Shown piece by piece: positions 1 through 64,000 of a stretch of DNA of 64,000 nucleotides. A model generated the notes under the pieces. The model ran no database searches. It saw only the letters and a list, made by a program, of their open reading frames with translations, and was not told where the DNA came from. Origin of the DNA: an uncultured bacterium (GTDB taxonomy: Bacteria; Verrucomicrobiota; Lentisphaeria; Victivallales; UBA1829); assembly GCA_949297765.1 (NCBI GenBank), contig CASFTV010000014.1:1-64000 (forward strand), written 5' to 3'. The stretch's first letter is position 1. Each line of letters starts with the position of its first letter. The translations under genes were made by a program, and so were the position numbers.

Positions 1-110
1 GAGATCTTGAATATATGCGCCTCAAGATTTTCAATCTGCCGAACAACAATCTCAAAATCATCATTTGAGGCGAGTTTTTCACAAACTGCAGAAGAGGCCT
101 TTTTTCTCAT
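1..110 (-). CDS. Partial unknown protein, start only
   Basis: A minus-strand frame begins with ATG at 110, inside the last codons of the PL22 gene (32-base overlap), and stays open to the window edge, giving about 36 visible codons. The visible protein begins MRKKASSAVCEKLASNDDF and continues as a charged, helix-like stretch rich in Glu, Ile and Asn, without signal peptide or membrane segment. There is no good ribosome site, so expression would rely on coupling to the lyase. I do not recognise the family. The overlap and amino-acid composition suggest a real gene rather than chance, but it is short and its end is not visible. Confidence 0.4.
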   Translation of the reverse strand, partial: MRKKASSAVCEKLASNDDFEIVVRQIENLEAHIFKI

Positions 111-1242
111 CCGCGGCGCAGCGGAAGACGGCCCGGTATCCGCTGCAGTCGCTTGTGAAATAAACATAGTTTCCCGCATGGTCGAAAATCGGATGCGGAT
201 GGGAACACTGACAGTTCCAGCTGGAGCCATGACGGCAGAGCGGGATCCAGTCAATGTGTTTCCGCTCCCAGTCAACCCGCTGAAGGGAAATCATCTCATG
301 TCCGCCGGGATTGTCAGGTTCACAGTAGTAGCCGTCTGAAACAAGAAGAGAACGGGAGTGCAGCGTGAAATGACCGTATCCGGTATAGGAGGCGGGAAGT
401 TCCAGCTCTGTCAGAGAACCGTCCTCCAGCACACATTTTCCGATAAAATAACGTCCGCCCGCCAGTTTTCCGTGATAAACGATCTCCTTCCCGTCTGCCG
501 TCCAGACTTCGTGGCAGACCCAGTCCTCCCGCTTCCGCCCGCCTTCCGCATTCCGCAGCCGGATGGACTTCTGCAACCTGTTGTCCCATAACCACATCCG
601 CCGAATTCCGCAATCCGACGGCCACTCATGGTTGTAAAGAATCCGTTCCGGATCCACCGGAGAAAACTGGACGTGAGTGATCCAGCTTCGGGGAACTTCG
701 ATGCACTGAAGTTCCTGTCCGGTCTCCGTGTCATAGATCCGGAGAAAACTCGACAGATTCATCGACTGCACACGTTCGTCGATCCTCAAATGCTCCGGAC
801 ACGCTTCTTCCCCCCAGAGCGCCTCCGCATCCACGGTCGGCACACAGAGCCGTTTCCCGTCCGCCGAAACGTGACAGAAGGCGGTCATCTGGCCGCGCGG
901 ATAGGTCGCCAGAACCCGGTCTTGCCCATTCGCAATCTGATGGATTTCCAACCCCTGAATATAATAAACAACATCGCGACGGTCATCCAGAACCACCGAC
1001 GCCTTTCCAAGTCCCCGATACGGCGTCCCGTCAAAATAAACATAACTCTTCAGAAATCCCTCTTTCTGAAAGGTCAGCTGCTCCACTTCGCCGGTTGCCA
1101 GATGCTTCCGGAAAAGATTCGGATTCCCTCCGTCGCAACTGCTGATAAAATAAAGTCTCTCATCGGAAACATTCAGACTCGACCCTGTGAAATACAGCAG
1201 CTGTGAATCCGCAAGTTCTTCCGACGTAAGCTGTTCCATCAT
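79..1242 (-). CDS. Oligogalacturonate lyase, PL22 family
   Basis: Predicted cytoplasmic seven-bladed beta-propeller lyase (387 residues) that splits unsaturated or saturated digalacturonate from pectin breakdown. The metal-site signature of PL22 is visible near the C terminus as Q345, H348 and H350 in 'QCSHPHP'; the spacing equals the Gln-x2-His-x-His manganese site of characterised Ogl enzymes, and H291 in 'GYGHF' is a plausible fourth ligand. Repeated blade motifs such as 'VYFTSD' and 'LYFISS' are present. Length matches the family (about 388). There is no signal peptide. I chose the ATG at 1242; an in-frame ATG at 1254 has a purine-rich box too close to it. It stands alone, downstream of the sugar operon and separated from it by a structured repeat. 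Confidence 0.85.
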   Translation of the reverse strand: MMEQLTSEELADSQLLYFTGSSLNVSDERLYFISSCDGGNPNLFRKHLATGEVEQLTFQKEGFLKSYVYFDGTPYRGLGKASVVLDDRRDVVYYIQGLEIHQIANGQDRVLATYPRGQMTAFCHVSADGKRLCVPTVDAEALWGEEACPEHLRIDERVQSMNLSSFLRIYDTETGQELQCIEVPRSWITHVQFSPVDPERILYNHEWPSDCGIRRMWLWDNRLQKSIRLRNAEGGRKREDWVCHEVWTADGKEIVYHGKLAGGRYFIGKCVLEDGSLTELELPASYTGYGHFTLHSRSLLVSDGYYCEPDNPGGHEMISLQRVDWERKHIDWIPLCRHGSSWNCQCSHPHPIFDHAGNYVYFTSDCSGYRAVFRCAADEKKGLFCSL

Positions 1243-1294
1243 GCTTCCCACCATCTTCCTTTCTCCATCAACGGTCTCTTCCGCATTTCAGAGC

Positions 1295-1388
1295 GGGAAA
1301 AATGCAGACGCATTTTTCCCGGGTCAAGGGCTTCGCCCTTGTCGCGGTCCGGCGGCGAGACGCCGGTCGTGCGGAGCACGAAATCTCC
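1295..1388. repeat. Four-hairpin intergenic repeat, copy 1
   Basis: About 94 bases that fold into four consecutive perfect hairpins: 1295-1305 with 1310-1320 (11 bp, 4-base loop), 1326-1331 with 1335-1340 (6 bp), 1349-1354 with 1361-1366 (6 bp, CCGGCG/CGCCGG) and 1368-1372 with 1376-1380 (5 bp). A second copy lies at 16346-16431 in the same orientation. Both end in GCACGAAAT. It lies between the end of the sugar operon and the PL22 gene. It resembles a REP-type palindromic unit; it could also end transcription or protect mRNA. Confidence 0.8.
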
Positions 1389-1417
1389 CGCGTTCCATCC
1401 CCTCTTCCCATCCCCTC

Positions 1418-2302
1418 TTACTCCATCATTTTCCTCATCCGCCCGACATCGGGAACGTAACGGGAAACGCCGACTCCGGGTTCATTCAGAATCCGAATTT
1501 CATTTTTGTTTCCGAATTGCGCGCGAATGCGATGGGCCAGTTCCAGAATCGAAACCGGTTCCTCCGATCCAATGTTGCAGACCTCTCCGGGCGTTCCCCG
1601 GACGAGCAGGGTAAACAGCGATTCCACCAGATCATCCGCTTCCATATAGCTGCGGATGGAGGACCCGTCGCCGCGGATCAGGATCGGAGAATTCTGTTCG
1701 CAGTCGCGCAGGAAATTTCCGGCCGCATAATGAAGATCGCGCGGGAGATACCGGCCGATGAAGCTGAAACAGCGGGCGATGAACACCTTCTGTCCCGAGT
1801 CCATGCAGAGTTTTTCCGCGTCCCGCTTTGCGATTCCATACTCTGTCACGGGCCGGCACGGAAACTCTTCCGGAATCCGTTCCAGATCCGGCGGCTGAAT
1901 TCCGTATACCGCGCCGGAACTGACAAACAGAAACCGCTCCGCGCCGCACTCTGCGGAACAGGCCAGAACATGCCGGGTTCCGTCCATGATAATGGAACGC
2001 ATCTTGCCCGGAGGGAGCGTGGTGACGGCGGGAGCCGCCGCATGAAGAACGGCATCAAAATGAACTGCGGGAAACGGAAAATGACGGATGTCTCCCGAAA
2101 GAAATTCCAGCCCGGGAAGGACGCAGAGTTCCGGCAACTGTTCCCGGAATGCACCACAGTTCCGGGCCAGAATCGTGAACCTCAGATCCGGGACCGGATG
2201 ACGGAGAAAATAATCCAGAATGCTTTTCCCGAAAAAACCAGTTCCGCCGGTCAGCAGAATCCGTTTTCCTGTCAGTGCATCGACGATCTCCCGCTTCAGC
2301 AT
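1418..2302 (-). CDS. NAD(P)-dependent sugar reductase/epimerase (SDR), YerF-like by context
   Basis: Extended short-chain dehydrogenase of 294 residues. The nucleotide-binding loop GGTGFFG is at residues 19-25, the catalytic serine region 'FVSSGAVYG' near 128, and the Tyr-Lys pair at Y155 and K159 ('YGIAK'). Family members reduce or epimerise nucleotide-linked keto sugars. It is the last gene of the CDP-sugar operon, 13 bases after the glycosyltransferase stop. In Yersinia the last step to CDP-yersiniose is made by the SDR YerF, acting after YerE; position and fold make that role plausible here, but sequence alone cannot tell it from other CDP-hexose reductases such as abequose synthase. The ATG at 2302 has a GGGGAAA box 5-8 bases upstream; a longer frame would overlap the previous gene. 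Confidence 0.75.
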   Translation of the reverse strand: MLKREIVDALTGKRILLTGGTGFFGKSILDYFLRHPVPDLRFTILARNCGAFREQLPELCVLPGLEFLSGDIRHFPFPAVHFDAVLHAAAPAVTTLPPGKMRSIIMDGTRHVLACSAECGAERFLFVSSGAVYGIQPPDLERIPEEFPCRPVTEYGIAKRDAEKLCMDSGQKVFIARCFSFIGRYLPRDLHYAAGNFLRDCEQNSPILIRGDGSSIRSYMEADDLVESLFTLLVRGTPGEVCNIGSEEPVSILELAHRIRAQFGNKNEIRILNEPGVGVSRYVPDVGRMRKMME

Positions 2303-2315
2303 TGCCGTTTCCCCG

Positions 2316-3254
2316 TCACTCGTCGAAATTGATCCGCTCTTCCTCAATGACCAGCGGTTTGTTTTTCACCTGTGTCCAGACCGCGCCCAGATATTCGCCG
2401 ATCAGTCCGATGAAGAAGAGCTGAACCGCCGAGAAAAAGAACATGCCGATGACCAGCGGAGCCAGTCCCAGCTGGAACGTGTTCCACCAGATCAGCTTCA
2501 GCACCAGATAGAGCAGCGCGACCAGCAGACTGCCGAATCCGAGAAAAATTCCCGCGAACACCGCCAGCCGGAGCGGCAGCTTCGTATGATTGACAAATCC
2601 GGTCATCGCCATGTCATACAGCGTGAGGAAATTGTTATGAGTCCGTCCGTGCTTTCGTTTCTCCTGAATGAACGGCACCTCGACGCGGCGGAACCCGATT
2701 TCACTGACCAGTCCCCGGAAGTACGGATACGGATCGTGAAATTTGCGCAGCGCGTCGATAAACACCCGGTCATAGAGTCCGAATCCGGTGAAGCGCGGAA
2801 TGACCGTTTCTCCGGGTGCGGCGGTCCCGAGCAGTTTATAGTAAAGTCTCCGGACCGCTTCCAGAAGAGGATTCGCCCGTGTTCCGCTCCGGACTCCGCA
2901 GACGACCTTGAATCCCTCTTCCCACTTCCGGAGAAAGGTCTCCATCAGTTCGGGCGGTTCCTGAAGATCCGTGCACAGGCTGATGACGGCGTCTCCGGAG
3001 GTGTTCAGCAGCGCATTGAACGGAGACCGGATATGTCCGAAGTTGTTCGAATTGAAGATGACTTTGAATTTCCGATCGCGGAGGGCGATGGCGCGGAGAA
3101 TATCCCGGGAGCCGTCGGTGGAGCAGTTGTCCGCAAGGACAAATTCATAGTCGTACTGCGGAAACTTCTTCAGAACGGCCAGACAGCGCGTATAAAACTC
3201 CTCCAGATTCTCCGCCTCGTTGTAGCAGCCGCCCGCAATGCTGATTTTTTTCAT
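2316..3254 (-). CDS. Family 2 glycosyltransferase, GtrB/ArnC-like, with two membrane helices
   Basis: Membrane-bound GT2 enzyme of 312 residues. The N-terminal GT-A domain shows 'CYNEAENL' at 10-17, 'DNCSTDGS' at 42-49 and the metal-binding 'TDLQEPPE' around D96; two hydrophobic helices lie at about 227-255 and 262-292, as in polyisoprenyl-phosphate sugar transferases (GtrB, ArnC, DPM1). Such proteins transfer a sugar from a nucleotide donor to a lipid carrier for later use in O-antigen or lipid decoration. The ATG at 3254 overlaps the upstream TGA by four bases (ATGA) and has AAGGAG upstream. In this operon the donor could be the CDP-sugar made by its neighbours; this is inference, as the family more often uses UDP-sugars. 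Confidence 0.85.
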   Translation of the reverse strand: MKKISIAGGCYNEAENLEEFYTRCLAVLKKFPQYDYEFVLADNCSTDGSRDILRAIALRDRKFKVIFNSNNFGHIRSPFNALLNTSGDAVISLCTDLQEPPELMETFLRKWEEGFKVVCGVRSGTRANPLLEAVRRLYYKLLGTAAPGETVIPRFTGFGLYDRVFIDALRKFHDPYPYFRGLVSEIGFRRVEVPFIQEKRKHGRTHNNFLTLYDMAMTGFVNHTKLPLRLAVFAGIFLGFGSLLVALLYLVLKLIWWNTFQLGLAPLVIGMFFFSAVQLFFIGLIGEYLGAVWTQVKNKPLVIEEERINFDE

Positions 3255-5050
3255 CGCAACTCCTTGTCCCGCAGTGTCGGGATCCACATGTTCCTCTTGA
3301 GTTCCTCTTCCGGAAGGAAGGGCGCGAGATCCTCCAGCGGACGCGATACCATCCGTCCGTCCGGAAGACGCACGGATGCCGCTTTCGGCCCGAGCTCCTC
3401 CATCGGATCGGTCATCACCTCGCAGAAAACCGCCCCCGGCTCCGCAAGGATCTCCGGGAGCCGCTGTTCCGCCTCGCGGTTGGTCCGCAGACGAAACGTT
3501 TTCATCCCGTAAGCCGCGGCGATTCTCCGCATCGCCGGAAGCACCACTCCGGATTCCGCGGTCGATCCGACAAAATGTCCTTCGAAAAACGCCTTCTGAG
3601 TCAGTTTGATCGACAGGTACCCCGCGTTGTTGTACATGAAAATCTTAATCGGAAACCCTCCGTTCAGAATGGTCTGCAGCTCCTGAAGGTTCATCTGGAT
3701 GCTTCCGTCGCCGGTGATGCAGACCACCTCCCGTCCCGGAGCGGCGGCCGCCGCTCCGATCGCCGCCGGAAGATCGTATCCCATCGCCGCGCAGCCGACG
3801 TTGGCGACCATCCGCATCCCCTCCCGCACCGGAAGCGCCTGACAGGTACTCGTATACGCCGTTCCGTTCCCCGTCACCACCACGCAGTCCGGTTTCAGAA
3901 AGCGCGACAGCAGCTCCGGAAACGCATAACTGCTGACATAATCGGTCCGGTTCCGGTGCTCGGGCAGAACCGCCGGATACGTTTTCCGGAGACGCCGGCA
4001 GTACTCCAGCCATTTCCGCTTCTCCGGAATCTCCGTTCCCTCCAGCGCCCGGAGAAAATCCCCCGCGTCGGCATGGATCCCGAGATCGACCCGGAACGTG
4101 GGCTTTGCAAGCTCCGCCGCGTCCGCATCCACCATGATCCGCCGGGCCGCCCGGGCAAACGTGGAAAAACTGTATCCCGTCTGACGGATGTTCATCCGGC
4201 TGCCGATCACCAGAAGAAGATCCGCATTCTGCAGAATGAAATTCGCCGCCCGCCCCCCGACAATTCCGGGCCGTCCGAAAAAGTACGGAAACTCCGACGG
4301 CAGAAGATCCAGTCCGGAGATCGCCGTCAGAACCGGAATCTTCCAGCGGAGAGCCGTTTCCCGGAACAGGTCGACCGCATCCGCGGACCGGATCCCGGAA
4401 CCGGCAAACAGAACCGGACGCTCCGCTTTGCGAAGCTCTTCCACCACCGTTTCCGCATCGCTTTTTTTCAGACGGGGAAGAGGATCTTCCTCCGTGTCAT
4501 ATCCCGGGAGCGTGTCCGGATCGACCTCCGCTGCCTGAACGTCCAGCGGAATGTCCAGCCAGACCGGGCCGGGCCGTCCCGTCATCGCCAGATAACACGC
4601 CCGCTCCAGATGGTAGCGGATCTCCCGCGGCTCCTTGACTTCCGCCGCATATTTCGTGATCGGGCGGACAATGTCCACAATGTTGATCTCCTGATCCCCG
4701 AGCTGCCGCAGCTTGAGTTCCGGATAGCTGCTGAGCATCGTTTCGGTCCGGATCTGCCCGGAGAGGACGATCATCGGGACGGAATCGACCCACGCTCCCA
4801 TCACTCCGGTCACGGCGTTGGTTCCTCCCGGCCCGCTTGTGACGCAGACCAGTGCGGGAATTCCCGCAACACGCGCATACGCTTCTGCCGCAATCGCGCA
4901 GGCCTGCTCATGAAGATTGCAGAGCCAGCGGATCCGCGGCTCGCGTGAAATCGCGTCGTCCAGATGCATCGCCCCTCCGCCGGTGATCAGGAAGGCCTGA
5001 CGGACTCCCCAGTCGGCAAGAGTGCGGAACAGATAGTCGCTCGCCCTCAT
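3251..5050 (-). CDS. ThDP-dependent acetolactate-synthase-like enzyme, YerE-like candidate
   Basis: Thiamine-diphosphate enzyme of 599 residues with the three domains of the acetohydroxyacid synthase family: the N-terminal domain carries the catalytic glutamate E48 ('LHEQA'), the centre has a nucleotide-type fold that binds FAD in relatives, and the C-terminal domain has the ThDP/Mg motif GDGS at 447-450 ending in N474-N475. Taken alone it would be called acetolactate synthase. It sits between rfbH and a glycosyltransferase with four-base overlaps on both sides, which is the context of Yersinia YerE, the enzyme that adds a two-carbon unit from pyruvate to C4 of CDP-3,6-dideoxy-4-keto-glucose. 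No acetolactate synthase small subunit or branched-chain amino-acid genes are nearby. The function is inferred from context. Confidence 0.78.
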   Translation of the reverse strand: MRASDYLFRTLADWGVRQAFLITGGGAMHLDDAISREPRIRWLCNLHEQACAIAAEAYARVAGIPALVCVTSGPGGTNAVTGVMGAWVDSVPMIVLSGQIRTETMLSSYPELKLRQLGDQEINIVDIVRPITKYAAEVKEPREIRYHLERACYLAMTGRPGPVWLDIPLDVQAAEVDPDTLPGYDTEEDPLPRLKKSDAETVVEELRKAERPVLFAGSGIRSADAVDLFRETALRWKIPVLTAISGLDLLPSEFPYFFGRPGIVGGRAANFILQNADLLLVIGSRMNIRQTGYSFSTFARAARRIMVDADAAELAKPTFRVDLGIHADAGDFLRALEGTEIPEKRKWLEYCRRLRKTYPAVLPEHRNRTDYVSSYAFPELLSRFLKPDCVVVTGNGTAYTSTCQALPVREGMRMVANVGCAAMGYDLPAAIGAAAAAPGREVVCITGDGSIQMNLQELQTILNGGFPIKIFMYNNAGYLSIKLTQKAFFEGHFVGSTAESGVVLPAMRRIAAAYGMKTFRLRTNREAEQRLPEILAEPGAVFCEVMTDPMEELGPKAASVRLPDGRMVSRPLEDLAPFLPEEELKRNMWIPTLRDKELR

Positions 5051-6390
5051 TGCCGCTCCTCCCCGCAGCAGGAGCGGATGACGCCGGCCATGTACTCCAG
5101 CCGTTCCCTGTCCATGCCCGGATAGACGCCGATCCAGAATGCGTTGTTCATCAGCAGATCTGTCTGTTCCAGCGAGCCGGAAACGCGGTAGTCGGTTCCC
5201 TCCTTCAGCGCTTCAACACAGGGATGGCGGATCAGGTTGCCCGCGAACAGATTCCGCGTCTGCACACCGGACTCCTCCAGCCGGGCGACCAGTCCGTTCC
5301 GCGTGAACGGCGCATCCTCCGCCACTGTAATCAGAAAGCCGAAGTAGGAGGGATCGCTCTCCGGAAGGATGGAAAGATACCGCAGGTGCGGGACACCGTT
5401 CAGCATATCGAGCAGATACCGGAAATTCTCTTTCCGCTTCCGCACAAATTCCGGGAGCTTTTCCAGCTGGGCGCAGCCGACCGCCGCCTGCAGATCGGTC
5501 ATCTTGAGATTGTAGCCGAAGTGACGGTAGACGTATTTGTGGTCATATCCGCGCGGAAGGGTTCCGAACTGCCCGGAGAAGCGTTTTCCGCAGCGGTTGT
5601 CGACTCCCGGCGGACAGGTGCAGTCCCGCCCCCAGTCGCGCATCGAAAGAAGAATCCGGTGCAGAAGCGGATCCGCCGTGTAGACCGCTCCCCCTTCACC
5701 GGTGGTCATGTGGTGGGGCGGATAAAAACTGGAAGTCCCGATGTCGCCCCACGTTCCGGTCAGACGTCCTTCATAACGGGAGCCGAGCGCATCGCAGTTG
5801 TCCTCGATCAGCCACAGTCCGTGGCGGTCGCAGAACTCCCGGACCGCGCGGAGAGGAAACGGATTGCCGAGCGTGTGCGCCAGCATGACCGCCCGGGTCC
5901 GTTCGCTGAACGCCTCTTCCAGTTTCGACGGGTCCACATTCGCCGTGGCGGCATCCACATCCACGAAAACCGGAACGGCGCCGTACTGCACGATCGGAGA
6001 AACCGTTGTCGGAAAACCGGCGGCAACGGTGATGACCTCATCTCCCCGCAGGATGCGCCGCTCCCCCAGAAGCGGAGAGGTCAGCGCCATGAACGCCAGA
6101 AGATTCGCCGAAGAACCGGAATTCACCAGAAGCGCAAACGGAAGCCCGAGATACTTTGCCAGTTCCCGTTCCAGCTGTTCCGCATACCGTCCGCCGGTCA
6201 GCCAGAACTCCAGACATGAATCCGCAAGATTGCAAAGCTCCTTCTCGTCGAAGACCCGTCCCGCGTACCGGATGCGCGATTCTCCCGGACGGAACGGCTC
6301 CGCCGCCTCCGGCGCGTGGACCATTCTCCAGTATTCCCGGATCTTTTCCAGAATCTCATCATGCAGTTTCTGCGCGGCTATTCGATCCAT
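5047..6390 (-). CDS. rfbH: CDP-4-keto-6-deoxyglucose 3-dehydrase (E1), RfbH/DdhC
   Basis: PMP-dependent, iron-sulfur dehydrase of 447 residues that removes the C3 hydroxyl of CDP-4-keto-6-deoxy-D-glucose. It belongs to the DegT aminotransferase fold, but the usual PLP lysine is replaced by histidine (H226 in 'YPPHHMT'), the hallmark of E1. The [2Fe-2S] motif C-X57-C-X1-C-X7-C is present exactly at C199, C257, C259 and C267, so assignment is firm. E1 needs a reductase partner (E3, DdhD/AscD type), which is not in the window. It overlaps rfbG by 13 bases and the ThDP enzyme by four bases (ATGA). Confidence 0.95.
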   Translation of the reverse strand: MDRIAAQKLHDEILEKIREYWRMVHAPEAAEPFRPGESRIRYAGRVFDEKELCNLADSCLEFWLTGGRYAEQLERELAKYLGLPFALLVNSGSSANLLAFMALTSPLLGERRILRGDEVITVAAGFPTTVSPIVQYGAVPVFVDVDAATANVDPSKLEEAFSERTRAVMLAHTLGNPFPLRAVREFCDRHGLWLIEDNCDALGSRYEGRLTGTWGDIGTSSFYPPHHMTTGEGGAVYTADPLLHRILLSMRDWGRDCTCPPGVDNRCGKRFSGQFGTLPRGYDHKYVYRHFGYNLKMTDLQAAVGCAQLEKLPEFVRKRKENFRYLLDMLNGVPHLRYLSILPESDPSYFGFLITVAEDAPFTRNGLVARLEESGVQTRNLFAGNLIRHPCVEALKEGTDYRVSGSLEQTDLLMNNAFWIGVYPGMDRERLEYMAGVIRSCCGEERQ

Positions 6391-7469
6391 TGCACACCTT
6401 TCCGTTTCGCCGATTCCAAGTAGGCATCAAGATCTTCTGCGCTGCGCACGGTTCCCTCCGTATAGAACGCGCGATACCAGAGCGCGGTCCGCCGGAACGT
6501 TTCCTCCGGGTCCCATACGCTGTGCCATCCGAGCTCCCGGACCGCTTTTGAACAGTCCAGACGGAGACGATGCGCCTCATGCGGCGTTCCCTTGTTTTTC
6601 GGACGGACCCGGATCTTGTCCCAGTGCCGCGCAAGCGCCTGTGCAAGCTGTGCGACGGTCAGAGGCCGGTCGTCCTCCGGCCCGAAATTCCATGCGTCGG
6701 CTGCGCGCGTTTCTCCGTCCAGCAGCTTTTCCCCGAGCAGGAGATATCCGCCGAGCGGATCAAGCACATGCTGCCACGGACGGGTCGCATCCGGACTTTG
6801 AATCTCCTCCACGCGTTCTTCCGCCGCCGCGCGGGCAAGATCCGGCACCAGACGGTTTTCCGCCCAGTCTCCTCCGCCGATCGCATTTCCCGCCCGTCCG
6901 CTTGCCAGCAGCACCCGATGGTGTTTCCCGTATTCGTCGGGATGGAAGAAGGAGCGGCGGTAGCAGGAGAGCACAAGTTCCATGCATCCCTTCGACGCAC
7001 TGTACGGATCATATCCGCCCATCGGGTCCGTCTCCCGGTATCCGCGTTCCCACTCCCGGTTTTCGTAGCATTTGTCCGAGCTGACCGCCACGACCGCACG
7101 GACGGAATCCGCTGCCCGGACCGCTTCCAGAACATTGACGGTCCCCCCCACATTGACGGCGAAGGTTCCGGCGGGATCCTCATAGGAACGCAGCACCAGC
7201 GGCTGCGCCGCCAGATGAAACACCATCTCCGGCTGAAACTCGCGGAACAGCTTCCGGAGGTGCTGGGCGTCCCGGATGTCGCCGTATTCCGACCGGAGAT
7301 CCGGATGGAGCAGCTCGAAGTGGCGCGAGTTTCCCGTTCCCGGAAGCGAGAACCCGCAGACCTCCGCTCCGAGACGAGTCAGCCAGAGCGAGAGCCAGGA
7401 GCCTTTGAATCCGGTGTGACCGGTCACCAGAACTCTCCTCCCGTTGTAGCAGTCGCGGAACATCTTCAT
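6378..7469 (-). CDS. rfbG: CDP-glucose 4,6-dehydratase
   Basis: NAD-dependent SDR of 363 residues converting CDP-glucose to CDP-4-keto-6-deoxyglucose. The Rossmann motif 'GHTGFKGSW' at 17-25 is typical of the CDP-glucose dehydratase group, and the catalytic Tyr-Lys motif appears as 'YSASK'. Length agrees with RfbG/DdhB (about 360). I chose the ATG at 7469 because it overlaps the rfbF stop in an ATGA arrangement; a second ATG two codons later is also possible, and longer frames would lie inside rfbF. Second step of the operon pathway. Confidence 0.93.
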   Translation of the reverse strand: MKMFRDCYNGRRVLVTGHTGFKGSWLSLWLTRLGAEVCGFSLPGTGNSRHFELLHPDLRSEYGDIRDAQHLRKLFREFQPEMVFHLAAQPLVLRSYEDPAGTFAVNVGGTVNVLEAVRAADSVRAVVAVSSDKCYENREWERGYRETDPMGGYDPYSASKGCMELVLSCYRRSFFHPDEYGKHHRVLLASGRAGNAIGGGDWAENRLVPDLARAAAEERVEEIQSPDATRPWQHVLDPLGGYLLLGEKLLDGETRAADAWNFGPEDDRPLTVAQLAQALARHWDKIRVRPKNKGTPHEAHRLRLDCSKAVRELGWHSVWDPEETFRRTALWYRAFYTEGTVRSAEDLDAYLESAKRKGVQWIE

Positions 7470-8281
7470 TTCCAGTGCCGTGTCCACGGCGCATTGCCGG
7501 ATTTCCAGAGTTCGTTGAGGAGGGCGTGTTCGCGGGGTGTGTCCATGCACTGCCAGAATCCTTCGTGCCGGAAGACCTGAAGCTGCCGGTCGGCGACGGC
7601 CCGGCACATGGGTTCCCGTTCGAATACAAGGTCTTTCTCCGTTGTCAGATAGCGGTCGGCGAATTCCCGTTTGAGGACCATGTAGCCGCCGTTGATGTAG
7701 CCTTGGGTTTTTGCCGGTTTTTCTTCGAATCCGGTGACGAGGTCTCCGCGGAGAGTCATTTCTCCGAACCGGGCGGCGGGATGGATCGCGGTCACGGTTG
7801 CCAGCTTGCCCGATTCCCGGTGATGGCGGTAGAGTTCGCGGATGTCCAGATCGGTGACGCTGTCTCCGTAGGTAAGGAAGAAATCCCGGTCGTCCGGGGC
7901 GAGGTAGCGGATGGCGCGGCCCACGCGTCCGCCGGTCATGGTGTCGAGTCCGGTTCCGGCCAGAGTGACCTCCCAGTCATCCTCGTCGGTGTCTCCGTAA
8001 AACCGGATTTCGGGGTGATGCCCGAGTCTCAGGGTCGCATCGGAGGTCCGCAGATGGTAATTCACGAAGTAGTCCGCGAAGATCTCCCGCTTGTAGCCCA
8101 GGCAGAGAATGAACCGGCGCACTCCGAATGCCGCATAGGTTTTCATGATGTGCCACAGAATCGGCTGTTCTCCGATCGGCACCATGGGTTTCGGAAGCAG
8201 TTCGGTCACTTCCCGCAGACGGGTCCCTTTGCCTCCGCACAGGATGATGACGGGGGGGATTTGTTCCGTTTTCCTCTTCAC
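7466..8281 (-). CDS. rfbF: Glucose-1-phosphate cytidylyltransferase
   Basis: Nucleotidyltransferase of 271 residues making CDP-glucose from CTP and glucose-1-phosphate, the entry step of the CDP-deoxysugar route. The signature 'LCGGKGTRL' followed by 'LPKPM' is near the N terminus, and 'TYGDSVTD' supplies the metal-binding aspartate region; RfbF proteins are about 257 residues. I chose the GTG at 8281: it has AGGAG eight bases upstream, and the candidate promoter at 8318-8345 places the transcript start at or after the alternative ATG at 8317, which lacks a ribosome site. First gene of the operon. Confidence 0.92.
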   Translation of the reverse strand: MKRKTEQIPPVIILCGGKGTRLREVTELLPKPMVPIGEQPILWHIMKTYAAFGVRRFILCLGYKREIFADYFVNYHLRTSDATLRLGHHPEIRFYGDTDEDDWEVTLAGTGLDTMTGGRVGRAIRYLAPDDRDFFLTYGDSVTDLDIRELYRHHRESGKLATVTAIHPAARFGEMTLRGDLVTGFEEKPAKTQGYINGGYMVLKREFADRYLTTEKDLVFEREPMCRAVADRQLQVFRHEGFWQCMDTPREHALLNELWKSGNAPWTRHWK

Positions 8282-8317
8282 TCGATCGGCTCCTGAATGG
8301 TTTTCCTGTTTTTTCAT

Positions 8318-8345
8318 AATATAAACAATCCGGGACAAGTTTCAA
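8318..8345 (-). promoter_or_regulatory. Candidate sigma-70 promoter of the CDP-sugar operon
   Basis: On the minus strand TTGAAA (8345-8340) and TATATT (8323-8318) are separated by 16 bases. The -10 lies 37 bases before the GTG start of rfbF, a spacing like that of the other promoters read in this window. Confidence 0.6.
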
Positions 8346-8431
8346 ATGCAATCCGCTGAATTTGTCCAACAGATTTTCAGGCGGAGGGGATTCTCCGCGG
8401 GCCGGGGAAGGGGGATTCCGGGAAAATGGTC

Positions 8432-9493
8432 TCAGCCCTGCGGGACGAACGGGAGTCCGGCGGTTCGTGGCGGTGCGGTTGTGGCTCCGTTGATGAACTC
8501 GACTTCAAAGAGCTCGTGGACCGGTTCCTGAACCCGTTTTTCCAGAATGGCGACCAGAAGTTCGGCGGCATAAAAACCGATCCGGTGGGGGTGCTCATCC
8601 ACGGTGGTCAGTTTGATCAGCCGCTGGACTTCGGGAAAACCGCTGAATCCGGTCAGAGAGAGGTCTTCCGGAACGCGGATGCCCATATCTTTCAGGCTCC
8701 AGTAGAATTCAAACGCCACGTTGTCGCCGTCGCATGCGATGGCGGTTGCCTCGGGGAAGCGCTTCAGAAGGCGGCGGAGGAACTCCGACGGAAGAAGTCC
8801 GGAATGAAAATACGATTCCTTCGCAAGAAGCCGCAGGGAACGCTTTTCCAGTTCGCCGCGGAACCCATCAAACCTCCGGGAAAGAATGTTGGGATACTGC
8901 GTAATATAGATGATGTTGCGGTGTCCCAGGTCGCAGAGATGGGCGGCCAGCATTTCCCCTCCGCGGAAGTCATTGTGCATCAGGTGGTTGAACTCGCCTT
9001 CCACGACGGGGATGCGGTTTTTGTCGATCCAGAGCGTCGGGACTCCCGGATTGGAAAGGTGGAAGAAGTTGGCAATGATCGCGCCGGAAACTCCGCCCAT
9101 TTTCAGAAACTGCGCCGTTTCCCCCGGATCACTGTTGACAAGGGCGTAATAGAGCAGAGTGTTGTATCCGTACGCCTGCGCGCCTTCCTGAATGCCGCAG
9201 AGCAGCGAGGAGTAGTAGGAGACCGATACCCCTCCCATGAAGACAGCGATCGTTCCCTTGAACCGCGAAACATGCGGACGCACAACGGTTCCTCCTCCGC
9301 GCGAACGGCGTTCCAGATATCCCAGAACCGCCAGTTCCTCGACGGCGGAGTTTGCCGTCATCTTGTTGACCTGGAACTGTTCCGCAAGGTCGTATTCGGA
9401 AGGGATCCGTTCGCCCTCCCGCAGAGTGCCGGCACGGATCTGTTCCAGAAGCCATTCTGTAATTTTCCGTCGTTTTCCGCCTGTTGTTTCCAT
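8432..9493 (-). CDS. GntR/LacI hybrid transcriptional regulator (AraR-type architecture)
   Basis: Regulator of 353 residues. Residues about 1-72 are a GntR winged helix ('RIPSEYDLAEQFQVNKMTA', ending in the wing 'RRSRGGGTVV'), and residues 78-345 resemble a LacI/periplasmic-binding-protein sugar sensor. This combination is known from Bacillus AraR. It is divergent from the glycosidase gene at 9720, with a perfect 13-base palindrome and a consensus promoter between them, so it probably represses that operon until a sugar ligand binds. The ATG at 9493 has AGGAAA at a good distance. The ligand cannot be told from sequence. Confidence 0.88.
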   Translation of the reverse strand: METTGGKRRKITEWLLEQIRAGTLREGERIPSEYDLAEQFQVNKMTANSAVEELAVLGYLERRSRGGGTVVRPHVSRFKGTIAVFMGGVSVSYYSSLLCGIQEGAQAYGYNTLLYYALVNSDPGETAQFLKMGGVSGAIIANFFHLSNPGVPTLWIDKNRIPVVEGEFNHLMHNDFRGGEMLAAHLCDLGHRNIIYITQYPNILSRRFDGFRGELEKRSLRLLAKESYFHSGLLPSEFLRRLLKRFPEATAIACDGDNVAFEFYWSLKDMGIRVPEDLSLTGFSGFPEVQRLIKLTTVDEHPHRIGFYAAELLVAILEKRVQEPVHELFEVEFINGATTAPPRTAGLPFVPQG

Positions 9494-9519
9494 CGTTCTG
9501 TTTCCTGTCTTCTGTTTCC

Positions 9520-9549
9520 ATACTATAACGCATCGAAATGATTTTGCAA
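9520..9549 (-). promoter_or_regulatory. Candidate promoter of the GntR/LacI regulator
   Basis: Minus-strand TTGCAA (9549-9544) and TAGTAT (9525-9520) are 18 bases apart, with the -10 about 27 bases before the ATG at 9493. Weak match. Confidence 0.4.
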
Positions 9550-9566
9550 CCCCTGATTTTTAAAAA

Positions 9567-9579
9567 TTGACTCAGTCAA
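9567..9579. promoter_or_regulatory. Candidate operator of the GntR/LacI regulator
   Basis: Perfect palindrome TTGACT-C-AGTCAA in the divergent spacer, with AT-rich flanks. It lies 30 bases upstream of the -35 of the glycosidase operon and close to the regulator promoter, where a repressor could act on both genes. Confidence 0.5.
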
Positions 9580-9608
9580 GATTTTGATTTTTTTATTCCA
9601 TTTGAGTA

Positions 9609-9637
9609 TTGACAAATTCATAAAATCGTTGTATAAT
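9609..9637 (+). promoter_or_regulatory. Consensus sigma-70 promoter of the glycosidase operon
   Basis: TTGACA (9609-9614), 17-base spacer and TATAAT (9632-9637): both hexamers match the consensus exactly. The ATG of the first gene is at 9720. Confidence 0.85.
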
Positions 9638-9719
9638 CTAAAAAAAGCAAAATATAACCCAGTTAAATTAAGACGGCTGCCCCGTCCGGAAAAAGAAGAA
9701 CAAACACAGGAAAAATGCA

Positions 9720-12700
9720 ATGAATGTCTTACGGAAATGGTTCTGCTGCGCGGCACTGCTGTTCAGCTTCGCCTGTTCTGGAAACGAGTCTCTGAAAGCT
9801 CCTTCCTGGATTAAAATCATGCCGAACGGAACGTTTGAAATCGACGATATCCGGGTGGCGATCGGCGTCAACGACGGCCGGCGCGGCGCAAGCGAAACGG
9901 CGGCCAACAGCAAATTTGAAAAAGCTCCGGGGACAATCGAACTCGACAGCCGGATCTGGCAGACCCGGTTCCATCCGTTTTCTCCGGGGCCGTTCTGCAC
10001 CCTTCAGAAAAAACTGACCCTCTTTTCCGATTCGGAACTCAACTGGCGCTACACCTTCCTGGGGGCGGAAGGCAGCGGCATCCGCGGTGTCGGCGTGGAT
10101 CTGACCATGCCGGCCGTCGAACGGGAGTTCATTGTGGACGGGAAGAAAGTGCCGGTTCCCGCAAAATTCACCCGCGTTGTCCTTTATCGCGGGAAATGCC
10201 GGATTCTGCGCATCCCCGTCGCAGGATCGGAAGTTGAGTTCTCCGGAGAGCTCGACCTGACAATTTCCGATCTCCGGAAGTGGGGGGCCGGAACCATCAT
10301 CATCACCTTCACCATGAAGGAGCTGGAACGCCCGTGGAGGAAAGCGGGCTGCGAATTCGACATCCGCTACCGCGGAATCCGCATTCCCCGTGAAACGTTC
10401 CGGAGCGCGGATTTCCATTTCACGCCGGTCTCTCTCGCCTCCTCCGTCAACAACACCACCTGGGACGACGCGGCCGACGACGGCAAGTGCGGCTGGACCG
10501 ACAAAGGCCCGGAAGACGATCTCCGTTTGTTCCGCTGCAAAGGTCTGACGCGACTGAACGAGATCCCGTTCGACATCGCCGATCCCGCAAAATGCGGCGG
10601 GAAAAACATTGTCGGCGTTGCGCACAGGAAAATGGGGTTGAACCTGCCCGATTCCATTGAAATCCCGATGAAGGGCATCAAGGCGGGCGGTCTTTACTTC
10701 CTCCATGCGGCGGCCTGGGCGAACGCATCGCCGGGAGAGTACATTGTCCGCTATGCGGACGGCTCCTCGGAAACGATCCCTCTCCGCAATTTCGACAATA
10801 TCTTCAACTGGTGGACCGTGGGGACCAGCGCATCCTCCGCGATCGGCTGGATTCCGGATCCCGCGGGCGACAGCCGGAAGGGCCTCGGACTTTACCCGTG
10901 GCGGAATCCCCATCCGGAAAAACCGATCTCCTCCATCGTCATGAAAATGGCGGACAACGCGACGAAAAGCATGCTGCTGCTTGCGGGAATCACCGCCATC
11001 GACCGCGCTCCGCTGATCCCCGCGGAAGAGGGCGGCGCAGCCGTGGACGACACCGGATGGCTCCCCTATTCCCCCGTCGACGTGAAGGCGCTGGAAAAGA
11101 GCATTCTCGACGTTTCGGATATGGTCCCGGCACCCGCCGGAAAATTCGGGTTTGTCCGGGCGGACGGCGAAACCTTCCGCTTTGAAAACGGCAGAGAGGC
11201 GCGTTTCATGGGCATGTGTGTCCTTGGATTCTTCCAGGCGGACAAGGCCTATACCTCCGCTGTTCTGCGCCGTCTGCGCGGGATGGGCGTGAACATTGTC
11301 CGTGTGGGGGTCGGCGGCGACGAGCCCGGCGGAATCTTCAAGCCCGGCGGACGCATGGAGTTCGATCCTGCGCGCCTCGACCGCTTTTTCTTCTATCTTG
11401 CCGAGCTGAAGAAGAACGGCATTTACATCCAGTTCGACCTTCTCCCCTCCCGCGGCGTGAAGAAATTTGAGAATCCCGAACTGGAAGGGGTCCGCTGGTA
11501 TCCCAACGTGTTTGTAATGCCGCAGATCCGCGCCCGTCAGAAGGAGCTGATTACGAAACTTCTGACGACCGTGAATCCCTATACCGGCCTTCCGCTGGCG
11601 AAGGATCCCGCACTGGCGATGCTGATGGTGCTCAACGAAACCTCTCTCCTGGATCAGCCGGTCCGGGACAAGCTGACCCATCCGCTGGTCAAGGCGGAGC
11701 TGCAGAAGAAATTCAACCGGTGGCTCTCCGGAAAATACAAATCGCGTGATGCGTTGAAGAGCGCCTGGAAGGGATCGCTCGCCGATTCCGAGGATCCCGC
11801 CGCCGGGACGGTTGCCATTCCGGTGGATTACAACCGTCACCGCTATTCCGTGGAACGCGAAACGGACTACCGGCTGTTCATGGCGGCTCTCCAGAGCGAA
11901 TATTTTTCGGAAATCAGGGATCACGTCCGCTCCCTCGGCTGCACGGCGCCCGTCACCGGAAGCAACCACTGGACCACCGATCCGCTGGATTTCCATTCGA
12001 ATGCCGCCTCCACCGACTTTATCGACCGCCACGCCTACTGGGCGCATCCGGCGGTGGACAACGGATGGGGAATCGAACAGATCCTGTTCAATCCCAACTC
12101 TTCGCTCAAGTCCGGGACCGGCGGCCTGATGGAGAGCATTATCGCGCGCCGCGTCGCCGGGAAACCGTTCACTCTGACGGAATGGAATGTCTCCTCGACC
12201 AACGAATTCCGCGCGGATGCACAGCTTTACATGCCCGCGTATGCCTCCATGCACGGATGGAATCTGTTCCAGTTCCTTTACAACATGAACCGCGGACTGG
12301 CGGAGCCGAAACGGATCGGCAGCGCATTCGATCTTGAACGGGATGTCCTCCAGCAGAACATGTGGCCGGCAACCGCCGTGATGTTCCACCGCGGCGACGT
12401 CCGGAAGAGCGAGCACCGTTTCTGCGAGACGCTTCCGCTCTCCGAGGCCGCGACCCCGCGCGGAAAACGGATCGATGCCAGAAAACTGGCGCGGGAAGGT
12501 CTCCGTTCCGGCGCGGGAATCCGGATTGCCGATCCCTCTTCTCCGGCGTCTGTTTCCTCCCGTCCCGCCGGCGGGGAGGGAGACTCCTTCGCCTCGGAGA
12601 CCGGGGAGCTGTTCTGGAATTCGCGGGGGCTGTTCCGGATCGACACTCCCTGCACCCAGGCGTTCGCCGGATTCGTCCCGAACGAGACGGTCCGCTGCCG

Positions 12701-13055
12701 CGACACGGAATTCCGGACCTCCAACGACTTTGCGGTCGTCATCATGACCAGCCGCGACAACCAGCCTCTCGCCAGCTCGGGACGGATCCTGATGACCACC
12801 GTTGCACGCTGCTGGAACACCGGTATGAAGTATGCGCGTCTCCGCAACCGGATCTCCGCTCAGGGAACCGCTCCGCAGATTTTCCAGCCGGTCAGGGGAA
12901 GCGTCAAGCTGCGGACCGGGAAAGATCTGGAGGTTTACGCTCTTGATTTCTCCGGCCGGCGGACCGCTCAGGTAAAATGCTCCAGACAGAACGGAATCCT
13001 GACCATTCCGGTCGGAAGCGCCGTTCACTATGAATTGACGGAACGAAAACAATAA
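9720..13055 (+). CDS. Secreted clan GH-A-like glycoside hydrolase with large N-terminal beta region
   Basis: Exported protein of 1111 residues. Residues 1-22 form a signal peptide with a cysteine at 19 that is not a good lipobox. Residues about 25-460 are beta-rich and unassigned; about 485-900 look like a TIM barrel with an acid/base candidate E640 ('MVLNETS') and a nucleophile candidate E821 ('FTLTEWN'), the pattern of GH5/GH42-type enzymes; the rest is a beta tail. It shares the 'VNPYTG' and 'ESI' block layout with the truncated gene at 61451-64000. The substrate is unknown. It is the first gene of an operon with a pseudopilin and an SGNH hydrolase, controlled by the divergent GntR/LacI regulator. 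The exact CAZy family was not determined. Confidence 0.8.
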   Translation: MNVLRKWFCCAALLFSFACSGNESLKAPSWIKIMPNGTFEIDDIRVAIGVNDGRRGASETAANSKFEKAPGTIELDSRIWQTRFHPFSPGPFCTLQKKLTLFSDSELNWRYTFLGAEGSGIRGVGVDLTMPAVEREFIVDGKKVPVPAKFTRVVLYRGKCRILRIPVAGSEVEFSGELDLTISDLRKWGAGTIIITFTMKELERPWRKAGCEFDIRYRGIRIPRETFRSADFHFTPVSLASSVNNTTWDDAADDGKCGWTDKGPEDDLRLFRCKGLTRLNEIPFDIADPAKCGGKNIVGVAHRKMGLNLPDSIEIPMKGIKAGGLYFLHAAAWANASPGEYIVRYADGSSETIPLRNFDNIFNWWTVGTSASSAIGWIPDPAGDSRKGLGLYPWRNPHPEKPISSIVMKMADNATKSMLLLAGITAIDRAPLIPAEEGGAAVDDTGWLPYSPVDVKALEKSILDVSDMVPAPAGKFGFVRADGETFRFENGREARFMGMCVLGFFQADKAYTSAVLRRLRGMGVNIVRVGVGGDEPGGIFKPGGRMEFDPARLDRFFFYLAELKKNGIYIQFDLLPSRGVKKFENPELEGVRWYPNVFVMPQIRARQKELITKLLTTVNPYTGLPLAKDPALAMLMVLNETSLLDQPVRDKLTHPLVKAELQKKFNRWLSGKYKSRDALKSAWKGSLADSEDPAAGTVAIPVDYNRHRYSVERETDYRLFMAALQSEYFSEIRDHVRSLGCTAPVTGSNHWTTDPLDFHSNAASTDFIDRHAYWAHPAVDNGWGIEQILFNPNSSLKSGTGGLMESIIARRVAGKPFTLTEWNVSSTNEFRADAQLYMPAYASMHGWNLFQFLYNMNRGLAEPKRIGSAFDLERDVLQQNMWPATAVMFHRGDVRKSEHRFCETLPLSEAATPRGKRIDARKLAREGLRSGAGIRIADPSSPASVSSRPAGGEGDSFASETGELFWNSRGLFRIDTPCTQAFAGFVPNETVRCRDTEFRTSNDFAVVIMTSRDNQPLASSGRILMTTVARCWNTGMKYARLRNRISAQGTAPQIFQPVRGSVKLRTGKDLEVYALDFSGRRTAQVKCSRQNGILTIPVGSAVHYELTERKQ

Positions 13056-13067
13056 GGGAAGTTGAAA

Positions 13068-13763
13068 ATGAAAAATCCGAGTTGGAAATTATCGGTCCGG
13101 CGGATGTCTGCGTTCTCGCTGGTGGAACTGCTGATCGTGATCGCGGTCATCGCGATTCTGATTGCCATGCTGCTTCCGGCGCTGCAGAAGGCAAAATCGA
13201 AAGCCGCGGATGCCACCTGCATCGGCAATCTCAAACAGGGCGGAATCGCGATGAACGCGTATGCGCATGACAACGACGATTTCGTCAATCCGTGGCCGCT
13301 TGCCTCCGGGACCGGAGACGCCTGTGTCCGGTATCTCGATTCCTGGCGCGGATTCGGGCTTTATCTTCAGGGAAAGTATCTTGGCAGTCCGAAGCAGCTG
13401 TACTGCGGCCTTTTCGGACAGGTCAACAACTCCGCCCGGGGAGATATTGAATGCAACTCCATTGACTGGAATACCATGAAGTACAAGCCCGGCGTACCGG
13501 CCTCTCTCGGATCTGAGGGCGCGGAAGCGGAAGTCATCTGGGGATGCTACATCATACGGGGAATGCGCAGCAGCGCCGACCGGCCGCCCCGTCTTTTCAA
13601 GGCCGCCACCACTGCGATGGTGTCGGAATACGGATGCAACCGGATATTGCTGGCTGACCGCTGGGTCGCCGCACACACCGGCCGCTGGCCCGTCCTGTTC
13701 GGGGATGGGCACGCCGTCTTCATGGGAGAACGCGCGATCCGGAAAGCCTGGTGGTATGATTGA
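13068..13763 (+). CDS. Prepilin-like protein with N-terminal methylation motif and H-X9-DG motif (1)
   Basis: Pseudopilin-like protein of 231 residues. The type IV prepilin motif is at F16-E20 ('FSLVE') followed by a hydrophobic helix; residue -1 is Ala, not Gly. The C terminus carries the H-X9-DG signature ('[12 protein letters not shown]'). Members of this family are numerous in Lentisphaerota and Planctomycetota and are thought to be exported by a type II/IV-type system; their job is unknown. The ATG at 13068 has AGGGAA seven bases upstream, 12 bases after the glycosidase stop, so the two genes are co-translated from one transcript. Confidence 0.9.
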
Positions 13764-13806
13764 CCAGGCCGGGAAACCGGCAAAAAATATGAAAAGGAGA
13801 AAGTGT

Positions 13807-15270
13807 ATGAAACCATTTATTGCAGGAGGTTTGTTCCGTCTGTTCGCGGGAATTGCGGCAATGACGCCGCTGATCCTTCCCGGAGCGGAGACGGCAAAGG
13901 AGGAAAAAGAGATGCCGGCACGGCTGTTCACCGTTCGTGACGGAATGCCGAATCTCGCCGCAAAGCTCGCCGCAGGGAAACCGGTGACGGTGGTTTTCCT
14001 CGGCGGATCCATCACCGTGATGGGATCCTATACGCAGGTGGGCTATGTCAGCTATGTCGGGAAATGGCTCCGGGAACGCTATCCCGGCGCGTCGATCCGC
14101 ATCCGCAACGCCGGAGTTCCGGGAACCGGATCCGACTACGGGGCAAAACGGTATGACCGCGATGTCCTCCGCCACAATCCGGATGCCGTTTTCGTTGAAT
14201 TCGCGGTCAACGACGGCACCACCGACCGGACCCGGGAAATGGAACGCATCGTCCATAAAACATGGCAGAAAAATCCCGGGACGGATCTGGTCTTCTTCTA
14301 CACGCTCGACAAATCCCATCTGAAGGATTATCAGGCGGGACGTCTTCCGTTCGCCGCCGCATGCCATGAGCGGGTCGCGGAATTTTACGGAATCCCGACC
14401 ATCGGAACCGCGTTCCTCGCCGCCGGCAAAATCCAGTCCGGCGAGATTCCGTGGAAAACCTTCTCCGGCGACACCTGTCATCCTTCCGCCGCCGGATTCC
14501 GGATTTTCGATGAGGCATTCGCTTCGGCCCTCCCGGAACTCCTCCGTCCGAACGCCGGATTCCAGCATAAACTGGGACGGTCGATCACTCCGAATCTGGA
14601 GGTCTATCCGCCGCGTCTGAAAGCAAAACCGCTCCCCCAGGCCTCCTTCCCGCTGGCGAAAGGCGAGGCCGCCGCGTTTTATCCGCTTCCGGCTCCCGCG
14701 GAACACTGGGTCGAAGGCCCCGTCTACAAAACGCAGGATGGAAAAACGCTCTGGAGCATCCATCTCCTTCCCCGGAGTGCCGCAGGAAAACTGGACGGAA
14801 CGGCAGGAATCGACCGTTCCCTCTGGGCTGAAAAATTTGCGGAGTGGTTTGAGGAAGGACACTGCTTCTCCGGAACCGACGGCATGTCGGTCTTTTCCGG
14901 AGCGGAGAAGACTTCTCCTGTCCTCGGCATGGGCGGAAAAGAGGTCGCGGTGCTCTGTTTCACCGCACCGGAAAGCGGCGATTATGTGTTCCGGGTCCGC
15001 TCGGGTCCGTTCCGCATGTGGGCCAATGACGGAAGCACCGTGGCGTTCGGCGTTCTGAAATTCTCCGGAAAACAGAATGCCGGCGAGAAACTCGCCCTGC
15101 ATCGGGAGATCCGGAAAGAGGAACGCGGCGTTTCCATGGAGTTTGAAACCAGACTGGAAAAAGGCGATCAGGTCGCATTTGTTCCCGATCTCAAACTTCC
15201 GAATTACATCCGCGGCGGCTGGCACCGCCTGCAGATCACGGCGGCTCTCCGGAAAACCGCAGGGAAATAA
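13807..15270 (+). CDS. Secreted SGNH/GDSL hydrolase with C-terminal beta domain
   Basis: Likely carbohydrate esterase of 487 residues with a signal peptide (about 1-29). The SGNH catalytic blocks are visible: S68 in 'FLGGSIT', the glycine block around 'GVPGTGS' (103-109), N135 in 'FAVNDG', and D222/H225 in 'DTCHPS'. Residues about 300-487 are a second, beta-rich region that may bind substrate. Enzymes of this fold remove acetyl or other ester groups from polysaccharides, which would help the glycosidase two genes upstream. The ATG at 13807 has AAAGGAG upstream; a small GNRA-loop hairpin (13768-13781) lies just after the pseudopilin stop. Confidence 0.85.
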   Translation: MKPFIAGGLFRLFAGIAAMTPLILPGAETAKEEKEMPARLFTVRDGMPNLAAKLAAGKPVTVVFLGGSITVMGSYTQVGYVSYVGKWLRERYPGASIRIRNAGVPGTGSDYGAKRYDRDVLRHNPDAVFVEFAVNDGTTDRTREMERIVHKTWQKNPGTDLVFFYTLDKSHLKDYQAGRLPFAAACHERVAEFYGIPTIGTAFLAAGKIQSGEIPWKTFSGDTCHPSAAGFRIFDEAFASALPELLRPNAGFQHKLGRSITPNLEVYPPRLKAKPLPQASFPLAKGEAAAFYPLPAPAEHWVEGPVYKTQDGKTLWSIHLLPRSAAGKLDGTAGIDRSLWAEKFAEWFEEGHCFSGTDGMSVFSGAEKTSPVLGMGGKEVAVLCFTAPESGDYVFRVRSGPFRMWANDGSTVAFGVLKFSGKQNAGEKLALHREIRKEERGVSMEFETRLEKGDQVAFVPDLKLPNYIRGGWHRLQITAALRKTAGK

Positions 15271-15290
15271 CACCCCGAACGGAAAAAAGA

Positions 15291-15327
15291 AAGGAATCCG
15301 CAGCCGGTCAACGACTGCGGATTCCTT
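15291..15327. terminator. Bidirectional rho-independent terminator
   Basis: A 13-bp perfect stem (15291-15303 with 15315-15327) with an 11-base loop, preceded by an A-tract and followed by CTGTTTT. It separates the convergent SGNH (+) and GH130 (-) genes. Confidence 0.9.
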
Positions 15328-15390
15328 CTGTTTTCCGGAACATCAGGGACGGAAGGCAGTCCTGCTCTTTTCCGTTTTCCGGACTCCGGA

Positions 15391-16320
15391 TTACGAATCG
15401 GAGCGGACAAATTCCAGAAGATCGCGAAGCGGCGCGGTCGCCAGTCCGATGACATGATCTGCGGCACCGTAATACACATAAACCGTATCGCCGACCAGCA
15501 GATTCGCGCAGCTGAAGACAACATTCGGGACATCTCCGCGGCATTCCCACCGTTCCCTCGGTTCCAGAACCGGGGTCCGCGGACGAGCCAGAATTCTGGA
15601 CGGATCATCCCGGTCAAGCAGCATGACGCCGATCCGATAGATATGATCCCTGTCCGCACCGTGATAGAACGCAAGCCATCCAGCTTCCGTTTCGATGGGG
15701 ACGCCGTTCATCCCGATATATTTCCCTTCCCACGGGACATCCGGACGCGCACCGCAGAGCTCGCGCATTTCGGATTCATCCCAGCGGCGCAGATCGGGAG
15801 AATACGCCAGCCAGATGTCCGGTCTGCGGCGATGGAAGGAACAGAAACGCCCGTTGAATCGGACCGGGAAAAGAACATGATCCTTATTGTCCTCTCCCTC
15901 CACCATCGGCCCGATCACTTCCCAGTCGATGAGATTCCGGCTCCGGGCGAACATCGGATAAATACTTCCGCAGTAGTTGACTCCCTGCCCGCTGTAATAG
16001 GAGTTCCCGCAGTACGCCATATAATACACCCCGTCGATGCAGGTGACGCGCGGATCCTCCACTCCTTTCCAGTCATACTTGCAGGAGGGCTTGAGAACCG
16101 GATTGCGGAGACGGTTCCAGTGAATTCCATCCGTGCTGACGGCATAACCGATCCGACTGGTCCAGTCCTTCCCCTCCGCACGATAATGCATGTGAAAAAG
16201 CCCGTCCCGGTAAATCACCGACGGATTAAACACATTTTCACATTCCCAGAGACTTTCCGGAATCGGAAGAAGGATCGGTTCCGAAGAATAACGGGTTAAT
16301 TGAAACACGGATTCAGCCAT
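15391..16320 (-). CDS. GH130 beta-mannoside phosphorylase/hydrolase
   Basis: Cytoplasmic five-bladed propeller enzyme of 309 residues. The GH130 signature 'VEDPR' (E88-D89) carries the catalytic aspartate; 'NPSVIYRDG' and 'HMHYRAEGKD' are typical of the N-terminal blades. Family members phosphorolyse or hydrolyse beta-mannosides such as Man-GlcNAc, Man-Glc or mannobiose; which one cannot be read here. No signal peptide. It follows the GH38 gene on the same strand, with a four-hairpin repeat between them, and works with GH38 and GH5 in mannoside breakdown. AGGAG precedes the ATG at 16320. Confidence 0.9.
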   Translation of the reverse strand: MAESVFQLTRYSSEPILLPIPESLWECENVFNPSVIYRDGLFHMHYRAEGKDWTSRIGYAVSTDGIHWNRLRNPVLKPSCKYDWKGVEDPRVTCIDGVYYMAYCGNSYYSGQGVNYCGSIYPMFARSRNLIDWEVIGPMVEGEDNKDHVLFPVRFNGRFCSFHRRRPDIWLAYSPDLRRWDESEMRELCGARPDVPWEGKYIGMNGVPIETEAGWLAFYHGADRDHIYRIGVMLLDRDDPSRILARPRTPVLEPRERWECRGDVPNVVFSCANLLVGDTVYVYYGAADHVIGLATAPLRDLLEFVRSDS

Positions 16321-16345
16321 TGTTCACTCCTCATCTGAAATATTC

Positions 16346-16431
16346 GGAAAAATGCGCACATTTTTCCGGGTCAAGGGCCGCTGCCCTTGTCGCGGTCCAG
16401 CGGCGAAACGCTGGTCGTGCGCAGCACGAAA
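16346..16431. repeat. Four-hairpin intergenic repeat, copy 2
   Basis: Second copy of the element at 1295-1388, same orientation. Stems: 16346-16354 with 16359-16367, 16373-16378 with 16383-16388, 16397-16402 with 16409-16414, and 16416-16420 with 16424-16428. In the third stem CCAGCG pairs with CGCTGG, where copy 1 has CCGGCG with CGCCGG, a compensatory change that keeps the pairing. It lies between GH38 and GH130. Confidence 0.8.
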
Positions 16432-16444
16432 TACAATTCCCATC

Positions 16445-19090
16445 TCATCCCTCTCTCTCATTCTCCCTGCCTCCCCCCTGTCCGGGAGCGGACTCCAGGG
16501 ACAAGGTCAGAATTTCGCCTGGACGCAGGAGATCCGGCACCCCATCACATCCATCTCCTCCGCCGGGGTGTTCCGCCAGATCCATCCGCTTCCAGACGGA
16601 CCTTCCCGAAATCCGGAACGGGACGGCGGTGCAGAAATCCGGATTAAAGATCCGGACAACCGCAGATTCGCTTTCCTCCGCCGGCTTGCAGCAGGAGAGA
16701 ACAACATCTCCGGAAAGCGAGAACATGGAAAATTCGCGCGGCAGACGGGAGATCCCATTCGGAAGCGGCCGGAAAAAGATTTCCGCGAGATCAGAATTCT
16801 GCTCACAGGGACGTCCGGAGGTGAATTTCCGTTCATCGGCGGCATCGAACACGGCGGGCGGCGGGCAGAGGAATTTCCGATACTCCTTTTCCAGAACGGC
16901 GAGAGAAGTCCGTCCCGGCCGCATGGCGGCTTCGAACCGATGAACGCCAATCAGATTGGCATCCGGCACGTCCCATTCGCGAGGCTCTGCGACGGACGGA
17001 TGGTCCGGGAAATCGGAGTTTGTCACCCGCCCGACACAGCGCAGCAGGGTCAGGGACAACGCCCCGTCCTCGCGATATTCACACTCATACAGCCCGCAGT
17101 TGAAAACCGCGAGATCCTCCGCGGCGATGACTCCGCTGTTCGGAAATCCCCGGAAATAATTTCCGCGGGGACGCTTTTCAAATCCGAACGGGACCGATGC
17201 AAAGAAATGATCCGCACTTCCGTTCGGCCGGAACAGAACTTTGAATCGGTGATTCGAGGAGCGGTTGTCCAGCTCGAATCCGAGATCCAGAGAGCGCGAG
17301 AAGCGTTTCAGCGAATAGCGGACGGTCAGACGGTTTTTCACCGTTTCCGCACTTCTTCTTTTCATCCGGAAATCATAGGATTCCGGCAGATCGAAGCAGT
17401 AGGACACCTCAATTCCGCAGGCGGTTTGCCGTACGGAGATTTCGCTGACGGCCGCAATGTCGATTTCCCGGTCGCCGGGAGCGGGGAAGAAGTTGTAGGT
17501 GTGGCCGATGTCCGCCTCGTCGCGGAAGGCCGCCGGATCGGAATACACCTTTCCGCTTTCCTTGTCCGTCAGAGTCATTCTCCCCCGCTCGTCCACCGTG
17601 AATGCCAGAAACTCATTTTCCAGCACACACGTTTTCTCCGGCACGGGGGACGGCCCCGCACACGGACGGACCGTATACACCCGGTATCCCATCGGCGGAA
17701 GATCGGCGGCGGGGAAGCGCAGGACAATCTCTCTGCAGTCCATCCGTCCCGGGAGATTGATCGGCGGATAGTTTCCGAACGCCCGCTTCTCCTCGGACAC
17801 AAGCGTGAAGGGTACCGGATTCCCCGCAGGATCCAGAAGCTCGAAATTCCCGACATTCTCCTCCAGAGGAAAATGGAGCGTGGCGGAAACCTCTTCGCTG
17901 GAAAGGTACGGAACCGGATGGAAAACGGCGATCAGATAATCTGTTTTCCGCATTCCGGAGCGGTCGAGCCGCTCCAGGAATCGGCGGAAGATCCGCGAAG
18001 TCAGCGCCTCCGTCAGATCCTTCAGACGGGCGAAGCGGTTTTCGTTGTCGGCATGGACCCGGGAGGTGCTGCATCCGCAGATGGAGTCGTGCGGATGATT
18101 CCGCAGAAGAGATTTCCAGGCGTAGTTCAGCGCGCCGGTTTCGCAGAAGGAGAAATCGCCCGAGGCCTCCGCAAGCAGGACTCCGAGCGGTTCCAGCAGA
18201 AGTTCCAGGGCGGCCTGCGCTTTTGCATTGAGGCGTTTCAGCGGCGACCGCGCGGAAAGAGTGCCGTTCAGGAGCGAGGAGAAATCGCTCAGGCGCATCT
18301 CCTCCGCAACGCATGGAAGAGTCTCTCCAGCCTCCTCGCGGACGCCGTTGATGAACGCGCGGAGCGTGGACTGGCGGAATCCCGGAAGGCGCGGCAGCAG
18401 TTCCGGAAGATCCTCCTGCGCCTCCAGATGATCGACGCCGTTCATCAGAAGCCGGTGAGAGGTTGCCGCTTCTCCATCCTGCCGGGCAATCGCTTCAGCG
18501 GCATAGCGTTCCGCCCGTCCGGGATCCGCCGAAAGACGCTGGAAATTATTGTACCAGCGGCTCAGGAAGGAGGCCAGAACCCGGGAGCCGTCAGGACTTT
18601 CCCAGTAGAATTCGTTCCGGGTTCTCCGGTCGAATCCGCGGCCGAAGATGCAGGAGTCGATTCCGAATCCGGCGAGGATCTGCGGAAGCTGGCGGATCAG
18701 ACCGAACTGGTCCGGGGCATATCCGACATCGCCGCATCGGCCGAATGAGCGCGCAATCCGGGAGCCGGTCAGAAGATTGCGGATGGTGGCCTCCCCGCTG
18801 GTCAGGAAGAAGTCGTTCTGGACATACCACGGGCCGACTCTCAGGTTCCCGCGTTCAATCCAGTGCCGAAGCTCCTCCCGGCGTTCCGGGCGGATCTCCA
18901 GATAGTCCTCCAGACAGATGGTCTGCGCATCCAGTTCAAAGAGAAAGTCGGGATGGCGCTCGAAGATCCCGAGCAGATGGTCGATCAGATCCACCAGCCG
19001 GAGACGGAAGGTCTCGAACGGCTGATACCATTCCCGGTCCCAGTGGGTGTGGGAGACCACATGCGGATGAAGTCCATTCCGCGGTTCCAT
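16445..19090 (-). CDS. GH38 alpha-mannosidase
   Basis: Cytoplasmic retaining alpha-mannosidase of 881 residues. The N-terminal 'SHTHWDREWY' holds zinc ligands H16 and D18, and 'APDQFG' holds the likely nucleophile D127. The arrangement of the (beta/alpha)7 domain, a central helical region and a long C-terminal beta region fits GH38 of about 850-1000 residues. It would trim mannose from imported N-glycan or alpha-mannan fragments. The ATG at 19090 lies three bases after the GH5 stop, so the two are translationally linked. No signal peptide. Confidence 0.93.
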   Translation of the reverse strand: MEPRNGLHPHVVSHTHWDREWYQPFETFRLRLVDLIDHLLGIFERHPDFLFELDAQTICLEDYLEIRPERREELRHWIERGNLRVGPWYVQNDFFLTSGEATIRNLLTGSRIARSFGRCGDVGYAPDQFGLIRQLPQILAGFGIDSCIFGRGFDRRTRNEFYWESPDGSRVLASFLSRWYNNFQRLSADPGRAERYAAEAIARQDGEAATSHRLLMNGVDHLEAQEDLPELLPRLPGFRQSTLRAFINGVREEAGETLPCVAEEMRLSDFSSLLNGTLSARSPLKRLNAKAQAALELLLEPLGVLLAEASGDFSFCETGALNYAWKSLLRNHPHDSICGCSTSRVHADNENRFARLKDLTEALTSRIFRRFLERLDRSGMRKTDYLIAVFHPVPYLSSEEVSATLHFPLEENVGNFELLDPAGNPVPFTLVSEEKRAFGNYPPINLPGRMDCREIVLRFPAADLPPMGYRVYTVRPCAGPSPVPEKTCVLENEFLAFTVDERGRMTLTDKESGKVYSDPAAFRDEADIGHTYNFFPAPGDREIDIAAVSEISVRQTACGIEVSYCFDLPESYDFRMKRRSAETVKNRLTVRYSLKRFSRSLDLGFELDNRSSNHRFKVLFRPNGSADHFFASVPFGFEKRPRGNYFRGFPNSGVIAAEDLAVFNCGLYECEYREDGALSLTLLRCVGRVTNSDFPDHPSVAEPREWDVPDANLIGVHRFEAAMRPGRTSLAVLEKEYRKFLCPPPAVFDAADERKFTSGRPCEQNSDLAEIFFRPLPNGISRLPREFSMFSLSGDVVLSCCKPAEESESAVVRIFNPDFCTAVPFRISGRSVWKRMDLAEHPGGGDGCDGVPDLLRPGEILTLSLESAPGQGGGRENEREG

Positions 19091-19093
19091 CGT

Positions 19094-20881
19094 TCACCGT
19101 GCTTTCGGGAAGGGCGTTCCCATGACCTTCGCCGCCGGAATCCACTGATCGCTGTAGGCGACGGAATCGAAGCGCGGCGGATTGAGTCCGACCTTGTCCA
19201 CCTCGTTGTACGGGGCACGGGGATTGTCCTCCAGACGGCCCAGCGCCCAGATCATCCACCCGACCTTCTGTTTGGCAAACATCGTGAGCATGCCGGAGAT
19301 GAAGGTCCGGCAGACCGTTTCACTCTTGTTCCAGTGTGTCGCTCCGAATTCAGTGCAGAGAACGGGAACTTCGTATTTCTTCTGAAACGCCGTGATGAAG
19401 CGGTCGACGTCCCACGGATGGTTGTCTTCCGGATAGTCGTGGAAGGAGAAGACCACGTTGTTGTAAGGCGCGTCGACCGTTTTTGCCGTCGGTCCCCAGG
19501 TGCGTTCCATCGCCCGTGCGTGCGACCAGTCGCAGGTGCCCAGCAGAAGGATGTGGCGGCGGTCAACCTGCCGGATCGCCTTCAGACAGCGGGTGTACCA
19601 CTGACGGGCCAGCTCCGGCGAGATGTCGTGCGGTTCATTCAGCAGCTCGTAGCCGAGAACGTTCGGTTCATCCTTGAAGAATTCCGCAACCTTCACCCAT
19701 CGGCGGATCCATTCCTGAAATCCGGCGTCGCTCCAGCGGGGAACGGTCTGCTTTTCCCTTGCCTTCGCCTCATCGACCTTTGCGGTGAAGTAGCCGTGGT
19801 CGTCCAGAATCACATACATGTTATGCCGCTTGGCCGCCTGTACTACCGGAACGATGAAGTCGCGGATGTGTTCGTCGATGTCCAGCGGTTCCGAATCGCG
19901 GTTGTTGAAGAAGCGGGTGTAGAACGCCAGACGGACCGTGTTGAGTCCGCGCGCCCGGCAGAACTTCATGACCTCCTCGTCCTGAGCCGGGAGAATGACG
20001 TCGCGTGCATAGCCGAGTCCGACCGGAATGAAAATCTGTTCGCCTTCCTTTGCCTTTTCGCTCGTGACAATATGGCGTCCTTTGACTTTCAGCCAGGCGT
20101 AGGAGTCATCCGCATAATAGCCGTAGAGCGGCTGTTCGATGGAGCGGTCTGCGGTTTCCTTTCCTCCGTTCACCGTCGCAAAGATGGTGTTCCAGCGGTA
20201 GATATGGATCGGCGGACGCTGCCATTTGAGTTCATATTTCCCGTTCCGGCTTTTGACGGTCCGGCTCTTCTCCTCGCCTTTCGAATTGCGGACGGTCACG
20301 GTGACATCCGCTTCCGGCTGATCGGTCGTTCCGGTTACAATAAGCTCCTTCTGCACTTTTGTCGGATTGCAGGCGAGTTTCAGGGTCACTTTCCGGGGCC
20401 GGGCGATGGCGGCGGAGCGGTATTCGACACTCCCCGGATCCGGCGTAAACTCCAGAAACAGGGTGGTGTACTTCTTGCCCCGCCCTTCCGGAAGAGGAAG
20501 AACGATCTCCTGAAATTCCGGACTGCCGGTCAGAGGAAGTTCCGGCATCGGCATGTCGACATAACTTTTGTCCGTCCTGCGCCAGCGGACCCGGAGACGG
20601 GTGTCCTTCCGAGTCCGGAGGCGGAGCACCAGCGCCTCTTCCGGGGAAAACTCCCCCTGCAGAGGTTTCCTGAATACCAGCATCGAACGGAAAAAAAGAT
20701 GTCTTCCCGGTTTTTCCCGGAAGTGGGTGACGATCCCGTCCTTTACGCTTGCTTTCAGCCCGTCGGTCGGAAGAAGCCGTTCGTCGGAACTTCCGGCGTC
20801 CGTGGTGAACGGAATGACAGGCGCCGCCGCCTGCATCGACAGGACTGCGGCCGTCATACCGGAGATCAGAAGTTTTTTCAT
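19094..20881 (-). CDS. Secreted GH5 (cellulase-type) endo-glycosidase
   Basis: Exported clan GH-A enzyme of 595 residues: signal peptide 1-19, a beta-sandwich N-terminal region (about 25-245), then a GH5 barrel with acid/base E416 ('LLNEPH'), 'SFHDYPE' and nucleophile E511 ('LCTEFGA'). GH5 covers beta-mannanases, endoglucanases and others; the GH38/GH130 neighbours favour a mannose-containing substrate. First gene of a three-gene operon, downstream of a LacI-type regulator on the same strand. The ATG at 20881 has AAGGA eight bases upstream. Confidence 0.92.
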   Translation of the reverse strand: MKKLLISGMTAAVLSMQAAAPVIPFTTDAGSSDERLLPTDGLKASVKDGIVTHFREKPGRHLFFRSMLVFRKPLQGEFSPEEALVLRLRTRKDTRLRVRWRRTDKSYVDMPMPELPLTGSPEFQEIVLPLPEGRGKKYTTLFLEFTPDPGSVEYRSAAIARPRKVTLKLACNPTKVQKELIVTGTTDQPEADVTVTVRNSKGEEKSRTVKSRNGKYELKWQRPPIHIYRWNTIFATVNGGKETADRSIEQPLYGYYADDSYAWLKVKGRHIVTSEKAKEGEQIFIPVGLGYARDVILPAQDEEVMKFCRARGLNTVRLAFYTRFFNNRDSEPLDIDEHIRDFIVPVVQAAKRHNMYVILDDHGYFTAKVDEAKAREKQTVPRWSDAGFQEWIRRWVKVAEFFKDEPNVLGYELLNEPHDISPELARQWYTRCLKAIRQVDRRHILLLGTCDWSHARAMERTWGPTAKTVDAPYNNVVFSFHDYPEDNHPWDVDRFITAFQKKYEVPVLCTEFGATHWNKSETVCRTFISGMLTMFAKQKVGWMIWALGRLEDNPRAPYNEVDKVGLNPPRFDSVAYSDQWIPAAKVMGTPFPKAR

Positions 20882-20902
20882 CGCAGAGATCCTTTCCCTT
20901 GT

Positions 20903-20922
20903 CCGCCGCTTCCTTCCGGCGG
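20903..20922 (-). other. Hairpin in the GH5 leader
   Basis: CCGCCG (20903-20908) pairs with CGGCGG (20917-20922) over an 8-base loop in the untranslated leader upstream of GH5. It may be an mRNA stabiliser or the end of the upstream LacI transcript; no T-tract follows. Confidence 0.35.
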
Positions 20923-21050
20923 CGGTGCTGTTCTATCTTTATCGTTTGCCGAACCTCATCCGGCGGTCATTTTTCTCTCCGGACTTTCCCTGTCCGCCTC
21001 TCCATCTGCCGGAAAATGGCAGAGGAGAACTGACCACGCCCTGAAATTCG

Positions 21051-21067
21051 ATAAAAGTAAATTTTAT
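21051..21067. promoter_or_regulatory. Candidate LacI operator upstream of GH5-GH38-GH130
   Basis: ATAAAA-5-TTTTAT palindrome in the spacer between the LacI gene and GH5. It is AT-rich and could occur by chance; position favours a repressor site for the operon. Confidence 0.3.
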
Positions 21068-21092
21068 ATTCCTTTCCGTCCCCGGATTTGCA

Positions 21093-22196
21093 TCACGGCT
21101 CCGTTTTTCCTTTTCCGCGCACAGGGGAGGAGTCGTGACTTCTGCGCAGAATGAATTCGTTTTGAAAAATATGACGGTGCGCACGGGTTGCGTCCGCGGA
21201 GGCGTCGATGAGTTCCATCGTTCTCCGGCACATTGCCGCGACGGGATGATGGAAGGTGGTCAGGGGCGGATTGAGGAGTCCGGAATAGACGGAACCGCTG
21301 AATCCGACCAGCGCAAGATCTTCCGGAATTCGGAGTCCGTTTTTCTGCAGAAGGTGCATGACGTTTGCGATCAGGAGATCGTTCCGGATGAAGACGGCGC
21401 GGATTCCTTCGTCCCGGTGAAGGCGGAGGATGGTATCGGCAATTTCCTTCGGGATCCGGTCGGAAGGAGTCTCTGTCGGCGGCTGGAGACCGAAGACCCG
21501 GAGTCCTTCCGAAAGAAACGCCTCCAGAAGCCGGTCGTTTCCGGGAAGCGGGAGATTGGTCGTCCGGAAAATATCGTTGAGACCCACGGCCGTATGGCCG
21601 TTCTTCCGGAAGAGGCGGGCGACATCGCGGTAGGACTGAATGCTGTCGAATCCGACCAGTTCGATTCCGTTGTCAAGATAGGCTTTTTCCTGTTCCGAAT
21701 AGAGAAAATCGTATTTGAAGATCACAACCTTTTCCAGCTGGCGGAAGAGCGGAAAGAGTTTTTCCGCATGGAGAAACTCCTCCTGCGGCGTATTGCCGTG
21801 AATCCAGATCAGTTTGCGGATGCCTTTGGCGATGATTTCACTGACTCCTTCGTAGAGACGATCCGGGTCGACACCGGAAATTTCAAAGAAGCCGCACCGT
21901 TTCCGAATCTCTTCCGTCAGAATTGTCAGAGCGGTTGTAAGATATTCCAGAGCAACAAACTTGCCGCAGTAGAAGATGCCGATCTGATCGCTGGTTCCTC
22001 CGTGTTTGAGCAGAAGCGCGGAGCGGGAGCGCACATAGCCGGAGGCCTCCAGATAGTCGCGCACCCGCTGTTCTGTCGCCGCCGAGACGCGGACCTTGTC
22101 GCACCGTCCGTTCACCACGGCGGAAATCACTCTGCGGCTGAGGTTCAGCTCTTTCGCCATCTGCTGCATGGTCAATGCCGGACCCGTCTTTGGCAT
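21093..22196 (-). CDS. LacI-family transcriptional regulator
   Basis: Regulator of 367 residues. The N-terminal helix-turn-helix is 'TMQQMAKELNLSRRVISAV' (about 9-27), where the usual Ala-Val hinge residues are partly changed; the sugar-binding domain covers about 70-345 and includes 'PEDLALVGFSGSVYS'. It precedes the GH5-GH38-GH130 operon on the same strand and follows the GH2-like gene. I chose the ATG at 22196 with AGGGAG nine bases upstream; longer frames start at weak codons and overlap the promoter. Confidence 0.88.
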   Translation of the reverse strand: MPKTGPALTMQQMAKELNLSRRVISAVVNGRCDKVRVSAATEQRVRDYLEASGYVRSRSALLLKHGGTSDQIGIFYCGKFVALEYLTTALTILTEEIRKRCGFFEISGVDPDRLYEGVSEIIAKGIRKLIWIHGNTPQEEFLHAEKLFPLFRQLEKVVIFKYDFLYSEQEKAYLDNGIELVGFDSIQSYRDVARLFRKNGHTAVGLNDIFRTTNLPLPGNDRLLEAFLSEGLRVFGLQPPTETPSDRIPKEIADTILRLHRDEGIRAVFIRNDLLIANVMHLLQKNGLRIPEDLALVGFSGSVYSGLLNPPLTTFHHPVAAMCRRTMELIDASADATRAHRHIFQNEFILRRSHDSSPVRGKGKTEP

Positions 22197-22240
22197 TTTC
22201 AGATTCTCCCTGGATTGCTTTACTCGTGTGAATTGACGGA

Positions 22241-22269
22241 AATATAGCAAGGAAAAAAGGGGTTGTCAA
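22241..22269 (-). promoter_or_regulatory. Sigma-70 promoter of the LacI regulator
   Basis: Minus-strand TTGACA (22269-22264), 17-base spacer, TATATT (22246-22241); the -10 is 45 bases before the ATG at 22196. Confidence 0.75.
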
Positions 22270-22400
22270 GTTTTTTTTCAGAAAAAAAAGAAAAATTCGC
22301 GGAGATGGGGAATTTGTGAAAGGATCGAACGGAAAAACGGAGGTGAGGGTGCCGCGGGCGGCGCCGGAGGACCGGAGACCGCTCCGCGGACGGTGCGGGA

Positions 22401-25400
22401 TTACCAGCGGTAGTAGCGGTAGGGGTCGTCGACGGGGAGGGGATCGTCGGCGTACAGAAGTTTTGTCGGTTCTCCCAGTTTCAGATACGGACGTTCCGGG
22501 ATGCCGCCGCTTCCGGAAATGTTCCGGCAGAGAATCGTCAGGACATTGCCCTTCGCCTTCAGATCGGAGCGTTTCAGCTCATAGATCCGCGGAGCTTTCC
22601 AGTAATCCTTCGGATTGGTTTTTCTGGAAATTTCTCCGAGATAACGGTCGTTCAGCCAGACGAACGATTCGTCGTCCACCGGTCCGATCCGGAGGATGCA
22701 GTCCTTCCGGACCGGCAGATCAAAACGGACTTTGTACCAGAATGCGCCCAGATAGGTCTCAAGGCCTTTCGCCTGAGAGTTGAAATATCCGGGGACTCGT
22801 ACTCTGCGCCATTTCCCGGTGTCGGAAGAACTCTTCTGCCAGCCGTCCGGAATGCCCCGGTTTTCCGGATCCGTCCTTCCCTTCCATTCTGCCGGCAGGA
22901 AGACTTTTCCGCCGGAATGGCTTTTTTCTCCCGCCAGGTACGGCGCCATCTCCACCGAACTTGCCGCGCCGAGATTGTAAAGCAGACGCGCAACGCAGTA
23001 CAGACTGTGTTTGCGCGCATTCCGCTCATTGTTCTGCGCCGCGTTGAAATGCCACGGGACAATCTGGCAGAAAACGATCTTCCCTTTTCCGCGCGGGAGA
23101 ACCCGAAGGAAACGGCCGCCCGGTCCCTCTTTCCCGAAGGAGGCGGTTTCCACTTCCGTCCGGAAATGGAGATCGGCGTTGGAGATCCCCTCGAATTCTG
23201 GAATGGTACTCAGCCCTTCCGCCCGTTCAAATCCGAATTTCCCGCTTTCCAGATGGATTTTGTCCGGCGCGAATGCGGCAATCTGCTCCGCCGTCAAATT
23301 GAGCGCCAGAAGAGTGTTTTCGTTCCCGGGTGTGCATGCCCGGACCGCATCCGCTCCCGTGCGGTCGAAGACGATCAGGGCATTCTCCGGAAGAGAGGTC
23401 TCCCCCGTCAGTTCCCGCGCGGGGATGGAGAGCGTTTCCAGCATGTTCCGGAGCTGTTCCGATCCGGCGGCGTAGAGCGGACGGACCGGTTCCGGTTTCC
23501 GGTTCAGCGCATAGCGGATGCACGTCCGGAGAATCTCCTCCGCTTCCGGATCGGAAACGGTTCGTCCGGAGAGATCCAGCTGACAGAAGATCGCCCGTCC
23601 GTCGCGTCCCCGGTACTCCAGCAGAGGCGCGTATTCCAGATGGAATCCGCCGGTGATCAGAGGAAGAAAGTTGCCGCGGGTCGGTTTTTCCGGAATGACT
23701 CCTGCGACCATGCCGCGGTTGCCCGCCCGCCAGACCCGGGTGTTGCTCAGATGCCCCCACGGCTGATGAACATCGGATGGTTCCACCGCCGGAAGATCCG
23801 GAAAATACTCCGGGAGAAGCGTGGATTTTCCTCTCCAGTCACGGATTTCCCGCTCTTTCCGGAACGGCCCCGCAAGGGTCCAGACCTGACGCAGACCGTG
23901 GATCTGCGCGCGGAATCCGAGGCGGTAGAGTGTCTCGTACGACTGCTCCAGAACAAGAATCACACAGCCGTTTCTCATTGCTTTTTCCAGTCCGGGAAGC
24001 GGCTCCCGCAGAGCGTTCCGTCCGCAGATCAGCAGGCGAAGACCGGAAAAATCCTCTGCTTTCCGGACCGGACGGAACGGAATCTGAAGCGAACGGAGAA
24101 GTTGTTCCGCCGACGTTTCCGGATCCAGAAGGCCGATCCCCGCAGGAAACGCCGCGCTCTCCATGACGGGGAGAATGTCGACGTGGAAGCGGTCCGCCGT
24201 GTCCGGAAATCCCGCACACCGGAATTCCGCCTGAAGGGAGAGCGTCCGGAGGGGGGAGGCGGAGGGTATCCGGAAAACCAGAGGGACTTCTCCATAGCTT
24301 CCCGCCGGAATGACAATGCTTCCCGTTTCGCTCTTCTCGAGTTCCGGAATGCGCCAGCTCCAGAAAACGGTCCGTTCACGACGGCTGTCGTTGAGAATGG
24401 TCAGCTGCTTGCGGACCGTTTCGCCGGGACGGTAGTTGTGATCTTTTTCCGAGAACTCTTTTCCGGGACCGGTGATCCGTCCGGTGATCTCGGCGAATCC
24501 CGCCGCGAGGGTGCGTCCGAACGGTGTCAGGGTGAAGTTGGAAAGATCGTGCGCCTGCATCCAGTCGGTGCGCATCTGCCGGGTGTTGAACCGGTCGGGA
24601 GAGGTTCCCGGCTGTTTGAGATTCCGGAAGCGGTCCGGATTTTCCATTTCCCGGAATTCCGCGATTCGTCTCATCAGGCGGACCTGATCCCAGGGCAGGA
24701 GAGCGGAAACGCCCCTCCGGCGCAGGGAGAACAGGTTGTCGTGAAGCTGTTTTTCCCAGATTCTCTGCGGAAGATCGGTCGCACCCCAGGCGCTCTGCAG
24801 CTGCCAGAGATGGAGCTTCGCATTTCTCCGGAGAAGGCGGCTCTCTTCCCGGTAGTATCGCTTCAAAGCGGGCGTGGAGGCATAGATGCTCTCTCCGAAA
24901 AATGGAGCGCCCCACTCCAGAAGATGGAGCCACTGATTGACCGCCGCATGATGGATGAAGGGATTGCCCCGGTGACTGGAATAACTGGCGACGTGCGGAG
25001 CGCCCCATTCCATCAGCATCAGCGGAATGCGTCCGCGAATTTCCCAGTGTTCGAACCAGTCGCTTTTCTCCTGAATCGGCGCCCAGTTGAGATAGCAGTT
25101 GATCGTATAGATTCCGTCCAGATTTCCGCTTTCGTGGTGGTAGACCGGTCGGGAGGGGTCCAGCTTCCGGACAATTTCCCCGGCGGCGGAGGCGCGTTTC
25201 CGGGCTTCCGTTTTCCCGAAGAGATCCGGAGAATGGATTCCGTCGATTTTCTGCGGATTCTGGTCTCCGTAATAGCCGGTGAAATTGTGGTTCATTGCAT
25301 ACATCACGATCGAAGGATTGTTCTGGAAGCGGCGCAGAAACCATTCGGCTTCCGCACGATAGCGCTCCGCCGTTTCCGCACTGGAGAGCAGATCCGGATA

Positions 25401-27119
25401 GTTCTTCACATGCGGCAGGGTGAGCGTTGTGAGAATTCCGTTCCGGGCGGCGGCGCGGTAGAGGGAATCCTGATAGCCGATGGTGCCGGGATCGCAGTTG
25501 TAGGCGCCGGAAATCAGAGCGTTGACATTCAGTTCCTTCAGTTTCCGGCAGATGGTTTCGCAGTGGCGTTCGTTGGTGATGTCGGGCGGGCAGACCGGCG
25601 TCTGGGCGACCAGCATCCGCAGATGAATGGGAATTTCATTCAGGAGGAAGTGGCGGCCTTCCATCCGGAACTCCCGGAAGCCGAACTCTTCCGGGCCGAA
25701 CTGGTCTGCCGGAGTTCCGGAATCCGCCCGGAGCAGCGTCAGGGTCGCCGTGTAGAGGTGTTCGGGGTGATCGGTGTCCCAGAGTTTCGGATTGTCCCAT
25801 GCTCCGTTGAATTGAAAGCGGGATTTGCCGGTCTGGAGTTCGAAGACCGGGGAGTCGAAGGTTTTGATCCGTTTCCCTTTTTCCCGGATTTCCGCGCGGA
25901 TCCGATAGTGTCCGGGAAGAGCGCGTTCCAGACCGCAGTCGAAGAGGATCCGGCGCTTCCGGACGGAGGTTTCGATCCGGACATCCGAAATGTTCGTTGC
26001 GGCCGGAACGGCGGAGAGGAAAACATCGCCGGTGATCCCCCGGTTGCGCATTTCGAACGCCTTGACGGTCCGGTCGCCCGCCATGTAGACCCGGGAGGAC
26101 TCTTCCGGGCGTGTTGCCGAGACCAGAATTGCCAGTTCCCCCGTCTCTCCCGGCTTCAGGAATCCGGTCAGTTCCACCGGTGTTCCGGGGTAGGAGGAAC
26201 TTCCGGCTTTCCGTCCGTTGACGAGGACTTCGGCGCGGCTCTGCAGTCCGGTGAATTCCAGAATCAGGCGTTTTCCGCTCCATTCCGGCGGAAGAAGAAC
26301 GGTCCGGCGGTACCACGCCCGGTTGATTTCCGCTTCGGGAATCCGGTCGGTCCGCTGCGGATGGTACCAGATGATCTGCGTTGAACCGGAAAGCCAGCTG
26401 TTGTCCGGAATGACGCCGGGAACCTTGAAGTAGGCCCAGCCGCTCCCGTGCGGAGGAACGCGGAGAGGGGCGTTTTCCCGGACCGGAAGAAACTGCCAGA
26501 GACCGTTCAAGCAGACTTTCTCCCGCAGAGCGTTCGATTCCCGGTATGCGTCGGAAAGCGACCAGATCTGTTCCTGTGCGGATCCGTCCGGACTCTCCGC
26601 GTCGGGCAGAAAACTTCCCTGCCGCTCCAGCAGCTCCAGGTTTCGGAACTCGACGATTCCGCTTTTCCCGTAATTGGCTCCGTCCAGTTCCGCCGAGACG
26701 GCTCCTTCAGGAACGCTGAAACAGAGCTGGAAAGGGGTCCATTTCCGTGTTCCGGCAACGCGCAGCGCCGAGTTTTCCTTTTTTCTTTTCATTCTTCGGC
26801 CGTCGCGGTCGAAGAAGATCAGGCTGAGTTCTCCCTTCTGCCAGGATTCCGGTCCCTCCTTCACCTCCCGGCAGGCGGATTCCCCGGAGACCAGAAGGAC
26901 GGTGCTTCCTTTTTGCAGGGGAAATTTGATTCCGACAACCGCAAGATGTCCGGTCAGCCGGAGCCGGATTCCGTTCTGTTCCGAGCGATATTCCGCCTGT
27001 CCGGCGGTGTGGATGTCCGGCGTGTGTCCCGGCCGGGACAGCAGACGGTTTTCGATGTTTCCGCCCGGCACGGTCCCCGTCAGAAAAAGAAGAAACAGGA
27101 GAGCAAATCGTTTCAGCAT
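22401..27119 (-). CDS. Very large secreted GH2-like protein with altered acid/base site
   Basis: Exported protein of 1572 residues; signal peptide 1-19. In order: a carbohydrate-binding-like beta domain (about 35-165), a GH2 sugar-binding jelly roll (205-370, with 'GLWQF' and 'AWYRRTVLLP'), an Ig-like domain (375-485), a TIM barrel (490-870), an Ig-like domain (about 900-1000), a Rossmann/glutaminase-like region (about 1010-1380) and a C-terminal jelly roll (1410-1555). In GH2 barrels the acid/base Glu follows Asn in 'GNE'; here the aligned stretch reads 'YAMNHN', so Asn612 replaces Glu. The nucleophile is kept as E704 ('LMEWGAP'). It is the second gene of an operon after a pseudopilin, divergent from an AraC gene. 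Substrate unknown. Confidence 0.82.
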   Translation of the reverse strand: MLKRFALLFLLFLTGTVPGGNIENRLLSRPGHTPDIHTAGQAEYRSEQNGIRLRLTGHLAVVGIKFPLQKGSTVLLVSGESACREVKEGPESWQKGELSLIFFDRDGRRMKRKKENSALRVAGTRKWTPFQLCFSVPEGAVSAELDGANYGKSGIVEFRNLELLERQGSFLPDAESPDGSAQEQIWSLSDAYRESNALREKVCLNGLWQFLPVRENAPLRVPPHGSGWAYFKVPGVIPDNSWLSGSTQIIWYHPQRTDRIPEAEINRAWYRRTVLLPPEWSGKRLILEFTGLQSRAEVLVNGRKAGSSSYPGTPVELTGFLKPGETGELAILVSATRPEESSRVYMAGDRTVKAFEMRNRGITGDVFLSAVPAATNISDVRIETSVRKRRILFDCGLERALPGHYRIRAEIREKGKRIKTFDSPVFELQTGKSRFQFNGAWDNPKLWDTDHPEHLYTATLTLLRADSGTPADQFGPEEFGFREFRMEGRHFLLNEIPIHLRMLVAQTPVCPPDITNERHCETICRKLKELNVNALISGAYNCDPGTIGYQDSLYRAAARNGILTTLTLPHVKNYPDLLSSAETAERYRAEAEWFLRRFQNNPSIVMYAMNHNFTGYYGDQNPQKIDGIHSPDLFGKTEARKRASAAGEIVRKLDPSRPVYHHESGNLDGIYTINCYLNWAPIQEKSDWFEHWEIRGRIPLMLMEWGAPHVASYSSHRGNPFIHHAAVNQWLHLLEWGAPFFGESIYASTPALKRYYREESRLLRRNAKLHLWQLQSAWGATDLPQRIWEKQLHDNLFSLRRRGVSALLPWDQVRLMRRIAEFREMENPDRFRNLKQPGTSPDRFNTRQMRTDWMQAHDLSNFTLTPFGRTLAAGFAEITGRITGPGKEFSEKDHNYRPGETVRKQLTILNDSRRERTVFWSWRIPELEKSETGSIVIPAGSYGEVPLVFRIPSASPLRTLSLQAEFRCAGFPDTADRFHVDILPVMESAAFPAGIGLLDPETSAEQLLRSLQIPFRPVRKAEDFSGLRLLICGRNALREPLPGLEKAMRNGCVILVLEQSYETLYRLGFRAQIHGLRQVWTLAGPFRKEREIRDWRGKSTLLPEYFPDLPAVEPSDVHQPWGHLSNTRVWRAGNRGMVAGVIPEKPTRGNFLPLITGGFHLEYAPLLEYRGRDGRAIFCQLDLSGRTVSDPEAEEILRTCIRYALNRKPEPVRPLYAAGSEQLRNMLETLSIPARELTGETSLPENALIVFDRTGADAVRACTPGNENTLLALNLTAEQIAAFAPDKIHLESGKFGFERAEGLSTIPEFEGISNADLHFRTEVETASFGKEGPGGRFLRVLPRGKGKIVFCQIVPWHFNAAQNNERNARKHSLYCVARLLYNLGAASSVEMAPYLAGEKSHSGGKVFLPAEWKGRTDPENRGIPDGWQKSSSDTGKWRRVRVPGYFNSQAKGLETYLGAFWYKVRFDLPVRKDCILRIGPVDDESFVWLNDRYLGEISRKTNPKDYWKAPRIYELKRSDLKAKGNVLTILCRNISGSGGIPERPYLKLGEPTKLLYADDPLPVDDPYRYYRW

Positions 27120-27151
27120 GACTTCAAAGTCCTTGTTTTTGCATTGTGCAG

Positions 27152-27967
27152 TCAGAATGGGAAGAAATGTGCTTTTCGTTCATTCCAGCCGGCCAGATTG
27201 AACAACATCGTGTGCGGATCGGAGAGATTGCCGGGCAGGGAGGACGCATGGAAATCCGTGTAGAGCACATTGGCGCGGCTCTGATGGCGCAGTGCGACCG
27301 TGCCGTAGTCGGTATCGTACTGCGCCCAGCCGCCGATCCGGTACCAGCCCTCGGAGCGGTCTATCGTCAGCGGAGAGTTGCCGGTATTGCGCCAGACGTC
27401 GATGAAAAAGTATTTTTCGCTCGCATTGCGGATTTTGGAATGTTTGCCCGCACGCATTTCATTGGAGGTCGAACCGTCCAGCGCAAGGGAGTGAGTCAGG
27501 ATGTAGGCATTGACCGCATACTGCGGAAGATGGTCTTTGGCCGCTTTTTTCAGCGTCATCTTCGAGGTCATCGCCGGACAGCCGAGCGTCTGGCTTGGAA
27601 TGTAGTGCCCCGAAACCTCCTGCAGATTCGAGTCGTAGCCGAGCAGCGCCTGAATCCAGTAGGCGGAATGGAAATTCGCTTTCTCCCGGAACGGAGGAAG
27701 ATCATCCCCGGAATCATTCAGATAGCTTCCCATTCCCATCCCGAGCGTTTTCAGATTGTTCATGCAGGAGAGTGCATTTGCCTTCTCCCGCGCCGCCTGA
27801 AGCGCCGGAAGAAGCAGAGATGCCAGAATGGCGATGATCGCAATGACGATGAGAAGTTCTATCAGAGAAAAATGGCTTCCTCTGCGGCCGGGTTTCTCCG
27901 GATGGTGCGGAAACCGGACGGAATGGTGGCTCCGGCCGCTTTCCCGTAATTGACGGATCGTATTCAT
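27152..27967 (-). CDS. Prepilin-like protein with N-terminal methylation motif (2)
   Basis: Pseudopilin-like protein of 271 residues with a long basic leader of 32 residues, methylation motif F33-E37 ('FSLIE') and hydrophobic helix. Residue -1 is His. The C-terminal signature is a variant, '[13 protein letters not shown]', with DF in place of DG. It is the first gene of the operon with the GH2-like protein, 32 bases upstream of it, and faces the AraC gene at 28112. AGGAAG precedes the ATG at 27967. Confidence 0.88.
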
Positions 27968-28022
27968 CGTTTCTTCCTTTCTGCTGTTGCCGGGAAAAAT
28001 CCCGTTTCATTTCCCATGGAGA

Positions 28023-28028
28023 AAAATA
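28023..28028 (-). promoter_or_regulatory. Candidate -10 of the pseudopilin/GH2-like operon
   Basis: TATTTT on the minus strand, eight bases from the TATTTGAAAA element at 28037. The -35 is poor (TTGATT with a 16-base spacer at best), consistent with activator dependence. Confidence 0.45.
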
Positions 28029-28036
28029 CGTTTTGA

Positions 28037-28068
28037 TATTTGAAAATCAACAAAACAGGACTTATATT
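28037..28068 (+). promoter_or_regulatory. AraC gene promoter with embedded TATTTGAAAA element
   Basis: TTGAAA (28040-28045), 17 bases, TATATT (28063-28068), 43 bases before the ATG at 28112. The -35 is part of TATTTGAAAATCAAC (28037-28051); a related sequence TATTTTAAAAATCAAC lies at 28091-28106. The same arrangement occurs at 53299-53330. A candidate AraC binding pair with autoregulation. Confidence 0.6.
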
Positions 28069-28111
28069 CCATTTGAAAAAGAACAAGATATATTTTAAAA
28101 ATCAACATAAT

Positions 28112-29023
28112 ATGAAACCTTTGAAAAACCTCTCTCTGTTCAGCGGAGAGCTTCCCTTGTGGAAGTCATCGGGGAACTACCGGTGCTACTACCGGAAAAA
28201 CAACTCTGTTTCGCGGATGGAGCCGGTCAGCATTGACCGCTATGCGATTCGGGAGCCTTTTTTCTGCATAGGCGTCTGCGAGGCCGGGATGCTGGAAAAT
28301 TCCCATCTGCGTTCGGAAAATTCTTCCATGCTTTCCGTGGAGCGGATTGTTTCCGGATCGCTGTTCTGCCGGATGGGGGACCGCGGCTATCTGGCGGAAG
28401 CCGGAGATGTGGTGCTGTTTCTGCCGGAGGAATCGTTTGAATTCCGGACGGGACCGGACGGTTTCTGCCGGAAATTTTCTCTGGTTCTGGAAGGTCCGAT
28501 GCTCCGGGAGGCCCTCCGGCTGTACGGACTGGAAAAAACCGATATCCTTTCCGGACTGGATCTGCTGGAAATGGATCGGCTGATTGGCGCTTTCCGGGAA
28601 AACATCCGTTATACAGGAACGGAAAATCATCGCCGGAACGCCCGTCTGAGCCTGGAACTGTTTCAGTTTCTCAGCTATCGGGAGGAAAACCGGAAAATTC
28701 CGCCCGTGCTGATGCATCTTGTCCGGGATTTCGAACTCCATCCGGAGCATCCGTTCTCCCTGTCGGAGATGGCGGAGCGGTGCGGCTGTTCGGTCAACCA
28801 TCTTTTGCGGCTTTTTCAGAAATTCTTCGGATGCACGCCGCACCGGAAGCTGATCGAATGCCGGATGAAACGGGCGGCGGGACTGCTGTTCCGTCCGGAA
28901 CTGTCGATCAAGGAGGTCGCCGCGCTGTCCGGCTGTTCCGACGCTTTGAATTTCTCGACCGGATTCCGCAAATTTTTCGGAGTTTCCCCGAAGGAATACC
29001 GTAAAAAAGGATTCTTCCCCTGA
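28112..29023 (+). CDS. AraC-family transcriptional regulator
   Basis: Regulator of 303 residues. The N-terminal half is a cupin-like sensor ('EAGDVVLFLPEES'), and the C-terminal 100 residues hold two helix-turn-helix motifs ('SLSEMAERCGCSVNHLLRLF' and 'SIKEVAALSGCSDALNFST'). It is divergent from the pseudopilin/GH2-like operon and resembles the AraC at 53375 in layout and HTH sequence. I chose the ATG at 28112, placed 43 bases after the -10; there is no strong ribosome site. Confidence 0.88.
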   Translation: MKPLKNLSLFSGELPLWKSSGNYRCYYRKNNSVSRMEPVSIDRYAIREPFFCIGVCEAGMLENSHLRSENSSMLSVERIVSGSLFCRMGDRGYLAEAGDVVLFLPEESFEFRTGPDGFCRKFSLVLEGPMLREALRLYGLEKTDILSGLDLLEMDRLIGAFRENIRYTGTENHRRNARLSLELFQFLSYREENRKIPPVLMHLVRDFELHPEHPFSLSEMAERCGCSVNHLLRLFQKFFGCTPHRKLIECRMKRAAGLLFRPELSIKEVAALSGCSDALNFSTGFRKFFGVSPKEYRKKGFFP

Positions 29024-29076
29024 TCTCCGCAAAGAAGTGGGAGACGGGGGCGGCGGACTGGAAAACAAAGAGAATC

Positions 29077-29104
29077 CCGCCGGGAAACAGGAATTTTCCG
29101 GCGG
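29077..29104. terminator. Hairpin between convergent AraC and QueG-like genes
   Basis: CCGCCGGGAAA (29077-29087) pairs with TTTTCCGGCGG (29094-29104), one G-T pair, six-base loop. Probable two-way terminator. Confidence 0.6.
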
Positions 29105-29129
29105 AAGGCAAGACCAGGTGTGGAGATCC

Positions 29130-30086
29130 TTACTTCTTCTCCTCCGCTTCTGTCTGAATGGAGAGTTTCCATTCCGGACGTTTGCGGAAGGGGGTTTTGA
29201 AGGACCGTTTCAGAACACCCTTCTCCTCCAGATGGATGTAGCATGCCACATCGCACGCGCGGCCGCAGATGCTGGTCAGATACGCATGTTTGATCGGAGG
29301 ATAGAAAAAGGTTTCGTCGATGATCTGACGGGCGCGCTCCGGAGAGAGCTTCGCCTCGCCGGCGATGATCGCAAGACGGTCCGGTTCATGGAGATAGGCG
29401 TCCGGCGGCATGAACGGATTCTTCGTCATATTGGCGCCGACGTAATAGGCGGCACACTGCCAGCGGTCGACATTTCCAGTTCCGGGATTGATGGCATGTC
29501 CCGGACAGGCCGCCGCGCATTTTCCGCAATGGTCGCAGAGGTGCGGTTCTGCAATCGGGGTCTCTTCCAGTTCCGCATCGGTCAGAATGAAGCAGAGACG
29601 CTGGAACGGACCGAAATCATCCGTCAGCAGCGTTCCGGAAAATCCGCGTTCCCCGAGTCCGCAGAGCACGGCGGCTTCTTCGAAATCCAGCTGGTTTTCC
29701 GCGGATTTTCCCCGGTAGATTTCCGCATAGTTGACCTCCGGATTGGTACTGCCGGTTTCCTGCATGATCAGCTGATTCCGCTTCTGGGGAAGGGCTTCAA
29801 AGCCGGCATCTTCCAGAACGGCGCAGGCGCGGAGCATCGCCATCGGCATGACGGTCTCCTCAATGGTCTCGACGCCCGTGGTGGTGTACTGATAGTAGGT
29901 GGATCCTTCCTCGACACCCCGGTGCGAGCCGCGCAGGACCCGGAAGGCCGCGCCGATGACGGTTTTCGCCTTCGGGAATATCGTGCGTGCGGCGGTGTCG
30001 CGGAATCGTTCGATTCCGCCGAAACCGACAAGATCCGCTCCATGCGCCTTCAGCGTTTCGGAGATTCGTTCGTTCAGCGTTTTCAT
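29130..30086 (-). CDS. QueG-like iron-sulfur protein (1 of 3)
   Basis: Cytoplasmic protein of 318 residues related to the N-terminal and ferredoxin parts of epoxyqueuosine reductase and reductive dehalogenases. It has one full [4Fe-4S] motif C-x2-C-x2-C-x3-CP ('CDHCGKCAAACP') and a C-terminal second group ('CGRACDVAC') with the 'WQC' cysteine between them. The N-terminal domain with 'KAHGADLVGFGGI' resembles the cobalamin-binding part of QueG. It lacks the extra C-terminal repeat domain of many QueG proteins. Its true substrate is unknown. The ATG at 30086 overlaps the upstream stop (ATGA). Confidence 0.78.
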   Translation of the reverse strand: MKTLNERISETLKAHGADLVGFGGIERFRDTAARTIFPKAKTVIGAAFRVLRGSHRGVEEGSTYYQYTTTGVETIEETVMPMAMLRACAVLEDAGFEALPQKRNQLIMQETGSTNPEVNYAEIYRGKSAENQLDFEEAAVLCGLGERGFSGTLLTDDFGPFQRLCFILTDAELEETPIAEPHLCDHCGKCAAACPGHAINPGTGNVDRWQCAAYYVGANMTKNPFMPPDAYLHEPDRLAIIAGEAKLSPERARQIIDETFFYPPIKHAYLTSICGRACDVACYIHLEEKGVLKRSFKTPFRKRPEWKLSIQTEAEEKK

Positions 30087-30994
30087 GAGAGAATTCCTTT
30101 CGCTTTCAGATGATGGTAGCAGGCGAGATCGCATTTTTTCCCGCAGAGGCACGGCGCGTATCCGGTTGACCGGCTCGGAAGGAAATCCAGTTTTTTATAG
30201 ATCGCCCGCGCGCTTTCGCGGTTGAAGACCTTGCTTCCGTTCAGGACGGCTTCCCGCTCGGGATCCCCCTTCAGGAACTCCTCCGTCATGAACGGATTGG
30301 ACTTGTGTGCGCCTCGGTAGTAGACCGCGCACTGCCAGGAGTTGAATTCCCCGTCCGGAGCGATTGCGTGTCCGGGACACGCCTTCACGCATTCGCCGCA
30401 CTTGTCGCAGAGTTTTTCCGCGAACGGGGGGTCGCACTCCAGAGGGGCGTCGGTCACGAGGAACGCAAAGCGGACAAACGGCCCGAACTGCGGTGTGATG
30501 ACCGTGCCCCGCATGCTGACGGAGCCCAGTCCGCAGATCTCCGCGGACTGCCCGAAATCCATGATGACGTCCGGGACGGGCTTGTCGGGCGAGATCGGTT
30601 CGGCATGAACGAGCTCATAGGTGTCGATGAGTTCGGCGTTCGTTGTGTGATCCCCTTTGATCCGCAGGTTGGAGACGTTGCGCTGAAGACAGGCGTCGTA
30701 GCCTTCATTTTCAATCAGTCCGCCCATTTTGAGCAGAAAGATCTCCGCGAAATCCTCGTCGATGTACTTGACCCCGAGCTGGGTGTAGTTGAAGAACTGC
30801 GATCCTTTCTCCATGCTCCCGTACAGCGCGCGGGGAACCCGGAATCCGAATCCGATGACACAGGTTGCCGCGGGGAGAATTTTGCGCGGATCGCGCTGGG
30901 GAATCGTCCCTTCATAGCGGGCGATGTCTCCGATTCCGACGATGTCGGCGCCGAATTCCAGCGCCTTCCGTTTGATCCATTCAGCAGTCAGCAT
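30083..30994 (-). CDS. QueG-like iron-sulfur protein (2 of 3)
   Basis: Paralogue of both neighbours, 303 residues. N-terminal 'EFGADIVGIGDIARYEG', ferredoxin motif 'CDKCGECVKACPGH', the 'SWQCAVYY' cysteine and a C-terminal group 'CGKKCDLAC'. The central signature 'CGLGSVSMRGT' aligns with 'CGLGERGFSGT' and 'CGLGEIGWSK' in the other copies. The ATG at 30994 has AAGGA six bases upstream and is 11 bases after the previous stop. The members differ in most positions, so they are old paralogues that probably have different roles, perhaps as a complex or a series of steps. Confidence 0.78.
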   Translation of the reverse strand: MLTAEWIKRKALEFGADIVGIGDIARYEGTIPQRDPRKILPAATCVIGFGFRVPRALYGSMEKGSQFFNYTQLGVKYIDEDFAEIFLLKMGGLIENEGYDACLQRNVSNLRIKGDHTTNAELIDTYELVHAEPISPDKPVPDVIMDFGQSAEICGLGSVSMRGTVITPQFGPFVRFAFLVTDAPLECDPPFAEKLCDKCGECVKACPGHAIAPDGEFNSWQCAVYYRGAHKSNPFMTEEFLKGDPEREAVLNGSKVFNRESARAIYKKLDFLPSRSTGYAPCLCGKKCDLACYHHLKAKGILS

Positions 30995-31005
30995 GGCAAA
31001 TCCTT

Positions 31006-32073
31006 TCAGCGGTCCATAATCCAGCGTTTTCCGGTGCGGAGCGGCGACTTGAACCGGTGTTCCATGCAGCCGCCCTTCTTTTCCAGCATGCTCACGCAGG
31101 CGCGGATGCAGCCGCCGCACTTCGCCATATTGTATCCGACCCAGGTCGGAAAATATTTTTCCAGCGCTCCGTAGACTTTCATGATCTCCGCTTCGGAGGC
31201 TTTGCATTTGCCTTCCAGAAGGTTGAGATCTCCGTTCTCGTTTTTATCGAACACCTCTTTCGGGACAAACGGATTGAATTTGCGTCCCGCATGGGTGTAG
31301 AAGGCGTAGCATTTCCACTCGTCGAGCTTGCTCCATTCGCACTTTTTCCCGCCGATGTAGACCGTGATGCTCTCCTTCGGATCCAGACACTGTCCCGGAC
31401 ACTCCCGGACACATGCCATGCAGCGGCGGCAGATCGGCGGTCCGCTGTACAGCGGATCGGGTTCGAGCGGGGCGTCGGTGAAGATGAACGCAACCCGTTG
31501 AAGCGGACCGAATTCGGCGGTCAGGAACATCTTGCTCCATCCGATTTCCCCCAGACCGCAGGCAACCGCCGCAAGCCGGAAGTGGAACTGGAGATCCGGC
31601 GCAACCGCTCCTTCCCGGACCGGACGGGTGAACTGCACCGACCGGTGATGCGCGGTTTTGGTCTTCGCCTGTTCATTGATCTCGATCTGTTCTTCGGGCG
31701 AGAGCGAGTTTCCGGGCGAACCGTCCATGTCGGAAACCACTCCGCGGGCGCCGGTGTTGCGGTAGACCGCCGCCTCGTAGCCGTGATCCTCAATGAGTTT
31801 TCCCACCTGATAGAGGACCGCCGGCGCATAGATTTCGTTGATTCCGCCGTACGCCATCGAGGGATACTGGTAGAACTGGGTTCCCTCCTCGATTCCGCGC
31901 TGCACCCCGCGCGGAATCCGGAACACCATGCCGATGACCGTTTTCGCTTCGGGGAAAATGTAGCGCGGATCCATCTCCTTCGGCGCTCCTTCGAAACGCG
32001 CCATGTCGCCGATTCCGCACAGATCGGCTCCGGCGGCGAGCGCCGCCTTCTTTACCATTTCGCTGGTCAGCAT
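31006..32073 (-). CDS. QueG-like iron-sulfur protein (3 of 3)
   Basis: Longest of the three, 355 residues. Ferredoxin motif 'CRRCMACVRECPGQC', the central 'EWKCYAFY' cysteine and C-terminal 'KCGGCIRAC'. It has an insertion of about 30 residues between the N-terminal domain and the 'CGLGEIGW' signature. The N-terminal 'AAGADLCGIGDMARFEG' matches the other two. The ATG at 32073 has AGGAGG eight bases upstream and overlaps the end of the U32-like gene by seven bases. Family known for electron-dependent reduction with cobalamin; here substrate unknown. Confidence 0.78.
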   Translation of the reverse strand: MLTSEMVKKAALAAGADLCGIGDMARFEGAPKEMDPRYIFPEAKTVIGMVFRIPRGVQRGIEEGTQFYQYPSMAYGGINEIYAPAVLYQVGKLIEDHGYEAAVYRNTGARGVVSDMDGSPGNSLSPEEQIEINEQAKTKTAHHRSVQFTRPVREGAVAPDLQFHFRLAAVACGLGEIGWSKMFLTAEFGPLQRVAFIFTDAPLEPDPLYSGPPICRRCMACVRECPGQCLDPKESITVYIGGKKCEWSKLDEWKCYAFYTHAGRKFNPFVPKEVFDKNENGDLNLLEGKCKASEAEIMKVYGALEKYFPTWVGYNMAKCGGCIRACVSMLEKKGGCMEHRFKSPLRTGKRWIMDR

Positions 32074-33104
32074 GAAGCAATTCCTCCTGATTCAAGTATG
32101 ACTTTCGCGTTGCTGAAAATTTCATCGCAGTAGGTGCATGTTCCGCAGTTTCCCGGGCAGTCCAGAACGTGCGCAGCGAATTCCGCCGGGATCCGGCTGT
32201 TTTCCAGAACCGCCGGATAGAACGCCTCCGCATGGTCCGGTTCCATCAGATCCATCAGATTGCCGCTGTACGAGCCGTTCAGATATGCCTCCAGAATCCG
32301 GACCGGATTGCGGCTGCTGCGGGTCGCCAGTTTCACAACATCAAAATAGGGTGCATAGAGAGGGAGGTCTTCCGGACGGACGAAGGTGGTGTCCCGCAGA
32401 TAGTGAATCTGTTTCTCCTTCCGGGCAAGATATTCGTGGCAGAGACCGCGGAACTCATAGGCGTTGTCCATGGCGCGGATCTCCTGTTCGTGCGCCACGA
32501 GATTGTCGTGAAAGTTGTGGACCGAGCAGTGCTTCAGACAGCCGCTGTTCGCCAGAAGATACAGTTTCTTCCCATTTCCGTCGCACCAGGTTTTCAGTTC
32601 TTCGATCCGGGCGCGGCAGCGGTTGAAATCCCGGTTCATATAGTATCCGTCGAACCATTCGGCGAGGTAGTCCATTCCCTGAACGGTGCCGATCTCCATG
32701 TTGACCGACGCACGAATTTCCAGATCCGGAAAATTCTTCTTCAGAAACTTCGCGATCAGCGGCGAGGAGGTCGTTACGGAACGGAGGAGAAACCGGTTTG
32801 CGAGCCATTCCGTGGAATTGCCGATCTTCTCAAAAAAACTCCGCGACTGGCTCTCCCTTCCGTAACAGTTCCCGTTCAGAAGCAGATTGAGTCCGATTCC
32901 CTCGTCCGAGAGGAGTTTCAGATCCTCCGCAAGCAGTGTCTGCGCCTCCCATGGAAGAAGTTCCCCCTGTTCCAGCGGGACGCCGCGGCCGGTCGGAATA
33001 TCCCCCCACGGAAAATAGACCTCGGAAATCCGCTCCTTTGCGCGGATCACCGCCGCGAGCAGATCCTCCCGCACATTCAGCTGGTAGCCTGCCATGAATT
33101 TCAT
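32067..33104 (-). CDS. Peptidase U32-like protein
   Basis: Cytoplasmic protein of 345 residues that resembles the TIM-barrel family U32 (collagenase-like, including the subunits of hydroxylases UbiU/UbiV and RlhA). Visible are an N-terminal 'AGYQLNVREDLLAAV', an 'EIGTVQGMDYLAEWFDGYYM' barrel strand and a cysteine-rich region near the C terminus ('CPGNCGTCTYC'), which may bind an iron-sulfur cluster as in UbiU/V. Many members modify tRNA, rRNA or cofactors rather than cut proteins. It heads the operon with three QueG-like proteins and is driven by a near-consensus promoter. Function not resolved. Confidence 0.72.
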   Translation of the reverse strand: MKFMAGYQLNVREDLLAAVIRAKERISEVYFPWGDIPTGRGVPLEQGELLPWEAQTLLAEDLKLLSDEGIGLNLLLNGNCYGRESQSRSFFEKIGNSTEWLANRFLLRSVTTSSPLIAKFLKKNFPDLEIRASVNMEIGTVQGMDYLAEWFDGYYMNRDFNRCRARIEELKTWCDGNGKKLYLLANSGCLKHCSVHNFHDNLVAHEQEIRAMDNAYEFRGLCHEYLARKEKQIHYLRDTTFVRPEDLPLYAPYFDVVKLATRSSRNPVRILEAYLNGSYSGNLMDLMEPDHAEAFYPAVLENSRIPAEFAAHVLDCPGNCGTCTYCDEIFSNAKVILESGGIASC

Positions 33105-33143
33105 GAAATCGTCTCTTTTCTTATTTTCATCACCAGTGAGTTA

Positions 33144-33172
33144 ATTATACATCAGATTCGGAAAAAAGTCAA
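33144..33172 (-). promoter_or_regulatory. Sigma-70 promoter of the U32/QueG-like operon
   Basis: Minus-strand TTGACT (33172-33167), 17-base spacer, TATAAT (33149-33144). The -10 is 40 bases before the ATG at 33104. Confidence 0.8.
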
Positions 33173-33264
33173 TACGGGGAATGGAAAAATAGAGGATTTT
33201 TTAAGAAATTTCTTTCCTGTCTTCCGATTTTTTCCCGGAGAGAAAAGGGATACCGGACGGTCTC

Positions 33265-33282
33265 TGCGTAAAAATTTACGCA
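33265..33282. promoter_or_regulatory. Candidate LacI-type operator
   Basis: Perfect palindrome TGCGTAAA-AA-TTTACGCA in the divergent spacer, 75 bases before the LacI gene at 33357 and about 93 bases from the divergent -35. Shape and position suit autoregulation of the LacI-nahK operon. Confidence 0.5.
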
Positions 33283-33356
33283 TAATCTTTTCTCATAAAA
33301 CCTTGTATTTTCTATTCTGCGTGATACATTTCTGCGAAAAAGAGAGAAACGGAGAA

Positions 33357-34337
33357 ATGAGAAACCGGATTACGATTCAGGAATTTGCGGGGAAGGCGGG
33401 GGTCTCTATTGCGACGGTGTCGCGGGCGTTCACCGGAAACGGACGCATCAGCCCGGAGACGCGGAAACGGATTTTTGAAATTGCCCGGAAATACGGTTAC
33501 AGCTCCGGTCTCCGCAAACTGAAATCGGAGAACGATCTTCCGGAACTGGTGTTCTTCTATCCGGAACTCTATTCGGGCGAACCGGATTATTTCACGGCGG
33601 AGATCACCGTGAACATCAAACGGCATCTCGGCAACGAGCATGTGTTCACGGTGACGCCGTTCGACGAACACGACGATCATGTGATTGATTCGGCGAAAAC
33701 GCGGATGCTGAACGGCTCGATTGCGGGAATCATTGTCGTTGCCGGAACTCCCGGAGCGGGTAAACTTGCGGAGATGGCGGAAAGCTGTTCGGTTCCCTAT
33801 GTCCTGATCGGGAAGATTCCCGGGTTCCACTGCAACACGGTTCTGCACGACAATGAATACGGTGCGTTTCTGGCGGGGAAATATTTCCGGGAGACCGGAC
33901 GGAGCCATCCGGTCTATCTTTCCGGCCATCTGGACAGCGCAAAACGGCTCGGATTCAAGCGCGGGTTCGGCGGATCGGGCCGGATTCCGGTCATTCCGGG
34001 CGGGGCGGGATTCCGTTTCGGGGTCAACGCCCTGAACTACATCCGGACCCGCCATCCCGAGGCCGACTGTGTGCTCTGCGCTACGGACGTGATGGCGATG
34101 GGGCTGCTGAAAGAGGCGGAAAAACGCGGAGTCCGCGTTCCGGAGGATCTGGCGGTGATCGGATTCGACGACATTGCCGCGTCACGGTTTTTCACTCCGG
34201 CGCTTTCCTCGGTCTCTCTTCATCTGGGAACGATCGGGAAGGTGGCGGCGGAACTGCTGGAACGGCAGCTCCGGGGGAAAACCAATCTTCCGCCGGAAAT
34301 CGTTCCCTGCGATCTGGTGTTACGACAATCAACATAA
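33357..34337 (+). CDS. LacI-family transcriptional regulator
   Basis: Regulator of 326 residues with a canonical LacI helix-turn-helix ('TIQEFAGKAGVSIATVSRAF', about 5-24) and a sugar-binding domain with 'EDLAVIGFDDIAASRF'. It is the first gene of an operon with a nucleotidyltransferase, a NahK-like kinase and an epimerase, and is 14 bases from the next start. The ATG at 33357 has GGAG very close; AGAGAG further up may serve. The ligand is probably an amino sugar or related product, inferred from context. Confidence 0.9.
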   Translation: MRNRITIQEFAGKAGVSIATVSRAFTGNGRISPETRKRIFEIARKYGYSSGLRKLKSENDLPELVFFYPELYSGEPDYFTAEITVNIKRHLGNEHVFTVTPFDEHDDHVIDSAKTRMLNGSIAGIIVVAGTPGAGKLAEMAESCSVPYVLIGKIPGFHCNTVLHDNEYGAFLAGKYFRETGRSHPVYLSGHLDSAKRLGFKRGFGGSGRIPVIPGGAGFRFGVNALNYIRTRHPEADCVLCATDVMAMGLLKEAEKRGVRVPEDLAVIGFDDIAASRFFTPALSSVSLHLGTIGKVAAELLERQLRGKTNLPPEIVPCDLVLRQST

Positions 34338-34351
34338 GGAGGTTCGGATCA

Positions 34352-35263
34352 ATGAAGGAAAAAACTCTGGTTCTTCTCGCCGCCGGAATGGGCAGCCGCT
34401 ACGGCGGACTCAAACAGCTCGACGCCCTCGGGCCGCACGGAGAAACTCTGATGGACTATTCGGTGTATGACGCGGTCCGCGCGGGATTCCGGAAGATCGT
34501 GTTTGTGATCCGCCGGGATATCGAAGAGGAGTTCAAACGCGTGATCGGCGCACGATACGAGTCGGCCGCCGAGATCGCCTATGCGTTTCAGTCGCTGGAG
34601 GATCTTCCCGCCGGATTCCAGGTCCCCGAAGGACGGACCAAACCCTGGGGAACGGGACAGGCGGTCTATGCCGCGCGCCATCAGGTCCGGGGGCCGTTCG
34701 CGGTGATCAATGCCGACGACTTTTACGGGGCCGACGGATTCCGGAAACTCTCCGCCGCGCTGGAAGACGGCTCTCCGGACGAGTTCTGCATGTGCGGTTT
34801 TCTGCTGCGGAATACACTGTCGGAAAACGGTTCGGTTTCCCGCGGCGTCTGTGAACTCAATGCCGATTCCACCTTGAAGACCATTCGGGAACACACCTGC
34901 ATCGAACGGAAGGAAGGACGCATCGTCAGCACCGGTGCGGACGGGTCCGTCACCGTGTTTACGGGCAGCGAGATCGTCTCCATGAACATGTGGGGCTTTC
35001 AGGACTCGCTGTTCGGTTTCCTTGAGCCTCTCTTTTCGGAATTTCTCCGGGAGCACGGATCGGAAGTGAAAAGCGAATTCTACATTCCGTTTGCCGCGGA
35101 TGCTCTGATCCGCCGCGGTCAGGCGTCTGTGAAGGTTCTGACTTCCGGGGACTCCTGGTTCGGCGTCACCTATCGGGAGGACAAGGAAACCGTCCGCCGC
35201 GGACTGGAAGCCCTGATCCGCTCCGGCGCCTATCCGGAACAGCTTTTCCAGGTGAAGCAATGA
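34352..35263 (+). CDS. Sugar-1-phosphate nucleotidyltransferase
   Basis: GT-A-fold nucleotidyltransferase of 303 residues. The N-terminal 'LLAAGMGSRYGGLKQ' is the nucleotide-binding loop and 'VINADDFYG' holds the metal aspartate. In the lacto-N-biose/galacto-N-biose operon of bifidobacteria a uridylyltransferase accompanies the HexNAc kinase and the 4-epimerase; here this gene takes that place, so it likely makes UDP-HexNAc or UDP-Gal from the 1-phosphate. AAGGAGG precedes the ATG. It overlaps nahK by four bases (ATGA). Confidence 0.82.
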   Translation: MKEKTLVLLAAGMGSRYGGLKQLDALGPHGETLMDYSVYDAVRAGFRKIVFVIRRDIEEEFKRVIGARYESAAEIAYAFQSLEDLPAGFQVPEGRTKPWGTGQAVYAARHQVRGPFAVINADDFYGADGFRKLSAALEDGSPDEFCMCGFLLRNTLSENGSVSRGVCELNADSTLKTIREHTCIERKEGRIVSTGADGSVTVFTGSEIVSMNMWGFQDSLFGFLEPLFSEFLREHGSEVKSEFYIPFAADALIRRGQASVKVLTSGDSWFGVTYREDKETVRRGLEALIRSGAYPEQLFQVKQ

Positions 35264-36348
35264 AAAGTCTGAAGGAAATCCGGAATCTCTGTTCCCGGTT
35301 TGCCGTTCCGGGTGATTTTGTGTCGGCGGAACCCTACGGGAGCGGACATATCAACGATACCTATGCTGTGACGTTCGATCAGGCGGGAAGCCGGATCCGC
35401 TACATTCTCCAGCGTCTCAACACGGTGGTGTTCCGCGATCCGGTCGGGCTGATGGAGAACATCCGCCGCGTGACGGGGCATCTCGCCGCGAAGAACGGAG
35501 ATTCCCGCAGCACGCTGACCCTTGTCCCCGCGCTCGACGGAAACGTCTGGATCTGCGACGGGGACGGAAACTACTGGCGCATCTATCTGTTCATCGAGCA
35601 CGCAAAGAGTTTCGACGTGCTGGAAACTGCGGATCAGGCCTACGAGGCGGCAAAGGCGTTCGGGAAGTTTCAGGCGGATCTCACCGATCTTCCCGGACGT
35701 CTGACGGAAACGATCCCCGATTTTCACAATACGCCGAAACGGATTGCACAGCTGGAAGAGGCGATCCGGGCGGATGTCTGCGGCCGTGTCCGTTCCGCGG
35801 AACGGGAGATTGAATTTGTCCTTTCCCGGAAGGAGGAGGCCGGAACGCTGATCCGTCTGAACCGGGAAGGGGCGATTCCCGAACGCATCACTCACAACGA
35901 CACCAAGCTCAACAACGTGCTGATCGACACGGAGTCCGGACACGGAATCTGCGTGATCGACCTGGATACCGTCATGCCCGGCCTCGCCCACTATGATTTC
36001 GGCGACATGGTCCGCACCGGGACCAGTCCAGCCGCCGAGGACGAGCGTGATCTGAGCCGGGTGGAAATGCGTTTCCCCATGTTCGAAGCTCTTCTCCGCG
36101 GCTACTGCGCCTCCGCCGGAGCGTTTCTCAATCCGGTGGAGTTCGAGTACCTTCCGTTCAGCGGAAAACTGATTACGCTGGAGATCGGAACACGTTTCCT
36201 TGCCGACTACCTTGCCGGAGACATCTATTTCAAAATCCACCGCGACGGCCATAATCTTGACCGCGCACGAACTCAATTTGCGCTTGTTCAGTCCATCGAG
36301 CGGCAGATGGACCGCATGAACGCGCTTGTCAGGGAGATCCAGAAATGA
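35260..36348 (+). CDS. nahK: N-acetylhexosamine 1-kinase-like phosphotransferase
   Basis: Anomeric kinase of 362 residues in the aminoglycoside/choline kinase fold. The catalytic loop 'THNDTKLNN' contains H212 and D214 and is followed by 'VIDLDTVMPG' with metal-binding D234; this pair is characteristic of NahK (LnpB) of Bifidobacterium, which makes GlcNAc-1-P or GalNAc-1-P from the free sugar and ATP. Length matches (about 359). Overlaps of four bases on both sides show a tight operon with the nucleotidyltransferase and epimerase. It would let the cell charge HexNAc freed from mucin or N-glycans. Confidence 0.88.
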   Translation: MKSLKEIRNLCSRFAVPGDFVSAEPYGSGHINDTYAVTFDQAGSRIRYILQRLNTVVFRDPVGLMENIRRVTGHLAAKNGDSRSTLTLVPALDGNVWICDGDGNYWRIYLFIEHAKSFDVLETADQAYEAAKAFGKFQADLTDLPGRLTETIPDFHNTPKRIAQLEEAIRADVCGRVRSAEREIEFVLSRKEEAGTLIRLNREGAIPERITHNDTKLNNVLIDTESGHGICVIDLDTVMPGLAHYDFGDMVRTGTSPAAEDERDLSRVEMRFPMFEALLRGYCASAGAFLNPVEFEYLPFSGKLITLEIGTRFLADYLAGDIYFKIHRDGHNLDRARTQFALVQSIERQMDRMNALVREIQK

Positions 36349-37268
36349 AACGAATCCTTATTACCGGCGGCGCCGGCTTCATCGGCAGCCACATTGCGGA
36401 ACACTTCAGCGGGAAGGCGGAAATCCGCATTCTTGACAATCTGCGCTCCGGCTACCGGAGCAATCTGGACGGACTCGACGTGGAATTCATCGAAGGGGAC
36501 ATCCGCGACCGCGCCGCCGTAGCGAAGGCGGTCGAAGGGTGCGATCATGTCTTTCATCTCGCCGCGATGGTCAGCGTGCCGGAATCCATGTTCAAAATCG
36601 GGGAGTGTGTCGATATCAACGTGAACGGTCTTCTGACCGTTCTGGAGGAGTCCGCGAAGGCGGGCGTCGAAAAACTCTGCTTCAGCAGCAGTGCCGCGAT
36701 CTACGGCGACAATCCGGTCGTCCCGAAAGTCGAAACGATGCTTCCCGAACCGAAAAGCCCCTACGCCATCACGAAGCTGGACGGCGAGTACTACTGCAAT
36801 CTCTTCACGCAGACCGGAAAACTGAAAACCGCCTGTCTCCGCTATTTCAATGTGTTCGGTCCGCGGCAGGATCCGAAGAGCGCCTACGCGGCCGCGGTTC
36901 CGATCTTCACGGCGAAGGCCGTCGCCGGCGAGGAGATCACCGTGTTCGGAGACGGCGAACAGACGCGTGATTTCATCTATGTGAAAGATATTGTCGAAGC
37001 CAACGTTTTTATGGCGGAACATGAGTTCACGGGCGTTTACAACATCGCCTACGGCGGATCCATCACGATCAACGATCTGGTCGCCCGGATTGTGAAAGTG
37101 ACCTCTTCCCGGAGCCGGATTGTCCATCTGGACGAGCGGCCGGGAGATGTCAAACATTCGATGGCTTCTGTCGACCGCCTCCGTTCAACCGGATTCCGTC
37201 CGAAACACGATTTTGATGCGGGGATGGAGCAGACCATCCGTTTCTTCTCCGCTCGGAAGTCTCTCTGA
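36345..37268 (+). CDS. UDP-sugar 4-epimerase (GalE/WbpP-like SDR)
   Basis: Extended SDR of 307 residues with GGAGFIG at 8-14, 'SSSAAIYGD' around the catalytic serine and the Tyr-Lys motif 'YAITK'. The sequence around it ('SPYAITKLDGEYYC', 'RYFNVFGPRQDP') resembles the group that interconverts UDP-GlcNAc and UDP-GalNAc, which fits the NahK partner. It is the last gene of the operon, followed by a strong terminator. UDP-Glc/UDP-Gal activity remains possible. Confidence 0.88.
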   Translation: MKRILITGGAGFIGSHIAEHFSGKAEIRILDNLRSGYRSNLDGLDVEFIEGDIRDRAAVAKAVEGCDHVFHLAAMVSVPESMFKIGECVDINVNGLLTVLEESAKAGVEKLCFSSSAAIYGDNPVVPKVETMLPEPKSPYAITKLDGEYYCNLFTQTGKLKTACLRYFNVFGPRQDPKSAYAAAVPIFTAKAVAGEEITVFGDGEQTRDFIYVKDIVEANVFMAEHEFTGVYNIAYGGSITINDLVARIVKVTSSRSRIVHLDERPGDVKHSMASVDRLRSTGFRPKHDFDAGMEQTIRFFSARKSL

Positions 37269-37291
37269 TTCCATTGCACCGTCTGCCAAAA

Positions 37292-37333
37292 AAGCCCCCT
37301 CCGGCATCCTTTGAAGGTTTCCGGAGGGGGCTT
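37292..37333. terminator. Strong bidirectional terminator
   Basis: A 13-bp perfect stem (37292-37304 with 37321-37333, AAGCCCCCTCCGG) and a 16-base loop between the convergent epimerase (+) and GH29 (-) genes; A-rich before and T-rich after. Confidence 0.9.
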
Positions 37334-37359
37334 CTGTTATCCGGATGAGAGATCTGCGC

Positions 37360-38664
37360 TTATTTCAGGAACAGCTCGATAACCGGAACTTCCACATCCG
37401 GCTTGTTGACGGGCAGCAGAAGGGTTTCCGCCTGAGCCGGACTCTTGGCTGTGACATGCGACGGAGCCTCGGGCGGCGGAAGAATTTTGACCTCGCTTCC
37501 ATCATGCAGAAGCTGGGCGTAGGCGACCTTTCCGGCCAGACCGGGCAGATGAACATGCTTGAACGGCCAGTTCATCAGATGCAGATAGAGCGTATTGGTC
37601 TCCCTGTTGTAGGTGTAGCGGCCGTCGAGGGGCGGCTGGAACTCCCGGGGCGCGGGACCGCAGTTGTAGATGGAGCGCTTGTTGTAGTGCATCCAGTCCG
37701 CATAGGCCTTGAGGCAGTCCATGGCGCGGCGGTCCAGATAGCCCCGGCTGGTGGGGCCGACATTCATCAGAAGATTGCCGCCCCGGCTGACATGGTCGAT
37801 CAGAAGATCAATACACTGCTTCGGCGATTTCCAGGTCTGCTCATCGCGATGGTATCCCCAGGAGCCGGAGAAGGTCTGGCAGCCTTCCCAGACGATGGGA
37901 TTGCCGTCCTTGTCAGTGAGTCCTTCGGAGGGAGTGTACTGTTCCGGTGTATGGATATCGCCCTCTTCGGGAAGGTCCAGCCGGTTGTCGAGGATGATGT
38001 CGGGCTGGATGGAGCGGATCATTTTCACGAGTTCCTCGGATTCCCAGTCCTTGTGTCCTTTGCCGTGTTCCGGATCCCCGTCGGGCGCGGGATAGGAGAA
38101 GTCGAACCAGAGAATGTCGATTTTGCCGTATTCGGTCAGGAGTTCGCGGACCTGGTTGCGCATATATTGCGCATAGCGTTTCATGTCGCGACCCTCGTTC
38201 ATCTTTTTGCGTTCCTCTTCGGGAAGTTCGCGATAGGGGCCGATCCGGTTGTCGATGATGAAGTCGGGATGGTGCCAGTCGATCAGCGAATAGTAGAACC
38301 CGACATGGATTCCTTCCGCCCGGAACGCATCGACCACCTCGCGCAGAAGATCGCGTCCGCAGGGGGTGTTGGTGATTTTGTAGTCGGTGTATTTCGTGTC
38401 CCACATGCAGAAGCCCTCGTGGTGCTTGGTGGTGATGACAAAGTAGCGCATCCCCGCTTCGCGCGCCGCTTTCGCCCACTCCTTCGGATTGAAAAGATCC
38501 GGATTGAAGTGATCGAAGTATTTCTGGTAGTCTTCCGTTGTGATTTTCTCGTGATGGCGAACCCATTCATGCCGCGCGGGCATGGAGTAGAGTCCCCAGT
38601 GAATGAACATGCCGAACCTGTCCCGGACAAACCATTTTGTGTCGCCGCTTCCAAATTTTCCCAT
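37360..38664 (-). CDS. GH29 alpha-L-fucosidase
   Basis: Cytoplasmic retaining alpha-L-fucosidase of 434 residues. 'RFGMFIHWGLYS' and 'KHHEGFCMWDT' are GH29 barrel signatures that line the fucose pocket; the nucleophile is D188 in 'ILWFDFSY'. The C terminus is a short beta-sandwich. There is no signal peptide, so substrates are imported oligosaccharides. The ATG at 38664 has AAGGAG upstream. Divergent from the GH39-like gene, next to the HexNAc salvage operon; both fit use of fucosylated host glycans. Confidence 0.93.
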   Translation of the reverse strand: MGKFGSGDTKWFVRDRFGMFIHWGLYSMPARHEWVRHHEKITTEDYQKYFDHFNPDLFNPKEWAKAAREAGMRYFVITTKHHEGFCMWDTKYTDYKITNTPCGRDLLREVVDAFRAEGIHVGFYYSLIDWHHPDFIIDNRIGPYRELPEEERKKMNEGRDMKRYAQYMRNQVRELLTEYGKIDILWFDFSYPAPDGDPEHGKGHKDWESEELVKMIRSIQPDIILDNRLDLPEEGDIHTPEQYTPSEGLTDKDGNPIVWEGCQTFSGSWGYHRDEQTWKSPKQCIDLLIDHVSRGGNLLMNVGPTSRGYLDRRAMDCLKAYADWMHYNKRSIYNCGPAPREFQPPLDGRYTYNRETNTLYLHLMNWPFKHVHLPGLAGKVAYAQLLHDGSEVKILPPPEAPSHVTAKSPAQAETLLLPVNKPDVEVPVIELFLK

Positions 38665-38716
38665 GATTCTCTCCTTCCATATTTGTGGATTCCGCATGAT
38701 TTCATGCGTCAGGTAA

Positions 38717-38745
38717 AGTATAGAATATTTTTATCTTACTTGCAA
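38717..38745 (-). promoter_or_regulatory. Sigma-70 promoter of GH29
   Basis: Minus-strand TTGCAA (38745-38740), 17-base spacer, TATACT (38722-38717), 53 bases before the ATG at 38664. Confidence 0.65.
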
Positions 38746-38938
38746 ATAAAATTATATGAAAAATGCGGGAATTTTTATGAAGAAAATCACTTTTTCGCCG
38801 AGGCGCTCCCGCAGCGGACGTCCGGAGGAGAAGATTCCGCTGAACGGATTCCGGTTTTTCGGAAGGGGAAAAATCTCTCCCGCTGGAAGCATGGAACAAA
38901 AACGCACGATTTCTGAATAGAGTATCATTTTTTCTGTA

Positions 38939-38967
38939 TTGACAGAAGAAGAGTTCTGAGGTATAAT
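38939..38967 (+). promoter_or_regulatory. Consensus sigma-70 promoter of the GH39-like/pseudopilin operon
   Basis: TTGACA (38939-38944), 17 bases, TATAAT (38962-38967): exact consensus. The -10 is 40 bases before the ATG at 39007. Confidence 0.85.
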
Positions 38968-39006
38968 TGAAAAAAGAAAAACAATCTTTGACAGGAGATG
39001 GGAAAC

Positions 39007-40440
39007 ATGATATTCAATACGAGCTGCGGCCCTTTTCCTCCGGCGTTCCGGATGGAGGAGTGCGGAAAATTGCAGACGGTCGATTCTCTCCGGTCGAGCG
39101 CATTCCGGCTGAGCGTCGGTTTCGAGACGCTGGACCGGGAGTTGTTCGATCCGGAGGAGTGTTATGAACTGCTGGGGAAAAGCGGAGTCAAATGGGCGCG
39201 CTGTCAGAGTGGATGGTCGCGCTGCGAAAAGAGTCCGGGCGTCTATGATTTCGCATGGCTGGACCGGGTGGTCGACCGCTTTCGCGAAATCGGAATTCAG
39301 CCCTGGATCGGATTGACATTCGGCAACAGGCTTTATTCTCCGGATGCGAAACATCCTTCCGCGGTCGGCTGTCCGCCGGTCTGTTACGGAGAGGCCGCGG
39401 TGGCGGCGTGGAGAAAGTTTGTCCGCGCCGTGGTGGAGCGGTACCGCGGGAAGGTTACGCATTTTGAAATCTGGAACGAACCGGACAATAAACAGTTCTG
39501 GGGACCGGGAAAACCTTCCGTCGAAGAGTATATGGAGCTGGTGCGCGTGACGTCCGGCGAGATCCGGAAAACGAATCCGGAAGCGAAAATCATCGCCGGA
39601 GCGTTTTCCGGAGGAACGACCGCGGTGGAGTGTCTCCGTCGCGGAATGGGGGATTTCTGCGACATCCTTTCCTATCACAGCTATTCGATGTTTCCCGAGT
39701 TTTACAGCGGAAATATTGTCGCATATCTCCGGGAGGCGGTCCGCAGATATGCGCCGCATCTCACACTCTGGCACGGGGAGAGCGGCTGTCCCTCCGAATC
39801 GAAGGATCATTATGACGAGTGGATCGGTCTTTACCGGAGCAGTCAGGAGATTCAGGCGAAGTGGCTTGCGCGCCGGGTCGCCACTGATTTCCGGAACGAT
39901 CTGGATTTGTTCAGTTATTATCATGCCAGCGATCTGACGCTGCATCCGTATATCAGCGGGGACGGGGTTCCGACCAAAGTCGGACGGATGGGGCTGATAC
40001 ATTCTCCGGGAGGTGTCCCGAAACTCTCCTATCGTGTGCTGCAGAATCTCTGCGCGCTGTTCGATTCCTCGCTGGAGAAGCATGCTCTGATGCTTTCTCT
40101 TGCCTATGATGACGTGTATAACCCCTGTTCCTCGCCGGAGACGCCGCGGGATTTCTTCACCGGTCTTCTTGCCGATACCTACACCCGGAACGGCTGGCCC
40201 CTCTATCTTTATTATTATCCGGGAGATCTGCAGAGATCGGAGACGCTTTCCGCTCTGCACGGGAATTCTTTCCAGAGCGCTGCCGGACAGGAGATGACGG
40301 AGCCTGTTCTGCTTGATCTTCTGAGCGGCCGGATCTACCGGTTCCAATCGTTTGAATCCCGGGGAGGAATCCTCCATTTGAAAACGGTTCCGGTGACGGA
40401 TTATCCTCTGGTCATTACGGACCGGCGGGCTCTGGAGTGA
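39007..40440 (+). CDS. GH39-like clan GH-A glycosidase, cytoplasmic
   Basis: Retaining glycosidase of 477 residues. The barrel carries acid/base E158 ('FEIWNEPDN') and nucleophile E258 ('LWHGESG'), with 'GVKWARCQSGWSR' early in the barrel, as in GH39 and related families; a short beta domain follows. No signal peptide, unlike the other GH-A enzymes of the window. I chose the ATG at 39007 because AGGAG lies nine bases upstream; the ATG at 38998 would touch the ribosome site. First gene of an operon with a pseudopilin and a second GH39-like enzyme. Confidence 0.82.
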   Translation: MIFNTSCGPFPPAFRMEECGKLQTVDSLRSSAFRLSVGFETLDRELFDPEECYELLGKSGVKWARCQSGWSRCEKSPGVYDFAWLDRVVDRFREIGIQPWIGLTFGNRLYSPDAKHPSAVGCPPVCYGEAAVAAWRKFVRAVVERYRGKVTHFEIWNEPDNKQFWGPGKPSVEEYMELVRVTSGEIRKTNPEAKIIAGAFSGGTTAVECLRRGMGDFCDILSYHSYSMFPEFYSGNIVAYLREAVRRYAPHLTLWHGESGCPSESKDHYDEWIGLYRSSQEIQAKWLARRVATDFRNDLDLFSYYHASDLTLHPYISGDGVPTKVGRMGLIHSPGGVPKLSYRVLQNLCALFDSSLEKHALMLSLAYDDVYNPCSSPETPRDFFTGLLADTYTRNGWPLYLYYYPGDLQRSETLSALHGNSFQSAAGQEMTEPVLLDLLSGRIYRFQSFESRGGILHLKTVPVTDYPLVITDRRALE

Positions 40441-40449
40441 CAGGGCGTG

Positions 40450-40483
40450 CACGGGGGAAGGAACGTCCCGCGTTCGTCCCGTG
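40450..40483 (+). other. Nested hairpin between GH39-like gene and pseudopilin
   Basis: Outer stem CACGGG/CCCGTG (40450-40455, 40478-40483) with an inner GAACG/CGTTC stem. No T-tract follows; it may stop part of transcription or mark an RNA processing point so that the pseudopilin is made at a different level. Confidence 0.45.
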
Positions 40484-40526
40484 ATACAATAGTTGAAGAA
40501 GAGAAAGAAGTAAGGAGAGGTTTCTC

Positions 40527-41285
40527 ATGAAAACGAAATTTACTTTGATAGAACTCCTGATCGTCATTGCGATCCTTGCGATCCTCGCCGGACTGCTTCT
40601 TCCCGCGCTGAACAGCGCACGGGAGAAGGGAAGGTCGATTGCCTGCGTGAACAATATGAAGCAGCTCGGTCTTCTCTGTCAGCAGTATTCGCTGGAGAAC
40701 GAGGAGATGGAGATTCCACAGATTCTGGGAAGTTCCTCTTCCGACGTTATCTGGAATTATCCGGGGGGTTATTTTCATCAGACCATGAAGACGGATTACC
40801 GGGTCTTTTTCTGCCCGGGCATGTCGGCCCGGGACGCGAGCCGGGTCAAATTCGACACGGAATCCAGAATCCGGAGCAGTGTTCAGTGGTACATGGAATA
40901 CGGAATGAACTACCGGATGAACTCTCTCAGCAAAGAGGCGATTCAGGCGAATCCTTCCAATTACGACCCGCGCAGTCCGCTGATCAGTTCCCGGAAGGCG
41001 GGAAGCGTGAAGAATCCGTCGATCCGGGTTCGGTATATTGATGCATGGAGCAACGATCCGTTTGACCGGAAGGCGGGATGCTATTATGTGAACTGTTACA
41101 ATTACGGGGCTGCTTCTTCCGGACGGCCGGCAAACCGTCATGCGGCAAAGGCCAATGTGCTGTTCCTGGACGGCCATGTCGGTGTTTCGCCGACGTTCGA
41201 TTCCGAGTTCGTGGCGGATCACCCATGGTTCAAGCTCTCCTGGAGCGGATCTCCGACCGACCGGCGATGGATTTCGTATTATTGA
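40527..41285 (+). CDS. Prepilin-like protein with N-terminal methylation motif and H-X9-DG motif (3)
   Basis: Pseudopilin-like protein of 252 residues with a four-residue leader: methylation motif F5-E9 ('FTLIE'), hydrophobic helix and '[10 protein letters not shown]'. Residue -1 is Lys. C-terminal signature '[13 protein letters not shown]'. AGGAGAGG precedes the ATG. Located between two GH39-like genes in one operon, 24 bases before the second. Confidence 0.9.
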
Positions 41286-41309
41286 TCCGGGGATGGAAGG
41301 AGTGTGAAA

Positions 41310-43967
41310 ATGAAGGTTCTGCATATCGGAAGATTCCTGATTGTTCTGGCCGGAGTCCTTCTCCCGGGAGGAACCGCCTCCGGCGGAGAGCTGCTGCAGA
41401 CGGCAGAAACCGTTCCGGTAAAAGTTCCTGCGTGGACAAAATCCAGAGCATCCGGAGTCGTCCCTGCGAACTGGAAAACGGCGACCGTCCGGGACAGCGA
41501 ATTCTCCTGTTCCGTCACCGGGGAAAACGGAAAGCCGGTTTTCCTCTGCAATTTGAAAAAGGGGATGGTTTACTTCATCATTCCCGCTCCGGAAATCAAG
41601 GTCGCCACTCCGACGGAATTCTTTCTTACAATGGAGCGTCCGCCGGAGTGGAGCAATGAGACCATTCTCAGCGTGAAGGGCGGAAACGGGGAACCTTCCG
41701 TGTGGGGTGGCGGCTTCCTCGCCGGAATCCGTCTGGAAGACGGGGCGAACGGTGTCCGGACATGGAAATCGACGGTGAACGCTCCGGACTGGAGAAAGGA
41801 TTCCCGTTACTGGCTCCTGCTGGAGCTTGCCGATCCCGGGATTTACAAGATTTATTCAATAGGAACGCGCGTCCTCCCGGCAGGGAAATCCTATTATGCC
41901 CTTCGGCCGTCTCAAAAGGATTCGGTGAATTTGATCCGAAGCAGCCGTTTTCCGCTCGGACTTCCCTGCGGATGGTCGACCGGAGCCGTTCACCGGGATT
42001 CGCTCCGGGTGTCGAAAGAGCCCGGTCCTTCCGGGGAGCGCTTCCTGATTCTGGAGACCGATGTCCCGGAGACCCCTCTGAACTCCGAGGGGTTCAATCC
42101 CGCCGATTTCGGAAAGATCAATTATGTTTCGTTCTCCTACCGGGCGCAGGGGAAATGGCATGCTCGAGTTTATACCGGAGAGGGAAGTTCCTTCCGGATG
42201 AAAAATGTCGATCTGCCGCCGATCGGCGTGTGGAAACGGGTCCTGCTTGCCTATCGGCCGTGCGAGAGCGCCCGCGCGCATGTGCTGCAGATCCGCGGAA
42301 ACGGACGATTTGAACTGGATGCGGTTCGCGCCTGCGATACGCCCGATCCTGTATACCGGTCTCAGAACCGTTCGGAAGTCGCTCTTGCGGTCCCGGAGAG
42401 CGCCGCGGCGGCCGATTCCAGAATTCTCTTCGAGGACGAAAAACCGGAAATCCGGTATCTTCTGACCGGAGAGAAGGAGAGGGTCTCCATCCGTTTCCGC
42501 GCGGTGAATCTGTATGGGGAATCGTTTGATCTCGGACGGGTCGCCGCTCCGTCCGGAATGCTCGATTTTTCCGCGGCATTGAGGCACCGCCCGTATGGAC
42601 AGTTCCGGATTGAGGCGGTCGCAGAGAAGGATGGTACGGCGGTTTCGCCCGTTCATGAGATTGTTGTAACCCGGATCCCCCGTCCGCTCTTCTGGGGGAA
42701 GGATGCTCCGGAGTCCTTCTTCGGAGCGATTGCCGAGCTCGACCGCTCCCTCCTTAGCATGAAGGCTGCCGGAATCAACCATGTCCGATTCCACGATCAT
42801 GGCGGATTGAAGTTCACCGGATGGTTCTTCACAGAGCCGGAGCAGGGGAAGTGGAGATTTTCCGATTCGGAAATCGCCCGCTACCGGAAGCTCAATTTCT
42901 GCATTCTCGGCATGCTCGGAACGACTCCCCGCTGGGCGGTCAATGATCCTGAAAATGAAATTCTGAAAACAAGTTCTCGCGCCAAGTGGCTGATTCCTGC
43001 GGATCTGCGTCATTTTGAAACGTATGTATCGGTGGTGACTTCCCGGTATCGGGACGCCATCCGCGAGTGGGGCATCGGAAACGAGCCGTGGGGCGGATTC
43101 TTCTTTGAAAAGTTTCAGAACGGTTCCTGGATCCGCGGCGATCAGAATCGCAATTTCGCGGAATATCAGAAGGTCGCATATCAGGCCGCAAAAAAGACCG
43201 ATCCGAATCTCACCATCGCGGGAATCAATGCCACGGTCCGGAATGCGGGATGGGGGGCCGGACTTTTTCGGCGCGGAATGGAAAATTTCTGCGATGTCGT
43301 GGAACTGCATCTTTATTCTTCCGCGTGGAATGGATTTCCCGGTGATTCGGTAGATCGCGGAATCCGTACCGCACTCGGCGGCATCCGCTGGGGAAAGCCT
43401 GTCTGGAATACGGAAGGGCAGGGGTGTGCCAGCGGAAATCTCGGAAAACCGTCTCATCCGCAGATCGGACTCAATTTTCACTCCATCCCGTGGGTGAATC
43501 AATTCGATTTCATCGGCGATGCGGAGAAACAGGTGCGATATCTCGTCAGCAATATCGCGTGCGGAATGAAGAGGATTTATCTTTACAGCGGAAAACCGTG
43601 GAAGTATGTCGGCGTGATGGAGCCGGCCCCCTTCAGCGTCCTGGAGCAGACGGATGGTTTCCCGTCCCCTCAGCTCGCGGCGTTTTCCGCTCTTGCCCGG
43701 CGCATCGACGGTCGTGCATTCCGGGAGGTCTTTGAACTCGCTCCCGGCGTGTGGTGTTATCTGTTTGAATCGGAACAGGATGCAACTGCGGTCATGATTC
43801 CGAAGCGCTTTTCAAAAAGTGTTGCCGTTGACTGTCCATTGAACAAGGCTGCCGCGTTTGATCTGTTTGGGAATCCGCTTGTTCTTCCGGTTCAATCCGG
43901 AGAACGGGTATGGTATCTTCAGTTTCCGGGGTCTGCGAAAGCCTTGAAGGCGGCTCTTGTCCGTTAA
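41310..43967 (+). CDS. Secreted GH39-like glycosidase with N-terminal binding domains
   Basis: Exported enzyme of 885 residues: signal peptide 1-26, beta-rich domains about 30-195 and 205-345, an Ig-like linker 355-455, then a GH-A barrel with acid/base E592 ('GIGNEPWG') and nucleophile E702 ('WNTEGQG'), and a short beta tail. It is a homologue of the proteins at 45908-49138 and 49744-52527, sharing the 'FWGKDAP' entry to the barrel and the 'TEGQ' nucleophile block. The ATG at 41310 has AAGGAG seven to eight bases upstream. Substrate unknown. Confidence 0.83.
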   Translation: MKVLHIGRFLIVLAGVLLPGGTASGGELLQTAETVPVKVPAWTKSRASGVVPANWKTATVRDSEFSCSVTGENGKPVFLCNLKKGMVYFIIPAPEIKVATPTEFFLTMERPPEWSNETILSVKGGNGEPSVWGGGFLAGIRLEDGANGVRTWKSTVNAPDWRKDSRYWLLLELADPGIYKIYSIGTRVLPAGKSYYALRPSQKDSVNLIRSSRFPLGLPCGWSTGAVHRDSLRVSKEPGPSGERFLILETDVPETPLNSEGFNPADFGKINYVSFSYRAQGKWHARVYTGEGSSFRMKNVDLPPIGVWKRVLLAYRPCESARAHVLQIRGNGRFELDAVRACDTPDPVYRSQNRSEVALAVPESAAAADSRILFEDEKPEIRYLLTGEKERVSIRFRAVNLYGESFDLGRVAAPSGMLDFSAALRHRPYGQFRIEAVAEKDGTAVSPVHEIVVTRIPRPLFWGKDAPESFFGAIAELDRSLLSMKAAGINHVRFHDHGGLKFTGWFFTEPEQGKWRFSDSEIARYRKLNFCILGMLGTTPRWAVNDPENEILKTSSRAKWLIPADLRHFETYVSVVTSRYRDAIREWGIGNEPWGGFFFEKFQNGSWIRGDQNRNFAEYQKVAYQAAKKTDPNLTIAGINATVRNAGWGAGLFRRGMENFCDVVELHLYSSAWNGFPGDSVDRGIRTALGGIRWGKPVWNTEGQGCASGNLGKPSHPQIGLNFHSIPWVNQFDFIGDAEKQVRYLVSNIACGMKRIYLYSGKPWKYVGVMEPAPFSVLEQTDGFPSPQLAAFSALARRIDGRAFREVFELAPGVWCYLFESEQDATAVMIPKRFSKSVAVDCPLNKAAAFDLFGNPLVLPVQSGERVWYLQFPGSAKALKAALVR

Positions 43968-43979
43968 TTTCAGCGAGTT

Positions 43980-45077
43980 TCAGCGGTTCCTTTTTCTCCA
44001 CGCCTGCGGGGTGCAGGAGTGAATCCTGTGAAACGTCTCAAAAAAAGACGCGGCTGTGGGGAAGCCGGCTTCTTCGGCAATGGCGGAAATTTTATCATCT
44101 GTATCAAGAAGGAGACGGCGGGCGATATCCATCCGGGCATCAAGGAGAAGTTTTTTCGGAGAGATCCCGAGGTGGTTCATGAAGGTCCGGTAGACCGCCG
44201 AGACGGAGAGATGAAATTTGTCTGCCAGATCGGCGACCTGGACAGAAGTTCCCGCCCGGGCGGTGAGATATTGGATCATTTCGCGGAGAAGAGGATGTTC
44301 GACCGCATAAAAACCGGTGCTTTCCCGTTCAATGATTTTCTGAGTCGGTTCAAGTTTCAGGATGAATCCGGGCTCCTGCCCGTGGAAGACGTTGTCGAGG
44401 GCCTCTGCAAGCCGGAATCCGCGTTCATAAAGTCTGGTTTCGACGCTGGAGAGGGGGATCGCCGTGGAGTTGCAGAGAAGGTCGTCGTTCCCGACGCCGA
44501 GGATGGAGAGATCCTCCGGAACACGCAGACCGGCATCCAGTGCAAGATTGGCGATATGGCCGGATTCCTGGTCATTTTCGCAGAAGACTGCGCACGGACG
44601 CGGAAGCTGCACAAGGAGTTTTCTCCGTTCCCGGATTCTTTTTTCGGTCATGTAGGGATACGTTCCGACAATGGGAAGAGCGGTGTATCCATGCTGTTTG
44701 ATGCGTGCCTGGAATGCTTTCCCGCGGGCGGTTCCGGAGCAGAAGGCAAAATGAGAGAACCCCTTGTGGAGAAAATAATCCGCCGCGATGGAGCCGATGA
44801 GTTCTTCGTCGGGACAGACGGCGCAGTCCGCTTTCCCCGCCAGAGACTCTGTCGGAACGGCGATCCGGACTCCGCGTTCCCTCAGCTGCTGGAGATTGCA
44901 GTCCATATCGGTGATGACTGCATCGCCTCTCCACTTGCGGGCGCTTTCCTTCAGATGGGAGGGATAGGCGGTGACGATATCCCAGGAATGGGTGCGGGCA
45001 TAGTCGACGATTCCGCGGTGCAGTCGCGGATAATAGAAATTCAGAAGCAGAAGGATGCGTTTGCGTGGATTCTCCAT
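43980..45077 (-). CDS. XylR-type regulator: LacI-like sensor fused to AraC DNA-binding domain
   Basis: Regulator of 365 residues. Residues 1-235 resemble a LacI-type sugar sensor ('RILLLLNFYYPRLHRGIVDY', 'DLSILGVGNDDLLC'), and residues about 262-365 carry two AraC helix-turn-helix motifs ('VADLADKFHLSVSAVYRTF', 'ISAIAEEAGFPTAASFF'). This is the design of E. coli XylR. It lies 102 bases after the pseudopilin at 45180 on the same strand and ends 12 bases from the convergent GH39-like gene. It may be the last gene of the five-gene operon upstream. No clear ribosome site precedes the ATG at 45077. Confidence 0.87.
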   Translation of the reverse strand: MENPRKRILLLLNFYYPRLHRGIVDYARTHSWDIVTAYPSHLKESARKWRGDAVITDMDCNLQQLRERGVRIAVPTESLAGKADCAVCPDEELIGSIAADYFLHKGFSHFAFCSGTARGKAFQARIKQHGYTALPIVGTYPYMTEKRIRERRKLLVQLPRPCAVFCENDQESGHIANLALDAGLRVPEDLSILGVGNDDLLCNSTAIPLSSVETRLYERGFRLAEALDNVFHGQEPGFILKLEPTQKIIERESTGFYAVEHPLLREMIQYLTARAGTSVQVADLADKFHLSVSAVYRTFMNHLGISPKKLLLDARMDIARRLLLDTDDKISAIAEEAGFPTAASFFETFHRIHSCTPQAWRKRNR

Positions 45078-45179
45078 GCCGTAATGTAGCACGACGGGAG
45101 GATCTTTCCAGCGGAAAAACCGGGAAAAGACGGTTTTTCCGCGGATGGAATTTTTCCCTGTCCGCCGGGAAATCCGGAC

Positions 45180-45911
45180 TCAGAGATCCTTGACGGTTGT
45201 CAGGGTATAAGCTCCAGTTTCGTACTGTTTGTTCCAGTGTTTTCTGGAGGCTGCGTGTCCGTCCAGGAAGAGGATGTTCGCATAGAGCTGATGGACGGCG
45301 CCGACCCGTTCCCCGTAGTCGATATAGATGATGCTTCCCAGAGTGGAGGCCGCACGGCCGCAGACCGGGGCCGCCATGACGGAAATCGCCGGATTCCGGT
45401 CCGCAATCAGATACATTGAGGCCGGAGAGGAAAGGCGGGTGATCCGCGGCGCCGGAGCGTCATTCACCTCTTCAAAGAGCGGACGGAACATGCAGTAGCT
45501 TCTCGGGGGGAGAAACCGGCGGGCGTTTGCCGCGGGATCCTCCAGCACAACCGTGTCTTCCGGACAGTGAAACGGTTTCCACGAGGGGCCGAACGCTTCC
45601 CGGAAGGTCGATTCCGAAATCTGCAATGCCCCATTCATGAACCGGGTCCCATAGGCGAAGTCCCAGTGATAGAGCGACTGTCCCCATGCCATTCCGCTTT
45701 TGTTGTTGTTCATCGGCGGAGCGATGAAATCATCGAATGTTCCGGCATATTGCGCCGCCGCCATTCCGAGCTGCTTCAGGTTCGATGTGCAGTTGATCTT
45801 CCGGGCGGACGCCTTTGCCGCATTCAGCGCGGGCAGGAGAAGCGCCGCAAGGATCGCGATGATCGCAATGACAACGAGGAGTTCCACAAGGGTGAAGATG
45901 GATTTTTTCAT
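45180..45911 (-). CDS. Prepilin-like protein with N-terminal methylation motif and H-X9-DG motif (4)
   Basis: Pseudopilin-like protein of 243 residues. Methylation motif F6-E10 ('FTLVE'), helix '[20 protein letters not shown]', residue -1 is Ile. C-terminal signature '[13 protein letters not shown]'. The ATG overlaps the TGA of the upstream glycosidase by four bases (ATGA), so the two proteins are translationally coupled. Confidence 0.9.
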
Positions 45912-48900
45912 GGCTGATTCCTTTTCGTTTCCGGTCCCGTTTGCAGGGAGAGGGATTGTTTCAGCTTTTCCGCCGGGACGGGAGCTTCAATAAAGATGAC
46001 CCGTCCGTCGTAGCAGACAGGAAAGTCTATCGGATTCCCGTAGAGATCCGCCGCGGATGCGTTGGGGAGCGCGCAGGACACCCTTCTGCCGCGGATATCG
46101 TTTTTCCCGGAGAGGACGACCGTGGAGGATTTTCCGTCGGAGAACGCATAGGCGCCGAATCCGGGTTCCAGGATCCGGGTCCCGGCGTATTGTTTGTCCT
46201 CCAGACGCGAGGTCAGCGCGGAGTGGCCTGCCAGCATCGGACCGGGATAGCCGTCCGTGTTGACCATGACCCGAAGACGTGCGCGTTCCACAAAATTGCG
46301 GTTCCCGTGCATCGAATAGACAAAGATCCGTTTGACCCCGATCGCCAGAAGAGAAAGATGCAGACGCGCATTGCGGTCGGTCAGCCAGTGATAATCCTCC
46401 TTTCCCTCCCACGGGATGGTGTGTTTCAGCAGTCCGATGTAGCGGCATTCGCTGCTTCCGGCGCTTTCCGGAGAACCCTGTCCTTCCGTCATGTAGATCG
46501 GCTTGGAGATTTTTCCGCCCTCTTTCTGTTCGATGTATCCGAATGCGCTCTGCCACGCTTCCCGAGCGTAGTCGTCGTTCGGATATCCGAGGAGACGGCC
46601 CGCGTAGAAATGATAATCAAGCGCATCGCATTTCCGCATTGCACCTGCGTCATAGACCCGTTCCGACCAGCGGTTCGGATCGAATCCTCGGGTGTTGAAT
46701 CCGCAGACAACCGCATCCGGATTGACCTCTTTGACCGCGTCGTATGCGGCCGCACTCAGCGCGGCATACTGTTCGGGAGCGTCCGGCGCGCTCCAGTATC
46801 TGGAGGGATTCTTTTTTCCCGTCCTGTCGAATCCGAACGCGAAGAACGGCGCATACCACGGCTCGTTCCAGATGAACCATTCGTCGATGACGCCGCGGTA
46901 GCGTTTGGCGACGGTTCGCGCGTAATGGGCAAACTCCTCCACACGTCGGGGCGCAAAGTACTGCTTGAAGTATCCGGAATCGCAGCGGACAACGGGATCA
47001 AAATAACTGGCCCATTCCGGCGCGGTCCCGAGTTCGCCGAGAAGCATCAGACCGGCGTTCCGGTAGGCTGTGAGTTCCTTGTCCCGGAAGAGCCATCTGC
47101 CTTTCTCCGGTTCCAGAAATGCCCAGCCGATCAGGAAATGACCCGCGTCGTGCAGGCGCGCCCAGTTCGCTCCGGACGCCTTTGCCGCAAGAAGCGATTC
47201 CTTCTGCGGAACGACATGCACGCCGAATGCGGAATCCGGAGCATCCTTTCCCCAGTAGCGCGGACGGACGATCCGGGTTGCAACCATCTCGTTGACCGGA
47301 GAAACCGCTTTCCCGTTCCGGAACAACTGAACTTCCACGCGGAATTGTCCGAAGGGACGCTTCGGGAAGCGGTCGTAACGGATGGTTCCGCTCCGATTTT
47401 CCGCCGTTACCGGAATCGCGGGAAGAGAGACGCTCTCTCCGTAGAGGTTTGTGACCGACGCGCGAAGTTCCGATTTCCCCGGAAGTTCTCCCGAAACATA
47501 GTAGCACAGCTCCGGTTTTTCGTCCGGGAACTGAATCCGGGCTTCCGATGCCGAGGATTCCGGGAATGCCAGGGAGACCTCATTGCGCATCATCGGTCTG
47601 TATCCCTTTTCCGATTCCGGAGCGACACGGAACGCATCCAGCCAGATTTTTCCGCTTCCCCGGAGATGAAGCGCGAATGCCGGAGCATCGGCGGGGGGAT
47701 CAAACGGCACTTCGATCCGTTTCCATTCCGATCCCGCCTGAAAAAGAGTCCGGTTCAACGGCTGAACGTTTCTTTTTTCCGTAATGACTTCCGCGATGAA
47801 CTCTCCGTTTCCGCGGACGGCAAACGAGGCGCTGTACCGGATTTCCGGATCGCCCACATTGAACGGCTCCGAATAAAGTCCGATGGTTTTCCCCGTTTCG
47901 GATTCCATTTTCAGCGAGATTTCTCCGGATGGTCCCCGGACGGCGGAATCCGGTACGATGCGCCCGTCTTTCCCGATCTTGTTCCAGGAGTTCATGGATT
48001 CCTGGGTCCAGCCGCTCTGGAGGCCGAGGGGAAGACGGCTGTTCCGGAGAACGTTGGCAAGTTTGGGGTCGGGGCGTTTCGTAACGACTTCTCCCTCGGC
48101 GAGTTCCTCCAGACGGAGCGTGCCGAGATCCAGTTCCCCCGTTCCGCGGATGGTCATGAACAGCGCCGCCGGGCCGGGGAGTTCCTTCCCGACTCCGAAG
48201 GTCAGAACCTGTGTCTTCCAGCCGGAATCGCCGTTCGCGCTGGCATAGGCAAGCTGCGTGTACGGAGCGGCGATCTGACGGAGGGAAAAGCCGATCGGTT
48301 CTCCGGTCCGGTTGTTGCCGGAGAAGGTCAGGCGGTAGTAGCGTCCTGCTTTCAGGTTTTCCAGCGGAGCCTGGAACTGAGGGCCGGCTCCCTGAATATG
48401 AAAACGCAGGAATTTCTCTGTCCCCTGTTTTCCGGTTTCCGTGGTGACTGCGGAGGGGATGAAATGGGTATAGTCCTCTTTCCAGCCGCCGGGAAGAACG
48501 CCCCGGAAAGATCCTTTCCCGGAAATTTCCGACTGCTTTGCCGCGGAGGAAAAATCTGTGGCGAGGAGGGTTCTGTTTTCTCCATCCGCCTCTTCCAGGC
48601 GGATGCTCCGCACGTCGAATTCTCCGTTCCCGCGCAGAGAGAGAAACAGGACAATGGTCGGATCGGGATCCTGATCGAACCGGAAGGTTTTTGTCCATGT
48701 TTTCCAGTCGTCGGAGAAGGGCACGGGCAGGGTCGTCCAGACCTTGTAGGGTTTCCCCGCCCGCAGCATGACCGATGCCATTCCGTCGCTTTTGTTCCGG
48801 ATCACGGCATGCAGACGGTAGGTGCAGCCCTTCTTCAGTTTCGGGAGATCGGTATAATATTGCGTTCCGGCTCCGGAAACGGTGAATTTCAGGTAGTCGC

Positions 48901-49138
48901 CTGCGGGATCTCTGACCAGGTCCGCGGTTGTGGCGGATTTCTGCCATGCGGCGCCGTTTTCCCGCCAGTGTTTCGGAAGAAATCCGTGAAAGGTGCCGAA
49001 TCCTTTTGCGCGGTAGTCGAAATTCCTGACTTTTCCGTCCCGGGTGAAGTCGGTTTCGGAGATCACGGTTCCGGCGGAGAGGGCAATCGAGAGAAGCATC
49101 AGAACTCCTCCCGGAAGGAAAGAAAATCGTTTTTTCAT
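45908..49138 (-). CDS. Secreted GH39-like glycosidase with duplicated N-terminal beta domain
   Basis: Exported enzyme of 1076 residues: signal peptide 1-22; two tandem copies of a beta-sandwich domain (about 25-185 and 190-347, each ending in 'IRLEE' or 'LRLEE'); a third binding-like domain 360-507; an Ig-like linker 515-625; a GH-A barrel with acid/base E759 ('FIWNEPW') and nucleophile E885 ('YMTEGQG'); and a beta tail. It belongs with the proteins at 41310 and 49744. I chose the ATG at 49138 with AGGA upstream; longer frames run into the preceding gene. It is coupled to the pseudopilin after it. Confidence 0.85.
48971..49076 (-). repeat. 106-base duplicated segment, copy A
   Basis: Identical at 105 of 106 positions to 49575-49680. 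It codes the start of the first N-terminal beta domain of the 1076-residue glycosidase. The near identity at third positions marks a recent duplication or gene conversion. Confidence 0.85.
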
Positions 49139-49157
49139 ACGGTCCTGCCGGTTTCTT

Positions 49158-49739
49158 TTATTTCTTTTGTGCGGGAGTTTGAGGAAGATCAAGTTCCTCC
49201 AGGCGGATGCTCCGCACACAGGTTTCCCCGCTGCCGTTGAGCAGAAGGAAAAGAACGATGGTGGGATCGGGATCTTCCGCGAACTGGAACGTTTTTGTCT
49301 GTGTCTGCCATTCCGTGGAGACTGGAACGGGCATGGTTGTCCAGACCTTGTAGGGCTTTCCGGCCCGCAGAAGCACCGAACCTTGCTGATCGCTTTTGTT
49401 CCGGATGACGGCGGTCAGGCGATAGGGGGTGTCTTTCTTCAGTTTCGGAAGATTCGTGAAATACTGCGATCCCTTCCCGGAAACGGTGAATTTCAGGTAA
49501 TCGCCGGCGGGATCTTTCACGATTTCCGTTGCAACATCGGATTTCTTCCATGCGGCGCCGTTTTCATGCCAGCTTTTCGGAAGAAATCCGTGAAAGGTGC
49601 CGAATCCTTTTGCGCGGTAGTCGAAATTCCTGACTTTTCCGTCCCGGGTGAAGTCGGTTTCGGAGATTACGGTTCCGGCGAATGCGGAGAGCGAGAGGAG
49701 CATCATGGCTCCCAGTCCGGAAAAGAGCTGTTTTTTCAT
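49158..49739 (-). CDS. Secreted stand-alone beta domain, duplicate of the next gene's N terminus
   Basis: Exported protein of 193 residues: signal peptide 1-21 and a single copy of the beta-sandwich domain found twice in the neighbouring glycosidase, ending 'RSIRLEELD' followed by a short tail and stop. No catalytic domain follows. It has its own ATG at 49739, four bases after the upstream stop, with AAGG upstream. It could be a free carbohydrate-binding protein or the remainder of a duplicated gene that lost its barrel. The intact frame, signal peptide and ribosome site favour a working product. Confidence 0.72.
   Translation of the reverse strand: MKKQLFSGLGAMMLLSLSAFAGTVISETDFTRDGKVRNFDYRAKGFGTFHGFLPKSWHENGAAWKKSDVATEIVKDPAGDYLKFTVSGKGSQYFTNLPKLKKDTPYRLTAVIRNKSDQQGSVLLRAGKPYKVWTTMPVPVSTEWQTQTKTFQFAEDPDPTIVLFLLLNGSGETCVRSIRLEELDLPQTPAQKK
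49575..49680 (-). repeat. 106-base duplicated segment, copy B
   Basis: Partner of 48971-49076, with one T/C difference, in the same orientation 604 bases apart. It codes the same part of the domain in the 193-residue protein. Confidence 0.85.
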
Positions 49740-49743
49740 CGTT

Positions 49744-52527
49744 TTACCTTTCTTTTTTTGTGTTGATTCCCTTGAATGGTTTCTGTTGACTGCGTTTGAG
49801 TTTTTCTTTCATGTCATCTGGAGCTGCCGCACGGAGATGCGGGAGCAGCATCTCCGGCGGACAGATCGCTGCAAGGTACAGCAGCCGCCCCTGATAGCTC
49901 AGAGACGGAAGCGGGTTTCCGTACAGATCGGCGAAACTGTGCGGGAAGGGCCCGGTGCAGAGAATTTCCGCCTGTCTGCGGGGATCGCCCGTAATGACGG
50001 CGACGGTCTGTTTCCCGTCGGAGAAGAGGGCGGCAAAGATACCGTCCGCCAGTTTATGCCAGCGGATGAATTTCTTTGTTTCGATCCGGCTGGCAAAGGC
50101 TGACATCGCGACCAGACCCGGATGCGGAAATCCGTCCGCTCCCAGCATGATCTGCAGTTCCGAACCCTGCGCCAGACTGGAATATGCGTGCGAGGTGTAA
50201 AGAAAGATTCGTTTGACTCCGAACGTGAGATGCGAGAGGAGAAAACGGATCTCCGCTTCCGCAATCCGGTGATAATTTTCCCTGCTCTGCCATGGAATGG
50301 TGTGCTTGTACAGTCCGGTCCGGGGATCGCCTTCGTCCGCGGTCGCGTAGCCGGACTGCCCTTCCGACATCAGGAACGGCTTGCTGATACCGCCCTCTCT
50401 GCGCAGGATTTCGCTGAAGGAGAGGTGCATGGTCTCTTCCAGACCGTCGCCGGGAAATCCGGCCGGTGCATTTTGGTGATAGGTGTGATAATCAATTTCG
50501 TCGCAGAAGGAGTATCCGCCCGCCGCGTAGAGCGCGGCATTCCAGGCCGGTGTACTGCCCCGGGAAGAGCTGAAGGCCGTGATCCGGCAATCCGGATTGC
50601 CTTTTTTCGCACCGAGACAGGCCAGTTTCGAGAGTCTGGCGTACGCATTGGCATTGTCGCGGAGGCTTCCGAACGTGAGATATCTGCCGCTCGTGGAATC
50701 GAAACCGTTGTGGAAGAAGAGCGGAAGCCAGGGCTCATTCCAGACGAACCAGTCGTCGATGACTCCCTTGTAGCGCCGGGTCATGGTTTCACAGTAGCGG
50801 GCGAAGTCGGCTTCATGTTCCGGGAGCGGCGTGAAGTAAACTCCGGCGTATCTGTTCCGGAAGGAGGGAAGATCTTTCAGCGCCGATGCCCAGACCGGTG
50901 CGCCGCCGAGCTGGCCGAACAGAAGAATGTGATTGTCCCGGTAGGCTTTGATCTCCTTGTCGGCGAAGCGCCACGTCCCTTTTTCCGGTTCCACAAAGTA
51001 CCAGCAGGAGAGGTGGCGGGCGCCGTCGTGCAGACGGACCCAGTTGAAACCGCCCGCCTTCATTGCCCGGATGGAGGATTCCAGCTGATTTGCATGAATG
51101 CCGAAGGGGCTGTCCGGCGCATCCTTTTTCCAGAAGCGCGGACGCGGCAGGCGCGTGACAACCATCTCGTTGACCGGCGAAACCGGTTTTCCGTCGCGGA
51201 AGGCCTGTGCTTCGATCCGGAACTGTCCGAAAGGATTCATGGTTTCGGGGAGGTAGCGGAGAGTTCCGCTTTTCCCTTCGGCATCGGGAAGGGGGAGGGT
51301 TTTTCCGTACAGATCGGTAACGGTGCTTTTCAAGCACACATCCCCGGCGTTCCCGGTGAGGTAGTAATTCAGCAGAGGCGCCTCGTCTTCAAACTGAATG
51401 CGGGAAACAGATGTCTCGGACGGAGGCAGGAAAAAGGAGATCTCATGTTCCCCCGACATCCGGTATTCCGATTCTCCCTCTTCCGCAACCCGGAACGCAT
51501 CGACATGGAGTTTCCCTTTCCCCTGGATTTTCAGCACAGCCGCAAGCCGGCGGATCGGAATCCGGGCGGTCAGCACGGCCCGTTTCCATTTGTCCTTCTG
51601 AGGCGAAAGGTTCCGTCGAGAGAGGGCTTTGCGACCATCCGCCATCAGGACCGCCGCAAACGTCCCGCTCCCCCGGTAGGAAAAGGAGACCGTGACCGGA
51701 CGGCGCGGATCACCCGCGGAAAACGGTTCAGAAAAAATGCCGACTTCCCCGTCCGTCGAGGAATCCAGTTTCAGCGCCGCTTCTCCGGAGGGACCGGTCA
51801 CCTCCGGATCCGGTTCCACCTCGGAACGCGACTGATGATTCCCTGCCAGCCGGCACCATCCGCTCTGCAGACCCTTCGGCAGCGTGCTGTTGCGTAGAAA
51901 ATTCACGGTCCCTGCCGGTTTCCGGATGACCCGGCGCATCTGTTCCATTTTCAGAAGTTCGTACTCCTGTTTCGAGACCTCTTCGATGCGGATGCGTTTG
52001 AAGTCGAGGATTCCGGTTTCGGCAATGTGCAGAAACAGCCCCTGCGGATTGGGTTCGTTGTAGACCGTCTTCGGAGAGAAGGGAAAAACCAGGGTCCGGA
52101 AGGAGGTACTTCGGGGGATGCGGAACTTGACGCCGGGCAAATCATACGGCTTATACATCCGGCGCAGATAGGGGGTGATCTCGCCGGTGAGCTGATTGCG
52201 GACCACGAAGGTCGCCTTGTAGAGCTTCTTCGCCTGAAGGCCCGGAAGACGGATGTTGAACTGGACGCCGGGCTTGTCGATGAAGAAGCGCAGGAAGGTG
52301 TCGCCCAGTTCGTCAGTGCCGCTTTCCGCCCGGCAGACTCCGGAGGACCACGCGGTGAAATCCTGATTCATCCCCTGCGGCATCGGTCCAGAATAGGAGC
52401 CCCTGGCCTGAACATGCAGAATGCCGGAGTGACGGTTGAAATCCACATCGACAATCTGCGGATTCCCCGCGGAAAGAAACGGGAGAGTCAGAAAAAAGAG
52501 AATCGAAAGGATCATCATTTTATGCAT
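49744..52527 (-). CDS. Secreted GH39-like glycosidase
   Basis: Exported enzyme of 927 residues: signal peptide 1-20, one beta-sandwich domain 24-185, a coil-like linker (185-205), a second binding-like domain 207-350, an Ig-like linker 360-455, then a GH-A barrel with acid/base E598 ('FVWNEPW') and nucleophile E722 ('LMSEGQS') and a beta tail. The sequence matches the other two GH39-like proteins along its length, but most residues differ, so substrates may differ. I chose the ATG at 52527 with AAGGAG ten bases upstream. It lies 29 bases after the pseudopilin at 52557. Confidence 0.84.
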   Translation of the reverse strand: MHKMMILSILFFLTLPFLSAGNPQIVDVDFNRHSGILHVQARGSYSGPMPQGMNQDFTAWSSGVCRAESGTDELGDTFLRFFIDKPGVQFNIRLPGLQAKKLYKATFVVRNQLTGEITPYLRRMYKPYDLPGVKFRIPRSTSFRTLVFPFSPKTVYNEPNPQGLFLHIAETGILDFKRIRIEEVSKQEYELLKMEQMRRVIRKPAGTVNFLRNSTLPKGLQSGWCRLAGNHQSRSEVEPDPEVTGPSGEAALKLDSSTDGEVGIFSEPFSAGDPRRPVTVSFSYRGSGTFAAVLMADGRKALSRRNLSPQKDKWKRAVLTARIPIRRLAAVLKIQGKGKLHVDAFRVAEEGESEYRMSGEHEISFFLPPSETSVSRIQFEDEAPLLNYYLTGNAGDVCLKSTVTDLYGKTLPLPDAEGKSGTLRYLPETMNPFGQFRIEAQAFRDGKPVSPVNEMVVTRLPRPRFWKKDAPDSPFGIHANQLESSIRAMKAGGFNWVRLHDGARHLSCWYFVEPEKGTWRFADKEIKAYRDNHILLFGQLGGAPVWASALKDLPSFRNRYAGVYFTPLPEHEADFARYCETMTRRYKGVIDDWFVWNEPWLPLFFHNGFDSTSGRYLTFGSLRDNANAYARLSKLACLGAKKGNPDCRITAFSSSRGSTPAWNAALYAAGGYSFCDEIDYHTYHQNAPAGFPGDGLEETMHLSFSEILRREGGISKPFLMSEGQSGYATADEGDPRTGLYKHTIPWQSRENYHRIAEAEIRFLLSHLTFGVKRIFLYTSHAYSSLAQGSELQIMLGADGFPHPGLVAMSAFASRIETKKFIRWHKLADGIFAALFSDGKQTVAVITGDPRRQAEILCTGPFPHSFADLYGNPLPSLSYQGRLLYLAAICPPEMLLPHLRAAAPDDMKEKLKRSQQKPFKGINTKKER

Positions 52528-52556
52528 TGGAAACAGACTCCTTTTCCTCACGGTTT

Positions 52557-53225
52557 TCACCAGAAGTTCCTTGCAGCACGGATTGCCGATTCCCGCATTC
52601 CTGTGACATGTCCGTCGGCGAACAGGACATTGGCCCCGGCTCCGTTGTAGTGGCGCCACCGGCCGCCCTCGTCAAGATTGACCATTCTGTCCACTGTGTT
52701 GGAGTCCGGATTGACCCATCCGGCGATTCCGGGCTGATCCATGTCGAACAGCAGCGATCTCTGCGAGGGGGTTGCCACTCGTGGGAGAAGCACTCCGCTG
52801 AGTTTGCTGTTCATGCCGAAGTGACGGGCGACAATGTACCGGAGATCGTCGATGCTCTTGATTTCCCTGATCGTCGAGGCTGGGCACTGGAACGGTTCCT
52901 TTGCCACATACCGCTCTCCTGTCTTTTCCAGCCAGCAGTGATCCATGACTGCAACATTTTTATGAACCGAATAAGCGCAGTCGATCCATTTTCCCTGATA
53001 ATATCCTTCCTGATTTCCATTGTAGAGCGGGATCACTCCGCCGTTCTGTTCCGTATAGACAAGAAGATAGGTCCCGACCTGACGAATGTTTCCGACACAG
53101 CGAATCGTCTGCGCCTTTTCCTTCGCGGAATTCAGCGCCGGAAGCAGAAGCCCTGCAAGAATGGCGATCACGGCAATCGTGATCAGCAGCTCCACCAGTG
53201 AAAATTTGGATTGCCGGATGGTCAT
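52557..53225 (-). CDS. Prepilin-like protein with N-terminal methylation motif (5)
   Basis: Pseudopilin-like protein of 222 residues. Methylation motif F8-E12 ('FSLVE') and hydrophobic helix; residue -1 is Lys. The C-terminal signature is a longer variant with 11 residues between His and DG ('HYNGAGANVLFADGH'). First gene of the five- or six-gene operon running down to 45180 or 43980; faces the AraC gene at 53375. AAGGGA precedes the ATG at 53225. Confidence 0.9.
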   Translation of the reverse strand: MTIRQSKFSLVELLITIAVIAILAGLLLPALNSAKEKAQTIRCVGNIRQVGTYLLVYTEQNGGVIPLYNGNQEGYYQGKWIDCAYSVHKNVAVMDHCWLEKTGERYVAKEPFQCPASTIREIKSIDDLRYIVARHFGMNSKLSGVLLPRVATPSQRSLLFDMDQPGIAGWVNPDSNTVDRMVNLDEGGRWRHYNGAGANVLFADGHVTGMRESAIRAARNFW

Positions 53226-53284
53226 GGATCCCTTTCCTTTCGTTTCAATGACGTTTCCTGTTCCTGTGAGATCTTTCTGTTCTT

Positions 53285-53290
53285 ATTATA
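53285..53290 (-). promoter_or_regulatory. -10 of the pseudopilin/GH39-like operon
   Basis: Consensus TATAAT on the minus strand, eight bases from TATTTGAAAA at 53299. No -35 is present at 16-18 bases, so an activator is probably needed. Confidence 0.6.
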
Positions 53291-53298
53291 GCACAAAA

Positions 53299-53330
53299 TA
53301 TTTGAAAAATAGTTTTCTGTGGAGTATATT
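53299..53330 (+). promoter_or_regulatory. AraC gene promoter with embedded TATTTGAAAA element
   Basis: TTGAAA (53302-53307), 17 bases, TATATT (53325-53330), 45 bases before the ATG at 53375. A related element TATTTCAAAAACAAC begins at 53332. Same design as 28037-28068. Confidence 0.6.
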
Positions 53331-53374
53331 TTATTTCAAAAACAACTAATTTTATTTGCTGGATTCTCATTGCG

Positions 53375-54283
53375 ATGAAAATTCTGACGGATCATTCCGT
53401 TTTTTTCGATCCCGCTCTCCGTTTTCAGATGAAAAAGGAGGGGTGTTCTTATTTCGCGCGGAACAATTTTGAATGGCAGTGTTCAACATTTCTTCCTCAG
53501 AAGCCGCAGGATGCGCTGATCTGGTGTGCCTCCATCTGGGAATCGAAGATGAGGGAAGGGTGCCACATGCGCCGGATTGATTCCAATTTTCTTGCGCTGG
53601 AATATGTCCGGAAGGGGTCTCTCTATGTCCGTCAGGACGATGCGGCGTTTCTGGCGGAGGAAGGGGATTTTTTCCTGCTCCGTCCCGGCGGCGATCTCGA
53701 ATTCATGACCGGCCCGCCGGGATTTTGTCTCAAGGATTCGGTCATTCTGTCCGGAAATCTGCTGGAGGATATTCTGAAGCGGACCGGTCTTGACGGGAAA
53801 AACTATCTTCCGGAGGTCAATGGCAAGAAATTTGAAATCCTGCTGCGCTCGTTCAAGGCGTTTTCAAAGAACTTTCACGCGGGAATGCTTCAGGAACTGG
53901 AACACCGGTCGTACGACCTGATTCTTCTGCTTAAGGAACCTTCGCCGGCCAAACGGTGTCCGGATGCTCTGATGGTGCTTCTGGGATTCATGGAGAACAA
54001 TCTGACGCAGCCGTTTTCGCTTCGGGAGCTGGCCCGGCGCTACGGTTGTTCGGTCTCGCATCTGACGCGCCTGTTCCATCTTCATTATGCTTCGACGCCC
54101 CACCGGATGCTCGTGGAGATGCGGATGCGTCGGGCGGTCAGTCTGCTGCTGGAGACGGATCTTTCCGTCAAGGAGATCGCCGCAAAAGTCGGGTATGAGA
54201 ACTCCCTGAACTTTTCCACGGAGTTCAAAAAGCGGCACCGGCTCTCTCCGCGTCTGTTCCGGAAGGGGGCTCCGTCGCTTTAA
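53375..54283 (+). CDS. AraC-family transcriptional regulator
   Basis: Regulator of 302 residues: cupin-like sensor half ('AEEGDFFLLRPGG') and two helix-turn-helix motifs ('SLRELARRYGCSVSHLTRLF', 'SVKEIAAKVGYENSLNFST'). A relative of the AraC at 28112. It is divergent from the pseudopilin/GH39-like operon and its last 59 bases overlap the 3' end of the next AraC gene on the other strand. Confidence 0.88.
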   Translation: MKILTDHSVFFDPALRFQMKKEGCSYFARNNFEWQCSTFLPQKPQDALIWCASIWESKMREGCHMRRIDSNFLALEYVRKGSLYVRQDDAAFLAEEGDFFLLRPGGDLEFMTGPPGFCLKDSVILSGNLLEDILKRTGLDGKNYLPEVNGKKFEILLRSFKAFSKNFHAGMLQELEHRSYDLILLLKEPSPAKRCPDALMVLLGFMENNLTQPFSLRELARRYGCSVSHLTRLFHLHYASTPHRMLVEMRMRRAVSLLLETDLSVKEIAAKVGYENSLNFSTEFKKRHRLSPRLFRKGAPSL

Positions 54284-55133
54284 GTTTCTCTGCGGGGAGG
54301 GCGGCATCCGGATTCCGGAAAAATCCCCGTTCTCTCCTCAGGCCGGAAGGGGTTTTTCCGAGACGGTGCAGAAGGGCTTTGGTGAAATAGTTCTGATCGC
54401 GGAATCCGGTTGCCTCCGCGATCTCTTTGATCCGTGCGCGGGTTTCATAAAGCAGACGGAGGGCGCTCTGAATCCGGTATGAGATCAGGAATTCCTGCGG
54501 CGGACAGCCGAAGTGCTCGCTGACGATCCGGTGAAGCGTCGAACGGTGCACCTGCAGCTCGCGGCTCATCCATTCGACGGTGACATCGGGATCGTTGTAG
54601 GTTTCCCGGACCAGTTTCTGGAATGCGTCGCAGAGTTCCCGGTTTGCCGTGTCGGAGCCGGCCATGGCAAGCGAGAGGATTTTGTAGGCTTCCGCTCCCG
54701 CGCAGAATTCGCCGCGCCGGGAACAGGAGCGGATCTCCTTCATCAGATTTTCAAACAGATCCACCGGACAGCTTCCCGCAAACCGGCTTTCCCGTTTGAG
54801 GTCGAATCCGCGGATCAGATCCGGCAGGTTTTCTCCGTCGATTGTGAGCCAGTAGTACTCCCAGAGCGGCGTCCGGCGGGTGAGGTCGTGAATTTCGCCG
54901 GGGAAGTAGAAACAGACCTCTCCGGGCTTCAGAATCCAGCTCGTTCCGTTCAGACGGAATTCCCCTTCTCCGCGGACTCCCCAGAACAGTTCGAGGAACT
55001 CTTTCCGCGCGTATCCGTCGCTCCAGCCGGGACCGGTGATGTAGTGGCCCGCCGAGCGTACATGAAGCAGAGCGCGGATGGTCCCGGACGGATACGGCCG
55101 GTAGATTTCCGCCAGCTTGTGCTGATCCTGCAT
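54225..55133 (-). CDS. AraC-family transcriptional regulator
   Basis: Regulator of 302 residues: cupin-like N-terminal half ('ILKPGEVCFYFPGEIHDL') and C-terminal AraC domain ('TVEWMSRELQVHRSTLHRIV', 'RIKEIAEATGFRDQNYFTKA'). It is divergent from the GH4/pseudopilin operon. The ATG at 55133 has AAGGAG seven bases upstream. Its 3' end overlaps the convergent AraC gene by 59 bases; the extra C-terminal tail past the HTH ('PDAALPAEKLKATEPP') is coded mainly in that overlap and is atypical. Confidence 0.88.
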   Translation of the reverse strand: MQDQHKLAEIYRPYPSGTIRALLHVRSAGHYITGPGWSDGYARKEFLELFWGVRGEGEFRLNGTSWILKPGEVCFYFPGEIHDLTRRTPLWEYYWLTIDGENLPDLIRGFDLKRESRFAGSCPVDLFENLMKEIRSCSRRGEFCAGAEAYKILSLAMAGSDTANRELCDAFQKLVRETYNDPDVTVEWMSRELQVHRSTLHRIVSEHFGCPPQEFLISYRIQSALRLLYETRARIKEIAEATGFRDQNYFTKALLHRLGKTPSGLRRERGFFRNPDAALPAEKLKATEPPSGTDAERAGAAF

Positions 55134-55167
55134 CGTCCATCTCCTTTTTGCGACATTTCTGCTAATT

Positions 55168-55196
55168 ATAATACACTTTTCCTCTTGTCGTTTCAA
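55168..55196 (-). promoter_or_regulatory. Promoter of AraC gene 54225-55133
   Basis: Minus-strand TTGAAA (55196-55191), 17 bases, TATTAT (55173-55168), 35 bases before the ATG. Its -35 touches the -35 of the divergent GH4 promoter. Confidence 0.65.
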
Positions 55197-55213
55197 GCGT
55201 TTTATGGTACAAT
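55185..55213 (+). promoter_or_regulatory. Promoter of the GH4/pseudopilin operon
   Basis: TTGTCG (55185-55190), 17 bases, TACAAT (55208-55213), 47 bases before the ATG at 55260. It overlaps the divergent AraC promoter back to back. Confidence 0.6.
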
Positions 55214-55259
55214 AAAACAGAAAACTGCAAAACCAACCGTGGAAAGGAGTTGTTTTCAG

Positions 55260-56645
55260 ATGGAAAAAGGACCGAAAATCGTTGTGATCGGCGCGGGGAG
55301 TTTCTTCTTCGGCCGTGCCGTTGTGTACAATATGGCGCAGAGTCCCGTTCTGCGGACCGGGACTCTGGCGCTGGTCGATACCGATCCGCAGGTCCTGGAG
55401 ACCATGATGCGTCTTGCCGCGCGGGCGAAAGAGTATTCCCGGGCGCCGTTTGAGCTGATCGGGTCGGCCGACCGCAGAGAGGTGATGAAGGGGGCGGATT
55501 TCGTCGTCACCAGCTTCTCGTTCCGGAACACCCACTACCGCGGAACCGATGTGCGCATCGCCCGGAAATACGGCGTGACCATGTGCTCCGGCGACACCAT
55601 TGGCCCCGGCGGAATCTTCCGGACTCTCCGCGAACTTCCGGAGATCCTGCGGATCGCCCGCGACATCCGCGAACTGGCGCCGGATGCCTGGATGATCAAC
55701 TTCGTCAATCCGACCGCCGCTCTCGGACTCGGCTTGATGCGTCATGCTCCCGGCGTGAGGAGCTTTGCTCTCTGCGACGATCTTCACGATCCGTACAAGC
55801 GGGCGGAATATCTCTTCCGCTGCGGCATCACCGCAAAACCGGAAATCCCGATTGCGCCGGAACATGATGCGAAGTTCGATCTCCAGATTCTCGGCGTCAA
55901 TCACTGCAATTTTGTCGTGAAGTGCGAGTACGACGGTGTCAGCCGGATGCCGCAGCTCCGGGAATGGGTCGCGGCGCAGGCGGAAAAAGAGCTGGAACGT
56001 CCCGCCGACCGGAGCGATTCCAAACAGCATTACAATTACAATTATGCGCTTCAGCTCTTTGATCTTTACGGGGCGTATCCCAATGCGCTCGGTCATGTCA
56101 AGGAGTATGTTCCCTTCTTTCAGGGATACGGGGTTTCTCCCGCCGAACCGGAGCCGATCGTTCCGTTCGACGCGTTCCGCCGCGCCGCCGAAATGGCCGC
56201 CCAGTGGCGGGAAACCGCCGCGTTTGCGGACGGGTCGCTGCCGATCGCGGACTTTTTCGCCCGGGGGAAGGGCGATCATGCCACGGACATCATTGAATCC
56301 ATGTGGGGCGGTCTCGGCAAAAAGTTCTATGTCAACACGGCAAACCGGGGTGCGGTCCCGAATATGGCGGACGACGCATTTCTGGAGCTTCGCTCCGATC
56401 TGGATATGAACGGGCCGCATCCTCTTCCGGCGGTTCCTCTGCCGTTCGGGGTGCTCGGGTTGACCCGTCAGGTGCTTGATACGCACGAACTGACCGTGGA
56501 GGCCGCGGTCTCCTGCGACCGGAAGATCCTGTACCGCGCGCTTGCCTGCGATCCGATCGTCAACAATCTCGGCGATGCGAAACGGATCATGGAGGAACTT
56601 CTCGAAGCGGAGCGCTCTCATCTTCCCTCCGAATGGTTCCGCTGA
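55260..56645 (+). CDS. GH4 NAD/Mn-dependent glycosidase
   Basis: Cytoplasmic GH4 enzyme of 461 residues, using NAD and a divalent metal for redox-assisted glycoside cleavage. The nucleotide fold is 'VVIGAGSFFFG' (8-18); 'FVNPTAAL' is at 148-155; metal ligands C172 ('FALCDD') and H215 ('GVNHCNF') are in place. The overall sequence fits the alpha-galactosidase/alpha-glucosidase/alpha-glucuronidase side of GH4; the exact sugar is uncertain. The ATG at 55260 has AAAGGAG upstream. First gene of a four-gene operon. Confidence 0.88.
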   Translation: MEKGPKIVVIGAGSFFFGRAVVYNMAQSPVLRTGTLALVDTDPQVLETMMRLAARAKEYSRAPFELIGSADRREVMKGADFVVTSFSFRNTHYRGTDVRIARKYGVTMCSGDTIGPGGIFRTLRELPEILRIARDIRELAPDAWMINFVNPTAALGLGLMRHAPGVRSFALCDDLHDPYKRAEYLFRCGITAKPEIPIAPEHDAKFDLQILGVNHCNFVVKCEYDGVSRMPQLREWVAAQAEKELERPADRSDSKQHYNYNYALQLFDLYGAYPNALGHVKEYVPFFQGYGVSPAEPEPIVPFDAFRRAAEMAAQWRETAAFADGSLPIADFFARGKGDHATDIIESMWGGLGKKFYVNTANRGAVPNMADDAFLELRSDLDMNGPHPLPAVPLPFGVLGLTRQVLDTHELTVEAAVSCDRKILYRALACDPIVNNLGDAKRIMEELLEAERSHLPSEWFR

Positions 56646-56656
56646 TCCGGAAAACA

Positions 56657-56680
56657 CGGGACGCCCCGAATGGCGTCCCG
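56657..56680 (+). other. Hairpin between GH4 and pseudopilin
   Basis: CGGGACGCC (56657-56665) pairs perfectly with GGCGTCCCG (56672-56680), six-base loop, no T-tract. Like 40450-40483, it sits just before a pseudopilin start and may set relative expression. Confidence 0.5.
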
Positions 56681-56710
56681 AAACTCTGATAACGAGAAAG
56701 GAGATTTGAT

Positions 56711-57475
56711 ATGACAAAGGCAGCCCGCTCCCATCCCTTCACCCTGATTGAACTCCTCGTGACCATTGCCGTGATTGCGATTCTTGCCGGTCTTCTTCTT
56801 CCGGCGCTGAATTCGGCAAGAGAGAAGGCTTATGAAATTGCCTGCCGGAACAATCTGAAGACCATCGGCATCGCCCAGACCGGATATTCGGCGGCCTTCG
56901 ATGAATGGATCGTTCCCAACTACAACAGCCGCTGGCGCGGCGGCCCGGAAGGCAATCTCTGGAACCTCGACGGCTACTGGACCGGACAGCTGACCCGTTT
57001 CGGAACGGTCTATGGCCGCTACAAACATTTGAAGAGCACTTACTTCTGTCCTTCCTACAAAGACTGGGACGACGGCTTCCCCGGAGGAAACGGCCAGTAT
57101 TACGTCTCCACCAATTCCAATTATCAGACGAACACCTTTCTCTGCGGCATGCGGGATCAGAATCCGCCGGGGGAACAGAACCGGATCAAAAAACTCAGCT
57201 CGGTGAAAATTCCGACTCTTACGTTGTTTGCCGGAGACTCCTTTGCCTCCGGCGGTGCCATCTCTTATTCTTCCTATATGGCCTATCGTCACGGCATGCG
57301 CGAGCTTCGGACCGATCAGACTCCTCCCGCTTCCACGCCGGTTCCGCCCGTCGGCCGGGCCAATATCATCATGATCGACGGCCATGTGGAGAGCGTTACC
57401 TATTCGCAGACTCTCGGCGGCACCAACTATACCAAACGCGGATTCCTGCTGGATTCCGGTTCAACCGATTTTTAA
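56711..57475 (+). CDS. Prepilin-like protein with N-terminal methylation motif (6)
   Basis: Pseudopilin-like protein of 254 residues. Methylation motif F10-E14 ('FTLIE'), hydrophobic helix; residue -1 is Pro, which would block most prepilin peptidases. The C-terminal signature is expanded: His in 'YRHGM' and 'MIDGH' are about 29 residues apart. AAGGAG precedes the ATG. Second gene of the operon, 17 bases before the next glycosidase. Confidence 0.9.
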
Positions 57476-57492
57476 ATGAAAAAAGAGATGTT

Positions 57493-60438
57493 ATGAAATC
57501 GTTCTGTCGCTTTCTTTTTCTGGCAATTCCGCTTGTTCTTCCGGCGGAGAACCGGATTTTCAACGGATCGTTTGAAGTCGGCATGGAGGGCTTTGTGCTG
57601 GAACGGATTCTGCGTCCGGACACCAATGCGGATCTGCAGTTCACGGACCCCGTCCCGGAAAAGGATTCTTCCGGAAAAACGGGTCTGCGCATCGGCAACC
57701 CTTTTGCGGAAAAGACCACTCTTCATGTCCGGGAAATCTCCGTTCCGCACGGGACAAAGCAGGTCCTGCGCTTCTCCGCAAAAGCGGAAAAGAACATGAA
57801 TCTTTTCGTTTCCGCCCGGGTGCAGTACGCAAAAGGTTCTCCAACCTGGAACCGGACCTTCCGGATCGGAACAGAGTGGAAGACGTTCGAACTTCCGTTC
57901 TCCGTCCGTCCAAAGGAGGACGGTTTCTGCACGATCGCATTCCGGAACGACTGTGAGCCGGCCGCGCTGTTCCTCGACAACCTTTCGCTTGCATCGGAGG
58001 GGAATTCGCCGGAAACGCCTCATCCGGAACTGGCGTTCCGGCTCGACCGTTCCTTTTATTACAGGAACGACCGGGCAAAGGCTTCTTTTGCTCTTCACAA
58101 TCCGTCTGCGAAGCCGTATGCGGCAACGGTCCGGATTCAGTTGAGCGACGATTACAGCGGAGAGGCGGTTCCGGTTGCGGAATTCCCCGTTTCCGTGAAG
58201 AGCGGGGAGACGGTGTCGCGGGATTTCTCCTTTCCGCTTCCCCGGTTCGGTGGATTTTCTCTGAATGCGTCCGCTCCGGATTTGCGGGCGAGTCCCGGAT
58301 CGCTGGTTGTGATCGGACGGTATGAACGGGGGAAAAAGCCGGATGTCCGCCGGACGTTCTGCCTCGGATTCAACGGCGGTGCGAGCTATCAGTGGAACGA
58401 GGAGAATCCGCGGCATATCGGGTATCTTTCGTTCGGGATTTCGCCGGACCGGAAGTTCGCGGAGCTTGCCGCGATGGGATGCCGTCTTCTCCGCAGTCAC
58501 GACGACGGATCCAATCTCGGGAACTGGGCGGCGTTTGAGACGGAATCCGGTTTGTTCTGTCCCGAGCGGCTGAAACGGGAGCTTGCGCTGTATCGGAAAC
58601 ACGGGATCACTGCTCTTCCGGTTCTGCTCAATTCCGACTTCCCGCTGAGAACCCGTCCGTGGCATCGGCCGACTTTTCCGGAATCCGTTCTCCGGAAAAG
58701 CGAAATCATACCGGTCTTTCACAACCGGAACATTAAAATCGCTCTTCCTCCGGATGACGCATTCCGGCGCTATGTCCGGGAGTTTGTGAAAACCGGCGGC
58801 GCGGAGTTTCCCGTGATTGAGGTTTTCAACGAACCGCAGTTCCTTCTGACGTCCGATCAGTATCTGCGCTATCTGAAAATCGCGTCGGAGGAGATCCGGG
58901 CTCTTGCCCCGGAAACGAAAATTGTCGGTTTCTGCACGACCAGCGACAAAGGGGAATCCATCGGTCCCTTCCTGCGGAAATGCTTGAAAGGCGGCGGTGG
59001 GGCAATGGTTGATTCGGTCAGTTTCCATCCGTACAGAAGCCGGCGTCTGGGATCTGCGACTCCGGCCGATCTTCAGATCCGGGCGCTGGCGGAACTGCTC
59101 TCCCCGTATCCGCGTCTGACGATGTGGAATACGGAACTCTACTACCTTCACGACGAACCGGGCGGATTCCGCTGGCCGACCGCTCCGCATCATATCGCGA
59201 CCCGTCTGATGCTGGATCTCGGCGAGGGCGTGGAATCCTCCATGCCGATCACGCTGAACCGTCTTCGCAAATCCTCGTTCTCTCCGCACTATCAGGGCGA
59301 CGGACCGTTTGTCTGGCAATGGTCGGGCAACTTTGCCGCCTGCAACGCTTTTGCCCGTCTTCTCGAAGGAGCGAAGCCGATCGGAAAACACCGCGCCGCC
59401 GATGCGGGCGTCATTTTCTACGTCTACGAGAAGAACGGCTCTCCTCTGGCCGCCGTCTGGAACTATCTCGACAAAAAGGAGGTGTACGGACTCTTCGGCG
59501 CGTTCCGCGTCCTGGATCTCTTCGGCAATCCGGTGGACGGAAAAGATCTGCCGCTGAAACAGGCTCCGTTCTATCTTCTGCCGGGGAAGGGGATGGACCG
59601 GAAAACCTTCCTGTCCGCGATCGCGGAACGGCCCGTGCGGATGGATCAGCCGCTGGAGATTTCGTCCGCTGCCCGGCAGATCGGCGGAACTCTCTATCTG
59701 CGGATCCGCAATGCGGGAAAACAGCGTCTGAACGGATGGATCGGCGCGTTCGGCGCGGTCCGTCAGGAATCGCCCGCCGCATGGAGCTTGAACGGAGGGG
59801 AGGAGCGTCTGATTGCGCTTCCCGTCTCTCCGCTTCCCGGCGAGGGGAAGAGTCTAACCGTCTCGGCGCTGGTCCATCAGCGGATGGTGCGGACAACGCC
59901 CGTTCTGTTCCGGAACCGGAAGGTGGTGTCCGGCGGGAGCTGGACGGTCGGAAACTCCGCCCGCTGTTCCGTGTCATGGGAGAAGGAGGACCTTGTGTTC
60001 CGGGCGTCCGTACAGGATGCCACCCCTTCGGGAAATACGGATTCCCATGCACCGTGGAAACAGGATTCGATTGAGCTGTTTGTGGATTCCGATCCGCTGA
60101 ATTTCGCCTCGCCGCATCCGGCGGAGTATGAACCGTCCGTTTTCCGTGCGTTTCTCCTGCCGTATTCCGGGAAATTCCGTCTCTGGGACCGGAACGAGCG
60201 GGAGATTGACGGAAGCTCCTGCCGTCTCGAAGTCCGCAGAGAGCAAAACGGTTATTCGCTGACCTTCCGGATTCCGCGCACCAAGTTCGGAATCGGGGAC
60301 CGGATCGGATTCGACTGCAAAATCAACGATGCCGCCGCACCCGGGGAGACAACCCGTTCCGTCAGCTGGGGCGGCAGTCCTGAAGCGTTTCGCAACCGGT
60401 TTGTATTCAACATCATCGAAAAGGAGAATCGTCCGTGA
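57493..60438 (+). CDS. Secreted clan GH-A glycosidase with C-terminal CBM9-like domain
   Basis: Exported enzyme of 981 residues: signal peptide 1-18, N-terminal binding-like domain (about 20-168), Ig-like region (175-275), barrel about 290-620 with acid/base E447 ('EVFNEPQ') and nucleophile E548 ('MWNTELY'), a beta tail, and a C-terminal region (about 780-975) that resembles CBM9/DOMON ('APWKQDSIELFVD'). It is distant from the three GH39-like proteins. The substrate is unknown. It overlaps the next gene by four bases (GTGA). Confidence 0.82.
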   Translation: MKSFCRFLFLAIPLVLPAENRIFNGSFEVGMEGFVLERILRPDTNADLQFTDPVPEKDSSGKTGLRIGNPFAEKTTLHVREISVPHGTKQVLRFSAKAEKNMNLFVSARVQYAKGSPTWNRTFRIGTEWKTFELPFSVRPKEDGFCTIAFRNDCEPAALFLDNLSLASEGNSPETPHPELAFRLDRSFYYRNDRAKASFALHNPSAKPYAATVRIQLSDDYSGEAVPVAEFPVSVKSGETVSRDFSFPLPRFGGFSLNASAPDLRASPGSLVVIGRYERGKKPDVRRTFCLGFNGGASYQWNEENPRHIGYLSFGISPDRKFAELAAMGCRLLRSHDDGSNLGNWAAFETESGLFCPERLKRELALYRKHGITALPVLLNSDFPLRTRPWHRPTFPESVLRKSEIIPVFHNRNIKIALPPDDAFRRYVREFVKTGGAEFPVIEVFNEPQFLLTSDQYLRYLKIASEEIRALAPETKIVGFCTTSDKGESIGPFLRKCLKGGGGAMVDSVSFHPYRSRRLGSATPADLQIRALAELLSPYPRLTMWNTELYYLHDEPGGFRWPTAPHHIATRLMLDLGEGVESSMPITLNRLRKSSFSPHYQGDGPFVWQWSGNFAACNAFARLLEGAKPIGKHRAADAGVIFYVYEKNGSPLAAVWNYLDKKEVYGLFGAFRVLDLFGNPVDGKDLPLKQAPFYLLPGKGMDRKTFLSAIAERPVRMDQPLEISSAARQIGGTLYLRIRNAGKQRLNGWIGAFGAVRQESPAAWSLNGGEERLIALPVSPLPGEGKSLTVSALVHQRMVRTTPVLFRNRKVVSGGSWTVGNSARCSVSWEKEDLVFRASVQDATPSGNTDSHAPWKQDSIELFVDSDPLNFASPHPAEYEPSVFRAFLLPYSGKFRLWDRNEREIDGSSCRLEVRREQNGYSLTFRIPRTKFGIGDRIGFDCKINDAAAPGETTRSVSWGGSPEAFRNRFVFNIIEKENRP

Positions 60439-61313
60439 AAAGAGCTGTTTTGCAAGTCGTTCTGCTGGCGGTCATGGCTGTTTCCTTCGGCGTATCGGCG
60501 GAGGAACTGAAGGCGGGCCGTCTGCCGTCCGTCTGCTCGTTTGCCGACGGAGTGTATCGCTTCGAGTTTCCCGGGGACCGTCAGCTCTCGCTTACCTTCC
60601 CGCTGAACTTGAAACAGGGGGAGTATTACCGGATTGAATTCGAGGTCCGTTGCGGACGGGGCGTCGAATCGAAAAACGGAATTTCCTCTCTTCTGATCGG
60701 CGGAGCAACGCGCTATCAGGCTTTCCGCGCGGGAAAGCAGTGGACGCATCATGTTAATTACCTGTACGCGGAGAGAGAAAAGGGGCTTTTTTCGCTCAGT
60801 TTGAAACCCTCCGCGCCGGATACGGTGGAGTTCCGGAATGTCCGCTGCACCCGGATCGGCGATTCCGATTTCCGGAAGAATCTGTTTCCCGACGGCGGTC
60901 TGGAATCCGGCGATCCGGCTCTCCCCTCCTGGCCGTGGCCGCAGGAGGAGTTCCTCTCTTTGAGCCGCGATGCGGGATTCCTCGTCGGTTCGTATTCTCT
61001 GTCTTTGAAGAAGGGGACGGAACGCCGGGCGGTGTATGCGCTCTCCTCTACGCTTCCGATCCGTCCGGGAAAGGTGTATCAGGTCGTTTTCTGGGGAAAG
61101 GCGGACCGCAATGCGTCGATTCTGCTGACGTTTGAATCGTTGAAGAAGGAATTTGTCGTTTCGCAGGAGTGGAGTCGTGGGGAATGGGAGTTTTCCGTTC
61201 CCGCCGGGTTTCCCCGGATGGGCCGGATGAGAGTTGCTCATCAGGGGGATGTTCCCGGAGAGGTGTATCTGGATGATTTCGTTTTTCGGGAGAAGGCGGA
61301 TCTTCCGCAATGA
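60435..61313 (+). CDS. Secreted protein of two carbohydrate-binding-like beta domains
   Basis: Exported non-catalytic protein of 292 residues: signal peptide 1-22, then two beta-sandwich domains (about 25-150 and 153-290), each with CBM4/9-like features such as 'EYYRIEFEVR' and 'KVYQVVFWGK' and a final 'VEFRNVRC' or 'VYLDDFVF' strand. It starts with GTG in the stop of the glycosidase (GTGA), with GGAGAA upstream, so the two are coupled. It may bring the glycosidase to substrate. Similar in role to the stand-alone domain at 49158. Confidence 0.72.
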   Translation: MKRAVLQVVLLAVMAVSFGVSAEELKAGRLPSVCSFADGVYRFEFPGDRQLSLTFPLNLKQGEYYRIEFEVRCGRGVESKNGISSLLIGGATRYQAFRAGKQWTHHVNYLYAEREKGLFSLSLKPSAPDTVEFRNVRCTRIGDSDFRKNLFPDGGLESGDPALPSWPWPQEEFLSLSRDAGFLVGSYSLSLKKGTERRAVYALSSTLPIRPGKVYQVVFWGKADRNASILLTFESLKKEFVVSQEWSRGEWEFSVPAGFPRMGRMRVAHQGDVPGEVYLDDFVFREKADLPQ

Positions 61314-61345
61314 GTGAGAAGATTTTTTGTTGTTTGTGCTGTGTT

Positions 61346-61390
61346 GCGAGGGAGGACAACCGCTTTGAAAAGCGGTTCTTCCCCCCTCGC
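61346..61390. terminator. Nested palindromic bidirectional terminator
   Basis: Outer stem GCGAGGG/CCCTCGC (61346-61352, 61384-61390) around an inner AACCGCTT/AAGCGGTT stem (61358-61365, 61370-61377), between convergent genes. Confidence 0.75.
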
Positions 61391-61450
61391 GCTCCCCGCT
61401 TTCCCTAAACTTTTAAGCAGCCTTTGCGCGGGGGGCGCAGAGGCGTCGGG
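61391..61450. repeat. Second part of a structured intergenic element
   Basis: GCGCTCCCCGC near 61389-61399 can pair, with bulges, with the G-rich GCGCGGGGGGCGC at about 61427-61439. With the hairpin before it the whole spacer is palindromic and may be another dispersed repeat unit; no second copy is in the window. Confidence 0.4.
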
Positions 61451-64000
61451 TTAGCGGCGGACGATCTCAAAGAACGGGGTTGGTCCGTTCGGAAGTTTGG
61501 CGGTGTCGAGGTTCACGGTCCACTGTTTTCCGGTCCGTTTCATCGGGATCGGCGCACGGCGGATTCCGTTGACGGAGAGCGGGTAGAGGAGGTAGTCTCC
61601 GTCTGCGAGGTTCAGCCGCAGCTGGAATGTCCCGGTACGCAGAAGCGCGGGGTATTTGCCCGGATTCAGGACGGTCACCCGGTCCGATGTCATCCGCATG
61701 CCGCTTGCCGTCTGTTCCGTGATGACGAGGAGGACCATCCGTCCGGACTCTGTCAGAGCTTTTCCGTCGACGGAGGTGAGGGCGATGGTGGAATTGAGTC
61801 CGCGTTTGAGAATCTCCAGGACTTTGAATTTTGCGGTGTTTCCGGCAAGCTGGGCGGCCCCTTCGGTTTTCGCACTGGAGACGCTCATCGAGCAGGATCC
61901 CTGATTCAGAAGGAGTTCTCCTGTGTCGCTTTCAAAGATCTGAGCATCCGGATTGGTCCGGTTTCCGGCGGGGAGAATCTGTTTGGATTTCAGGTAGTCC
62001 ACGGTTTTCTTCAACGAGAAGGTGGATTTGTCCGCCGAGCCGACTTCGCTGAAGAAGAGTTCCATCTTCGCCTGGGATCCTCCTGCCGGGGAGAGAGTCA
62101 GACAGGCCGGACTCTTCCGGAGACGGAATGCCGAGGCACTTTCGAACGGAACATCGGTGACGTTGAGTCCGAATCCGGTCAGCAGCGAGAGTTTCGACTG
62201 CTCGGAATTCACGGCGCTCTCCGGCGGACAGTTCCGCAGATAGGCGGTGTCGTACGCCAGGTCGATCCGGTTCCTCGACGCACGGACATCCCCTCGGCCG
62301 AACAGACACGCTCCAAGGAACTCGTTGGCCCGGTGGATCGGCGAATCGTAGACCCGGAACGGATCCAGCGTGCTCGGCGGATTGTAGATCAGATCCGGAT
62401 TCCGGTCCAGCCAGACCGCTCCCTGATGGACAAACACTCCGCCGAAATTCTGCAGCGCCGCATACGCCGGAAACGTCAGCGCGTTCTCATACTGATACTG
62501 ATTGGCATAGCAGTGGTTCTGCTCCGTGACAAAAATCGGACGGTTTGCAATCCGGGATGCGGACGCCGTCAGAAAATGCGGCACCCCGGACTCGATCGCA
62601 CTGGTCTGCAGATACTGGGTCCCGACTCCTCCCCATCCTCCGCGGGGATGATTGAAGTAGGTGTTGATCGAAACCAGATCGCAGCACTCCGCCCGCAGTC
62701 CGCTGTGACGGATCTGTTTTCCGCAGTTGTACTGTGTGACCAGTCCCTTGTATCCCATCTTCCGCAGTTCGGCCGCGCACCACATCTGGAGATCGGAAAG
62801 GTTTCGGAACAGGAATTCGTTCCAGTCCCGGTTCTCCTGATTGTTCACCCAGTACTGCTGGGGATAGTCGAGATCCCGGATTGTTTTCGCCTCGTTCCTG
62901 TTTCCCCATGCCTTCTTCACGCCGTCGAGCGACCCGTATTTCTTCAGAAGAGCGGCATGCCACCGGTCCAGAAGGAGCTGTTTCAGATTCTGCGGGAGAC
63001 GCGCATAATAGTGAATCCCGAGTTCCAGTTCATTGCTGAACTCCATGCAGAGAATCGCCGGTTCGTCCTTCCACGCGATTCCCGTATACGGATTCACATG
63101 GTTCAGCAGTTCGCCGACCAGTCTTTTCCACGCGTTCCGGACAATCGGATCGCCGATGATGAACCGGAAGCGGTTTTCCACGGTATCCTGACTGTTCCAG
63201 TAGCGCTTCCCCATTGCGCCGTAGGTCAGATTCATATAGAAATAGATGCCCTGCTTTTTCCCTTCCGCGACGAGATAGTCCATGAAGTCGAGCCATTTTG
63301 CATCGTATTGGAGATTGTTCATATTCCGGTTGTCCGGAATGGGGCCGATGCGGAGGGCGTTGTATCCCTGACGGCGCATGAGGGAGCAGAAGAGGGGAAC
63401 ATCTTTTGTGCGGTCGCGTTTGATTCCTTTTCGTTCGCCGATTCGATAGAGCCGGTCGCACCCCCACTCGGCAAACCCGAAGAACCGCTGTTCGACTCCG
63501 GGAAGATTTTCAAATTCGAGTCCGCCGTTCGCAGAGAAGCGGACGCGTCCGTGCTTTCCGGCCGGTCCCGCTTCCAGAAACCGGTCGAGATCCAGTGCGG
63601 AACCCTTCTCCACCTGAAGATTCGGGAAATCGACGATTTTCCACGAGGCATCCGGCTTGAACTCGTTCATGCCGATCGTGACTTCGCGGGAAGCAAAGCT
63701 CGCCGCACCGATGATCCACACCGAATCCCCTTTTGCGGTGAAGCTGACTGCCGCAACCTCTTTTCCCGGCAGCGTGAAGCGGGAGAGATAGAAACCGCCT
63801 TTGCCGGTCTTGACCGGCACATCGTAAACTTTTTTCGCATTGGGTGCTCCGGTGATGGAGATCCAGTCGAGAACATCCCGTCCGGAACGGATCTCGTATT
63901 CGGCATTCAGTCCGTCGGCGAAATGGAACTTGACGCTGCCGAGGGTTTTCCCTTTTGGCGTCCAGCAGGAGGTGTGGAGAAGATAGAAGTATTTCCGGCG
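61451..64000 (-). CDS. Clan GH-A-like glycoside hydrolase, 5' end outside the window
   Basis: The reading frame is open to the last base, so the N terminus is missing; 849 residues are visible. The first visible part ('RKYFYLLHTSCWTPKG') is a beta domain, then a barrel with acid/base candidate at visible residue 324 ('EFSNELE') and nucleophile candidate at 493 ('FVTEQNH'), and a C-terminal beta region. It shares the 'HVNPYTG' block and overall order with the protein at 9720-13055, so both likely belong to one family. A GTG at 63820 could be taken as a start, but coding sequence clearly continues upstream of it. Substrate unknown. Confidence 0.82.
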   Translation of the reverse strand, partial: RRKYFYLLHTSCWTPKGKTLGSVKFHFADGLNAEYEIRSGRDVLDWISITGAPNAKKVYDVPVKTGKGGFYLSRFTLPGKEVAAVSFTAKGDSVWIIGAASFASREVTIGMNEFKPDASWKIVDFPNLQVEKGSALDLDRFLEAGPAGKHGRVRFSANGGLEFENLPGVEQRFFGFAEWGCDRLYRIGERKGIKRDRTKDVPLFCSLMRRQGYNALRIGPIPDNRNMNNLQYDAKWLDFMDYLVAEGKKQGIYFYMNLTYGAMGKRYWNSQDTVENRFRFIIGDPIVRNAWKRLVGELLNHVNPYTGIAWKDEPAILCMEFSNELELGIHYYARLPQNLKQLLLDRWHAALLKKYGSLDGVKKAWGNRNEAKTIRDLDYPQQYWVNNQENRDWNEFLFRNLSDLQMWCAAELRKMGYKGLVTQYNCGKQIRHSGLRAECCDLVSINTYFNHPRGGWGGVGTQYLQTSAIESGVPHFLTASASRIANRPIFVTEQNHCYANQYQYENALTFPAYAALQNFGGVFVHQGAVWLDRNPDLIYNPPSTLDPFRVYDSPIHRANEFLGACLFGRGDVRASRNRIDLAYDTAYLRNCPPESAVNSEQSKLSLLTGFGLNVTDVPFESASAFRLRKSPACLTLSPAGGSQAKMELFFSEVGSADKSTFSLKKTVDYLKSKQILPAGNRTNPDAQIFESDTGELLLNQGSCSMSVSSAKTEGAAQLAGNTAKFKVLEILKRGLNSTIALTSVDGKALTESGRMVLLVITEQTASGMRMTSDRVTVLNPGKYPALLRTGTFQLRLNLADGDYLLYPLSVNGIRRAPIPMKRTGKQWTVNLDTAKLPNGPTPFFEIVRR

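Follow-up and report, generated by a model that had tools for sequence, protein, structure and literature searches.

A conserved gut-bacterial gene cassette that pairs a U32-like protein with three class III corrinoid-type paralogues and may encode an anaerobic catabolic reductase

To our knowledge, just two jobs have been described for class III corrinoid enzymes. They are named as dehalogenation and epoxyqueuosine reduction (PMC7585037), and in the dehalogenase PceA two active-site residues, Tyr246 and Arg305, are essential while Asn272 assists (PMC11921367, PMC5500849). For the U32 family, one precedent is UbiU-UbiV, which serves quinone hydroxylation with a [4Fe-4S] cluster in the anaerobic ubiquinone pathway (PMC6747719); RlhA and TrhP are U32 proteins with RNA as their target (PMC6599085). 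In the open-licence PMC literature we found neither a corrinoid-type partner for the U32 family nor a paper on the gene set analysed here, in which a U32-like gene (U) precedes three QueG-like paralogues (Q1, Q2 and Q3).

The set lies on the minus strand of a 64,000-nucleotide stretch of DNA, the whole of which we call the window. U, coding for a U32-like TIM-barrel protein, occupies positions 32067-33104 and Q1, coding for a class III corrinoid-type protein, 31006-32073; Q2 (30083-30994) and Q3 (29130-30086) encode the second and third paralogues, each with its own tree clade and eight Fe-S cysteines. A preliminary description of the region 29130-33104 had delimited the same four open reading frames, correctly, and had taken them for one operon with a near-consensus promoter. 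Both claims hold: U and Q1 overlap by 7 bp, Q1 and Q2 are 11 bp apart and Q2 and Q3 overlap by 4 bp, and a promoter-like site, TTGACT-17-TATAAT (33144-33172, minus strand), agrees with the consensus at 11 of 12 positions and lies 40 bp upstream of U, where chance would supply 0.5 such sites in the stretch scanned.

Divergent from the operon is a LacI-family gene (33357-34337, plus strand; PF00356 and PF13377), a candidate regulator of it, and the gap between the two holds an 18-bp palindrome, TGCGTAAA-AA-TTTACGCA (33265-33282, strandless). The palindrome occurs once in the 4.2 Mb genome, even when up to two mismatches are allowed, which is what the operator of a purely local regulator would show and makes it a candidate LacI operator. 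A search upstream of U in ten loci of other carriers did not find the palindrome, and a shared operator was rejected. Orthology between the LacI protein of the window and the regulators at other cassettes was rejected as well: identity is just 23-26%, so that regulators appear to have been exchanged. A B12 riboswitch could be dismissed, with no Rfam match across the whole window. The LacI gene is itself followed by tightly packed genes for an NTP transferase, an APH-type kinase and an NAD epimerase (33357-37268 for the group, plus strand); the group resembles a sugar-1-kinase/uridylyltransferase/epimerase set and may share its LacI regulator with the cassette.

The Q proteins are remote from the enzymes they most resemble. 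Q1, Q2 and Q3 score 23.6, 45.7 and 30.4 bits against the QueG model TIGR00276 (equivalog cut-off 200) and 39.5, 42.8 and 44.5 bits against the reductive dehalogenase model TIGR02486 (cut-off 160), and a Q-family profile finds PceA-type dehalogenases in the PDB at 3e-18 and QueG at 8e-9. A Foldseek search with the model of Q1, much of which is low-confidence (pLDDT 73.5), returned 46 PDB matches at E<=0.001; among the matches listed, all were dehalogenases (PceA, NpRdhA) or QueG, with the B12 chaperone CblD coming after these two groups. The modelled fold, a corrinoid domain with a double-cluster domain, places Q1-Q3 in the class III corrinoid (QueG/reductive-dehalogenase) superfamily. All three also carry a ferredoxin motif (CxxCxxCxxxC), a W(Q/K)C cysteine and a C-terminal cysteine group, as the preliminary description had noted, and these eight cysteines and the tryptophan are conserved at a level of at least 95% across 85 Q1, 79 Q2 and 73 Q3 sequences; the two-cluster set C215, C218, C221, C225, C255, C319, C322 and C326 is near-invariant in each family. 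That the genes are three diverged QueG-like paralogues is likewise borne out. The genome encodes CobS, and the last step of cobamide assembly is thus available to it. A further QueG/dehalogenase-like protein of the same genome, the fourth and encoded singly, is 270-280 amino acids long (G000:C16:78908-79321; L073:8525-9334) and again below both cut-offs.

The kinship of U with the U32 family is visible mainly in its predicted structure. U itself has no match at E<1 in Pfam or NCBIfam, does not reach the gathering score of PF01136, and shows very weak similarity to E. coli U32 proteins by hhalign; among 23 U homologues, ten touch PF01136 weakly (best E=0.0015). The AlphaFold model (pLDDT 88.6), however, finds a U32 protein, 5d88, first among Foldseek matches in the PDB (E=4.9e-10, the next being 1.3e-4). 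The preliminary label of U as U32-like therefore survives as a statement about fold, which the model argues for, and not as a match of U to the family profile. A set of candidate ligands, C80, C189, C193 and C222 together with H199 and H205, is constant in 120 of 120 sequences, and the four cysteines are a predicted [4Fe-4S] site. A second, C-terminal cluster (C316, C320, C323 and C326), which had also been pointed out, is indeed present in the U of the window; as an essential feature it has to be abandoned, since 25 of 91 close homologues lack it. In some Clostridia cassettes (L100, L106, L128 and 22 more loci) U stops near residue 302, without the four-cysteine cluster.

How widely is the set shared? 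We took 80 loci from a collection of 84,980 species and found the order U-Q1-Q2-Q3 in 62 of them, most others being cut by contig ends; U is divergent from the three Q genes in two loci and last in one. Looking for conserved neighbours in other anaerobes, a check suggested in the preliminary description, thus gave a strong association. By record label, the loci belong to Bacillota (63), Lentisphaerae/Victivallales (11), Opitutales (3) and Planctomycetia (2), with one unassigned. The carriers, from Lentisphaeria, Opitutales, Planctomycetia and Clostridia, are all metagenome-assembled genomes or uncultured isolates, mostly from ruminant gut; mis-binning can falsify such taxon labels, though hardly across dozens of independent bins. 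Identity to the window is 71-92% for Q1, save three loci at 58-68%, and 47-63% for U. In a tree of 14 cassettes and seven relatives, Q1, Q2 and Q3 each form one clade, indicating that the set diverged before it spread, and inside each clade the Clostridia stand apart from the other phyla, as parallel histories would have it. U and the three Q genes make up a unit of four that several phyla of gut bacteria have conserved.

Within the phylum of the window the unit is patchy, a close Q1 being found in 29 of 388 genomes. A survey of 241 genomes from the phylum gave 43 with a Q-family protein (E<1e-50), U being encoded in 38 of them; for close Q proteins (E<1e-100) the association is 37 of 37, versus 18 of 204 other genomes, counts that kinship inflates, although the 37 genomes cover 21 genera. 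Where Q genes lack an adjoining U, U is found elsewhere in the genome, as for the Q1-Q3 of one single-contig genome. Conversely, 17 genomes have U without Q, so that U has further roles as well. Relatives with U and one or two Q genes come with different regulators, for example IclR-like or AraC, and look like members of a substrate-diversified catabolic family. Two other arrangements may be recorded. Three loci (L065, L067 and L070, in G027, G015 and G008) hold two to five diverged U-type genes in tandem, adjoining glycosyltransferase genes and a MetH-like gene, in genomes with no Q gene at E<1e-50. A separate two-gene Q subfamily, with proteins of about 380 and about 300 amino acids (G145:C17, G229:C125, G237:C34 and G252:C115), is carried by genomes that lack U at that threshold, E<1e-50.

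Since single QueG proteins modify tRNA, an obvious candidate function is epoxyqueuosine reduction. The genome encodes QueA (375 bits) and QueH (170 bits) elsewhere, and the search for a true queG proposed in the preliminary description found none above cut-off; no Q copy emerged as the only QueG of the genome. It is therefore QueH that accounts for the epoxyqueuosine step. We reject a role for Q1-Q3 as tRNA epoxyqueuosine reductase on these grounds and on their scores below the QueG cut-off, in agreement with the earlier suggestion of a function other than queuosine.

To compare active sites, we mapped Tyr246, Asn272 and Arg305 of PceA by HMMER alignment and ungapped extension to residues 82, 106 and 193 of Q1. 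The Arg305 column is arginine in 85/85 Q1, 79/79 Q2 and 72/73 Q3 sequences, and the Asn272 column is asparagine in all Q1 sequences and constant in Q1 only. The Tyr246 column, in contrast, holds Tyr in 20 and Phe in 61 of 85 Q1 sequences, Leu, Met or Phe in Q2, and nearly always Val or Ile in Q3; as this part of the HMMER alignment has a low score, the departure from Tyr is probable rather than certain. The Q1 of the window does have the PceA-like Tyr-Asn-Arg set, but this does not extend across the family, where Tyr is mostly Phe, and we therefore reject a canonical dehalogenase; the proton donor of Q1 probably differs from that of dehalogenases. Near-invariant columns number 179 in Q1, where 68 are specific to it, compared with 87 in Q2 and 76 in Q3; many lie in a loop at about residues 104-149. 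The residue pattern makes Q1, by far the most conserved member, the likeliest catalytic subunit, with Q2 and Q3 as likely helpers, although they may instead be independent enzymes.

The surroundings of the cassettes hint at a substrate. An AraC-family gene is present at 54 of 80 loci, usually divergent from U, and LacI at several others. Nearby or downstream genes encode DUF5696 (19 loci; no mention of it was found in the open-licence PMC literature), GH88-like, GH28, GH43 and GH116 proteins, aldose epimerase, a xylose-isomerase-like TIM barrel, Gfo/Idh/MocA proteins, a glycyl-radical enzyme with its activase, and MFS and ABC sugar transporters. A small family of WbuC-like cupins occurs at 13 loci (for example L085:10111-10446 and L141:10956-11339), between Q1 and Q2 in ten. 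One locus (L166:8225-10414) has a lone Q gene beside an opposite-strand URO-D family gene and a DUF4838 protein, which may point to corrinoid methyl transfer. A gene for a dedicated electron donor was not seen, and no catabolic gene is universal among the neighbours, which differ from locus to locus, so that any substrate class is a guess. Taken together, patchy occurrence, AraC/LacI regulators and glycan genes favour a role in the inducible breakdown of some small compound from the diet. The preliminary description had left a choice between RNA, a cofactor and a carbon source; the carbon source is thereby favoured and the other two are disfavoured.

We tentatively propose, while rating it somewhat below an even chance, that the products of the four genes make up a single anaerobic reductase of several components, serving the inducible catabolism of some small molecule encountered as plant or other dietary glycans are degraded. 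Catalysis would fall to Q1, as a class III corrinoid protein of the cytoplasm that holds a cobamide beside two [4Fe-4S] clusters. Q2 and Q3 would be diverged sister subunits that have kept the clusters and lost Q1-type active-site residues, and would most probably serve electron transfer or the assembly of the complex, whereas the TIM barrel of U, with its own putative [4Fe-4S] site, might bind or activate the substrate. Together they could remove an oxygen substituent, a hydroxyl or ether, reductively and free of O2. Cobamide binding, the division of labour, the substrate class and C-O cleavage are all things that we infer. The fully specified version, in which a three-paralogue class III corrinoid complex and a U32 [4Fe-4S] partner form a four-phyla gut cassette for reductive C-O cleavage in a sugar-type or plant-derived molecule, is possible but more doubtful.

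Other functions can be imagined for the same genes. If Q1 acted on a halogenated metabolite of plant or environmental origin and released its halide, the set would be a reductive dehalogenase for natural organohalides, as its best structural and profile matches, its near-universal counterpart of PceA Arg305 and the Asn272 equivalent of all Q1 proteins might lead one to expect. We consider this unlikely: the Tyr essential in dehalogenases (PMC11921367) is Phe in 61/85 Q1 sequences, scores of about 39-45 bits fall far short of 160, and a recurring membrane anchor gene is missing from the neighbourhood, which holds glycan genes. The URO-D family includes corrinoid methyltransferases. One Q gene adjoins a member of that family, glycan genes are nearby and the chaperone CblD, whose family has a nitroreductase-like corrinoid fold, is also matched, all of which would suit O-demethylation, or some other ether cleavage, acting on methylated sugars or on plant compounds with methoxyl groups; the corrinoid would pass on the methyl group and U would act as a methyl-acceptor or donor barrel. 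Yet the URO-D neighbour is a single case, QueG and dehalogenases are not methyltransferases and a folate methyltransferase is not a recurrent neighbour of the cassette, and we give this reading the same slim prospects.

RNA modification, with U hydroxylating and Q1-Q3 reducing a nucleoside, would follow the examples of QueG, whose target is tRNA, and of RlhA and TrhP, which act on RNA (PMC6599085). It sits poorly with a close Q1 in only 29/388 phylum genomes, with local LacI/AraC control in a carbohydrate neighbourhood and with QueA and QueH covering queuosine, and we regard it as quite improbable. More improbable again is a step in a cofactor or quinone pathway: anaerobic ubiquinone hydroxylation by UbiU-UbiV with a [4Fe-4S] cluster (PMC6747719) is a U32 precedent, but no cofactor-biosynthesis neighbour recurs, the regulators are of inducible type and the set is accessory.

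A catabolic U-Q enzyme is probably undescribed to date, judged by open-licence PMC papers. Were the proposed reductase real, it would give class III corrinoid enzymes a third job, carried out by a four-gene unit that ruminant and other gut anaerobes hold alongside genes for glycan degradation, reveal a step in the use of dietary carbon that depends on B12 and is overlooked by current annotation, and provide the U32 family with a corrinoid-type partner.

Compared with the reductive dehalogenases (PceA, 4uqu; NpRdhA, 4ras; TIGR02486), the Q proteins are alike in class III fold and in two [4Fe-4S] cysteine sets, with equivalents of PceA Arg305 in nearly all Q and of Asn272 in all Q1; they differ in scoring far under the cut-off, in forming three paralogues with a U32 partner, and in the essential Tyr, in whose place Q1 mostly has Phe and Q3 an aliphatic residue. 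With QueG (TIGR00276; 5d08, 5d6s) they share the superfamily, a cytoplasmic location and the 4+1+3 cysteine arrangement. However, their scores of about 24-46 bits do not approach the cut-off of 200, their Arg193 motif is of the dehalogenase type, and the set is an accessory cassette that a genome already equipped with QueH does not need for the epoxyqueuosine step. U, for its part, resembles the U32 O2-independent hydroxylases UbiU, UbiV, TrhP and RlhA in its U32 fold and four invariant cysteines, whose spacing (CXnCX3CX28C) does not match theirs (CX6CX16CX38C in UbiU and CXnCX12CX3C in UbiV; PMC6747719). The motif RASVN stands in U at the place of HVSVQ in UbiU, the motif His being Arg, and while the partner in UbiU-UbiV is a second U32 protein, the partners of U are corrinoid-type proteins.
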